Assembly: GCF_019649055.1 (NCBI RefSeq)
Contig: NW_026570223.1
Location: 2,728,001 to 2,792,000 of the forward strand
Source of the DNA: Paramacrobiotus metropolitanus
Taxonomy: Eukaryota > Tardigrada > Eutardigrada > Parachela > Macrobiotidae
Direction: 5' to 3'
Length of the DNA: 64,000 nucleotides
Positions 1 to 64,000 of the stretch are shown here, one piece after another. Within the stretch, counting starts at the first letter, position 1. Every line of letters begins with the position of its first letter. The position numbers were made by a program, and so were the translations under genes. The notes below the pieces were generated by a model. It searched no databases. It had not been told where the DNA came from and was given only the letters and a program-made list of their open reading frames with translations.

Positions 1-1
1 G

Positions 2-2264
2 GAAAACCGGTACAAACTGGTCCAGACGATGGTGCCTGATTTTATGGAGGAATACACAGAGAAGATTGTGTTGTGCGGAAAGTATTTGAATATTATTCGC
101 CAGTGTGGTAAGCGTTCAACATCTGTCAGTTATGTTACTTTTTTATGCGAGATTGTGATCATTACTTATTTGCATTTTGCTGGGAATTTACTATTTATAG
201 AATCGATAAGCTGAACGAATTTTCATTACCCTAGATTTTTTATGCAGTTTTGCTTGAGGCGAATTTAGCAGAAATTGCAAAATTATATGAAATTGAACTG
301 ACGCTTAATGGTTAGGTAGCATAAAACGCAACAAAAGTATGTTATTTTTTATTTTTAGGAGAAGAAATCTCGGTTGCTGATGCGTCCCCTCTAGCGTATA
401 ATCGCGATCCACGGCACCTTCAGATGCTCGTGGACGACGCCTTCACGATGGCCAGCGGACGACTACTGACGCTCATGATGGAGTCTGAAGATCTCATCAC
501 GAGATTGCGTTCAGTGAAGCACTTCTTCCTGCTGGATCACGACGACTTTATTGCGGAGTTCTTAAGCTTTGCTGCGCACGAATTAACCCTGCCGCTATCT
601 GGTCAGGTTGTCACCGTCAACAAACCATTTGTTTATTCAGCCTTTGAGGACGCTCTTCGCTACAGCACTCTCTATCACGATCCGTACAAAAAAATGATGA
701 AGTGAGTTGTATGCCGTGTTGACTGTTTCTCAAGCGACATCATGTGTGTATCTTTCAGGCCCACGTTTTCGAAATTTAACATACTACAAATTCACGCAAA
801 GGATAGGAAGAATCATAACCAAATAAGTAAGGTCGTTAGGTATATGCAGAACATAACAGCATCAGCCGAAACGGAAGGATAGATATGGAGGTGACGTTGG
901 TTTCTTTCTAGGTTCATCGTCATCATCGTCCTCCGACATACTTCTCGGTATGGATTCGTTCTCCATGAACTGCGAGATTCAGTTTCCTTTTTGTTTAATA
1001 ATTTACGACGAGGTGGGTTCGGCTGGACAAAAAAGCGACGCGCGCATTTATATCCTGCTGCTGAATAATTCCCTGTGTTTCGATTTATAGGCTAAATTCC
1101 ACTACCAAATGCTATTTAAATTGTTTTTCCGGCTGAAACTCATCGAGTATCATCTGAGTCGGTGCGGTGATTTTGCACATTTGCGGTTCTACAATCAATG
1201 GGTTAAATTTTACACCAGTATTGCTGTGTCGTAGGGTGCGGATGAATTGCAAAGATCCCATTTGTCGTCAGTACAAACCCTACTGTCTGCCCTTCGTACA
1301 CCAGATGCGCGATTTCATCAACAGTTTGCAGCAGTATTTTTCTGCCGAAGTCATTGAACCCTTGTGGCACGCGATGATGCAACAGATTCGCACGGCTAAA
1401 ACATTCGATGAAGTGTTTGTACTGCATAGGGAATTCATTAGCACATGCGCTAACGATTGCTTCCTTGGGGACCGTGACATCCTCAGTCAGCTGTACCGAC
1501 TTCTCGATGGATGTCTCAAGTTGTCTGCCGATTTAATGGTGTGTAAATTATGAACTTTGGTTATTACTTGTTGCGGATATCATTAATTTTTCGCTTTGTT
1601 TAGGTAACATTAAAGATTTATTAAGCTAGTATTTATACGGAAACATATTTCCTCAATTTTTCTGTACTTTTTCTTCTACGCTATCCGTATTTGGTTAATT
1701 CCCATTTGATCAATCTCGGATACACAATTTCACCACAATTTTCGGAAGTTCGGATACAAAATTTTACCATACAAAATTTTTTTGGATGTTTTGCCTGCAT
1801 TTGCAGCGTTTCCTTGTTATGTGAAACCTTTGATATCTGCGTATTCCAGTCGGTCAATAGCTAATTTTGTTTGATTCTAATTTTGTTCCTAGCCGTAATA
1901 AATTCTGCGCTAACAGGATCCACAATTTTTCGCCGGAGACGATTGCCTGGCCAAAATTGACAAGATGCGGGCGCGTTTCACTCATCGAATGGTCAGTCTG
2001 CTGGAGCACATGAGCAACACTTCCGAAACCCGTGAATTTGAAGGCCGACTGCTGAGCGCCATGCACCGTCTGGATTACAATATGTTCTACACGGTGAAAC
2101 TAGCTGAGCGTGTCCGCGAGAAAGCCCAGTCCAATTCACATAGCTCGCATGCATCGACAGCAGCGGGCACTCTATCATCCCATTCCTCCCGTACTTCCTC
2201 CCATCAGGCGCCCGCCAGCCGTTCAGTGGCCTCTTTGGCCATTGGAACAATCTCCAGGAATTAA
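2..2264 (+). CDS. TUBGCP2: Gamma-tubulin complex component 2 (GCP2), C-terminal part, 5' truncated by window edge
   Basis: Seven exons can be joined in frame: 2-107, 359-701, 759-826, 912-1012, 1091-1161, 1235-1538 and 1917-2264 (446 residues, then TAA). The translation follows human GCP2 closely: a GKYLNIIRQCG segment, RLRSVKHFFLLDHDDF, a YQMLFK block, then MRDFINSLQQYF, EVIEPLWHAMMQ and finally SAMHRLDYNMFY. These belong to the C-terminal GRIP2 region, which binds gamma-tubulin in the gamma-TuSC/gamma-TuRC that nucleates microtubules at centrosomes. The last ~45 residues are a Ser/Thr-rich tail unlike the vertebrate tail. The small exon 759-826 is needed for phase and matches the variable linker poorly, so it is the least certain part. 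All introns are GT-AG and most are 57-90 nt. The N-terminal GRIP1 half lies left of the window. Confidence 0.93.
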
Positions 2265-2563
2265 GCATATTCCCGAATTAGGGTCAGTTCTGTCGGCGTC
2301 GGTTGATGACAGCCGGGCTGACTGACCGGCGGATGTTGGATTTATGATCTACTTGTGCCTTTTACTAAATTAATTATAAGCGGCATGGCTGACCTTGCGT
2401 TTGCCCAGGGGCCAGCAGGAGAGCGGAGTGCATTTAATAGTGATCAGTTGATCGGTGGCACTAACACGATTAAACTGACCGGAAATGGCATGCAGCTGCG
2501 AAGCCATTTGGCCGAGAGTGGACAAGTGCATTGATTTCTCTGGGATATTGGTCACGATTTACT

Positions 2564-2569
2564 AATAAA
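2564..2569 (+). promoter_or_regulatory. Candidate polyadenylation signal AATAAA for GCP2
   Basis: A canonical AATAAA lies 300 nt downstream of the GCP2 stop codon in an AT-rich stretch. It is the first perfect hexamer I noticed on this strand after the gene. No transcript evidence is available. Confidence 0.35.
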
Positions 2570-3618
2570 ACGTCCGTGCTGTCGGTTCAGTGAAGTCGCC
2601 CTTTAAATTGTTTACATTTCATGAGAATATGATATGCACAAACAGCATAATATGCGCCGGGGCAATCGACTTGCAAATGTGCTCAAAACAGTTCCCGGCA
2701 GTATTTATCGGGCTATGCATGCTAACGGCAGTTTATGCTGCCAAATGAAGCGATAATAGGTCCAGTTTAGAACTAAGTATTCATGCTGAGGATTACCAAT
2801 ATCGCGCGATTAAAATATGAGGTTCTAAAAAGCGCGGGATGTTCTGAATGCTACCAAAAAGTAAACGTTGACCGTGTCGTTAGTAACTCCAGTAATTTCC
2901 TTTCTGCGGTTTACATAAGGAAGAGAAGACTGCTCATATAAATCACAGGAATTATGAGATCGGATGGCCTAACTCGCAAGGTTGTTTTCTTCGTGATGGG
3001 AAGATCAGCTGTTAGTTGAAAAGATTTTACAGAATACAACAGTACAGCCTGATCGCTCGCTGACACTTTCATAAAACAGTTTCAGACATACATATCACTG
3101 CAATTTTATTCCAAAAAGCAAAAATTTGGTCAAAGTACACATCTATAATAGGTCATCTACCGAAATTTCCACTGTCTAAAAAATCCACCAGAAAAAAAGC
3201 AATCCAATTTCCATTCCAAACAGCGACATCAGAGCGCCAATAACGCGCGGCAATCCGATGAAAGTAATAAGCAACTTCAACAATAAATCAGATTAGCAAA
3301 CCTCATCGTCGGCAAAAAAATTGCATTACCCCTTGAAAACAGACGACAGTCTACAACCAGCGAAAAATATCCAGAACATCTCTCTTCAACCTGTCAATCA
3401 AACTCTCAGGTTGCTGGTATACACACAAAAACCCAAAAAATCGATTAGGCATGTTAATTCTTAGTAAAAATTTCCATAAGCACCGCGCGGCTGGCAGATC
3501 TCCGGGGTCAATGCACAAGCGAACCACTTACGTAATCCAGTTTCCAGGCCCATTCACTGCACACCGCCACCCGCACACAACACACAAACAGTAGTCCCAT
3601 TCTTCTCTTCCCCCGGTG
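2570..3618. other. Intergenic / 3' UTR region between convergent GCP2 and MTSS1-like genes
   Basis: No ORF with coding character was seen. The region is AT-rich and lies between the ends of two convergent genes, so it probably holds both 3' UTRs. A TTTATT at 3105-3110 (AATAAA on the minus strand) could terminate the MTSS1-like transcript about 510 nt after its stop. Confidence 0.5.
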
Positions 3619-6600
3619 TCACTTGCGGATAAACGGCGACGAACGATCACGACACTGATCCGGATTGACTTTCCGCAAATAGAATGCACCGTTGCGAATC
3701 TGCTCAAACAGCCCATTTCGCCCGCCATCACCACCGGCATGCACCGCCACGGCCGCTCTGGGGGGACCCCCCGCTACCGGGGCCACCACACTTGCCGGTC
3801 CGTTAGTTGTGCGTACAACAGCGCCATTGGAGTGTGGCACAGCGCCGTTCGGCGGCTGTTGCTTAACCGGCGCTTTAGCCCCCTGACGTAAGCGTTCCTG
3901 TAGGGCGTTAATCATCGTGGCGTGATTGTCCGTTGGTTTGGGACGAGATTGGTCCAGAGATTTCACTGGCGGTGTCGAGTACACCGGCCCATGGAGAGGA
4001 ACATCGGCGTCCGTATCACAGATCGACTGGTGCAGACTAGGCGTACGACGGATGGGCAGGGGCGGCGGAGGAGGTCGGTTGAACGACTGCGGTACGCCAT
4101 AGATTTGCTGACTGTGGCGGCGCAGTTGGCGCTCCTGAATCATCTGCTTCCGCATCACTAGAAGAATTACAACAACAACACTCGTTAATTTTTTGACGAT
4201 CAATTTAGGGCGTGGTACTGGAATCATACTGACCTTCCGCTTGAGGGCCTTCACCGAAATACTCTGCTTTATCTTTCACACGTCGAATAGTCATGGACAC
4301 CGTCACTTGTTGGGCATCGTCCAGGCGCTTATCACCAACCGACAGATCACCAGGTTTCAGATCATTCTGACCAATCCAGCAGTCCGGCGGTGGAGGCAGA
4401 CAAGAGGTATCGTTCAGCAGATCCGAATTAGCATACACCACCGTGTCGTCCTTCAGCTGCGGATGGTTGTCGAGATTACATGATCGGCGAAATTCTGTAA
4501 AACAGAAACCATGAACTCATATCACTGATTAAAAACCTCGCGTCTACACTAAAACTGACTAAATATCAAATGATTCTGATGGACATAGTTCTGTGCAAAC
4601 AACGACACTGTATCCAGTCAGGAAGAAAAGAGCTATTACTACCATTATTCCATGTAGCGTAAATTAAGATTAACACTTCCTGCCAATGTCTATTTAATCT
4701 ACCAGTTATATGGGCTAACAAGCGTACAAATTACCATCTGGAAATCAATCTAAACATCAAACAAACAGCACATAAGCCCCAGTGCAATTACCTTTGGGCA
4801 ATACAATCTGCGCCATGGACGGAAATCCCGCTGTTGGCACGGGTGGCGGAGGCACAAAGGTTTCCTGCGTCAAGGGAGGTCGCTTATGATTTCTGGCCAC
4901 CTGTCGACAGGACGCTGCGTCCTCCCCGCGGCTTCCCATCAGATTCATCCCCCCGTTATAAGCGATGGTATGAGGTCGACCGGCATCCACCGCGTCCATA
5001 CGGTGCTCGCGCAGCACTGACCCAAATGGCGGCACCGGCGGACGACGCAGACCGGCCGCATTATCGGAATCAGACGAAGAGATGCTAGTCGGTGATGACC
5101 ATGTGCTCTTATCGCCGCCCTTCCCGCAGCCATTCTGCATCGTTGGGGTTAACAAAGAATCCTGAGCATCCTGTCAAATTATGGCTTTAATTCATACTGA
5201 AACATGTGTTGCCTTTATTCATTTAAGAACTATTCTTTCGTTCTCCTATACAGACCGAATGTCAGATTTTTATTAAGCAGTACTATAACAATCACTAAAT
5301 ACTCGTATAGCATTCCCACTGAAAAGATACGTCAACCATACGGTCAACTGTTATGCATTTCACGTTTCTAATAAGCGTCATAAGGATCGATTAAAAATTT
5401 GAATGTTATGTGCTATGTTTTTCTCCACCCGTATTGCACGAAAAGATACGGCTTTAAATGGTAATTAACAACTTGAAAACGTACTCTAGCAAATGTGCGT
5501 AAAATCGGACTACGGAATCAATCAATAAATCGGTTCCGGACCTGCAGTTACATAAACAAAATACAGGTAATTCGTGATTAATTTCGCAAAAACAGTTTAT
5601 GAGAAAGTAATTTAGGTGAAAGCATACGTGACGCTGGCGTTTCCCACGGTAGTGCGAAAGTAGCCGTTACGAAACCTAATTTTTGGAACACAGCATGCCA
5701 ATAATACTCTCAAAACGGGCAACTAATGCGAAAATCGATACCCGGCAAATCACGAAATTAACTACCACTACGACAGTTCCAGCGTACGTGAAAGACAATT
5801 TAAAAACCGTTAACCCTGTAGTTATTTGTAATTATTGACACTCAAACCGTCTGTTGAACTCGTCAGCTCAAATCAGAGTGTACAGATAGTATGTATAGAA
5901 GTAGTGTTTTCACACGGTAATTAACTTGTCTTCACCAACTAAATCAACAAAAAGAACCAAAAAAAAGTAAATTGAAAAATAATTACTATTTAATGCAGAT
6001 TTCACGAAAAATTTTAAGGGATTTTTTTCAGTAAGACTGATGTTTATTTGATCAGTTCAAAGCTGCGTACATTTACTTGTGAGCCATCGGCGTGGTTGCC
6101 ATGATTTTGGTCTGGATGAGAGATGAATCCCGAATCACCACTGGAAATACTGCTGAACCGAATGGAGCTGTAGTACTCATTCCGCACCGCCAAACTCAGC
6201 GGATGCAGTCGATTATCCGGATGCAAATCTTCCGAACGCGACACCGATGACCTCCGCTGTCTTGTGCCTCGCCGCTGCCCATTCACTTCCACACCCGCAC
6301 CCATTCCCCCTTTTCCTTCCCCTGTTCCCAGCTCCACATCGTTGTCATTTTCCACAATCGATGATGCAATGGAAGACGGGTAATAATGCTGCTCATGGCC
6401 GTTATTGTCGCTGAAACAGCGGCGATAGGCTTTGGCGGCAGAGGGGGCCGGACAGAGGGTTTTATCCTGGAGATTAATTCCGCCATACGATGACAATGAG
6501 ACGTCAGAGGAAGCATAGGAGGACGTGGAGGCATTGCTAATACTGCAGATGCTCCCGTGGCGACCGCTCAGGCTCGAGTAGGCATCGGCGTGATGGGTGG

Positions 6601-9600
6601 AAGCTGCCTCGCGAAAACTAATACCGTCATCCTGATTAGAGCTGCGCGAACTCACGGGCTCCTCTGGTAAGGGAGAATTTGGAGGGCTCTGTGCACAGTG
6701 GAGAGTATTATTACAAGCTCCGACAAGTAGCTACTAATCACATGCTTGCGCAATCTGGGTAAATTTAGTCATAATCGAATGTAGGCCGATCGCTCGCGAT
6801 CACCAAACAAATCAAACCACTTTATGCGCGGTATTCCCCATGCACGAAGACAAAAATCAATGGACCAAGTTCACAAAATGATCACACTAAAATCTTAGCT
6901 ATTTGTCTGCGTTCATATAGAAACAATAATAATCTGTAATACTAATTCAAAAATGAAGACAGCAATATGGTGCTGCAAAACCGAAAAGCTACCTACTATT
7001 CCAGAAATGCAGACTAGATAAAACGTTTCAGATATTCTCAACTATGAACGTGAAATCGCTTTGGATGATTACTTTATGAGGATAACGAGTTTTCTCCTAA
7101 ACGTATTAAAATCAAGCACTTTCTGAAGTGATAAAAACCTCAGAAACGAAATTTTCTAATGGCCAATTTTAAAAATTAATCTTTCGCAGCCGTAATCAGG
7201 AAAGCAAGGAAACGTGTTGCATTAAAACAGCCAAAACCCATGCGTAGTTACCGTGTGCTAAAATATCTTAACCCAATTTTGGTGTAATTACCATATAGTT
7301 TCCCCATTGATTAGATCCAGAACTGCAGCTGCTACTGTAGTACGTCTCATTAGCCAAATGGTCCTGTAAGAGGATGTCCGTCGTGGAAACCGTGGACGAG
7401 CACGTGGCTTTGACATCTAGGATGGCTTGCAGACTGGCAGGCGGAAGTTGGAAGGGATCAGCGGAATGCTGCATCAGTGAGTCGGTAATCTCTTCCAAAT
7501 GGACCATTTCACTCAGCATACTCAACTCTTCATCCTAAAAATCAACCGGAAACGACAAAATACATTTTAGCTGTCGTACATAAAAGCGACCAGTGCGATC
7601 ACTGGTGATAGTATTGTATTTAAGGACAGAAATTAGCCAGCATACCAAAAAAGGTTTCAGACAGGAGACAAAGAGACACAAACGCGAGCGCTCCTCAATC
7701 ATGGCTTGGCGGACGGCCTCAAACTCTTTCTCCTGTAGTTGTCGCTTCATTTCCACCAAGTCATTCCAGGCTTCCATGGCTTTACTTGAGCCGTTTCCTA
7801 CAAAGAAAAGTCCTGGCTTAACTGATGTGGCCCAATTTGTAGCGGGAGCATTGGTGGCGCTAGGCTTCCCATGTCCCGCTGTAATATCCCATACAGATAG
7901 CGCATAATTGCTCATAGCTTTGTGTAATTATCTGCCCAGCTGTTTGAATTGCACTTCCGCAAGGAGCGAAATTGTTGCAAATCGTAACATACCCCTAACC
8001 CTCTCCAATCATAACATAAACAGCGTTACGCATCGCGGGACAGGGGTTAAACTTTAAAGCGAACTGCGCAAATCATGACGACCGAAATACCACTAACTGT
8101 TAAGTAATGTGAACGCTAAAGCAATAAAATACTGTGAAAGTTTTCAAGAATATTGTGAAATAGTGTTATTATTAAAATTCTGCAAATGAATAACCCATTT
8201 CCATTAATCGTGTAATAAACTACGCAAATAAATTCAAAACCGATAATAATTCGACCAATATCAATGCATAACAGCCTCTTCACATACCTTTCTTGGCCTT
8301 CTTCTGCAGACGTATTGTGTCGGTGCTGCGCTTTTTGATTTCCTGACGCCATTTTTTGTACTCTACAAGGACAAGCCCAGGGATGGCCTTAACATTGGGG
8401 TCAAAAAGCCGGTCAGTCCAGCGCATAATGCCGCTTGGATAATCAACACGAAACAGCGATTAGTGTAAACATTAAACACCACCAACTACGTGCCTTTGGC
8501 GTGCTCTTTATCCATGTACAAGCACGTTTTCTTCCAGTCCTCCATTTTTTCCTGCAGCGGAGTGACCAAACAGTCCATCAAGGCACTAAACAAACAGCAG
8601 ACACCCGACATACAATTACCGCCATTGATACATTTGCTGAGGTCATTTCTGTCAGTTATAATATGTCGCACATGCTACCGCAGGCCGCTGACCGACGTAA
8701 TTATTATTAGCGCCACATATATACCAGAGCAATTTTCTTACAATTTTGACTCTCTTTTACCTAGTAAATGTTTTCATCTTTGCTTCGATGCTCCGCTGAC
8801 GAAGCACCATGCGTGTCAAACACTTGCCAATTTCCTTCGTTCCTCCTGTGCAAAAAATAAATTATTACAGTTTGAGAATATTAGAAACGTGGATTGTCGC
8901 TATTCCAGCGCATAGTTTACATACATATAATACAATGCAGTAATGCTATTTTCGGTGTGGTCAAGATTGTGAACCATAAGTGCCCCATGTGGAGTGGGTG
9001 CCAACGCGAGTACTAGCATACCAAAATTGCCAAGTGGACCCACTTTACTGTAGCATTCAACAACGATGCTACGGAAATGCACAACATACATCATCAAACG
9101 ACCACTCTAAAAACCTCCGCAAATATTTGACATTTTAAAGTTATGGCTCGTTTTTCCTCAAATTCCACTTCGACATCGTTTAATTCCAGCCACGACCTCC
9201 CGCGATGTCAAAACAAAAATTCAGGATTTCGAACCAAGAAATATTTCGCAAGAACATCTGAATTTTTGACTGACGATTGGCTAGGTTCAGTCTTAAGCTT
9301 TTCCTACGAGTTGACGGCAACTAGTACAACTCTTCATTTTCTCATCTGCTTATTGTATTGTATTTATTTAAATTTTACGGAAGTTTACTTGGTCAGACCC
9401 AAATATGCGTCATCAAAATACGATCAGCCGTTTACCCTCGGAATTTGTAAATGCTTCGTTTCTATAAAAACTAGAAAAGCAAACATGGATAATGATCCAA
9501 CAACATAACGCTTGTCCGTATTTACTGAGTTTAAACCGCAGAAATCAAAACCAGTTTTCTTGGCTACTTTCGACAGAAAACAAAATAAACCAAGTAAATG

Positions 9601-12600
9601 CAACGTAGTCACTGTGGTTGGCAGTTTTATTATGATACGCAACATCCATGACAAATAAACTGTCCATACTCGGACCAACCGGTGCGGTCACGCGAGAAGG
9701 GTACGAGGAAACCGTAATAACCATGAACGCATGAACGAAAACAGAATCCATCGCTTCTTTAACAAAATATTTCCAGTGCTTTTTAGGTCTAACTATGCAA
9801 ACTTTTTCAAGCTATAAACCAATACCAAATCTCCATCCGCCGCTTTCCACAAAAGTCTAGAAATTTTCTTTTTCTTTCCTGTAAAAAACTGTCAAAAAAT
9901 GACAAATTTCAGGCTGACTAGCTGCTGTAAACAGTCGTCCGAAAAATGCCGACCGTAAGGAAATCGATCTGTTAATTAAACTTGCAGTTATCCATCACAA
10001 GCTGACCCCAACTGCAGCTGGATAAGTGGCAGCGGAAAAAAATTAGGACAGCCTAAAAATTAGCACTCTTCCCCAACCGACCATATGGAAGCATTTTCCA
10101 ATCGATGCATCATTAAAGAAGTGTGACTTTCATAGCGCTTTTTTCTGACGCCTTAATAGGCGCTATATAACCAAGCGTAACTCCGAAATCGGAGGGCGAA
10201 TGAATATCGCCTTCCCACCACAACTGGTTTGTTGACAGACTGTTTGATCTCTCGTCATATCGTTTTTCTTTATTATCACATTTTCTCCAACTTCTACACG
10301 CATATAAAACGCACCCGTATCCAGTTTGACACAGATTTCTCCCTCATCATTCTCAATTTTCTCCAAACCGAACAAAAACATTACCATCCTATTAAACTGT
10401 GTAAGCCAAAGGCGTTTTGTTCGGCTCGTTTATTAGCTGCAGCGCGTCGGCTTCTGCCTTGCTCCTTTCCTACCATATGGTAAACTATTATTTGTCCAAA
10501 GCCAAAAAAAAGAGAAAATGCAGCCCAAGACGCTGCTGACCTAGAAAACACATTCACTGTTCCAAAAAATCTCCCATGCATACGACTAGGGATACGCCAC
10601 AAGGAGAGCCAGCCACAAAACTCTTCACATGCACACGCTGCTATTGTGTGTGGGCTGCCGGCCCAGTTCAATGATCGAGTCGGGAACAAAAGTTAATCGA
10701 TATGCATCTTTTCCGGCAGGGCACAGCGAAAGGGATGAAGCAGAACAATCTGCATGTAAAACCCAAGCTTTTTCTAAAAGCTTCCGATATATATCGTAAG
10801 AGAGGAAGAATAAGATGCAATTTATATTTGAGTTAATACACAATTTTGCCGCTGGTGACGCTGTACAAGTTTATCTGTACAGCCAAGCTTTCGTGATTTA
10901 CAATCTTACATTAATTATTTACGTTGTAACAGTTAATAAAAACTAAAACTAGACAAAGCTATAGCAAAAAAAAAGTTCAACTGATAATTTGTAAGCGATG
11001 AAAAAAAATCCGAACCACAGCAAAATTTAATGTCCTCTCGGGAAACCGCTTTTTACTGAGCAGTCATATTTGTAGCATAATCTTCCGGCCACTTTGCGAA
11101 ATGAAAAGCCGGTCGGATATAGAGCATCCCCTAATGTGTTTGCATCTGGAGTACAGAACCCCTTACAACATCCAGATGCATCTGTCAACGCTGAAGAAAT
11201 CCGTGAAGATGGTAATGAAACTGCCAGTCTCACGATCATACATGCCGTGCGCTGGACAATTCTAAATACTTGTTTATACAGTCGTTCAAAAGCGGTACAA
11301 GCCCGAACCAGCTTCTTGATGATATCCCATCATCAATTCGTGCTGGACCGGCCTGCTCGCCTTCCGCTCCCTTTCATACCAATCAAATACAACATTTCGC
11401 AACACTTTTATTAGCAACTACAGCTGTGGCCAGAGGAGCGGTCATGTTGGTGTTCATGGTTAATCTTAACACGCTGACCACGCCATTGCGTGGTAGATTG
11501 CTGATTAATGCCATCTGACCACACTTGAAGGGCGTTGGAAGCGGCGAAAATAAACTGAAAATAATTAAAGCTACAAACACCGGTCCTAATAGACTGCCCG
11601 CAAACCAAGCGGAAGAATAATTCTCACAATGCGACTCGGACTGCTACCATATTTCCAGCAGAGTTGAGACGAAGTGTGTGACATTTCATTGCCGGCAACC
11701 ACAACAGCACTTCGACAGCTGATTACTAGCCGAAAAATTATCAATTTTTTATTTCAGTGTAACTTTCTAGTAGGGTATAAACGCTTACAAATTATAGAAT
11801 AAAAATTCTAACGACATATCAAACCCTATACACAGCTATCAATCATCATAAAACCATTTAGCAATAACCGCGAAATTTTTCATTTGGCAAAAACCATTCT
11901 GGTCCTCAGTGGAAGCGCAAAGCGTGATGCAATTAGTACTAAAAGCGCTTCCTCAGCCATCAACGCTCTAATCTGATCACGATCTACGGTAATTCAGTGC
12001 ACGAGCGGCTAATCCGCTAGCAAAACCTTAATCCATATTCTTCGCTTTTACGTAACAATTTCCGGTCTGCAACGGTACGTAAAAGCCGTTTCTTTATCCC
12101 CAAGCATCCATTAAAAGATTTCTTTATGCTTCTTACCACAAAACATGTTCTTCAAGGCAGTGACAATAAAAAACCCACAATTTTAAACAATTTCCGGTCA
12201 AATCCCAGCCCAACGGGATTCCGTGCACTCCTGATGACCTAGTTTCGTCCAGGTACTGAGCTCTAAGAAAACTTGCACACAAGAATACCATATTGCATAA
12301 ACTGACACCTGCAAATAAATTCTCGACCGCTTTTAAATTTTCAATACTACCTAGTGCCTGTTAAAGTTGTGTTTCACAGAAAATTTTCATACATTCCTGA
12401 TCTCATTGGATCTATTTGGGTATATCTTCAAATTCACCATCCGAAAAATGCCTCACTAGAATTTTCTTCCAGTACTACCGTACTTTCATCTATAGTACTG
12501 AAGGCGCATTTAAAATGCCGACCACACATAGTGGGCCATTATGTCTTTTTACATTCTACGGGTAGCGAATTTTTCAAATAATAACTCCAAAAATCTTTTC

Positions 12601-15600
12601 AGTCAATAAGAAAGACTCCCTGTCATGCGGCATTGAACCTGCCACTGCCGGAAACCACAAAGGAACACACTGTCGACAAATCGCACGGAAAACGATCAAA
12701 ACAAAACCCCAAACTCAAACATACAAGCCCGGGTCAATCGCCGACTGGAAAGTTTTTATACCCATAAACTCGTTAAATTCCGCCGCTCTCGTCGGCTCTC
12801 TAATCACCCCTTTTCCTTATCAATACACACAGCCAGCAATCATCGCGTCTACCCACTCCACGACCATATATCGCATAAAAACATGACGGGCGAGTTTTAA
12901 TGTAACTGAACAAAATGACCAGCAGCTGGAAGACGCGTACAGTCGCTTATTTACCTCGTGCATTAGTAGCCACATCTGCCACACGCTGGAACGCGTCGAG
13001 AAAGGCCGAACTAGCCACAAGTGTCGATCTAGTTGAGTAAACAGACAGAAAAAACTCAGCATAATTTTAACAAGTGAAGGACTCTGATCAGATCTAATGA
13101 TCGCCAGCCAAGATACACTTGATTTTTCTACGCTTGCTCGGCGGTGAATCAACATAACTTTGTATAATGTAGTTTACAAATTATTTAACGCCAAACGTTT
13201 ATCACTTACTTGAGCGCCGTATGTAGTCGACCAGACTTCGTCAAAAAATCCTCCCAAACGAACGTACTCCCCTGCAATAAAATTATCAATGATGTTATTT
13301 GCGAACTTCTGATTACAGGCACTGACAGCGCTTTATAACGGGTTAAAATCGTAAACTGCTTAACAGCTTTGTTCAAATCGAAAAACTGATTCTCTACAGC
13401 GGTGCAGTTCGTTGAGTGTTGCTAAAATATTCAGCTCTGGGAAACATCGACGGCGATGTTACAAGTTACAACTTCCCAACATGCGTGTCCAAGTAAAGAG
13501 TTCATCAGTTTTATTTTTTTTCATTGAATTCCCAAAATTAATAACCTTAGGTTGTGAGCAGGGGACAAGCAGCTTGCAGAAGGCCCGGCATCCACAGAAA
13601 CCATACCATGCCACCGACTATGTATGAACACACTACACAGTACACACAGTAGTGATATAGGCGATATTTTCGGGTAAACTTTGTTTAAATAGCAAAAATA
13701 TTATTACAGGAAAAACGTAATGCTACGATTCGGTATTTTGGAAAAAACTGGATTACAGCTCACGTGCGGCTTTTTTTTGCGGAGACGTAAGAGCTCACCT
13801 AGATTGACAAGTGCTAATCTCCTGTATCAGTTTTCACACAATCGTAGTCGATTATGCAAATGAGGGGAAAACAAATCACAATCAATCAACTTCAGTAATC
13901 ACATTCATCCTCTTGTCAGCAAGCCCTCCAAAACTTCAACATCTTTAAAAAAAACTGCCAACCGCAAGCATATCAAATTTATATACTACTTTTCTACATT
14001 TCTATGCACAGAGAACACGACTGAAACGAGCACAATACTAGCAACATAAAATTAAAAACTACGTATTCCAAACCAAACACTGTCCGATTCTACTACCGGG
14101 TGGCTGAACAAAATGGCTTTCTCGTTTACCATGGTGCGCTGGGTTCGCCCATTATCTGATTAACGTCGTCTTAGTTTCACTGGAAAGAGCAAAGTTTTGC
14201 AGCATACAAAAGTAAAGTTAAACTAACATTAAAGAAAATCTTATCGGTTTTATAAATTATTTTTAAAATTATGGTGGGGTTGAAAGCTGGCCCGGAATAA
14301 AAAACCCGAGTTTACTAATTTCCGACTAAAAATTCTTGTTATTGAACTGAACAATTTACTGTATGTCGCGTTGCTATTTCGGATAAAGGGGATGTTTCTT
14401 GTTTTTTTACTGTAAAAAATTGCGATATCATAGTGGCCGTGTTTGAACAAGAGGCGGTAGAACTGAGAGCCCCCACATTTTGTTCTCGTGAAATCTGTAA
14501 GCAGACGTTTTGAATGAAGTTTTCTCACCAACCCTTCACCTGTTTATCGGGCTAAAACTTGCTTCTGTTTGAGCTATGTCTTCACTACATTTATCATCAA
14601 AACAATTAATTTTTGTTGCAGCCTGTCAAGCAGCAAAAACTTCTAACGAAAACACCCAAAATGCTAGATTAAAAAACCGGCATTTTTTGGGAAAAGTACT
14701 GTGTAACTTCCCCAGCACGTTCACCATGCCAACAACTTTTTTTCTGTTGAAACATAAAGTCCTTCTCTAGACAAAACAGTTATAGAAATTCGAATGATTT
14801 GAACGGGACAGAATTGCCACTCAATTTCGTGTTTGGCAACCGGGGCCAAAATAAATTTTGACAAGACTTTACTTGTCACCTTTGTATACAAGCAGGGTTT
14901 AATTTTCTACAAAACAATTCAATGATTTTGGTAGATGACAAAATTGTCTATCGAACGATGCTAAGCTGCTTAGTGTACGATGAACGGCTCGAGAGAACCA
15001 AACAAAAAACGGAGAAGGCCATTTTCTTCAGCCACCCGGTACATAGTAGCCAGTAGATCTATGGTAAACTGCAGGAATATAAAAATTATCTAAAAGTCGA
15101 TAACTTATCAAAAATAACCACACATAATTATATTACTCGCTAGTCGCTGCAGGCTTGCAGTTTTCAAAATAATACAACAGTCTGCAAACAACAAAACCGA
15201 AACACCAAGTGCAACGTTAGCTTGTGTCGTGATTAACAGAAAAATCTGTATTAAACAGAATTTCAATAAAATAAAAAACCGATCAGTGTTTTCTTGGAAC
15301 AAAGTGCATTTGTATATTTGATTTGATTAAGGCGACCACCTGCCAGGAGTAATAACAGTTAAGTACCCTCGGAATACAACTCAGCATTAAATTAACTTTT
15401 ACTTTCCGGCCACATTACACAACCACAACAAGCAGCTGTTCAACCGATTTATCTTTTTTATCACGTTATTATGCTTTCACAGCGGTTCCACTCATGTCGG
15501 TTACGCAAAAAAACGAGAACCAATCCGTCAATATTGTGCTCCAACAGTTAGCTTTACAGTTTTCCCGGCAGTACTAACACACGGCAAAACGCAAATCAAG

Positions 15601-16677
15601 TGAACGAAGCAGCAACGATTACCATAGAGCACTAAAGCAAACAATGGTGAATTTATTAAGAGCTTCTCAAATAACCTGACAAAGAATAATCACTCTCACG
15701 GCCCTATCGACTGGAACCGATGGGGATCTCCATGCGACGTCCATGTGGACATATATACTAACGTCGCTCACAGTTCTCTTTGAAAAGCGTATGGCGGAAC
15801 TGAAATGTCTGGCAAGAAAGTTGCATCAGACAATCAAAACCAGCTGAACACATATGATTTCCGAATTTTTACTACGTCTTGTACATTTTTATTATTCCGA
15901 CGACTAAACGAAGAACGGCATTTGCACCATAAAAATCTGCTCCTAATCTTCAAACGACTCGAAGTCGTAAAAATGGGCCAAGGTTATCGAAAATTAAAGT
16001 GCGCCGCAGCTAGCATTGATTTGGGAATCAACGAGCGAAAACAAACATTAAATTTAAAACGAGAACGAACGAGATATTAACTGTATTAAGAGCGCGCCCC
16101 CTGCGTATGAAGTGAAACAATAGCAATAAACTTTGTGTATACCAACTAATCCATAATTCACCGTCAATAAGCAACCAATAATGATTGTCTGTCAAACCTT
16201 GCAAACTATGTGCCCTGCAGGCAGGAATAAATTACTATTCAAAACCATCATAATACGTCCGAACTGGACACTAGCTGTTTCTCATGCACTTGAGTTGACT
16301 TGACAAATGAACCGGTCGGAAAAAGCTTCGCAGTGGAAAATTAAAAAAGAACTACTGTTAATTACTACCAAAGACATTTATGTGTTGATGTCTGCGGCAC
16401 TTGAAGTGAAAAATCGCACCTGAGCGCTTCACAGCGTTAGATAATCATTGATTGTGTTTGTTACCTTCATGTCATTCATGATCTGCTGAAACAGTCCAGC
16501 CAAGGCCACATTGCAGTGATCTTCAGATCCATTGGCCATCGCAAAGCCCAGCGCCGTGGACGAGCACGTGGAAGCAGCGGCGCCTGTGCCAGTCGTCGTA
16601 CTGCCGCTGTTCCCTCCATGATGCAGCAGGCCCGGACCGGCGTCACGCGACGGATAACCGGAAGTGGCCGTAGCCAT
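3619..16677 (-). CDS. MTSS1: MTSS1 / Missing-in-metastasis-like I-BAR and WH2 protein
   Basis: Twelve exons join in frame: 16677-16465, 13271-13210, 13028-12955, 8845-8761, 8585-8494, 8362-8288, 7797-7646, 7534-7292, 6688-6077, 5170-4792, 4494-4234 and 4157-3619 (928 aa). The N-terminal I-BAR (IMD) domain, about residues 50-300, matches human MTSS1 block by block: LAGLFQQIMNDMK, VWEDFLTKSGRLH, SAFLDAFQRVADVATNARG, EIGKCLTRM, PLQEKMEDWKK, QKKAKK, QAMIEERSRLC and MLSEMVHLEEITDSL. A conserved RFSSISSGDSGFIS motif follows. The C-terminal part is proline-rich and ends in a WH2-like actin-binding motif (GLFEQIRNGAFYLRKV). The family bends membranes and couples PIP2-rich plasma membrane to actin. 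The start is the first ATG in the open frame; the codon nine nt upstream is TTG. The 8494/8362 intron needs a GC donor. Confidence 0.95.
8846..12954 (-). other. Large intron 3 of the MTSS1-like gene
   Basis: This ~4.1-kb interval separates exon 3 (VADVATNARG) from exon 4 (EIGKCLTRM), which join with matching phase. I see no gene inside. A 121-codon plus-strand ORF near 9143-9508 starts with an ATG but resembles nothing I recognise and has AT-rich codon use. Confidence 0.8.
13272..16464 (-). other. Large intron 1 of the MTSS1-like gene
   Basis: This ~3.2-kb AT-rich interval separates the first coding exon (ending NDMK) from the VWEDF exon. First introns of this family are commonly long and may hold regulatory elements. 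I could not identify a nested gene or a repeat family in it. Confidence 0.8.
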
Positions 16678-19226
16678 CACTTCCAATCAACAATACTTCA
16701 TAAAACCCAGCACACCGAGCTGCAATAATTTCCAATCCCTGACCAGGGCTTATAGTGATTTGGACACACGTGCCGTGTTAATTAACGCCAATATTCATCC
16801 ACTCTAACCCCTGGAACATACATGTTTCGTGACAAACATCACGGCCATCGCTACAAAAGCTGGCTATTATCAAAATATGATAATTCTATGGTTTGTTACG
16901 GGTTGCATTTGCAAAAGGATCATTATCCCAGTCAGTCGTCAGCACTCACATGTACAGGTTCTAACAGAAAGTCAAAAACTCTAAAATCTACAGTAAAATC
17001 CGATTTCAAAATTCAACACCAGATGAAATGCAGCATCTTGTAATAACTCCTAACGGTTTTTATGATAACGTCTTAAATAGAATTAACACGGGAATGTCCA
17101 ACTTTTGCTCACATAACAAGGAAATCGACTGGAGAGTGCCAGACAAAACATCGTTAAGCAGATCGTCTGGAAGGTGTTCAACGCTTGCCCTCTTACGATT
17201 ATCTTACCAGCAATTCAATTGAGAAGGCGACAAGTAATATGAATCACACAAAAGAACGCCGATAACAACATCCTTTCCGAAAGCACGATATTAATTCCGA
17301 TACGCATAAATGCGGAGTCTTTTCACAAGTCGCGGCAGCAAAATCTGATTTTAGAACCGATGATGTCGACTTGCAATTGCCAGATAGGGATCGGTATGCT
17401 TAACAATTGTAGCCAGACGCTAATAAGGATGGCAGGATCAATGCACTTGGCAGGGCCCACAAACGCATGCGCCACAGCTGGTTCACAAACAGTGCCGTCA
17501 ACAAAAACTAGGCTTTCCCGCTTTTCCAGCCCTGATTCTTTGACCCAGTATATACAACACACAACCTTCCACAAACCGCACACACATGCACACGCAATTT
17601 TTACAAATGCCAGGGAAACATGTGAATTTTACGTCAAACAATCGATAAACGGGTTAGTGCTGTAAAGGGACCTTCGAATGAATGCCGAATACGAAAACTG
17701 GCACAACTGAAACTGTAGCCCTGACTGGCCGGCCTTCTCCAGTGCTATGCGTACGGCACTACGGCGTAGCTTATCTCATCCAATCAGAGCAAGAATCAAC
17801 AAAGCTTCGGTCAGTTGAGCTCCACCCACCTTGTTCGCCGTTCGCCGTCATAATTATATGCGATACAAAATAATTATTATATGCAATATTTTCGGTAGTT
17901 TTGAAGTACTGTATGTGTTTTACCATGTTTATGACATTTCACAAGCAATGCATGGAAGTGATGGAACTGAAAAAATTCAAAAATTTATATTTCAAGAAAA
18001 AGTTAAAACCTTCAACTCATTTTTTATAATTTCATAGCCTACAGGCTCGTTTTCTTTATGAATTTAATCTTTTCCGGGCAGAATTTACGTACTGTATTCT
18101 GTCCCTTAATATCGTGTAAATACAGTACAATAATAATAATATCTATACGTTTTCGTAATAAAATAAATTTATCTTTTTTTAAGTGATTTATAGTACAGCT
18201 TTATTATGAAAATTAATAATATTTAATAGAAATAACGGCTTGTATAACAAAACGTTCATTTTACTAAATATGTACAGCAGATATCGGTCATGCCGAAAAT
18301 CTTTGAAAAAGAACCCGTAAAACACAACAAGAGGTTTGAGCAATCAAAATTCAGAGGTGTAGTCGTGTAGACTGTAGAGTATTTTGTAGATTGTGAAAGT
18401 TTTCAAACTTCAGCAAAATTCGATCGCAGTACAGAATACTCAATGCCGCTGCATCTTTCGTCGATCTTTTTAAATGCGGTAAACGTTGCTGAAACTGCTA
18501 CTCATACGTCGCGTAGTGCGTAGTGACCGTACTGCAGTCTCCAGTTGTATTTATTTTTATTGTTGACCTTATTTATTGTACGCTATCGCATCTGCCGTTT
18601 TAAGGGCCGTTAAGTGCAGTGATCCGATAAAACATAGATAACGTTATGAATAATCAACTTCTCAGTTTATGTTAATACGGCGACTGTGCAAAGTTTCAAA
18701 CGGTTCACAGTCGAGTACTTTATGGCGCAGCTAGCAGTTTATGAGTTATGGGCCTTGCAACACATCCGATCCCGACTGTGGTCTTGTATACTTACGAGTG
18801 ACGTAATACGAGTATAGTTATGTAGCCACGGATCTGCATTTGGGCATTTGATAATGTACGAGTAAATAGTAATGTGTAATTTTTAGTTTTTTATTGACAA
18901 AAAATAGTGGTAGTACAAAGGTGCAGCATCGTTGAAATTTCTTTCTAAACAATTAAAAGGAGGTTCTTTGATAACAAATTAACAATATTACATTATATGT
19001 AAAACAAAAGCCGAAGGAAGCTTTCGGTTCCATGACTTCGATTTGTTCAATGGGCTCTTGTGCGCATGCACTGTCAAAAGTGGACAAATGACCCCTGGTA
19101 TAGACAAACAAGAACATACTGATTATTATTCAGCATTTATGCATAAACAAATTGCTGTACACCAAACACACGTTCATCGTTACTCTTACCGTTACCGGTG
19201 AGCTAAAATCGTCCCGACGATCTCAC
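16678..19226. other. Gene-poor stretch upstream of the MTSS1-like gene
   Basis: The region probably holds the 5' UTR/promoter of the MTSS1-like gene (reading left) and the promoter of the first four-helix membrane gene (reading right). Short ORFs are present (for example 17360-17665 +) but have no recognisable domains, splice-supported continuation or coding-like composition. From about 17.9 to 18.3 kb the sequence is strongly AT-rich. Confidence 0.5.
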
Positions 19227-20747
19227 ATGTCAGACACCGGTATTTTTCCATCGACAGTCACACGAATGATGCGCATTCTTGAGAACAACCGTCCTTTCCG
19301 GATGCATCCCAGCGTTGCACTGGTGGCGCTGGACGTTGTCGTCATCTTAGCGGGATTTAGTGCTTTTATCTGTGTTTTAGCAGCATTCTCTGGGAACTAC
19401 ATCGACGATGAAAATGTATTCCATGCGGTTGTTATGTTTTGTACTTTCTTTCTGAAATCCACATCGTCCATCTTGGACGTTTGTGGTGTTTGGCACTTTT
19501 GGCTCGATTCGAAGACCATTCACGTGATGGTGAGTGCTTTGTACTCTGTAAGTCTGCATGGATACCGCTTGCAGCGTCTTCCAGCGCGACAACAAAATAA
19601 AACATAGACTTGCTACAATATTATAAATTCATTGCTAAATTGAATTCGTAATGTTTGTGTACTCGTAATTTTAAATAAAGTTTGTATACATGTGGTTTCT
19701 GTATGAAATACAGTTCAAAAAAATATTCCAAAATATATCACGGAGCGAAGCGATTATAAATAATTAAGTGCGGCTAGAATCTTATGTAAGCAATACTTGT
19801 ATCCTTTATTATGCATTTTAAGTGCATAACAATAAACGCTGACAAGACTCCTTTGATTTTAAAAGTATGAAAAATGCTGTGTATCAAGTCGAAGTCGGTT
19901 ACAAGCTGCATCCAACTTTTTCGATTCATCTAATTTTGAGGGAACGCAGAGCACAGACTTGCGAGTGCGTCAGCGGTTATTTCTCCATTTTTATATATAG
20001 TATATATTTTAGCAAAAACTTTAATGTGAATCAAAATTTCAACAAAGCAGTAGAGAACCTGTCATCTTGAACACTGTACAGATTTTGCAACAATGCGTTA
20101 TAACAAAGCTGTTACAGTAACAATTTAACATTATACGGTACATCGCACTCCGCACAATCGCAGTTGACAACTTGACATAATCAGCCAACTTGCCCCTACG
20201 TAATTTCATTTTAAGATACTAGAGTAGTATCTTGCGTTACTGCGGGAAGCATCGTCCTCATATCACATAAAATTCAGTTGTTACTCAATAATGATGTATT
20301 TCATTTAATTGTGGTGGGAATTACAGAATGTTGTGGAGTGTTTTACCGGCACATTCTTCGCTCTAATATCTTCCTCCGTAGCCACAGGATTTTACGTAAA
20401 ACGCTGGGAGATCCCATGTGAACTTCAACGAGGACGCGGAAATTTCCAAAAATGCGACTGCTTGGTAGCCAGTATCGTGAGTCTAAAATCAGGAAAAATT
20501 AGACCTTTCTACCTTGCAGCTAAATATATGTCGTTTAAAACAACGGCTGTTACAATGGAATAACACTGCAAAATAAAAACAAGACTGCCCTGTACGTTAA
20601 AATGATGGGCACTCGTTTTTCTTGTTGCAGGTTTTGGGATTTCTGGCTGCTACCGTTCTGTTTTTAAAAGGTTACATCTGTTTTAAACGGGCCAGATCTG
20701 CAGACAGCGACTGCAACGCTGCTAGTATTTTGTTTTCTGATAAGTAG
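19227..20747 (+). CDS. Four-transmembrane protein, first of an adjacent pair
   Basis: Three exons join in phase 0: 19227-19529, 20327-20476 and 20631-20747 (189 aa, TAG). The predicted protein has a short basic N-terminus and four hydrophobic segments: VALVALDVVVILAGFSAF, AVVMFCTFFLKSTSSIL, GTFFALISSSVATGFY and LGFLAATVLFLKGYICF. A Cys-containing polar loop (CELQRGRGNFQKCDC) lies between segments 3 and 4, and the tail is basic. This topology resembles MARVEL-type tetraspan proteins, but no diagnostic motif allows a family call. The start is the first ATG of the open frame. The neighbour at 21641 has the same exon count and the same phase 0/0 introns, which suggests an old tandem duplication despite weak sequence identity. 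Function is unknown. Confidence 0.75.
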
Positions 20748-21640
20748 AGTCTAAATTTTAATCCTGCATTACTATGACTACTGTCGACCGAAATGAACTA
20801 TAATTATTTGCGTGGCGCGTGTACCGAAAATTATTAAAATACTCCCACTGACTGAGCTGTTCGTCATGGCACTATCGAGTGCTTTTTAGACATATGTGGT
20901 CATTTGAACTCATTTCGTAGTATGTTTCGACTCGAGCGAGTAAAACCGTACTCTACAACGATAATATATATTAAACTGGACTTGTGAGAAATCTGGTACG
21001 TACGTATCTGAAATACCTGGACTTCCGTCAGCCAGTCGATCTAAGGTCATCTGTTGTAACGGTATACCAGATGAATTACGAAAGGCTGCAGCGTAAGAAT
21101 TTGAACGTTGCAGACGTTTATTACAACTAACAGTACAATTTTAACATGGGTCTTGGTCAGAACAAAATTATTAAATGACTTTCCAATACCGGCAGCACGT
21201 AACTTAAATAGCTCGATTTTGTCGTAATTTATTGTATAAATGCATTTATATGCAGGTACCACGAGTCCACCACGATAACGACCACAACACCTTGCTAGTA
21301 TCGACAAATCATCTAATTAAATATGTGCCGATTAGCGGATCTCTCGATCTCGTACGAAGCTTATCTGTAAAATATGTGGATTATCATTAATGTGGTTATC
21401 TTGCAATAATTAATAACCTCCGACAACTTTCTGTCAATTTACACCTCGCTGTGTCGATTATAAGCGAAGATTTGTACTCCTAATCTCTACGCTCGCGAAG
21501 TACCGAAAGCGAAATAATGGTATTTCAGAGTACTTTGTAAAACTGCCCTTCCGAATAAATGCATTCCACGCTAAATTGTTTATTTTGCTCTTAAAAATAT
21601 TCAACCACAATCAACCAAGTTCATAGTTAACGCATTTCAA
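20748..21640. other. Intergenic region between the two four-helix membrane genes
   Basis: About 0.9 kb, AT-rich, with no supported gene. It should contain the 3' UTR of the left gene and the promoter of the right one. Confidence 0.5.
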
Positions 21641-22836
21641 ATGCCAACCACTGCGAAGAATCTGTACAAGGAAATAAGCCGAATCTCTTGTTGGGACACT
21701 TACGGTAGAACGAAGGTACTGATATTCCTGTTCTCCTTCAGTGCACTAGTTTCGTTTTTCATTGCATACGAAACCGATGACGAGGATGCTTCCATATCCG
21801 GCCAAGAAACATACCGCAACATCAAACGTGCCAATGGAAATCTGCTTATTGTCAGCCTTCTCATGACGTTCACTATCAATGCGATTCTGACGGGGATACA
21901 TTTAGGAGAATGGTTTTTTCCTAATAAATTTCTCACTAAAGAGGGCCGCTTGATCACATCGAGCTGGACATTCCGATTTTCGGTAAGACTCCTAAAATAT
22001 TTGTACCATAATGCAGTGTGACAAAGAAAATGCAACTGGTTGCAAAGCACAGCTTCCAAAGGCAAATTCAACGGTGCAGAGTACAAACATAAATACCACA
22101 TAGTTGTAGACTTGTAGTTAAATTACTAATATCTATATGTATAGATATATAAAATGATTTGTGTAGTATACTACACAAATCATATAATTATAGTATTATA
22201 TATATTAGTGTGATTTACAATGTATTTTATTACATAATGTAATACGTTATGAGTTTGTAATACTTACTTTATGTAGCACTTCCACTGCTGATTTAGATCA
22301 CCTTTCCCAAGATCTGCTGACATTGAAATTGAAGGCTTATAATTTGACGCATATCATACAGTCAAGTGTCAACTGGCAGTTACCTAACCGCAATTTGGTG
22401 TATTGTCGAAGTGATTCCTCAAACGCTGTATAAAATAGTTTTAGTTATTTGTAAACAAAATTGAGAAAACAATTAAATAATAATCTTTATCACAGGAAGT
22501 CTCGTATGGTTTGATATCGTCCGTATTGCTCCTCGGAAGTGCTTGCAGTTTGCTTTTTACGGATAACTCATTGGTTTACCACTGCACAAAATGGTGGTTC
22601 TGCACATCGACTACTTCAGCGCTGGTAACATATTTATTTCTTGATATTTTTAAAGAGTTCTTACTAACCATTATTGTCTTTAGTTTTTCAGCTTCTTTAC
22701 AGTCGTAACTACGATGGCAAACTTTCTCATCGGATTGTGCGAGACCTTAAAGGATGTGAAAACTCTAGAGTACCATTTTGGGAAATCGTACGTGGCTGTT
22801 CCCGTGGACAATGACCGGATGATCAGCGAAGTTTGA
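21641..22836 (+). CDS. Four-transmembrane protein, second of an adjacent pair
   Basis: Exons 21641-21982, 22496-22624 and 22684-22836 join in phase 0 to give 207 aa ending in TGA. There are four hydrophobic segments: VLIFLFSFSALVSFFIAY, LLIVSLLMTFTINAILTGI, GLISSVLLLGSACSLLF and FFSFFTVVTTMANFLIGLC. A polar acidic loop lies between segments 1 and 2 and the cytosolic-looking tail ends MISEV. The N-terminus is short and hydrophilic. The three-exon structure with identical intron phases matches the gene at 19227, so I infer a diverged paralogue. No family-specific motif was recognised. Intron 1 contains a 30-bp perfect palindrome. Confidence 0.75.
22154..22183. repeat. Perfect 30-bp palindrome
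   Basis: Arms of 15 nt (22154-22168, beginning ATGATTTGTG) are followed without a spacer by their exact reverse complement (22169-22183). The palindrome sits in intron 1 of the second four-helix membrane gene. It can extrude as a cruciform, or act as a symmetric binding site or insertion scar; which is unknown. Confidence 0.9.
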
Positions 22837-25800
22837 GCAGCTTTAATACCGCCATGAAAGAAAGAACGTATTCTGATCGGCTTATCACTGGATGTCTGTA
22901 TCTATCTATATTAAATGTACATACATACATTGTCAGTTCAATATTTTAACGTTCGTATTGATTCTGTATACAATTACTGAGCTCCGTAGAAAAAAACCAG
23001 CCAACTGAAACTGGTACCGGTACGTAAAAATTAATACTACCTACATTTTTAGTTTTTTATTCTTACAACATCCCAAAAAAATGGTAAGAGCTGCAACATA
23101 GGAGCATAAAACGACCATATAGTGGCGTATTGTACATCGTATAATTCGATTTTCAAGGCTGTCAGTTGCACACTGCAACATATTAATATGCTATTAAATT
23201 TTATTAAACTACAGCAACGCAGTTTCGAAAAACTTGTTTTCTTGTCAATAAACTTAAACTGAGTAAATTGTGAGCTTAAAAACGTAAAACCATTGGTCCA
23301 CTGCCCATTGACACAAACTTACAAACCAATTTCCAAAAGGCAACCCACAGTATCAAATTTAACATTGTTGTACTACAGTAATTTCATAAGAAGAGCATTA
23401 CTTATAATATTTTGTTAAAACTTTCGGACGATCGATCATCCATTATTCGGTACAAACGGCTTGCCATAAACACAAATAAAAGCGCTAAATTTTCGCTCTC
23501 TGTTCGGTTTCCTACATCTCGGTACATGCTACGTAAGCAAGGCAGCCAATCAGCATCCATGCAGATCTGCCTTCCACCAATCACGGTAAGTTTACTTGAT
23601 ACCAACCATTCATTAATTTCCATACAAAAAGCCCGCCAATAAACACAAGCGTTCATATGATCCAAACCGGACAGAAGACAGCAGCCAAAATCAACTCGTA
23701 ATGGACGCCATATTTGAGTTCGAAATTCGACCCCGGTATCTAACCCCCGAAAGGTGATAAGACAAAGAATGCGCTACTAATTAACTTACCGATCTCTGAT
23801 ATCAGATCAAACGATGCGCTACTGGTTACCGATGATAAAACATCAACTGGATAATTAAGAATCACACAGTCTCAAACCATACAGGCAAATCACTGCGGTT
23901 TAGACACCAAAGCAGGCTGTGATATGCAAAAGATGCCTTCGCCATAGAACAACAATTCTGCAATGTTCAAGCTGATAATCAGCTGACATCTACAAAAATT
24001 GATCCACAGGAAGTACATCATAAGCCGCATTTCACCAGTCTCTTTGGCGATTAAACATCGCAGCGCAGCCTTTTTACCGACGCCAGATCCGGTGCACGAG
24101 ATCGCATCAATGACTTCAAATCGACGAGGATTCAGATGCTTCGGTTTGCCGGTTTAAACATATCGATCAGCCGCAATATAATAAGTAACTATTATGATGC
24201 GTTAACAGCGAGTAGCAGATATAAACAAATCAGCCGTTCAAAACATGCCTTAAATCAAGCCGATAAGATTCTCTTCAAATGCGAACAAAACCATAACCAT
24301 TACCTATTATTCATAAATGTCGACGCGGTTACGGTGCCTGAGAATGCAAAACCATAACAATCTTCGTCGGAATGTGCGATCTTGAAAACAGGAGGAGAAT
24401 CGAATAATTTCCGGATAGTTTCAATATCCAGCTAACTAAACAAGAACAAATAATAACAACAGGTGCTCGCTCATGAACACGACACGGAACAATGGGAGAT
24501 GCATCTCGCTAGTTCCAAGGCCGAACACCACGCCTGCAAATTCATATTTCACACCCATATATAATACGATCATGCACAGTATGTAAAACAAGTCAAACAA
24601 CAGCTTACAATATAACTCTTCAAAAAAGAAAAAACTATAAAGAAAACTATGGATTATTTATCAGATTCAAGCCTAAAACACAACCTCGAATTACACTGAT
24701 GAGACTACGGAAGATTGAAAACTTCTGGAGGTTCAACAGCTTTGGTTACAACAATCACAAAATCAATCCGCTCTGGAACTGCTGTATCTCCACAGAAGCA
24801 AAATACGAAAACTAAAAAAACACAATTATCGAAGAATTTGAACTTATCGAAGATCTGGAAATTTCAGGAGTTTAGACTTAGAAAGTAGCTTACTGCTTAC
24901 AGCTTACACTTCGGAAATGGGAAATCAAGAAAATGAATGGATGCTAGACGTTGACCATCAAGAATGAGACGCATTCCAACTGACTGGTGTGGCTGCGCTT
25001 TCTCTTTTACAGCTGTCCAACGCTGTTTATGCACGCAGCACACTTCGAAAAGATGCCATTGCACTCTGATCTCGTGAGCGGTGGGGTAGCGCAATGAGGA
25101 TCGATCAGGACCGGCAGAAGGAGATACGATTCGGCTCCCGCCCAGAGAGACAGTCGATAAATAAAAAAGCTGCAGAGGGCTAGTAAATGGCTTTACCTCG
25201 TCTCTCGACGCCCAAATACAGCGCATTTTAACTACTGAACTCCGGTCTGGGGGGAGGCGCCTAAATCTGAAAGACCGGCCCAGACGGACGTGATACCTAG
25301 CCGAGACCCGAAAGATGGCGCCAGGGTCCAACGGAACAAAACGACGTCAGCCAGAACGTGGGAAATTCACATGCGTTTTCCGCTGTTTCGGCTGTTCCCG
25401 CAAACTACTCCTGGAAACCTAAACGTTCAGTAGTGACCTCAGTACATTCCCTTTAATGGTACCCCCTTTAATATAACGCTATTAATATTCCCTTTGACAG
25501 AGCGCATCGTGAGAAAAGAACTGCAGAAGAAAGACTACTCTAGAGTGTCTAGAGCATAAACATTCATAAGGTGAGAATCAGTGCATTTGCGATACTCACT
25601 GACTCACTGTCATTAATTTTCCTCTTCGCAACGACTTTGTTGCTGTGGCCTGTGGGCCGTGGCGCCTCTTTTGCACCCCTAACTCTGGGACCACAATGTC
25701 ATCAACAAAATTTCGGCTTCGCTTCTGCTTTTTTTTTGCTCTGCGGCGGTCGCTGTTTGCATTCTGAGGAAACCCTACACTTGGGGTGCAGACAAATCTT

Positions 25801-28409
25801 GTGAAGAGGCAATTATTTCTTATTTTAATTTCGGCCACTCTCGCTGATTAAAAAGAAACAAAAAAGAAGACAAAAGGAAGCTGCCTAATGACAAAAATAG
25901 GAATAAGTTCATGAGGCGCGACCGCGGACCGACCGACCACTTTCGAATTATTTCTGTCATATACTGTAGCAATTAATTGTTGTGACAAATTTCGTCCAAT
26001 ATCCTTATGCTTATGGTTGGTTTTTTCTTACCGGCCATATTTTTTAGTATAGGTGTGGCGGTTTCCTACCATCAGGACGGTACAGGCCTACGCTACCCGC
26101 TCGGTACTCGGTAGTCGTTAATAATGTTATAAATCTGATAAGTACCTCTAGTGCGCTCTACTGCATATTTCCGCGGCTTTGTACTCGTAAAACTACCTGG
26201 TGGTTGTTAATCACGTCACTTGCAAGTCTACGACAACGACAAACACGCCATATCAAAGGCATAACCATAAAGGGAACAAACATACGCCGCTTCGCTCTGC
26301 TCCGTTCATACAAAGCGGAGCAAAGCGAAGCGGCGTAGGTATGTTGGTTCCCTCTATGGCATATTAAACTTGATTTGGACATTGCAACTGGGTAAAAGCT
26401 CTAGCTGCGGACACGGGTCACCTGTGCAATCTTCCCATTGTTGCTGCTAATAAGTAAAACTGCCCCCATACACACAAAACAGGGTGGACGTATTTCTCCA
26501 GCATCTCATCCCATCGACACATTCCGATGGAGTGAACACCACATCGACACCAGGGCCACCCTAATGGTTTTTGCAATTGCGGCTGGACATTGGTCACCCA
26601 AGTAGTCCAGTCTCGCAAATACCTCTCTTGTGTTTACCGGAATTAGCTTTGCTCATTCTATTTTACTGATTTGTTTTCGACCGCGAATTCACGATATTTT
26701 GTTTTCTTATCCAGCTGCAAAACAACAGTTACTGTTAATTACGCACCCAGTCTAGGTGTCGTAAAATTTCCTCTTCCGATCGATTGTGGCAAAGGAAAAT
26801 GTTTTTATTGACTTTCCGGTGCCAGTTTTTCAAAACTTCGCTAAAGTAAACATAAACTGGAATAACAGTGAGTTACAGTTACACAGCAACATCTACAAAC
26901 AGAGGCGGTCGGATAACAGAAAGATTTCGTTTAAATTCACCGCCGGTACGTTGGTGCTGTTCCTCGCTGGATTTCTATGCTGACCCGTTGACGAAAATAT
27001 TCTTTTCTGCTGCTCGCGTTTCGCCTGTTTCCTTTCTATTGCAAATGGCGAGTAGCAACAAACACAAGTACGAGTAGCAGTTATTATAATAAGCAGGTAA
27101 GCGACAATTTCCTCTGTTCGCATTGGTTGCCCAGATTCGTTAATCGCTTATGTTCAAATAAATATTTAAGAGGACTTGTGAACTCATTAAGTCAACAAGA
27201 ATTTTGTATTTTGGAGTAGAAGAATGCCACAATTTGCAAATTAAACGAAACTGAAAAAATTTCTTAGTGCCGAAAACTGATTTGTGGTTAGAAACTTCAT
27301 ATTCGTACTTATGGTTAGACGCTGACTTCGTAACAGATGATTATTTTATCATTTATGTATGTACTCACAGACTACAGTCAAACTTATAAATAAGTATAAT
27401 GCGCGGACAATCAAAACCCGGGCAAATTTCATGCAAATTTGCTGATGGATTAATTTTTTTCGAAGCTTAAATGTAGTAATTATGTGGTATAAAAACGGAA
27501 TAGGAGGCTTCTTTTTCTTTTGCATACTTTACAACACTACATATCTATATACATGTATATCCATATATGGAGTATGGAACGGTCGACGAACAGCCAGTAT
27601 TACTAACAATAACATATTTATATATTCATATTATTCTAGCTTGATTTGCAGAGCTGAACTGCTTTATAATAGTATGATCACGGATTCACGGTGGTGTGAT
27701 ATTGAAATCATAAACCATTGTATTGTAGTAATTAATGTATTGAGAAATAAGTACTACTCGGTACGTACTGTAACTGGTTTACTAATTTTTTCCTGCTCAC
27801 ACGTCGGTATTCCAAGCAGCACGTAATCTAAGCAGTAAGTACTTAGTTATGGTACTTAATGTATTTAGTTATATTTCATAAAATAAGTCTGCCTGCGTAT
27901 AGGTGCGATTGTAGTAGATTTTTACTGTACCAGTACGAGACCTTCACTTCAATATTTACGACAAACTTAAGATTTACTTTAACTGGAGTTGTGACACACT
28001 ACTCTGTATAGTTCAAGAGCTGTTTTTTCGAAAGACTTACTAGTACTAGTACTTTCAGTTTCAGACAAAATCGGACTAGGTAAGCAAAGTATAGTTTGCA
28101 ATTAATTAAACTTCTGTAGAAATGCACAAGCATTGTCTTCTCCTCTCGTAGTGCATCTGTACTCGTATAATTGTACTTGTAAACATAATAATTATGTTTA
28201 TCGTAATTATTACGATTAGTAAGAACGATTATACCAGCCGTGCTTGACCCGTATGTTGCTCGAAAAGTTTTGGTACGGTTTTAAAGGTCAATGCATTGTA
28301 TGCCGTCATTAAGCAGCTTTCATCGCACAAAGTAATAAGTCAAATAACGTACCATTATTGCCGAAATATTAATAAATATGTTGTATTTCATCCTGCCTTT
28401 GCAGAAAAC
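22837..28409. other. Gene-poor region of about 5.5 kb
   Basis: No recognisable protein domain was found on either strand. Medium ORFs exist (23402-23665 -, 24897-25331 -, 25571-25804 +, 26418-26618 -) but have no family resemblance and no clear spliced partner. Stretches near 25.0-25.4 and 26.2-26.6 kb are less AT-rich than the surroundings and could be exons of fast-evolving genes or transposon remnants. A foldback repeat lies at 26250-26366. Confidence 0.4.
26250..26366. repeat. Imperfect long inverted repeat (foldback)
   Basis: The left arm 26250-26304 and right arm 26316-26366 are reverse complements with a few mismatches and one small insertion, around an 11-nt loop (26305-26315). The inner ~21 bp pair with a single mismatch (CGCCGCTTCGCT on the left against AGCGAAGCGGCG on the right). 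The outer part (around GGGAAC / GTTCCC) pairs less well. The size and form fit a miniature foldback element or a decayed hairpin. No flanking target-site duplication was verified. Confidence 0.7.
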
Positions 28410-28706
28410 TTATTGCGAAGCGCCGCCGGCGCATGAATCATAAGCCTCAAAGCACATTGTTGACATGAAACTGCAGACTATTGCATATCGCTCATCACTA
28501 CTAGACTTCCATGCCAATATAATGTGGGTGCCGTTCGGCGAATTTCGAAGGACACCGAAAACGTAAACGTCCCAGGAAGCACGCTGCGAGAGCGTGTTCA
28601 TGCGATTGTGGTAGCTCGAAGTTATCGTAAATGTCGCACATTCTGCCTTAAACCATACACCAGTTGACTTATATATAAGTAATCGGAAAATAGACATCGA
28701 TCTCAT
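28410..28706 (-). CDS. Unrecognised small ORF divergent from the MID1IP1-like gene
   Basis: A 98-codon ORF with an ATG start and stop, of more balanced base composition than its AT-rich surroundings. The C-terminal half looks protein-like (WDVYVFGVLRNSPNGTHIIL, then two cysteines and a Gly/Ala-rich end), but I recognise no family. It may be a complete small protein or the last exon of a longer gene, since TATAAG at the N-terminal side could be a splice acceptor. Its ATG is only 161 nt from the start of the divergent MID1IP1-like gene, so a shared promoter region is possible. Confidence 0.3.
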   Translation of the reverse strand: MRSMSIFRLLIYKSTGVWFKAECATFTITSSYHNRMNTLSQRASWDVYVFGVLRNSPNGTHIILAWKSSSDERYAIVCSFMSTMCFEAYDSCAGGASQ

Positions 28707-28867
28707 TGTTTCACAGATTTCATAATACGTAATTTACACGGAGCTGCATGCCGAGCTTATCTTGCTATCTTTTCGAAAGATCATATTGCATTATTAATTC
28801 TTTGGTGAAGCGGGTGTAGAGTTTCGGTCTGTATTTCGGATTCTGGACATATCTTTCGTAAGCCAAT

Positions 28868-29898
28868 ATGCCGGTCATGGATTCCGCACGAGGACGGATA
28901 CCACTAAACAGAACCGGTAGCGGTGTCGAAGAATTACAGCAGTATTCACCACAGTCCGTTTTCTATGCTATGGCGAAATTTAATTCAGCTGTGGCGGATA
29001 TGGAACATAATGTTCTTGTTCCCTGCCGACTGCAGGATGTTAACGATCCCATGATGGGTGATCTGCATGCCGCATATAAACTACTGGCTAAGACAAAAGT
29101 GGATCTGCTGTTCGGCGATGACTCCAAAAAGCTGAGCATGCGCCGACCGGGGAAGGCATCACGGTTAGGAATTGTAGTAGAGAATGGTGAGGGATCCAAA
29201 ACACCACTGCAGCGGTCGTTGTCGATGAACTCTAATCCGGCATCCAATGCCAGCAGTCTGCCGGAAACACCACTCGACCAGAATTCGCCACCGAATAATG
29301 ATCCCGCAGTGGGAAATGTGGATCCTACTATGATGATTTTGCATGCTAGTCTCAATCAGGTAAATGCTCGAATCAAGTAAAACCTAAATTGTTATCTTTT
29401 GCTGAGTACGCATCGCAAGTTCGCAACACGAGGTACTTGCACTGACGGCAGATCTGAATTTATTTTAATCTTGTGGTTACTTGTGGCCGTATTCTAAATT
29501 TCTAATAAAACACAAACAATGTTACTGGCTCAATATAACGCCCGATAGGTTCTGTAGAAGTATACCCGTTAGAAAATATTTAAATCTTAATATTTTTATG
29601 AATGTACTATTTTTGTTATGGATGCTTTACTTCGGTATGTCTGCTCACGGTCAGATATAAGTACGTGCATGTATGTAACGAAAAATAACAAATTCTACTT
29701 GTAATTACAAAATAATAAGCAATTGCAAACCAAAATAACAATCAATTCCAGTATCAAATAATTTATTGAGTAAGCTGCAGATTTTTCTGTTTGCAGAATC
29801 TGAAAAATTTGTATTCAATCTTGGAACAAATGACCGAGGCCGCCAACCGGGTAACGACGCTGTACCTTAATGAAGTTGGCGGTAGCCAGCAGCTCTGA
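28868..29898 (+). CDS. MID1IP1: MID1IP1 / Spot14 (THRSP) family protein
   Basis: Two exons, 28868-29359 and 29797-29898, join in phase 0 for 197 aa. The family signature is visible: QSVFYAMAKFNSAVADMEHN, VLVPCRLQDV and LHAAYKLLAKTKVDLLFG near the N-terminus, and LKNLYSILEQMTEAANRVT followed by a YLNEVG end. These are the helices conserved in the Spot14/MIG12 family. In vertebrates MIG12 promotes polymerisation and activation of acetyl-CoA carboxylase and Spot14 modulates it, tuning lipogenesis; MIG12 also binds MID1 on microtubules. A Ser/Pro-rich disordered insert occupies about residues 95-155. The ATG opens the frame and is preceded by an AT-rich leader. THRSP and MID1IP1 arose within vertebrates, so the symbol names the family rather than a strict orthologue. 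Confidence 0.88.
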
Positions 29899-31634
29899 AT
29901 ATCCGGAACCAGGCCACGGCTTTGCAACATTTATTTGATCATCTGAGGATTTTTTTCTCACAAAGATGCCGCTAGTAGGAATTGAAAGCAACGTAGCATT
30001 TATCTGGAAATGAAATTATTTGTAACATCTATGGATAGCACTTCCCAAAGATGTCTTTGGTAAACCTCGCATGATTTTCTGCGGCAATTGTCGGCACAAC
30101 ATGCACAACAAAAGTTTCGACATTTTAAGGATCATGTTTAAATATTATTGTCGATATTGTGCATTGCCATCTTTGTATTTATGTACAATGCTATTGAAAT
30201 TTAAATTAATTTAAGAGTTTTATTTCGTTTTGTTCTGTGAGTTGCTATATAAATAACATACGCAATAATGTCTTTTCTGTCTGACAGTGTATGGCTTGTC
30301 CTATATTCTCACAATATTTGATGCTGCTAAAATTCCGTGATGAACCGTGGTCTCATAAAGATTTAATGAATCAACTGTGACATGTTTCCTAATTATGGTA
30401 CCGGTATTTTTCTTTCCTGTAATTATCCTGGTCTGCTTTGTAATCAATTCAGACGTTTATTTCTCCATGCGCGCTATTTTCTCTTTTTTATGTCTGCAAC
30501 AATATGCATGTATTTATTACGGAACTATTTAATTAGGGAATTTTTTTTCTTTCTTTTTGGCAGTAAGTATGTAGCAAGTAAAGTAAATATTATGTACAGT
30601 AATTTGGGCAAGTACTGCACGCAAACTATAGCTAAGACTAGTAAGCTTTCAGTTATTCGATTGGGCAAATGTACTGGAGCATTAATCTATGAATAACGAT
30701 TTACGGTAAAAACTGTTGGATTAGAACTATAAATATGCCACGGACACTTATAATTTGCAGTTTTGTCCAATTCGACAATTAAACTTTCAGTTCCGTCTAT
30801 GATCCATGGCCATTACCCACTGGTAAACACAGAATTACTCAAACCCAGCATCAGCCATGCTCTGTAAGCGTGAAGTTTTTTTTTGCCAAAAACCGCAAAT
30901 TAATATTGCCATGGGATACGTTAGTCACAAAGTCGAGCCGGCATGTTAAAAAAATTGGAACATTACACCATCAAAACCACCGCATAGCACAGAGTAGTGT
31001 TCGAAGCAGGTTTGGCAGTTGTTACTCGTTAACGTTAACGATGCACGGTGACTTATTTATATGTCGATGTATGGCGGCGGTACACCAATATCCATTAATA
31101 TCAATCAGTGCCAGAATATATTGTTGTATTAGAGTAGCGCCATGAATTGTATTTAATTCATTTCCGGAGCGTAGCGTTTTTTTCTCAATGAAAAAAATTA
31201 TTACAACTGCAGAAGTCCTAGCAGTTAGGATTTGGATAACATTAATGTACCCGTTACCCGTAATAAAATTAATTTCCGATGCTTCTTCATCATTATTAGC
31301 TCGACTGCTGACTCAGGCCAAATGCCGGCGACATTGGCCATGGAAGACGTTGCTTAATAGGCTTTCAGCACAATCTAGAGATTAACTGCAGTTACAGCAT
31401 CTCCATTTAAAAATTAAAACAATAGCGGATTTTTCCAAACAACAATGTATTTTTAAAGGTGAAACGTTTGGTTCCCTAAAACTGTTCGATAGATGAATCA
31501 GCTGCCTTTTGGTCAAGATCTGGCTGTTTATTTTAGCCGGAAGTAGTCCGTGACCTGTACTTGACGGGTGAATCACGAATGCTGGTTATTGTTTTGAACA
31601 AAACAAACTTCTCAGTTGCCAAAATCATCGTTGA
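29899..31634. other. Intergenic region, no supported gene
   Basis: AT-rich sequence containing the 3' UTR of the MID1IP1-like gene. ORFs up to 104 codons (30382-30696 +) have Phe/Tyr/Leu-rich AT-driven composition and no domain. A CGGAGCGTAGCG word at 31165-31176 recurs elsewhere in the window. Confidence 0.5.
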
Positions 31635-32740
31635 TTAATGTGCAATTCGTATTTTCTGATTTTTGGTGTCTGAAAGTTGACGCATCCTGAAGTGACCGAC
31701 CAGACAACTGCTACGCATTTGCTGGCAGAACCGGAAAGCGTAGAAGCGGATATTACGTTGTTTCCGGTAGAAAGCGGCTTTTATCAGGAGTACATTCACT
31801 GCCCAGAGTCCAACAAAAAATGAACCCACACATTCCTGATTACATCTCCACGCCGTACTTATTGTTAATATAGTAACAGGCATAATCGACCGGAGCGTAG
31901 CGAAGGTCCTCTTAATTCATTCAGCACCAATGCAAAAATGTGTCTGTGTCCGTTGCGAAAGGTTGTTACGAAAGGTCATTACGAAAATGTTTCTGGCTGG
32001 TTATGTTGCTAAGTTGAAATTATTGATTATGTTAATTGTAAGTTAAAATTGATTATCATTTGCACAAGCGAAAAGCTGCTTTCTGCGCTCCGGTCTGCCA
32101 TTGCACGCCAACGTGCATTTTTCCTATTATAATATTAGTACTGCTAGTGACTTAAAGTACTGTACAGTACTTAGGTCTTCACTGTCTCGGTAATACCATA
32201 ATTATGGCAGAGAAACCAGCTGAACACCAGTAAAGGCTCAGAGGATAATATTTTATGAACGAACAAAACTGTGGGAATACAGTTTGCCCCTGCGAAGTAA
32301 AGTCCATTTTCTTTCGATAATTTGTGCCGAAGATGGATACCTTACGGCTTACAATATTAGTAACAGCGCTACTGCCGCTAGTAACCTCGTTTCACCTTCA
32401 GGTTACCTAATCTTGGCGATAACGCATAACAATTGTAGTTTGCTCGTACGATCCAGTTTTATCGAGCTAATCAGTTCGATTGCCAAAAATGCATAATTGT
32501 ACCATAATCACGTTGATCACCATCTGATCGTCGGATTTACCGTTGGAAACACGCTTGTTCGTTAACATCAAGCAAGTCACAATCGGGTATTTACAAATTA
32601 GTACAAGAATAATGCATGACCGGCTCGTGAATATTCCAGGAAAACAGTATACAGAAAGCACAACATTGCCTAACAGCGACGTTTCGATCCACTGCGTGCC
32701 TGGTAAATTTAACACAAAAACCAGAATGCCGATGAACTAA
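31635..32740 (-). CDS. Possible multi-pass membrane protein, incomplete exon model
   Basis: Two stretches on this strand look like exons of a membrane protein. The first, about 32740-32543, follows an AG and ends at a good donor (AACG|GTAAAT). It encodes hydrophobic helices (FIGILVFVLNLPG, LLGNVVLSVYCFPGIF, CIILVLICKYPIVTCLML) and a basic loop. The second, about 31846-31635, encodes one helix (VGSFFVGLWAVNVLLI) and a basic tail ending in TAA. Further possible exons lie upstream (33430-33330 and 33064-32985). I could not find a phase-consistent join between the pieces, so this may be a receptor-like gene, a pseudogene or chance ORFs. The topology vaguely suggests a GPCR-like protein, with no diagnostic motif. 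Confidence 0.28.
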
Positions 32741-33539
32741 CGGGGAGATTACAATTTTATGACTTCAAGTCAAAAAACACCGGAGATACACAATAAATAT
32801 TTTTTTTGCATGGTACATACACACGGTAAAACTTACATTAAAGTATTTTAATTTATATCTGTTAAGTTATCACAGGAACAAACCACAACTCATTAATTAA
32901 AGACCTTCTAAACACAGAGCCCATTATCGAAAACACTAAAACCCATATTTAACGCAAACTATCGCTTGTAATACCATTTTGAATCGGCAAGCGGAAGTAG
33001 TGGGTGATCTTCGTGTACAATTTCTCCCACCAATTCATTTAACATCCGGGAAATCTGTAAAGGTACGCTCAATCACTTCCCAAACAAGGAATAAGAACAC
33101 TCGACAAGGACGGGACAAAGATCAAATCAGCATGCGGCCGTCCATTCTTTGTACGGTTCCAACATTCGCATATCACGCCAAGCAGTGTTTTATTATTATG
33201 ACAACGCATTCGCAAACATCATGCAAAACGGGCACATTCACGTCAGGGTCGCAGGTCGCCGATAACGCTGAGATTCGGTGCGTCCTACCTGCCACTCATG
33301 AGGCAACGCTGATCTCGCCGGATAAAACGTATGATTTAGAGAAAACGGCAATAAATTACTCAATGCCGATGTGTAAATCTGTAAAAACAAACCGTTACGA
33401 AGTAAATGATAAAATTTAATGCTTTCACCACGGTTCGCAATTAAAGTTACAAGCACAACAAAAACATCGAGAACTATTTTAGAAGCACGAAACTTCCGTC
33501 AGCCACAATAATGCCGTGTCGCTACCAATTACGAAACTG

Positions 33540-36184
33540 CTAATTCAAACTCACGTCTGCAAACCGAGATAATCTCCGGAAAAGATAAGTCGGATTATGG
33601 TGAGTGCGAAATAGTGAGCCGAAATATGGATTGAACATAGACTTTAGGCGCTGTCGCATGGAATCCCGTTCGTCCAACCAACCATCCAAAATGAGATTTT
33701 TTTCTCTCGAATCTGCCATCTGTTGCAACTGTTCGATCAGGAACTGCAGCGTTGATAACCACGTCAAATCCCGAACGAATTCAGATGAACTCTGAATGAG
33801 AATTTCGCGTTCCAATTCCGGAATGATCGCACCCGTCCGCCAACCGTGTTTCAGGGTCACATCCTAAAACGTGAAAATTAACAGAATACATTTTAGCAGT
33901 CGTTAACATTAGAATATATAAAAACAGTTTCTTTGTATTATATTACTGATGAAGCTACGTGTACAATAAAAGAAAGTCCCGTTTGCTCACCGCAAGATCA
34001 CTGTACACATGATCACCGAAATACAAAACTTGCGACCCAACCCATCCGGTCAGTTTGAGAAAACTTGAGAGATTCCCCTCGATATAAACCTGCCCCTTTT
34101 GCAACTCCGTGACTTTGTCCCACGAGTGTGAATCGGTGGATAAATTTACCAGCCGGAACGGACGATTTGTTTGATAGAAGAATTTTGGCTTCCTAGCCTG
34201 GCACACCACAACATCGAATAAATCCTGCCAATCCGGACCAATTAGATGCTTCAAACCAGTTTCAATAAAGCGGAATCCGCTGTTTGTGATCAAAAATATT
34301 TTCTTTCCGTTGTCATGTAATCGGTTCAGAAAGTCTCGGATACCACAGTCTTGTAAGAGATACTGAGGGACATCGGACATTATCGCTTTATACATCAGTC
34401 CACTACTATGCACAGACTGTATGGCCATCTAAAAACGAAAACGGGCATTAGTCACTTTGAAAAAGTTTATCCAGGTTGCATGTAGGCACTGGATCTTAAG
34501 TCACCGTGTCACACGGTAACTTAAGACACACGGTCCGTGTGTAAAAACTGAACATAATAATACACTGCTTAAGCACCACCTAATGTTTTGATTTCCGGTT
34601 AAGCGGGAAACTACAAACTTTCCGTTACAGATCAAATTAACTGACGTCTGACGTAATTCGCTAAATAGTACTGTACTTACAAAAACATCCCAGTAAACAA
34701 ATTCTGAATCGAACGGAATCTGATTCTGAGTAAAATATTCCACAGTATTGGCCAGAAGCATGGTTTCCGGAGGCGAAAACAGATCTATTAAATGCACCAT
34801 TGTTGGTCCCTAGAAAGTGCGAAAAAGCACCACGGCTGTAATAATGTTGACGCAACACTCCGTGAAAACAACAAGCGAGTGACGTACAACATTTTTTCCG
34901 TAGAAATTATTCAGCATGTCTAACGGAATGTGTGTTCCACCATAAATTTCACGAACTTCATCATCCGTCACCGGGGTCAAACCTCTACAACAGCAAACCG
35001 CCAATATCGAACCGGTTATGCAAACAATTATTTCTGCAGAAGTACACCGAATCAATAGGTGTAACGGTACAACGTGAAACTCTTCCAGCATACCTGTACA
35101 CAGTACCTAATTGTATGTTGTGATAGGAGTCGATCTTCATCAGCAAAGATTTTCCAACATCGAAATGCAATCCCCTAACGCTGAACGATGGATTGTACGG
35201 CATTTCAAGAATTTGGGCTGGATACTACAGAAAATTTAACAAATTTAAAATATAAAATAAAACATAAAATTTAACAAATTTATATCAGAGTAACAAAAAC
35301 CGGCATATAATAATTACACAATAAAATTTGTCCTAATTAAACAATAAAATTTGTCATAAAAGGCCAAATAGAAGTAAATTGTACGTGTATTGATTATGTA
35401 TGATGCAGAGCAACAGCATTATCTGCGTGTACTAGAGTTAAACATTAACTAGCTGCAAAGTACTGCAACAACTTCCTTAAAATTAAATGCACGTATTAAC
35501 AGTCAAAAGAAGCTTTAACAGCTTCGACGCTGAAATTTAAAGTGACCAGTGAAAAACAACAGCTGGTACAGAAATAGCAAAATAAATCACACTGCAGAAA
35601 AATTGTCAACTCAGCTGTACATCACCTTGCAGTGATCGACGAGGTGTTGTTTGGCGAAGTTGTAGATGAGCGGATGCAAAGTGGGAGCATACGCTGCCAA
35701 CGTATAGTCGTAATCAAATCCGAAAACATCCACATCCGCCAGCTCCAGCTCATTATTGGCAAAGACACCTCGAGGATTTTTGAATTTCAAATCAAATTCT
35801 CCTTGCACTACAACGGGATCTCGTGAAACCACAGGAAAAGATCACTAGCCAAATAATTTTGTAATCTATATAACCGCTCATTTAGCATAAAAACCAACCT
35901 TCAATCGCTCTCTTGGCCCGCTCGTACAATTCCAGTATGCGCCGCACCGTATCCAGAACAGGTTCTTCGGGATTAATGCTTTCCGGCACCCGAGTTGAGG
36001 CTTGCTCACGAGGAGCGTAACTGTGGGATTTTTCCAGCTTTTCAGCTGCTGGAGAGGGTCCTGATGATAGAGAGACTAGCCTATCTCGTCGTGCATTCGT
36101 GGCGCGTAAAATGCTTCCTTCAAAGATCACTGGCCCGAGCTGGAGAGATCGAAGCGCGCGAGTACAGAGCTGAGTTAAAAGCAT
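33540..36184 (-). CDS. NT5DC: NT5DC2/NT5DC3-type HAD-family 5'-nucleotidase domain protein
   Basis: Seven exons join in frame: 36184-35899, 35819-35626, 35224-35094, 34984-34891, 34809-34681, 34428-33991 and 33863-33540 (531 aa). The protein follows the NT5DC2/NT5DC3 subfamily: [12 protein letters not shown] motif I at [12 protein letters not shown] (nucleophile/acid pair D131 and D133), [52 protein letters not shown], the metal-binding motif [11 protein letters not shown] and the C-terminal [20 protein letters not shown]. Catalytic residues are present, so a Mg-dependent phosphohydrolase is expected, though family substrates are poorly defined. The first exon is Arg-rich with few acidic residues and could be a mitochondrial presequence. 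The exon-2 acceptor (CACGAG) was chosen to avoid an in-frame stop. Confidence 0.93.
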
Positions 36185-37105
36185 TGTGTCAGTTCACCAA
36201 AATCCTCGAAAGAAGCGTACATCAGATCTTCCTGTTGGCTGCAGAACAAGGACTAGTCGGACCATTCGTCCGCGAATTTTTAAAAGTGATGGGAGGTCTA
36301 TGCTCTATACAAATGCAATATCAATAAGCGGACATGGTGCAATATACAGTAATAAAATCGGAATCCTTGCAGCTATGACGTTAGTAAGCTTTTATCAAGA
36401 ACTTCATAGCGAATCCAGATCAGCTAAAGATCTGCAAAGTTTTTCCAAATAAGATTTCCACTTTAGAAAATTAACCACTAAACTGACGAGCTTAACAATT
36501 TTAAGACCATACAACAGTCGTGACGCATTCTCTGCCGTCACGTAGTACTTCACAATTTCACAATATGAAAACATAGGTTCAAACAGCTGATCGGTCTGCT
36601 CCATTCATTTCAAATTTGCTTACGATTCGACATCTATGCATTCCACACCAACAACCAGTGACATCACTACGTGACTATTGTACACACACATACGGTCTGT
36701 GATTTTGAAGAACTCTTCTGTACTACGAATTTAATAAAACTGATACAATACATAATCTTTACAGTTTTGTTAAAATTAACTTCAAACTTATAAGTGACTT
36801 TAAGTGACTTTAATATTGTTTCTCCATGTGCTATTATCTTTTTTGGGTAGAAAAAAACTAGATTCCACTGTTTCCCGTCCCGTGACTTTTTGTGAACGAA
36901 GTTACACACGAACTTACATTACTGTAACATCAGTCATTTCTGATTATATCGTCCGCCGAAGACGTATTAAGTGTTCGTATTGGGACAGCATTTCGGGATC
37001 GGGCCTGACTACAAATCATTTATGGATCGTTTGGGACTGTTGTTTCTTCGAGGTTTCGTGATGACATCTGGACGGGTTGTCCCTACTATGTCTGTCAAGT
37101 AAGAA

Positions 37106-37602
37106 ATGAATGCGGAACATGTTGCCGTGATGGTAAGCTCACTAAGCTGTGATTCGACTGATCCTTCCCATTGATGCTGATAGATCTGCGGCGACTAGAC
37201 CCAAGTTTTACCGACATTTATCAACAAACTTGCGATGTCGGAGCATTCGCTTCTCACCAGCTCCTTGGGGAACGCTCAGTGTGCGACCTGCTACGAGCAC
37301 TGTTTCAGCGGAATCAGTGCAGGATGACGAGCCCATCATCCGTCTGGCAGATAGTTGTGTTAAAGTAAGAATTGCTGGAATGCTTCATTTGTTCTTGGCA
37401 TTATTTTTAGTATTGTTCTCTCATAGAGGTTGAAAAGACTGCAGAGCGAGGAGCCAGGAACGGAGTTACTGTTGAGAGTGGCCGTGGAGGGAGGCGGATG
37501 TTCTGGGTTTCAGTACAATTTCACTCTCGATCACCAGATTAATGATGACGACAAGTAAGCATGCTTTACTCAAATACTTCTATGCATCCTGGCTTATATA
37601 CC

Positions 37603-37640
<38 letters not shown>

Positions 37641-38287
37641 TCTGTAATAGAAATCAACTTAAAAATTTCGAAATAAGTAGATGTACCATGTGACTGGTTT
37701 TCTTAGTGTTGTTTTTTATTGGCGTCAATATTGGCTTTTTGTAACGTATGGCTGATCGTTGTTACCGTTTTGTTTTGTGTTTACACATTGTCGGTATTGT
37801 TGCAGCAGCGAAAGCTGTTTCACAGTTTTCATTCTGTTGCTTCTGTTAATTTTCTTTCTCTTTGGGTTGAAATCTTCCAAAAAACCGGAAACATATAACG
37901 TACGGCTTCAGTTTTTCTTAATAACATAGCGTACTTAGTACATACTACATACAGTAGTAAAAATGTACGGAGTCTATACACTACTGCATCTGTATTTGTT
38001 TTTTTTGGTACTGTAAAATTCAGAATAGAATTCTGTGTATAATAAGTACTCACAAAGCAGAGCCACATTCAGAAAGTTTTCTTGAGGTGTTTATGTGCTG
38101 AATATTTTACAGAGTTTTCGAAAAAGATGGAGCTAAAGTAGTAGTGGACGAAGTGTCCCTGGATTATCTCAAAGGATCCACAGTGGAATTCTCCGAAGAA
38201 TTAATTCGTTCGGCATTTCGAGTGGTCAGCAACCCAAAAGCTGAGCACGGGTGTTCGTGTGGATCATCTTTTTCTGTAAAAATATGA
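37106..38287 (+). CDS. ISCA2: ISCA2, mitochondrial iron-sulfur cluster assembly A-type protein
   Basis: Two exons are secure, 37427-37554 and 38113-38287. A preceding exon ends at 37364 ([10 protein letters not shown]). The joined C-terminal domain reads [51 protein letters not shown] and ends with [11 protein letters not shown]. These carry the three conserved cysteines (GGCSGF, CSC) that hold iron or Fe-S in A-type carriers. ISCA2 works with ISCA1 and IBA57 to make [4Fe-4S] clusters in mitochondria. The sequence before the domain is Arg/Ser-rich, as expected for a presequence. The N-terminus is not settled: the first exon's frame has no ATG, and a tiny upstream exon (ATG at 37110, donor in TTGCC|GTGATG) joined to 37181 would fit the phase but is speculative. 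It is convergent with the next gene, with a 129-bp gap. Confidence 0.88.
37604..37634. repeat. (TA)n microsatellite
   Basis: About 15 uninterrupted TA dinucleotides lie inside the last intron of ISCA2. This is a simple sequence repeat that is likely length-polymorphic. Confidence 0.95.
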
Positions 38288-38416
38288 TCTCTTATTGGTC
38301 TTGTATTTATTCTAGTGTTTGCCTTTGCGATGTGCATGTTTGTAAGTGCAATATTGGACAATTTTTCTGTGATAGCGTAATGGTGAGTAACGGTCCTTCG
38401 AAAGGCTTGTGACAAA

Positions 38417-39868
38417 TTAGTGTGCTCGAAATGTCCCAGTGGGAAGAAAGTACTCCAAAAATCCTAAAAAACTGTAAACCAGACCTCGTGGTATAGCTAA
38501 CGTTGGTAGCAGAAAATTATGGTATAACACTCGCAAAATTTCGGCGATTGTGTTATACACGACATCCCACGCAAAGTAAGCAAAATGTGTTAAGAGCTGG
38601 CCATTTAAATCGATTAAATCATTTCCATATAAAATTGCTACGAGACTAATTATGACAACGCTCCAGCTGAATGTCTTGAGCCTGTATGCTGGATGAAAAA
38701 GCCAGAGAAATACAATATGATTGACAAATCCTTGTGTAATTTGCACAATCCCCATAATGACATCTAACAGCTGATCTGTCAAAGTTTTCTGCGTCTGCAT
38801 GTTTTCCAAATCGGAACCGGCATCGTACAGTGCAGCATGCTGCTGGTCGAACCGCCTTAACATCGCGATGATCTTATTCTCCATTTCCAGAAATATCATA
38901 TCGCGAAAATGAAAATATTCATCTAAAAATTCCTCCACCTCTTCCTTATGATCATCAATAATATTGCTGATACTTTCGAAATGCGCTTCTTTAGCCTCTT
39001 CTAAACTGACGACTTTTCGCGTAATGGACTGCACAACCAAGCTAAGGTCATGGACAATCCGTTGGACTTTGGCCAACTCGCGTTTATCATCTTTACCCTT
39101 GGATTCCGCCACTTCTTGCAGAACATCAACATCCATTTTCAGATCCGTCAGTAGGTCTTCTGCATCGCGAAACATAGCCAACAACGCCCGATACTCAGTA
39201 TCCACACTAACAAATCGACTCGTCTCTTCCGGAACTTTTCGCGCAGCGTTTTCGTCCAGTTTCGCTAATGTCTCCACAACTTTTGGAATTTTACCCGTGC
39301 TCTTAGAATGTGCGCTTTTCAAGTTAGGCATCGAAATTCGAAAGAGTTTCGGCGTCTTTAGTGAGCGCAATTTAAAAGCTGAACGTGCACTTGACCTTAT
39401 TCTCTTGCGAAGGCGCGAGGCCTTTTCCTTTTTGGAATGCAACCATGTCGCCGTGCGGTAACCTTTACCGTGTTCTGCGGTATGCTTGATGGCTTTCCGG
39501 GATTTTCTGTGCGGGAATATGCGCCGCAAATTGGTTTGCAGTCTGTCGCGTACATTAATCAGCGCTTTCTCCCCTTTTTCTTTCCAGTTCCAGTTAACGT
39601 CATTAATGTCGAAACTGCTGCTAGATGAACTATTGGACATTCCAACCGTATTCCTGGAGAAATGGTCCCCATTCTCCTGAATTAGAGATTTTGTTGATTT
39701 GGTCATGATCATATCTGACGTTTGTGGTTGTGTGTCGATCCGTAAAAGATTCTGGCGGATCTTTTCGATAGGTAATTCCTGGCCGATCTCGCGCGTGTAC
39801 TCCGGATCCGCTGCATCCGAAACAGCGAAAGACCGCTGTGTTTCAGGAGAGCGGGTAATAACTGACAT
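38417..39868 (-). CDS. Unrecognised 483-aa intronless protein with coiled coil and hydrophobic C-terminus
   Basis: A single open exon runs from the ATG at 39868 to its stop. The frame is open a little further upstream, but only from a TTG. Four regions can be seen: a polar N-terminus with a poly-Ser run (residues ~77-85); a very basic stretch (~100-200, Arg/Lys-rich: RRIFPHRKSRKAIK, SRLRKRIRSSARSA); a charged helical coiled coil (~220-365, EEVEEFLDEYFHFRDMIFLE); and a hydrophobic tail (~385-480) with at least one clear transmembrane segment (WSVVIISLVAILY) and a second hydrophobic block (LLPTLAIPRGLVYSFLGFL). A tail-anchored or hairpin membrane protein with a basic cytosolic domain is the simplest reading. 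I recognise no family. It is convergent with ISCA2. Confidence 0.75.
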   Translation of the reverse strand: MSVITRSPETQRSFAVSDAADPEYTREIGQELPIEKIRQNLLRIDTQPQTSDMIMTKSTKSLIQENGDHFSRNTVGMSNSSSSSSFDINDVNWNWKEKGEKALINVRDRLQTNLRRIFPHRKSRKAIKHTAEHGKGYRTATWLHSKKEKASRLRKRIRSSARSAFKLRSLKTPKLFRISMPNLKSAHSKSTGKIPKVVETLAKLDENAARKVPEETSRFVSVDTEYRALLAMFRDAEDLLTDLKMDVDVLQEVAESKGKDDKRELAKVQRIVHDLSLVVQSITRKVVSLEEAKEAHFESISNIIDDHKEEVEEFLDEYFHFRDMIFLEMENKIIAMLRRFDQQHAALYDAGSDLENMQTQKTLTDQLLDVIMGIVQITQGFVNHIVFLWLFHPAYRLKTFSWSVVIISLVAILYGNDLIDLNGQLLTHFAYFAWDVVYNTIAEILRVLYHNFLLPTLAIPRGLVYSFLGFLEYFLPTGTFRAH

Positions 39869-40797
39869 TGTGGGACCAAAATTGTTTATAAAATTAAGGA
39901 TGTAAGGCAATAATTTTATGATGTCAGTAAATGTATACTACACAATGGCGCGTTTAACTTTATCTGGTTAACTCTGGTGGCGTATTTAATATAATTCTTT
40001 GATAGATCACAAAATTCATGAGCACTGGGCACTGCTAGAGTAACATACGAACTGTAAACGCTAAATTCAAAAGAATGACATAAAAAATTTTAAAAACGGA
40101 TTGCTTCCCAGAGAAAATGAAAGTGTAATTTGGCTGAAGTGTATGAGCATCAAGCTACATATACCAACAGCATGTACGTCTGTAGTTGCACTTCCCATCA
40201 TCTAGCAGTTAGAACGGCATTTTTCGTCACATGAGTTGCTAAGAGTGAGTTAAACGCCATTTTTATTCCTGTTTTTGTATTATGATGTATAATAAATAAC
40301 CGCTCGAAGAAACCTAGTTTTCAGAACAATGCTGTACTTAACAATATTTTTTGAAATTGTGCACCTTGATGATGTTGGAGAGGTCGAGATGTTACACTTT
40401 AGTATTGCAACAACTCAAAGCATTACGACGAATACAACGCTGAATACAACTGTTCATAAGACTTAAAAGTACACAATTACACTATAGTATTTGGATAAAA
40501 GAAATCCACTTTGCGAAAACGAAAGAAGGAACAAAAGGAAACTCATCAGAGACCGGATCCACGTAAGCAACTGTTAAAAAATTCACTTCGCGTCACCGAA
40601 CATGCTAGGACACTAGATCACTTGACAAAACATTACACAAAGTTAAAATATCGCACAATGAAAGAAACTGTAAAATAAAACTCATATCATTCAAAAAAGT
40701 AAGATCCATCCACCATGTTCGCACGGGATTTACGTAGCTGCATCATGATCATTCAATAAGCAATAGAAAATCGACATTATATCGCGCATTATACAGT
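39869..40797. other. Intergenic region, no supported gene
   Basis: About 0.9 kb of AT-rich sequence between two minus-strand genes. It should contain the promoter of the 483-aa protein gene and the 3' UTR of the gene at 40798. No repeats or RNA genes were recognised. Confidence 0.5.
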
Positions 40798-43039
40798 TCA
40801 CGCGTGGTCGTTGTGCGGTCGCAGTAGTTTGACAATTTCCAGCATCAGCTTATTCTGCTCCTGCTGAGCACGAATCTGCAATTCCTGCATTTCGGCATGA
40901 CATTTTAACTGTAATTCATGGCGTTTGTATTCCGCTTCACGGTCTTTATCTCGCTGTTCTGTCTCGAATGCCAAACGCTGCACGGCCATTTCCCTCTCGA
41001 ATTTATCCCGAGCTAGCATAATGTCAATCTCCAATTTGCGCCGCATCTGTTCTTCAGTGAAGCGCTGCTTTGCTAAGTTGATTTCTTCTTTCCACAGTTC
41101 TAATTTCTGCAGTTCGGTGTCCCTTTTATTATTGGAGGGCAGCGGTCGAGTTGAAATATCATCTAAGACGTTAATACCGGTTCGCTCGTCTTCGGAGATG
41201 CTGGCAGACGAGACGGGATCTCCGTATCCGCGTCTGAGGTATGGGGATGAGTTGCTATTGATAAAGTGTGGAAAAGAAGACGATCCTGCGTGTTCGCAGT
41301 GAAGTTCGCCATTGCCAAACGCATCGAGACCTGTAACGTAGGAGCACATGTTTATAACATGAACGAGTTTCCAAAATCTACAAAATCATACCTGCCCATA
41401 CCGGTAATAAATTTCATAGGTGTAGTTTATTTGATAAAATTTAGTGCAAATACTGTTTAACATAGATCTTTGATTCCCTACCATGGTGACCGTCAGAGTA
41501 GTCCAGATCTTCATCCAAATCCTGATATGCCACATCCGCCAACTTTTGCCGGGGACTGGTTATTTTACTTTCGTTTTCTTCACTGGATAAACCAAAATCA
41601 TCTTCGTTGAGTGCCAGGGAGTGCGATCCATTGATGGATCGCTCATGTGCGCCAGAATCCAAATGTGCGTGTCCGTAGTATTCATCGTCAGCGATGTCGT
41701 CTCCCAGATCATTATCGTACTCAATAAGAGGAACTGCAACGGGCGTCAGGACTCTTCTATTGCTACCAGTGTCATTCAAATCAGATATCCTTTCGTCGGT
41801 TGCGGTTGTATATAGCTTCTGCTGGGTTCCGCCTGTAAAACTAATTGTAGGCTTCTTGTTCGGCGGTGCGGATGAGAAAGTGGCGGCCCCGGTGGATTTA
41901 GGTGTCGATTGTATTTTAGTTGTGTATGTGGAATTTGTTGATTGAATAATCATTTTCAAGCCTTTTCGAGGCGGTGCATTTTTCCCGGTAGAATTCCGAT
42001 CCGCCTGAAAAGCAGCACACTTTATAAGTAGCAGTATTATCGCAAATTCCATCCATTCTCGTAACCAGACGCAAAATACATGCACGGCATAGTGGGAGTA
42101 CATTAGTGTACACACATTAGTGAACGGTACATTAGCGTAATCTGTTTAAATTTTAACAACCAAAATTTAATAATGCTAAAACATTAAATTATCTGGCCAC
42201 TAATCTAAACCAACATAACAATATTACCCTGCAGAAACCACTGTTTTGAATAACTTTCGGATTTTATTGCGATTTCTATACTTAAAGTTGAATTTGCAGC
42301 CACACCCGTGCCATTTTAAGTTATTGCGTGTAATAAAAGCACCCCAACTGCTTAAAACTTCCCCAACAAATTCACGCACCTGTTCCTGATGTGTCGCAGC
42401 CATTCCATCCGCCTGCAGATTTCCCTGCCAGTCCACATTGGACCGTTCATTCCCCATCAAACCATGACTAGGCGCCATCGAATACGACACAGGCGACTTG
42501 CGGCTGTAGCACGATCTCTGCCCATAGACACCCTGCTTAACAATGCTCTCCAGCTGATCCAACAAGGCATCTTTCTCCATTTCCATACTGGTCGTCGGAT
42601 TGTACTTGGACGACCGTTTGCGTTCGCGATGTGCCCGTAGATTGCGTCGCAAGCGCTGCCGTACAACTTTGATGTTAGTGTTTAAACCTTCCTTCTGCAG
42701 GCGCTTCATCACCTGCTTCCACACTGGTCCGCGATCCACTTTGGCAAACTGATACGGATTCTCCGCCAACACAGCGCGGACGATCACCAACAGATCACGA
42801 TCGGTGCGATGCGGACCAAACAGGGCGGCCTCGGATTTGGTGAGGGCCTGGCCGTTCGTAGTTACGGCCGCGGAGGGCAGGGGAGGGTTGCGCGGGGCCA
42901 TGGGCATGTCGGCGGGGCGTATGCGAATGCCTCGATTGCCCCGATGGAGTTCCGTAGTGGCAGATGCCTCGGGACGGGCTAAAGACGGGATTGTTGCTGC
43001 GGGCAGACGCTGCAGATCGCCCATGCTGGATGCCAACAT
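40798..43039 (-). CDS. Unrecognised putative DNA-binding protein with helical basic domain and C-terminal coiled coil
   Basis: Three exons join in frame: 43039-42380, 42004-41482 and 41330-40798 (571 aa). Residues ~78-142 form a compact helical, basic domain (DRDLLVIVRAVLAENPYQF, then VWKQVMKRLQKEG and VVRQRLRRNLRAHRERKR), in layout like Myb/SANT-like or MADF domains. An acidic, Ser/Asp-rich disordered middle follows. The last ~100 residues are a continuous charged coiled coil (KLELWKEEINLAKQRF to MLEIVKLLRPHNDHA). N-terminal DNA-binding domain plus C-terminal coiled coil is typical of metazoan Myb/SANT-like regulators, so a nuclear role is inferred. Caveats: exon 1 could read through to a stop at 42224 (271 aa), and a hydrophobic leader just upstream of exon 2 (MEFAIILLLIKCAAFQA) could mark an independent secreted product. 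Confidence 0.6.
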
Positions 43040-43907
43040 CAGTGCACAGACAGCAAATGCTGATGTTTGAAAGATTTGAGTGTTAACTCAATGAGACAGA
43101 GGACTGTAAAATTATCGATTTTGGAGGCCTTCTGTGTACAATCGGGCTTTTCACCGCTTTTGGAGGCTCTGCAGCCTGTGCTTGTCCCAGTCGCAGTCTC
43201 ACACTGTCACTCGCAACCTCCAGAATCCAGGCACCTTCTTTAATGCTGTCATTACTGTAAATTCTGGATTCTTGTCTTCCAAGTCGCAATTTCAGCTCGC
43301 AGCATAAACCGCTTTAAAGAAACTGCAATAGTCAGTGTATAATTTAGGAAACTGCATGAATAAATTAAAATAACTTCATGCAAATTAAACTTTCTGTGCA
43401 ATGGCAAAAAAGGCCTAAAAAGGCACAGCGACAACTGCGATATGGAATGATCGATAAAACTCACAATTCAAAATCGGAAGTCCGTCGAGTATACTGTACT
43501 CACTATCTTAGCGGCTGCTACGTGAATAAAAATAATTTTCAAATCGATATTCGAATTATTTAGCATTTATTTAGCATTTATTATTTATCAGTTTTATCAA
43601 CCGGTGACCTATTGTGCTACACTGATCTGAACATACTCGCACATTTATTTTTTAAACTGTTGTGAGACCAGAAATGGTGCACATTTTATTTTCACGGACA
43701 ACATTTTGTAAAAACGCAAAACAGGTATAATAATAAATACATACAGTATAAAACTATAAAAACCGCACGCATAGAAGACCCCATATCGGGGTATCACAAT
43801 TTTCAAAAAAGACAACCTTCAAACAGCTCGCCCCAAGGAAACTGGTACATAACACTGGATAAAATAAAAATCTTTTCTGAAATTGCGTGACGGACTATAA
43901 CGCTGGG
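43040..43907. other. Intergenic region between two minus-strand genes
   Basis: Probably holds the 5' leader of the coiled-coil gene and the 3' UTR of the dsRNA-binding protein gene. The frame upstream of the 43039 ATG stays open for 16 codons and is hydrophobic (SAFAVCALMLASS), so an upstream exon is possible. Otherwise AT-rich, with no gene seen. Confidence 0.45.
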
Positions 43908-45981
43908 CTACACAGGATCTTTTAGCGCCATTACTCTGACATATTGAAGAGCTTTGCGCGCCGCGCTATATCGAGCGTCCTTAGGAGTGGATCCACATCC
44001 CAGTAGCCGAATAGGATTTTTGATCGGTAATTTGAGAATACAATAAGCCGTATAATTATCTCTCAACTTGGTGCCCACATCTTCTGCAAGCAACAGTTAA
44101 AGAAAATTTCTTTACGTCTCTGCAAACCAACCGTTAATCACCCCACTCTTTCACAAGACAAGGGCTTACTTTTTTTCACAGTTTCATTTTCACCACCGGA
44201 ATCATAATCATCTTCGGAATGCTTTTGTGGAACACCACTCTGGCGATAAAGCGGCAATTTCAACATCCGGGCGGTAATTTCCGGTGAGATTTCCCCATCA
44301 CTATCTATATTATGGGAGGATAGGTCCTCCATCAAACTTTCGAACTGCATCTCAAAGTGACACTCTTTAATAATGCTACGCAAAAAGATTTCCGGGTTAG
44401 CGATTTCGTCCACTGAGCCGATATTCTTCAGCATATCGATGCTCTGAGCACCGGCGATCTCGAGGATTTTGGGAACGCCACTGTAGCAAAAATCAATGCC
44501 GGATGCGTATGGTTCCGATCCCATCAGTTCGAGGCTGTTAGTATTCCATACCGAAGACGGATCCTGCAAACAAACTCACGGTTTGCACAGGACGTACCTA
44601 TACGAGTACAGTTTTCTATGGTATTTTTCTTTCCATAAAACAAGATAAACTGATAAAAATACCCACTTACACAAGAGATTACAGTACGGGTATGCAAAAT
44701 TATCCACAGACTGCAGTATTTCGTACACGGTGCACGTTATTATGTTAGTTCAGAAAAAATACAAATAAAAATGAGTCGCCAATAAAGACTACGAATAAAA
44801 ACCGCGCGAAATTCTTGGGAAAGTCCAGACACCGTTCCGAGATGCATTACAAAATTTACAAATTGTCTGTATTAACAAGTGTAAGCTTTACCAGGGGACG
44901 GCCAGTGCGTAATGAATATTTGTACATAATTTCCGGCTGATAACGCATGTTTTCGTGCATCTCCAGAGCAGCCAGCCTTTTGGCTTCCTTTTTTGATTTG
45001 GACGTAGCAAACGTTTTGAACTTGGCGAAGTAACACGACACCGTAAAGCGCGGATCATGGGCTGGACCGGTTTTCTGTTCGTCGACGACTTTCGGATGCG
45101 GCCATCCCATAATCAGGCTGATTTCGATTAAGCTGCAAAACAGTTTAAGTTCTGGCTAGTGAAGTATTCGTAACAAATACAGAGTGCCACACTGCTGTCC
45201 AGTCACCAGTCTTTCTTACGTAATAAATTATAAGCGTATAATGCGTATTCAACTATTCATATGTACTTTTACGTTGTGTTCTGAGGTTAAATTTAAAATT
45301 TTCTTAGGAATTTCTTTATTACAGAACGTTTACACTGTAAACGTGCTGTAAACTTTACAGCATATAGAAGTGAGAATATACATGCAGATGCAGTACTGCA
45401 GTAATCTGCTGCTACACGTACAAATTATTTCAAGTACAACACGAAAAAATAAAAATAATCAATACAATTTAAAAATCGCGGGTAAATAAAAATAAACAAA
45501 ATGTAACTTACTCTCCCAAAGGATTGATTTGATTGGTCACTGGAATTGGAGTGTATGTATTTCGGTTGCGTTCTTTGTCTTTTATCCTGAAAAATGATCC
45601 TAACTGTATTACTGCAATCAGCAAGAACTATTACAGCGGGTCGTCTTACGGAATTGCGCCTGGATTACTTCTGGAACAACCATCCACAACATTGCCAATA
45701 ACTTTTGCTGATTCAAATCCAGCCTTGCTTTCCATAATCTTCAAATCCTCCAGACTTAATTCACCCATTTCCAAAAGGATTTTCTTCGCGGCTTCTTGCT
45801 TGGCGGTCTGCTTTTTCGAACCCCGACCATCAGCCTGATATTTCCCAGCTACAGCGCGGATAATAAACACGGGATCATGACAGGGGCCTTCAACTTTCAG
45901 CAAATCGTAATCGGGAATTATGTTATCACGACTGCACACCTCTCCCAAGGCTGCGACGAACGATAAAATTCGGTTCGCCAT
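43908..45981 (-). CDS. Three-dsRBD protein of the TARBP2 / PRKRA / Loquacious family
   Basis: Five exons join in frame: 45981-45650, 45586-45512, 45132-44892, 44563-44170 and 44083-43908 (405 aa). dsRBD1 (~4-75) shows IPDYDLLKVEGPCHDPVF and GRGSKKQTAKQEAAKKIL. dsRBD2 (~125-195) shows NPLG, GWPHPKV, GPAHDPRFTVSCYF and SKSKKEAKRLAALEM. The last exon encodes a degenerate third domain (YCILKLPIKNP, GCGSTPKDARYSAARKALQYVRVM) that resembles the Dicer-binding third dsRBD of TRBP and PACT (which ends RRALQYLKIM). The first two domains of this family bind dsRNA/pre-miRNA and the third contacts Dicer, so a small-RNA pathway role in the cytoplasm is expected. A 130-aa acidic linker precedes domain 3. 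The start is the ATG at 45981, giving a very short N-terminus before dsRBD1. Confidence 0.9.
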
Positions 45982-46498
45982 AATCGTCCGGAAACTGCAC
46001 GGTTAACTTAACATTATAAAAGAAAGCTTGTGAACGACCCGCGACAACTACCAAACTAACGATTAAGAAAAAGTACTTCCGAACTACGAAATCAGGCATA
46101 TCACCGAATACCGATAACCATTTGCAAAACTTTCGGAAGCTGCAGCTGGATGCGTGGTGTCGCGGTACCAATTCCAAAAGCCTATGATGAATAATTCCAT
46201 TGGAATATTAGAAAAGTAGATATGTACCCCGATTCCACTGTGGATGGTAGTTCCATTTCAGATAGCCAGTTGAAGTTGAAGGTGTGACCGATTTCGTAAT
46301 CACCGATTCACATTTTTTACTTTTAGCAGTGTTTTGTGATTCAGTGCTTTAATTAAATTCTTAATTTTTAAGGATTTACGTAAAATTTAGTAGCGAATTT
46401 CTTATCAGTTTTTGTGTCGCTTGATATGTTATGTGCGTGGCGAAGGTCTGTCTATAACTACATACTGTTTTTGAATTTGAAGGATTTTTTGAACTACG
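45982..46498. promoter_or_regulatory. Divergent intergenic region (dsRBP gene and HCCS)
   Basis: The 517 bp between the start codons of the divergent dsRNA-binding protein gene (-) and HCCS (+) must contain both 5' leaders and promoters. Position is the only evidence; no TATA or Inr element could be assigned with confidence. An 83-codon minus-strand ORF (46177-45926) overlaps the dsRBP start in another frame and is probably not coding. Confidence 0.5.
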
Positions 46499-47855
46499 AT
46501 GGGGAATTCACCGTCCGTAGTGCATTCGGAGCAGAGAGCTGCAAACGGGGAACCCATTGCGCCATCTCTTCCGCAGGCCGTTTCCTCTTCGCCACCTGCA
46601 GTTCGACACTATGAAGGCAACATTAGTGAATGCCCCATGCACGCCGAACTGGCTAACAAAGAGAATCGCACCAGTAAGGCGTCGCTGGTATCAGAATGCC
46701 CCATAAAAGGCGAGAAACCCAGCGACATCGACCCGATGAACATGATGCCTCCTCCCAACCAGAGACCGTCGCCTGAACAGCCCTTTCCACTACCGACGGC
46801 ACGACAGGAGTCATCCATACCGAAATTTGATACGAAGGACGGTGAGAAATGGGTATATCCATCGCAGCAGATGTTCTGGAATGCCATGTTAAGAAAAGGC
46901 TGGAGATGGCAGGAGGCGGACATTTCCGCCAATGATATGGCTCATATAATACGGATTCACAATGTTAATAACGAAGTCGCATGGCAGGAGGTGCTAAAGT
47001 GGGAAGCTCTGCATATGAACGAATGTGCATGCCCGAGACTGAAGAAATTCGGCGGAAAGGCGCAAGAGTTCTCACCGCGTGCTCGAATTCGCTCCTGGTT
47101 GGGGTAAGGTTTTATATAGCTGAGAATTATGTTGAATGCAGCATGCTGCATTCAAGTTCTGTTGAAGAAGGATAATTTTACTTTGAAAATAATTGCAGTT
47201 TGTTCTGTTCGTCTTTTCCTGGATAATATATTTATATCAGTAGCCTGTACTTCCTTGCTTTTAACGCACGAAGTGACGAAGGACTTATCACTCATGTAAA
47301 TTCAATTTGATCCGTCTTATTAAAATTGTCGCTGGTATCTCTTTTGTGCCGGGCACTTGCCACTTATCAGTACATCGCTGTGCGTGCGTATTGTTTTTCA
47401 AAATTGTGTATCCTGTTTGGTATTTTGGCTGTCTATTGGGCTTTACTTCCTGGTCTTGTCTGGCGGAGTGTGTTATTAGTGGTAAATTACTAATTTGGCA
47501 AATGTGCCACGAAAGTATTTGTACTACATTAAATTTTGATATTATTTTGGCAAGTCTTTATGCTGGCAGATATGAGCTGCCATTTGACCGGCACGACTGG
47601 ATTGTGGATCGTTGTGGAAAAGAAGTCCGATACATCATCGATTATTACGATGTGGGAGAAGTTAACAGCCAAACTGGCAAATTTGCCGTTCTGGATGTGC
47701 GACCGGCATTTGATTCCTTCGGAGCCATGTGGGACCGAATGCGTGTGTCCTACTGGCGTTTCCGACACGGCGATCATGGAAAACCGCAACAGCTATCACC
47801 GCAAGAAGTGCTGCAGCAAAATGTTCCTGCTCAGAATGCCAAAGCGTCCGCGTGA
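46499..47855 (+). CDS. HCCS: Holocytochrome c-type synthase (cytochrome c heme lyase)
   Basis: Two exons, 46499-47103 and 47570-47855, join as GG+A to give 296 aa. The match to animal HCCS is near continuous: two Cys-Pro heme-regulatory motifs (ECPMH at C45, ECPIK at C67), [73 protein letters not shown] and [16 protein letters not shown]. The enzyme attaches heme to the CXXCH of cytochrome c in the mitochondrial intermembrane space. His154, in the RIHN motif, falls at the same position as the heme-ligand histidine of the human enzyme. The C-terminus extends about 25 residues beyond the conserved core with a Gln-rich tail. The stop lies 127 bp from the end of the convergent MMP gene. Confidence 0.97.
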
Positions 47856-47982
47856 ATTAATCTGGTGTCGCATTGTATTGTTGCAGTGTTTTTTTGTGGC
47901 CGTCTGTTACGAGGAAGCAGTTTTTGCCTTTGGTGCTCTTTTGTTTTGCTGTGGTTTGTTACAGTTTAGCCAAATAATGTGG

Positions 47983-50900
47983 TCAACCAAGATCTTTATT
48001 TATAAATCTTGCCGACGTATTTCGACGCATAAACGTATCGGGTATCTTCTGTACAGTGGAGAGCTTTTCGCTTTCCTTCGCTGTAAATCGCAATGATTTG
48101 ACAGCATCACAGCCAAACCACCAGATATTCGTGGTACGAGGATAGCTTGGGTCGACACGGAAATTGCGATCGTCGAAGCGATAATAAGAATTGTCAACAA
48201 AAAAATAAGTTTTGCCATTCTTCCATTGAAAGGCCGCTTCTATTTTCTTGGGCAGGCCGGACCACACTGACAACGGACGGGGATAGGAGCTGGCAACTGG
48301 CGGATTGCTGCCACGATCATAACGCCAATATCGTTCGCCTGAAAATAATAATTTAAAATTTACTGCATGTAATGTCGAATGTTGATGCTTTTTAAGGGCA
48401 GGAATAGGCAGCATATGTCATGTACTAGATAACAAAACAAAACTAAAATTCGCCGATACAGCAACATTAAAAGACAGTAGCCCTGACCTTTGATGAAATA
48501 GGTCTTGTCGTTTCCTCCCCATACAAACGCAGCATCGATATTATCAGGTATCCCCGCAAAGCCATCTCGAATCTGTTTGGGATATCCAGGATCGATGGCA
48601 TTGTCTTGCCATCTCCAATAGTAACTGCCCTGAGATTACCACAAATTATGCTAAGATTATTAATCGCTTCGCACTTATCTCGTTACTGTTACTCAAACTT
48701 TCTCGGTCAAGTGCATATTCTCATCATAAGCATCATATTATGTATCTACGTAATATATAAACAGTATGTGCTTGCTATCGCGAAGGTAAAGCAAAATGTT
48801 TACGTTTTTAGATTTGGACATCATTTGGTCATAACATGCAACATGAGTCTTGTGTAACAGTTACGACTACCTTGCGCTCTGTAGTAATTAGTAATTTGAA
48901 AAGGTTATTTAATACTTTAAAGAAGTAGATTTTGCCGTCCGGCCAGGAGAGCGCGGCATCCAAATGCGACGGCAATCCTCCCCATCCTTCAGAAATCCGT
49001 CGAGGATATCCAGGTATTACATCGGTGTCGGCTAATTTCCAGTAATATTCACCTAAAAGATTTATCTCATATATACTCATACTGGATAAATCATTTCACT
49101 CACTACTCAGCAGGCAATAAATAGTGCATTTTACAATATCTGCAGTAGGAGTACCTATACTCCGCGGTAAAATATTGTTGCTTTTGACCTCTCCTTATGC
49201 CAGGTAGTCGTGCACTTACCGTACCTAATGCGTTTTTGTGGCTTACCTCGATAGATTCAAAGATTTTTTCTGTTCTTTGAACTTTAAAACTGCCGTTAAC
49301 ATGAAGCATAAACTATCGTTAATCATCAGTTATATATTGTTCTCATGCTGTCAATGAATAGTATGTTCTCCTGTACGCGTCAATTTCACAAACCTGCTTT
49401 GTACACATGTGTATTGCACACTGACAACATGTATTCATAGAATGATAGTCGAAACTGTCAAATTTCTTTTTATTTTCTTTTATATTATAGGCCTTTTCCA
49501 TTCCTCATGGTCAGTATTAATGGTATTAAAAATATTGAAATCCATTGGGGACTATAAATCTATAATGCGAACTAAATCGTGCGCCAAATCCAGAAAACTG
49601 CGACATTGCAGATGGTTTGCAGTCTGCTGTGTACAGATAAAATTTGCGAAGGTGGTACAAATTAGCATTTCATCCTGTTCTCTTATCACTTATTCATGCA
49701 GCAGCTCACCTTGCTAATGATAAAATTGAATAAAATTACCTCGCAAAACCCTTTGGTAAGCAAAAATACACACTGATTTTGCGTCAAAATTTTGCTAGTT
49801 TTTCTACTCTACTGCTCGCAGTGGCCCTGCACGTTGAATACCTATATAGATATTAGAATGATATGTTCGTACTTCTGTCTTAACCGTCTACTCATACTGA
49901 TTTTCGATTACCCCTAAAAACGAACGTCTCCCCGTGAACATTCATGGTAATAGCATCCATCCTATCCATCATACAAATATCCGGCATGGCTGACGTGCCG
50001 CCGAACCCGGGATCGGGCGGCGGCGGCGGCGGCTCCCATATATCCGTCCAAATCGGATAGCCCGGATTGACTGTATTGAAGAGATCCAAATCGGGTTGTA
50101 CGGCCGGGTTCATGCCCGGATTGGGCTTAGGATTAGAGCCGCCGCCGGCCGCCTCTTCCGGCCCGCGCCGTCCGTTAGGCAATCGGGGCGGCCAGTTGCC
50201 GGCGGCCGCAGGCGGGGCGCTGACCGCCGTATCGGCGTGGACGTGCTTTTTGTAATTGTAGTTCTTTTTCGTCGGCATATCTCCGTACAAGGCCTGGATG
50301 GCGGCGATATCATCCTCGGCCAGGCGCAGTGTCGGTTTGTAGCCTCGATAGAACGGTGCCATTAGTGCACCTTGAACTTCAGAGTGCTCCAATCCAAGGG
50401 CATGACCTATCTCGTGAGCCGCCGTTTGCAGCAGATTCACACCTAATCATCACATTGCACAATTTAATTTTTGTCGAAGTATGGTGGCTTTCTCGTGCGT
50501 TCAGCTATAGTTACCGTTGTAAGAACTGAGAGTCCATCCCTCGTCATCATCGAAGTGAACGTCACCTTAATGCACACCAGCATGTAGTGCTTACTGCTTA
50601 ATATTTTTGATACTGTAATTCAATCTCTTAATGCATAATTATGGTATACCTCCAAATTGTGGAAAGAACGCATGAGCCAGGGTTTTACCGGGTCCGTCAA
50701 ATGGCTGACCATCGCCGTGATCCCCGGTGGCAAACAGCAATTCAATATGTACCGGACCATTGCGCTTATGGTTAAAGGTTAACGGAGTGAATTCACTCCA
50801 CACTTTGAAAGCACGTCCAATTTCCAAATCTATAAGACTTCTCTCGAGATCCTGCGTATAACGGGCGATGTTGTAACTTAAATCTGCAAAATAATTTCAT

Positions 50901-52642
50901 AATCGGCCATCCCGCGCTCATCAGCTATACTCACCTGCACAAGTCGAAACAGTCGTGTTATAAATGCGTACGACGTATTAATTCTTGTATTAACTATATT
51001 TTTCGTTATTACGAGTATACATGTACTGCTACTGCACTTCCACAACCAAAACAGTAAGGCGACAAAAAAGGAACCAATTCAAGTACTTCGTAAATAATAT
51101 TAATATAGCAAATAGGGTGCAAAAAGTACTTGTACAATATCTCTACCTGTAAACACATTGCGAAATACCGTATTACAAATTTTAATCGCTAGCAACATTC
51201 CTAATTAAACGCGTTACCGACTAAAGATGGGTCAAAACCAAGCATCTCAAAAAGTACGGCGTAAATTTACGTGAATACTTCAGTCTGCGATATGTATCTT
51301 GAGAAACTGAAGTACTGCTGTAGGGAATTATTTACCTAGGTCAACTGCGGTATTCCCGTATGCGGAACTTAATATAAGAGAAAGTAACAACCCAGGCGAA
51401 ATTTGGGCAGATACAAGTACGGAACGTACCTGTTGTACTCCATTTGCTTCCCTGAAGGGAAAATCGTTTGACTCTTCTGTCGACGGATGTTGTGTTGTGT
51501 GATAAAATATCTGGTACTCCGCAGCGCGGCAAATTCATTACTTCCATTGTTGCGGTGTCCATTTCGCCTACGCGACAATAAGAATATTATAAGTACGTAG
51601 TTTAGTCAGAGTTTTTATAATAAGCATTGCCGATTTAGCAGGAGGTGACGGCAATATTTTACTCGCGTATTAAACTGCATACACTTAATTTCAAATTCTT
51701 GTGTACCACTAATTGCTTTTTCTAAAACAGCTGATTTGCATTTCATTTTTATAGCTGCGCGTACTGAACACAAGTCAAACCAAAAACTCACCCTACTGTA
51801 GATTTCATTCACCCTACTGTAGATTTTGGTGGTGTAAATGGTTAAAAGTGATTCCGTATACGATACGATGAAGCGATCGTCATTATTATGAGGAAGTTTA
51901 AAAAAATCGCAACAGATTTAAGCTTTATAACATTTAAGCTTTAAAGTTTACCTGCTGTCCTCACTACCGAAGTACAATATTTGTATTTTACGCTTACACA
52001 CGAGTAAATGTTTAGATTAGCCAATGTCCCAAAACAAGGTAATTCATGGTGAAGAACTTTCGAAAGTACTGTATAATCATTGTTAGATTCATTTAAGGCG
52101 TTCTTACGTTCAAATTTGTTGTAAGGGTACATTTTAAGTTGTGCGTTTTTAAAAAAATATGATAGAATTATGTACTCGTATATAACGTTGACATAAATAT
52201 TTCTGCAGCTGCTGCATCTGTAGCGCTCGTATAATTAACACCCCACGCTTCGTGTGGACAGTGTATGCGCAATAATAGTTTGCTTGCTGCAAGCACTTAC
52301 CGGTTTGCTCAAGACCGGCAAATTTTTGAAAGGCCTTCAACGCCTCGACAATACTGGAATATGAGAAGAAGGCTTGTGACGAGATTTGAGCAACTGGCTT
52401 CAAATATCCATAGCGTGTTAAATATTGCTGTAACAATAGTTTGTAAACGATACGGCATCTTCTTGTTGTTTATGACCTGTCGTCAAGAACTTAAGCGTTG
52501 ACACTTTAGTCAAAATTGATACACATGGTCTTACAGAGGCCTGATATTCGGTCCGTATCGGTGCAAACGAATAAAACTTTAGCTCCACACAGAAGACGTA
52601 TAGTAATCCTAACAACAACAGCCATCGTACAGAACCCAACAT
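47983..52642 (-). CDS. Secreted matrix metalloproteinase with hemopexin domain
   Basis: Nine exons join in frame: 52642-52535, 52427-52301, 51567-51430, 50883-50650, 50565-50515, 50442-49912, 49052-48916, 48629-48488 and 48338-47983 (607 aa). In order: signal peptide ([17 protein letters not shown]); peptidoglycan-binding-like propeptide ([25 protein letters not shown]); cysteine switch PRCGVPD (C94); furin-type RVKR at 110-113 just before FSLQGSKW; M10 catalytic domain with [10 protein letters not shown] and the zinc site [11 protein letters not shown] (H229, H233, H239) plus Met-turn M247; a long Pro/Gly-rich hinge; and four hemopexin blades closed by Cys in MPDICMMD and WWFGCDA. No membrane anchor is evident. 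Furin activation is unusual among secreted MMPs of vertebrates but known (MMP11, MMP28). It should cleave extracellular matrix proteins. Confidence 0.96.
51568..52300 (-). other. Intron 2 of the matrix metalloproteinase gene
   Basis: A 733-bp AT-rich intron between the propeptide helix exon and the cysteine-switch exon; phases match (1/1). It includes a short tandem duplication of CACCCTACTGTAGATTT near 51790-51826. No nested gene was seen. Confidence 0.8.
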
Positions 52643-53146
52643 AGTGCATCACAAATAACCGATCAAAACCAGTCCTCTGCCTGGAACGAAACATGCAATC
52701 TTCCTTCTGGTGGCGACACATTGATAAAGGTCATCGTATCCGCATGTTCGCGTTTACGGTCGCATGCAACAGCATTAAACCAGGCAGACGTCTCAATTGC
52801 TGATTACATTAAGATACTCGTAGTACATAATCGTAATAATTATGACGATCACGATATATGGAGCAGAAACCACGGAAGATAGCAAACCAGCACATTATCT
52901 GAGCAATCTCGCTGTACGCAGCATAGCGATCCGGGTTTCCGTGCTCCAAACGGTGATGATGGTTAACAACAGCTACCACAAAAAATCTATCAGACTGTAA
53001 TGTTCATCAGCTTCCTCTGGCTGTAAACAACCGGCCGGACATAACAAGGAAATTTAATCTACCCACCGATCATTGTAATGTTACTAGTTAGCCTTGACGT
53101 ATGAAATATTATCAAGCGTGTATGAATTCTGTGCTGGACGGGCTAG
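52643..53146. other. Intergenic region upstream of the metalloproteinase gene
   Basis: Contains the presumed promoter of the MMP gene (reading left) and possibly upstream exons of the cysteine-rich sequence that follows. No signal peptide exon or other gene could be assigned. Confidence 0.45.
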
Positions 53147-53510
53147 AGTAACGGTCGCCGTTATGGCCGTTCTTTGCAACGTCAATATGGAGTTCGACCG
53201 CAAGACCTTATCGAACTTTCTTCGAGTATCGCCGATACGGCCGGAAATCCATGGAGTTTATGGTGCGGTAATTTGGTTACCGTGCATGTTCGTTTGGAAA
53301 CTGATGCCTATCCATATTATTGTCGACAGATTTGCCGTTGTAGATGCTTGGCCCTGCATGCATGCCGGTACACCGCTTTAATATACCCAGACGCCAACCA
53401 ATCACAATTGTTGCTTGGGTGAAAACTTGGGACTGCATGGCGCCATTTGCGATGTCCGGCGCTATGATGGTCTTGATAACTCGCTTGAAGAGAAACTTGT
53501 GGTTTTATAG
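53147..53510 (+). pseudogene. Cysteine-rich secreted-protein-like sequence with an apparent frame break
   Basis: After an AG at 53145-53146 the frame reads 91 codons with protein-like composition (RPQDLIELSSSIADTAGNPW, LVTVHVRLETDAYPYYC and a CRQICRCRC cluster) to a TGA at 53420. A +1 frame then continues at the same place with another protein-like stretch (GENLGLHGAICDVRRYDG) to a TAG at 53508-53510, directly followed by AATAAA. Both halves look coding and a GGG run sits at the junction. This could be a frameshifted pseudogene, an assembly indel, or an unrecognised tiny intron. The clustered CxC/CxxC pattern suggests a small secreted cystine-rich factor, but I recognise no family. The upstream start exon was not found. 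Confidence 0.35.
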
Positions 53511-53516
53511 AATAAA
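53511..53516 (+). promoter_or_regulatory. Candidate polyadenylation signal AATAAA
   Basis: The hexamer starts at the base right after the TAG at 53508-53510. This supports the idea that the cysteine-rich sequence is the 3' end of a real or recently real gene. Confidence 0.4.
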
Positions 53517-53906
53517 GTAAAGAAGTTGGACCTGCTAGAAATGTGCAGTGGTTTCTTAATTTTGCCTTTTCAGCAAACATGACATACGCGTGGCTTAAAG
53601 CTATTCCACAGTACATGTATCCACAAAACATTAAAAACTGCTGGAAAAGCTATGAAATCTGCTGTAACGAATAAAATTCCGTAGTGATTCATTATAAAAC
53701 ACCACATCAGGGCCTTCCAGGCGGAATTCGGCTAAAGATGCTTAATCGAATGCTAATGTGGACGAATGTCGCGCGGCTGCGACAAATGTGCGTTGCAAAC
53801 CGACCAGCTCGGTGTATAACAACAATCAAGAAGTATATTAAGGAATGACGAGAGAAAATTGACCGTCTTTTGGTAGGGTTCAATATTGGAACGACGTTAG
53901 TCCAAA
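53517..53906. other. Presumed promoter/leader of the tandem hemopexin-like mucin gene
   Basis: The 390 bp upstream of the ATG at 53907 contain no coding feature I can support. The 5' leader and promoter of the downstream gene are expected here; no core promoter element was recognised with confidence. Confidence 0.4.
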
Positions 53907-56900
53907 ATGAAGTCTCTAATATTGTTAACCTTTACCGCAGCCCTTTCATACAATGCCGTTTTATTGTCGGCCCAGACAACTGTCGAAAGCCCACCGACTG
54001 GTATAACTTACTGTTCCTTACGCCGCCTATTATTTATTTACTTTTTAACGATTTCTGATTCGGGATTTCGCAATTGCGGCGTGGTTAATTTTGTTACTGG
54101 TTTCTTGCTCTTTTATTTTGACGATGCGATTGGATAACTGTTTTCTGTGGTTATAGACTTCGGTTGCACGAAACCTTTCGATGCAGTGGATTTAGGTCCT
54201 GACAATTTGTACTATTTTTTCATTGGATCATACCTGTATACCGTAGAGTGAGTGGACACTGGACATATTGTGATGAACATTTAAGCTATTCATCACGAAT
54301 TTATACAATCAACGCTTTCGTAAATGATTTCCATGTAATTAATGCATACACCGCTTGGATTATGGAATGACTGTTGTTTTTCATAGCTCAACTACCAATG
54401 CTACAGTTGGACCACGTCTTATTTCGGATTACTTCCAAGGCGTCTCATTGCCTATTTTAGCCGCGTTTACCATCGGACCTTTGAATGCGGCCATGTACAT
54501 TATTGATGTAAGTGGCCCTTACTTTTCGGATCTGTATAACAATCCATACAAATATGTCGTTTTATATTTTAATCATGAATAAATGCCAATTTACTATCAT
54601 AAATTTGCCAGGTTAAAACGGCAAACAATATCTCGAATATTAATGCTGTACATTCTTTTGGTAATGAGTACTTTATACTACAAGGAATTAAAATCGTCAT
54701 ATCCTATGGTGCGACGATATAATAGAATAGATACAATTGTACGTAGTTCAGTAGTTGTATCAAACGCAAATCGTTTTTGTAAGAAAATGTTTATAACTTA
54801 CATGTTTTATTCATTTGTTAGCACAGCACAAATATACAGTATTAATCTATGAAGTTAATAAGAATTGCTAAATAGTTAAATTGTTCATCGCCATAGAGTG
54901 ATCCTGTTAATAATCTCAAACGATACAAATTTACCACTTCGGCGCCGCATCCAGTGGACGGTGTAGCGGTATCCGCATCTTCAAAGTTCATGAGCGGTCT
55001 TCCTAATCCGATCAAAGCGGCTCTTACGACGTACCAACCAGCGCGGGTTTATTTATTCGGAGGTTCTTCCAGTTCACCAACAATATACATCTACAATTTT
55101 AACCCAAACGCTGCAGTCTTCACTTACTCCCAGCAGTACACGCCGTCGCAGTGGGCATGGGGTGGAGCTGATATTAATAGTGCAACTATGTTCTATAATG
55201 CTTCCGACGGTACAAAAACATCGAATTATCTCTATCATTCAGGCGGTTCGGTTGCAGCGTTAAACAGCGGATTAACTGCGGTACGTTCACGGTATTTTTC
55301 TTATTAGATTCAATCCAGTGCTTTCGCAAGTAAGTCAATAACCCTCTGTGATGCAGTACATGTCCCCGAGTTCCCCGACGCCCATGAACAGTTGTCCCTC
55401 ATGGCTGCCACCACAGTTAAGCGGTTGTTGTCAAAGCCCTACTACCACGTTAACCACAACGCTTGCGACCACTACGACCCCAGCAGCAAGCACCACCACG
55501 TCTGGTAAGCCTCTAAATCTAGCTTTGACAACTCGACTACCTCGACCAAATCGTTACTCGAAAAACAAAAGGTCACCAAGCTGCGGTCGCTTATTGCGGT
55601 ATTTTGCGCAAAGTATTTTCGATTTTAACTCGTCATATCGCCTGCATGAAGTTAACTAAAGACAGCAAAACTGCAAGAGCTCTTTTAAACCGTTGACGCA
55701 AAATCTGAATGAAAATATAACGATGTATGCATAATACATAAACACTTACAGCGAGAGATCGTATTATGTCAGGGCCAGTCAGGCCGCCGCAGGACCAGAA
55801 GGTCACGCTTTGCGCGATGCATTCATTTGAGCGTACTCAGAGTAGTAAAAATACAATTTTGAAATACTTACTCCCTAGAGTAGAGTAGAGGAGTGGAGTC
55901 CCTTCTGTACATGCATGTACTGCAAATTGTAAGTACTATGTATTATGGTGGAGCTGCTCCTCCATCTTTGAGATTTCGAAAACAGCGTACAGCGGCTGTA
56001 GTCTCGATTTTTGTTTTTGAAAAGCACAGGTTTATTTACTTTTTTACTGCAAGTGTCACGAAGTTAAATCGTACGCGTACCTCAAGTTCTCAACACACTT
56101 ATCGTACTCAACGTCAACGTAGTTGTAAACCTATACTTACGCGTATCCTACCGCTTCGTACGTGATAAAATTTGGATTAATAATAAGCACATAAATTATA
56201 CCTATTAGGCTGTTACTAATTACAATGTATCTTATACCAGGTTAAAATACGTACGGTTGTTGGAAGAGTTGATGCGAAGGCCATGTGCCATAGCATGCCG
56301 TCAGCGGACAGCGGCATGCTATGGCCCATGGCTGCTGCATGGAAACAAAAAAACATTAATTTTGATGAAAAAATTTTACTGAACACTATCGAATGTTTTC
56401 ACGCAGTTGGTTCTGATTTATAAAATGGGTACGACCTTATCAATAATGAGAATTGCTATGGTAGTATAATGCAACAAGTGAACTGGAGAATTTCTGCCAT
56501 TGTTACTGATATTAATTTTCATTACAGTACTTATTATTTCACACCTAGGTCCTTGCGCAAATGGTTACGACGCCGTGGACTTAGCTCCGGATAACAAGTA
56601 TTATTTTTTCACTGGATCCACGGTTTCCACTGTTGAGTAAGTTTCGCTTCGTTATGGCTAGACCTTCAGCTGTCGCTCTGGAGCTGCGAATTTGCAAACT
56701 TGTACTTTGCTTTCAATGATTAAAGCCAACAAGAAATTACTGTCCTTTTGCAGGAAGCTGACGCCTGACACACCTACAACTGCAGTACCAATCAGTACTT
56801 TGTTCCAAAACATTACCGGTCGAGTAATTGCGGTATTTTCAACTGGGCCATCTCCTGCTTTGGCCAGAATGTACATCATTGATGTAAGCATAAATGTGTA

Positions 56901-59900
56901 TGTGCTACTACAGGCACAGTCCACATATAGAGTTTACGGTTGTTGATGTTGTATTAACTTATTTAGTCCCATGCGACCACACCGGTCAAAATCTTCCGAA
57001 TGACGGATCAAGTGCCCCGTGGTCCCTTAACCATAACAGATTTCAGCCTTTTCCCTTCAGCAGCCGCGAATATCCCGATGCCTCTCCTGTCGGCGTTTTC
57101 CTCAATTAATCCGGCTCGCGTCAACTTTATCGGTGGTTTACCGGGCAATAGGAAAGTAGGGTCGTACACATACTACCTGGCCGGGGGAACGTTCACTCCG
57201 ATGGGTACAACGACTGTCCTGCATTCGGCGTGGAATGATGATATCACGGCAGCTACAATGCATTACAACACCAACGGCGGAGCCATTACATACTATGGAT
57301 TTTCACAGTATCAGACTGCACGATTGGATGCGGCTTCAACTGTAAGTCAGCCAGACAACCAACGAAAGGGGCAGATTAGGTCTTCATCTCTTATGGGCCA
57401 TAGGTTCAAATAGGACCTACGGATAGTGGAACTTGTCCGACGTGGCAACCCAGCATGTTCAGCAGTTGTTGTAGCAGTATGACATCCGTGGCCACGACCA
57501 CACCGGTACCAGCTACCACAACAATTCCACCACCACAGCGTTAGTGCGGATAATAGAATGCGCACCAAGCTTTCTGGCAAACGGTTTCATGCGAGTTGGT
57601 TTTGTAGCATTCTCCTGTACGACCACTCCAGATGCTATTGATTTGGCACCCGATAGCCAGTACTACTTTTTCGTCGGTTATTACTTCTACACAGTGCAGT
57701 AAGTTGGATATTGTTGAAGTTTAATTAGCACTGTATATCGTGATGGATTAGAAGTTCTGAAAGAAAGCAACAATATGATTTTGAAAAAATTTATGTTTAT
57801 GAAGACATTGTTTATAATTTATATTTATAATGATAATTTATAACTGACTGTGACTGACTGTGCGTTCTAGTAAAACAACGAAAGTTATGGCTGGCCCAAC
57901 GTTGATCACTTCCAAGTTCGGTCAGATTGTCCCGCCAGTTATTGCGGCCTTCAGTATTGGGCCGATGAATGCCAAAATGTACCTGATTGATGTAAGAGTT
58001 TCATGCCAATAATTTCTATGGAAAATCTTTTAGCGTTGCAATTAATTTTTAGAGCTCTGCCACAGCAAACGTGAAGCAATACGAAAAGATCGATGTTACC
58101 TCGAGCTCTCCCTTACAACCTACTGCAAGCAAGATGCTTGAACAATTTTTCCCTAGTGGAAGCACAATTCCCAAACCACTGACAGCCGCTATGAGTACCT
58201 TTATTCCAGCAAGAGTCTACTTTTTCGGCGGTCTTCCGCGTACAGCAGCCATGTATTCATTTAATACAGCGACGGCAGCCTTCGCGTCATTATCTACCTC
58301 CTCGAATTTAGCTCAAAAATGGAATGTCGATGTTCAAGCAGCTACCATGCATTTTTACCCGAATAACGGGTCATATGGTTTCTTCGCATTTGGAAAAACT
58401 GACGCAGTCCAACTCAATTCCAATATAGAGGTAAGGAAATACATGATTTACAAGATAATCGTTTCCAATATGCTAACGCTAACTGACTACAACGTGACCT
58501 CAACTAGTATTGAATCTGAGGTTTGATTTCCTTGTAAAATTACTCTTCACAACAAAATATAATAAAAATGTTTAAAAGGTTTTCCAAGGCCCCGCTAGCA
58601 ACGCTAACTGTCCCACATGGATGCCCGCTCTTCTCATACCAGCATGCTGCGGATCTGCGACCACAATCGCATCCAGCACTCTCAACACCATACCCGCTAC
58701 GCCGACAACGACACCAACTACCACAATCACCACCACGCCGACAACGACATCAACTACCACAACGTCGACGACTACCACTACGTCGGCTACTACATCCACT
58801 ACGACAGACACAACAACGCCGACTACCACGTCAACTACAACGGACACCACCACACCGACAACGACATCAACTACCACAGATACCAGCACGTCGACGGCTA
58901 CAACCACGCCGACGACATCAACTACAACGGACACCACCCCGTCGACAACTACATCCACTACCACTGACACAACCACGCCGACTTCTACGTCAACTACTAC
59001 GGATACCACAACGTCGACGGCTACCACCACGCCGACAACTACGTCAACTACAACGGACACCACCACGCCGACAACGACATCAACCACAACGGACACCACC
59101 ACGCCGACAACGACATCACCCACAACGGACACCACCACGCCGACAACGACATCAACCACAACGGACACCACCACGCCGACAACTACATCCACTACGACTG
59201 ACACAACCACGCCGACTACTACGTCAACTACAACGGACACCACCACACCGACAAGTACATCCACTACGACTGACACAACCACGCCGACTACTACGTCAAT
59301 TTCTACGGATACCACAACGTCGACGGCTACCACCACGGCGACTGCTACGTCAACCACTACCGATACCACAACTACAACGGACACCACCACACCGACAACG
59401 ACATCAACTTCTACGGATACCACAACGTCTACAGGTACCACCACGCCGACGACATCAACTACAACGGACACCACCACGTCGACAACTACATCCACTACGA
59501 CTGACACAACCACGCCGACTTCTACGTCAACTACTACGGATACCACAACGTCGACGGCTACCACCACGCCGACAACTACGTCAACTACAACGGACACCAC
59601 CACGCCGACAACGACATCAACTACTACGGATACCACAACGTCGACGGGTACCACCACGCCGACCACTACATCCTCTACGACAGACACAACAACTCCGACT
59701 ACTACGTCAACTACAACGGACACCACCACGCCGACGACGACATCAGCCACAACGGACACCACCACGCCGACAACGACCTCAACCACAACAGACACGTCCA
59801 CGCCGACAACGACATCAACCACAACGGACACCACCACGCCGACAACTACATCCACTACGACTGACACAACCACGCCGACAACGACATCAACCACAACGGA

Positions 59901-62900
59901 CACCACCACGCCGACAACGACATCAACCACAACGGACACCACCACGCCGACAACTACATCCACTACGACTGACACAACCACGCCGACTACTACGTCAATT
60001 TCTACGGATACCACAACGTCGACGGCTACCACCACGGCGACTGCTACGTCAACCACTACCGATACCACAACTACAACGGACACCACCACACCGACAACGA
60101 CATCAACTTCTACGGATACCACAACGTCTACAGGTACCACCACGCCGACGACATCAACTACAACGGACACCACCACGTCGACAACTACATCCACTACGAC
60201 TGACACAACCACGCCGACTTCTACGTCAACTACTACGGATACCACAACGTCGACGGCTACCACCACGCCGACAACTACGTCAACTACAACGGACACCACC
60301 ACGCCGACAACGACATCAACTACTACGGATACCACAACGTCGACGGGTACCACCACGCCGACCACTACATCCTCTACGACAGACACAGCCACGCCGACTA
60401 CGACAACTACAACGGTTACGACATCGACGACCACGGACACGACCACCAGTACTGACACAACGTCCACGTCCACGGACACGACCACCAGTACTGACAGGTA
60501 ACTTAGCGGCGACGGGACTTGTAACATTGAGATTGTGTTTCTGAGTGCGGTCGGCCGAATGGAATGTTTTGGAGAATAGCAAAGCCCCCGGTTTTAGCAC
60601 GCAGGAAAGAGTAGGCAGTCGAGAACGGGTTGGGAGTCTGACATAACGCGCTTAGCTCCAAGAGGGTAGTGGATTAGTCGGAGCAGTGAGAAAAATCGTT
60701 GAGCACATGCTGGCCTAGCGCCAGCCGGTCTTAGGCTAGCAGCCAAAAGCATCATGATCACAGGGAGTGCTGACCGGCATGTTGTATCTTTGCTGCAGCA
60801 CTACCGACACAACAACCACTCCCACCACGACAGACACGACAACAACCGCGACCAGTACTGATACGACAACGGACACTACCACAACTGACACGACGACAAG
60901 CACCGCCAGTACGTCGACGGACACTAGCACCGATACCAGCACGTCTACAGTGTCCAGTACGGATACTACCACTGACACGACATCGACGTCCACGGACACG
61001 ACCACCAGTACTGACACAACGTCCACGTCCACGGACACGACCACCAGTACTGACAGGTAACTTAGCGGCGACGGGACTTGTAACATTGAGATTGTGTTTC
61101 TGAGTGCGGTCGGCCGAATGGAATGTTTTGGAGAATAGCAAAGCCCCCGGTTTTTGCACGCAGGAAAGAGTAGGCAGTCGAGAACGGGTTGGGAGTCTGA
61201 CATAACGCGCTTAGCTCCAAGGGGGTAGTGGATTAGTCGGAGCAGTGAGAAAAATCGTTGAGCACATGCTGGCCTAGCGCCAGCCGGTCTTAGGCTAGCA
61301 GCCAAAAGCATCATGATCACAGGGAGTGCTGACCGGCATGTTCTATCTTTGCTGCAGCACTACCGACACAACAACCACTCCCACCACGACAGACACGACA
61401 ACAACCGCGACCAGTACTGATACGACAACGGACACTACCACAACTGACACGACGACAAGCACCGCCAGTACGTCGACGGACACTAGCACCGATACCAGCA
61501 CGTCTACAGTGTCCAGTACGGATACTACCACTGACACGACATCGACGTCCACGGACACGACCACCAGTACTGACACAACGTCCACGTCCACGGACACGAC
61601 CACCAGTACTGACAGGTAACTTAGCGGCGACGGGACTTGTAACATTGAGATTGTGTTTCTGAGTGCGGTCGGCCGAATGGAATGTTTTGGAGAATAGCAA
61701 AGCCCCCGGTTTTTGCACGCAGGAAAGAGTAGGCAGTCGAGAACGGGTTGGGAGTCTGACATAACGCGCTTAGCTCCAAGGGGTAGTGGATTAGTCGGAG
61801 CAGTGAGAAAAATCGTTGAGCACATGCTGGCCTAGCGCCAGCCGGTCTTAGGCTAGCAGCCAAAAGCATCATGATCACAGGGAGTGCTGACCGGCATGTT
61901 GTATCTTTGCTGCAGCACTACCGACACAACAACCACTCCCACCACGACAGACACGACAACAACCGCGACCAGTACTGATACGACAACGGACACTACCACA
62001 ACTGACACGACGACAAGCACCGCCAGTACGTCGACGGACACTAGCACCGATACCAGCACGTCTACAGTGTCCAGTACGGATACTACCACTGACACGACAT
62101 CGACGTCCACGGACACGACCACCAGTACTGACACAACGTCCACGTCCACGGACACGACCACCAGTGCTGACAGGTAACTTAGCGGCGACGGGACTTGTAA
62201 CATTGAGATTGTGTTTCTGAGTGCGGTCGGCCGAATGGAATGTTTTGGAGAATAGCAAAGCCCCCGGTTTTTGCACGCAGGAAAGAGTAGGCAGTCGAGA
62301 ACGGGTTGGGAGTCTGACATAACGCGCTTAGCTCCAAGGGGGTAGTGGATTAGTCGGAGCAGTGAGAAAAATCGTTGAGCACATGCTGGCCTAGCGCCAG
62401 CCGGTCTTAGGCTAGCAGCCAAAAGCATCATGATCACAGGGAGTGCTGACCGGCATGTTCTATCTTTGCTGCAGCACTACCGACACAACAACCACTCCCA
62501 CCACGACAGACACGACAACAACCGCGACCAGTACTGATACGACAACGGACACTACCACAACTGACACGACGACAAGCACCGCCAGTACGTCGACGGACAC
62601 TAGCACCGATACCAGCACGTCTACAGTGTCCAGTACGGATACTACCACTGACACGACATCGACGTCCACGGACACGACCACCAGTACTGACACAACGTCC
62701 ACGTCCACGGACACGACCACCAGTACTGACAGGTAACTTAGCGGCGACGGGACTTGTAACATTGAGATTGTGTTTCTGAGTGCGGTCGGCCGAATGGAAT
62801 GTTTTGGAGAATAGCAAAGCCCCCGGTTTTTGCACGCAGGAAAGAGTAGGCAGTCGAGAACGGGTTGGGAGTCTGACATAACGCGCTTAGCTCCAAGGGG

Positions 62901-63848
62901 TAGTGGATTAGTCGGAGCAGTGAGAAAAATCGTTGAGCACATGCTGGCCTAGCGCCAGCCGGTCTTAGGCTAGCAGCCAAAAGCATCATGATCACAGGGA
63001 GTGCTGACCGGCATGTTGTATCTTTGCTGCAGCACTACCGACACAACAACCACTCCCACCACGACAGACACGACAACAACCGCGACCAGTACTGATACGA
63101 CAACGGACACTACCACAACTGACACGACGACAAGCACCGCCAGTACGTCGACGGACACTAGCACCGATACCAGCACGTCTACAGTGTCCAGTACGGATAC
63201 TACCACTGACACGACATCGACGTCCACGGACACGACCACCAGTACTGACACAACGTCCACGTCCACGGACACGACCACCAGTGCTGACAGGTAACTTAGC
63301 GGCGACGGGACTTGTAACATTGAGATTGTGTTTCTGAGTGCGGTCGGCCGAATGGAATGTTTTGGAGAATAGCAAAGCCCCCGGTTTTTGCACGCAGGAA
63401 AGAGTAGGCAGTCGAGAACGGGTTGGGAGTCTGACATAACGCGCTTAGCTCCAAGGGGGTAGTGGATTAGTCGGAGCAGTGAGAAAAATCGTTGAGCACA
63501 TGCTGGCCTAGCGCCAGCCGGTCTTAGGCTAGCAGCCAAAAGCATCATGATCACAGGAGTGCTGACCGGCATGTTCTATCTTTGCTGCAGCACTACCGAC
63601 ACAACAACCACTCCCACCACGACAGACACGACAACAACCGCGACCAGTACTGATACGACAACGGACACTACCACAACTGACACGACGACAAGCACCGCCA
63701 GTACGTCGACGGACACTAGCACCGATACCAGCACGTCTACAGTGTCCAGTACGGATACTACCACTGACACGACATCGACGTCCACGGACACGACCACCAG
63801 TACTGACACAACGTCCACGTCCACGGACACGACCACCAGTACTGACAG
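53907..63848 (+). CDS. Secreted protein with three hemopexin-like modules and a long Thr/Ser/Asp mucin-like stalk, 3' end outside window
   Basis: Exons: 53907-54000, 54157-54247, 54387-54507, 54897-55280, 55357-55504, 56549-56636, 56754-56883, 56967-57341, 57404-57539, 57608-57698, 57871-57991, 58053-58430, 58579-60497, then six 258-nt exons (60799-61056, 61358-61615, 61916-62173, 62475-62732, 63033-63290, 63591-63848). All phases agree; 1,874 codons lie in the window. Signal peptide (MKSLILLTFTAALSYNAVLL), then three modules (~32-279, 280-522, 523-740). Each starts with Cys plus DA[VI]DL.PD..YYFF.G, has three further blade-like repeats (AAF.IGP.NA.MYIID; A..PARV.F.GG; AATM..) and ends CP[ST]W...CC. 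I infer four-bladed hemopexin-like propellers closed by a Cys pair. Thr-rich linkers separate modules; the tail is almost only T, S, D, P. Probably an extracellular, O-glycosylated protein; function unknown. Confidence 0.8.
55505..56548 (+). other. Large intron between hemopexin-like modules 1 and 2
   Basis: This 1,044-bp phase-1 intron separates the Thr-rich linker of module 1 from the first exon of module 2. A GTAAGC donor follows TCTG at 55504 and a CACACCTAG acceptor precedes GTCCTTGC. It contains a strong hairpin at 56281-56331. No gene was recognised inside. Confidence 0.8.
56281..56331. repeat. 20-bp inverted repeat hairpin
   Basis: Left arm 56281-56300 and right arm 56312-56331 pair with one mismatch (core CCATAGCATGCCG / CGGCATGCTATGG) around an 11-nt loop. 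It lies in the 1-kb intron of the tandem hemopexin-like gene. The stem is shorter than a typical animal pre-miRNA, so a foldback repeat or structural element is more likely. Confidence 0.85.
58690..60497 (+). repeat. Minisatellite coding for Thr/Ser/Asp/Pro repeats (exon 13)
   Basis: Imperfect tandem units of about 36 bp (for example ACGTCAACTACAACGGACAC, then CACCACGCCGACA) encode the 12-residue pattern STTTDTTTPTTT. Copies vary by substitution and in-frame loss. A longer block is duplicated in frame: sequence near 59291 recurs at +699 bp near 59990, and similarity runs roughly from 59.2-59.69 to 59.9-60.39 kb. Because units are multiples of three and avoid stop triplets on both strands, other frames are also open here; only the frame that joins to upstream and downstream exons encodes the T/S/D repeat. 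Confidence 0.92.
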
Positions 63849-64000
63849 GTAACTTAGCGGCGACGGGACTTGTAACATTGAGATTGTGTTTCTGAGTGCG
63901 GTCGGCCGAATGGAATGTTTTGGAGAATAGCAAAGCCCCCGGTTTTTGCACGCAGGAAAGAGTAGGCAGTCGAGAACGGGTTGGGAGTCTGACATAACGC
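60423..64000 (+). repeat. Tandem array of ~558-bp exon+intron cassettes
   Basis: At least six copies of a 558-559-bp unit run to the window end. Each unit contains one exon of exactly 258 nt, preceded by ATCTTTGCTGCAG and followed by the donor CAG|GTAACTTAGC, plus a 300-301-nt intron that is nearly identical in all copies. Exons start at 60799, 61358, 61916, 62475, 63033 and 63591. The exon begins with the third base and ends with the second base of a codon (phase 2-2), so joining copies restores Ser (AG+C) and keeps frame. The array begins inside the end of exon 13, whose last ~75 bp and following intron are the same sequence. Copies alternate between two subtypes (GTTGTATC versus GTTCTATC before the acceptor), giving a ~1,117-bp higher-order unit. 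Confidence 0.93.

Follow-up and report, generated by a model that had tools for sequence, protein, structure and literature searches.

A tandem array of about 106 near-identical exon-intron units in a putative secreted mucin-like gene of a tardigrade, and its shared piece with a transposon family

The nearest described counterparts of the gene analysed here are the Muc13 genes of chicken and zebrafish, in which each Ser/Thr-rich repeat of the mucin domain is one near-identical exon; for chicken Muc13, with one near-identical PTS repeat per exon, length control by recombination and splicing was proposed (PMC1552070). Human MUC16 (CA125) is a giant mucin in which intron-bearing units code for the tandem repeats, with five exons per repeat (PMC3431878), and forms without whole repeats have been reported (PMC10829539). 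The kringle IV type 2 (KIV-2) unit of human LPA consists of two exons and is present in 1 to more than 40 copies, the copy number setting protein length (PMC6314250), and spider flagelliform and Argiope MaSp2 silk genes encode repetitive proteins in a single gene whose exons alternate with near-identical introns (PMC3522626). The tardigrade gene shares with Muc13 the layout of one near-identical exon per repeat, here with 106 predicted exons of phase 2-2 in an open frame, with LPA the coding tandem unit containing introns, and with the silk genes the alternation of repeat exons with similar introns. However, Muc13 belongs to the transmembrane mucins of vertebrates and has SEA and EGF domains, whereas neither domain was found in the exons of the tardigrade gene that were scanned, no membrane anchor was seen in it, and “stalk” is an unproven name for its repeat region. 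MUC16 needs five exons, with a folded SEA domain, for each 156-residue repeat and has 19 repeats in the revised model, whereas the tardigrade gene spends one exon on each 86-residue Thr/Ser/Asp repeat. The LPA unit measures 5.6 kb, encodes folded kringles and is of proven polymorphism, while the tardigrade array is known from one assembly; the silk proteins differ in composition, and the tardigrade introns, unlike those of silk genes, are less alike than the exons. The layout is already known, and what is new is the phylum, the scale and the probable capture of a piece by a transposon. The preliminary description of this DNA, which set the intron-bearing coding cassette apart from the usual growth of mucin domains, was right about a phase-symmetric tandem unit in a Thr/Ser/Asp-rich, probably secreted product, but the arrangement is not unprecedented, as chicken Muc13 illustrates.

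The window, that is, the whole stretch of 64,000 nucleotides analysed (C3:2728001-2792000, forward strand, GC 42.2%), belongs to a Paramacrobiotus metropolitanus genome of 169.8 Mb in 533 contigs. “Extended” coordinates continue the window numbering along contig C3 beyond the window end. The features are as follows.

53907..54000, plus strand: exon 1, start codon and likely signal peptide (MKSLILLTFTAALSYNAVLLSAQ...); manual model, signal peptide by eye
54157..58430, plus strand: exons 2-12, three related N-terminal modules, beta-rich; manual model, single copy in the genome
58579..60497, plus strand: exon 13, 1,919 nt, ending in the first array-type donor, CAG/GTAACT
60451..60786, plus strand: stretch homologous to a dispersed transposon family (array exon end and most of the intron)
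60498..60798, plus strand: first array intron (GTAACTTAGC...TATCTTTGCTGCAG)
60799..61056, plus strand: array exon 1 of 106, 258 nt, 86 residues, phase 2-2
61358..61615, plus strand: array exon 2
61916..62173, plus strand: array exon 3
62475..62732, plus strand: array exon 4
63033..63290, plus strand: array exon 5
63591..63848, plus strand: array exon 6, the last in the window
Beyond the window, reaching C3:2847230, plus strand: remaining 100 array exons
C3:2849290-2851198 (extended 121290-123198), plus strand: 3' Thr-rich exon, 1.9 kb, beyond a long intron after the array
Downstream of the 3' Thr-rich exon to about 125.3 kb extended, plus strand: C-terminal exons, partial model

The six 258-nt exons with a common acceptor and donor in a tandem of ~558 bp, noted in the preliminary description, were indeed found, each preceded by ...TATCTTTGCTGCAG and followed by GTAACTTAGC, and they merely open a far longer array. 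When the contig was read onward past the window, 106 exons and 106 introns were counted in 58.7 kb without N, the exons spanning extended 60799-119230, and the first array-type donor, at 60498, closes the 1,919-nt Thr-rich exon. Most exons are 258 nt long (95 of 106), the others being 213 nt (five), 219 nt (two) and 252, 234, 210 and 260 nt (one each), and the short ones cluster in the middle of the array; the 106 introns range from 284 to 308 nt, with all three length classes modulo 3 represented. The acceptor junction motif GGCATGTTNTATCTTTGCTGCAGCACTACC has 106 matches in the 170-Mb genome, all those listed lying at this locus on the plus strand of C3, and none in a reversed control, while an internal exon 36-mer has 101 genome matches that, among those listed, all fall inside the array. 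A chance repeat, a simple satellite and an unspliced open frame were considered as readings of the array and rejected. An Rfam scan of the window gave no match, and neither did a pattern for the nematode SL1 leader, which speaks against a typical SL1 nematode as the source.

The 5' part of the gene, with 13 exons and 12 upstream introns of consistent phase, was built by hand from the ATG at 53907. N-terminal modules 1 and 2 each end in a CPxWxP...CC segment with a short S/T linker, and exon 13 contains the CPTWMP...CC segment belonging to module 3 and, after it, Thr/Ser/Asp/Pro repeats of ~600 residues. By eye, exon 13 also carries an internal duplication (window 59160-59670 and 59860-60370, about 700 bp apart), and the repeat region has therefore grown inside an exon as well. 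In the intron after the array lies an insert of ~950 bp (C3:2847876-2848827, extended about 119876-120827) with many genome copies and inverted ends, ACCGGGTGGCCCA...TGGGCCACCCGGT. An N-terminal and a C-terminal module, each used as a query for paralogues, retrieved only this gene, and five N- and C-terminal exon translations scanned against Pfam gave no significant match, VWD, SEA and EGF included, and only sub-threshold ones, Kelch among them. An AlphaFold model of one module exon had a mean pLDDT of 56 (low confidence) and no significant PDB match; a propeller-like fold for the N-terminal modules would be a guess.

All array introns fall after the second codon base, such that an exon of 258 nt consists of 1 + 85x3 + 2 nt and yields 86 residues, and copies are interchangeable, as the earlier claim of phase symmetry had it. 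Beginning at the start codon and including the exon whose end lies at extended 123198, the spliced model runs for 10,898 codons without a stop, a frame that leaves out one array exon with 2 additional nt. None of the 105 array units read in frame has an internal stop, and retention of any of the 106 array introns would introduce an in-frame one. The array donor and acceptor are among the best GT/AG sites of the unit when scored with the other introns of this gene. The exception to the open frame is the 260-nt exon (C3:2821911-2822170, extended 93911-94170), whose 2-nt insertion, if real and spliced in, would shift the frame; it may be either a sequencing error or an exon that is skipped.

The introns were at first thought to be as similar to each other as the exons are, which does not hold: averaged over pairs, the difference amounts to 0.38% among exons and 1.50% among introns, which are thus about four times more variable. 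Third codon positions account for 27 of 52 exon substitutions, and the synonymous changes also number 27 of 52 (52%, with 28% expected at random), although these counts do not represent independent events, given that one change can spread to several units. Five of the six exon length classes other than 258 nt differ by multiples of 3, whereas none of 22 distinct intron indels is divisible by 3 (Fisher p about 6e-5, by hand), a comparison that is not fully fair in that the intron indels occur mostly in homopolymers, which the exons lack. Because synonymous and third-position changes are in excess, the exons are less variable, and exon indels, in contrast to intron indels, nearly all keep the frame, the substitution and indel pattern is read here as coding constraint, with the reservation about homopolymers. 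The same data bear on the possibility that the array is real DNA, most of whose units are absent from the mature mRNA, an intronic or pseudo-exonic satellite that the working form of the transcript skips. In its favour, phase symmetry would make such skipping neutral for the frame, and the unit with the +2 frameshift shows no further decay around it; however, the fourfold lower variability of the exons, their nearly always frame-keeping length changes and the lack of internal stops in the units read in frame make this reading very improbable.

The precise number of units is uncertain. For the published P. metropolitanus assembly, Canu was run on nanopore reads and short reads served for polishing (PMC8277472), the nanopore read N50 being about 17 kb (PMC11191345). 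If the present sequence is that assembly, 106 should be taken as an estimate, because most reads are shorter than the 58.7-kb array and short-read polishing, which can blur repeat copies, was applied. The assembler might have expanded a shorter array or collapsed a longer one, and there is a precedent in MUC16, for which long reads revised the repeats from 63 to 19 (PMC10829539). Nevertheless, 86 of the 106 unit sequences are distinct, variants depend on position, the short exons cluster in mid-array, and an assembler could not easily turn one copy into many in tandem; we therefore regard a copy number that is largely an assembly product as rather unlikely, though worth keeping in mind. That one unit was multiplied into an array by misassembly appears unlikely in particular, because the 86 different unit sequences stand in a structured order. 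The mean number of aligned positions at which neighbouring units differ is 12.5; shuffling the order of units gives 15.4 (s.d. 0.46), and not one of 5,000 shuffles was as low as the observed value. The G variant at the junction GGCATGTT[G/C]TATC, too, is unevenly spread, with its concentration in the 5' part of the array. Such clustered variants are what unequal crossing-over and conversion would be expected to leave.

The region rich in Thr, Ser and Asp extends over ~9,000 residues, with 62% T, 18% S, 14.5% D and 1.5% P. A long Ser/Thr-rich tandem repeat domain, by which mucins are recognised in the broad sense, is present, and the proline content of 1.5% is low for a PTS domain; the N-terminus, MKSLILLTFTAALSYNAVLLSAQ, resembles a signal peptide by eye. 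Taken together, it is highly probable, as judged from the sequence, that this gene encodes a giant secreted mucin-like protein assembled from 106 spliced, phase-neutral exon-intron units. A single-copy eutardigrade gene would produce a secreted protein of about 11,000 residues, most of whose Thr/Ser/Asp-rich region would come from one 258-nt exon repeated 106 times, every copy accompanied by an intron of ~300 nt and all of them spliced into one mRNA. The repeat region, from its composition alone, may be densely O-glycosylated and form an extended hydrophilic spacer. Unequal crossing-over and conversion would alter the copy number, and, the unit being phase-neutral, its gain, loss or skipping would change the length of the protein while the frame is kept. 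The locus would thereby extend the one-exon-per-repeat mucin layout of chicken and zebrafish Muc13 to a tardigrade and to some 106 units. As a single pre-mRNA would contain ~106 near-identical donors and acceptors, the locus offers a natural test of spliceosome fidelity on identical exons, and also of whether the length of the protein depends on the number of copies in the DNA or on skipping. Tardigrades are known for desiccation tolerance, and about 11,000 hydrophilic, probably glycosylated residues may matter for the cuticle, the egg coat or mucus.

A part of the array unit also occurs in a dispersed element of about 5 kb, which looks non-autonomous, starts with ACTAGTATAGAAGG and, towards the 3' end, has tandem repeats of ~120 bp. 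Seven copies of this element (on C149, C40, C14, C171 and C7, and two on C22) bear a piece made up of ~48 nt from the 3' end of the array exon, the donor and intron sequence of about 281 nt up to GGCATGTTTT, and an eighth, on C78, has only the start of the piece. The transposon most likely took the piece from the mucin-like gene, because more diverged copies on C89, C142 and C127 are without it and show, with small differences, a clean junction, GAGGTCAGCC/GAAGATT. The exon type that the piece resembles is the one with a single 39-mer, which survives in the array as the 219-nt exons. The array introns, at 1.5% from each other and 3.9-7.9% from the transposon piece, suggest that the array was homogenised after the capture.

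The reverse direction, in which the intron and the exon end entered the gene out of the transposon, deserves consideration, given that seven transposon copies have the same piece and that FastTree groups the array with C149 in the tree of the piece (support 0.94), yet places C149 inside the family and C7 outside it in the tree of the transposon flanks. In addition, the array introns, the last array intron (extended 119515) and the transposon piece, three separate contexts, share an end at GGCATGTT before they diverge. However, C149 sides with the array and not with the other copies at only 6 of 19 differing positions, two of which are shared with the outer C7, and its closeness to the array is read as a short conversion tract; the older copies on C89, C142 and C127, moreover, have the clean junction and no piece, and the piece opens with mucin-type coding sequence. 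An origin in the transposon is thus considered improbable, and capture from the gene is preferred. A still bolder and quite doubtful proposal would be that the exon end and intron of the unit, as one piece whose 3' end (GGCATGTT) is genuine, have passed between the gene and the transposon family, the amplified unit or later exchanges being partly transposon-born and the array becoming exceptionally long thereafter. After GGCATGTT, the last array intron continues into a short repeat that is present also at C88. Stretches of 42-47 bp of the array intron, in the array version and 94-98% identical, occur at C24:1258162-1258208 and C24:1297350-1297391, two loci that are related to each other and in which the DNA around the stretch is otherwise unrelated; the C7 transposon copy contains a partial duplication of this stretch.

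On the minus strand at about 47990-50446 of the window, a neighbouring gene resembles a matrix metalloproteinase with a hemopexin domain. The N-terminal modules of the mucin-like gene recall hemopexin blades by eye, a likeness that no search supports. Elsewhere on the same contig, at C3:446414-467142, a tandem cluster of SAHS-like genes was found, with up to 53% identity to a query designed to resemble an SAHS protein, and its presence marks the genome as that of a eutardigrade; the SAHS (tardigrade heat-soluble) proteins are, to our knowledge, specific to tardigrades.
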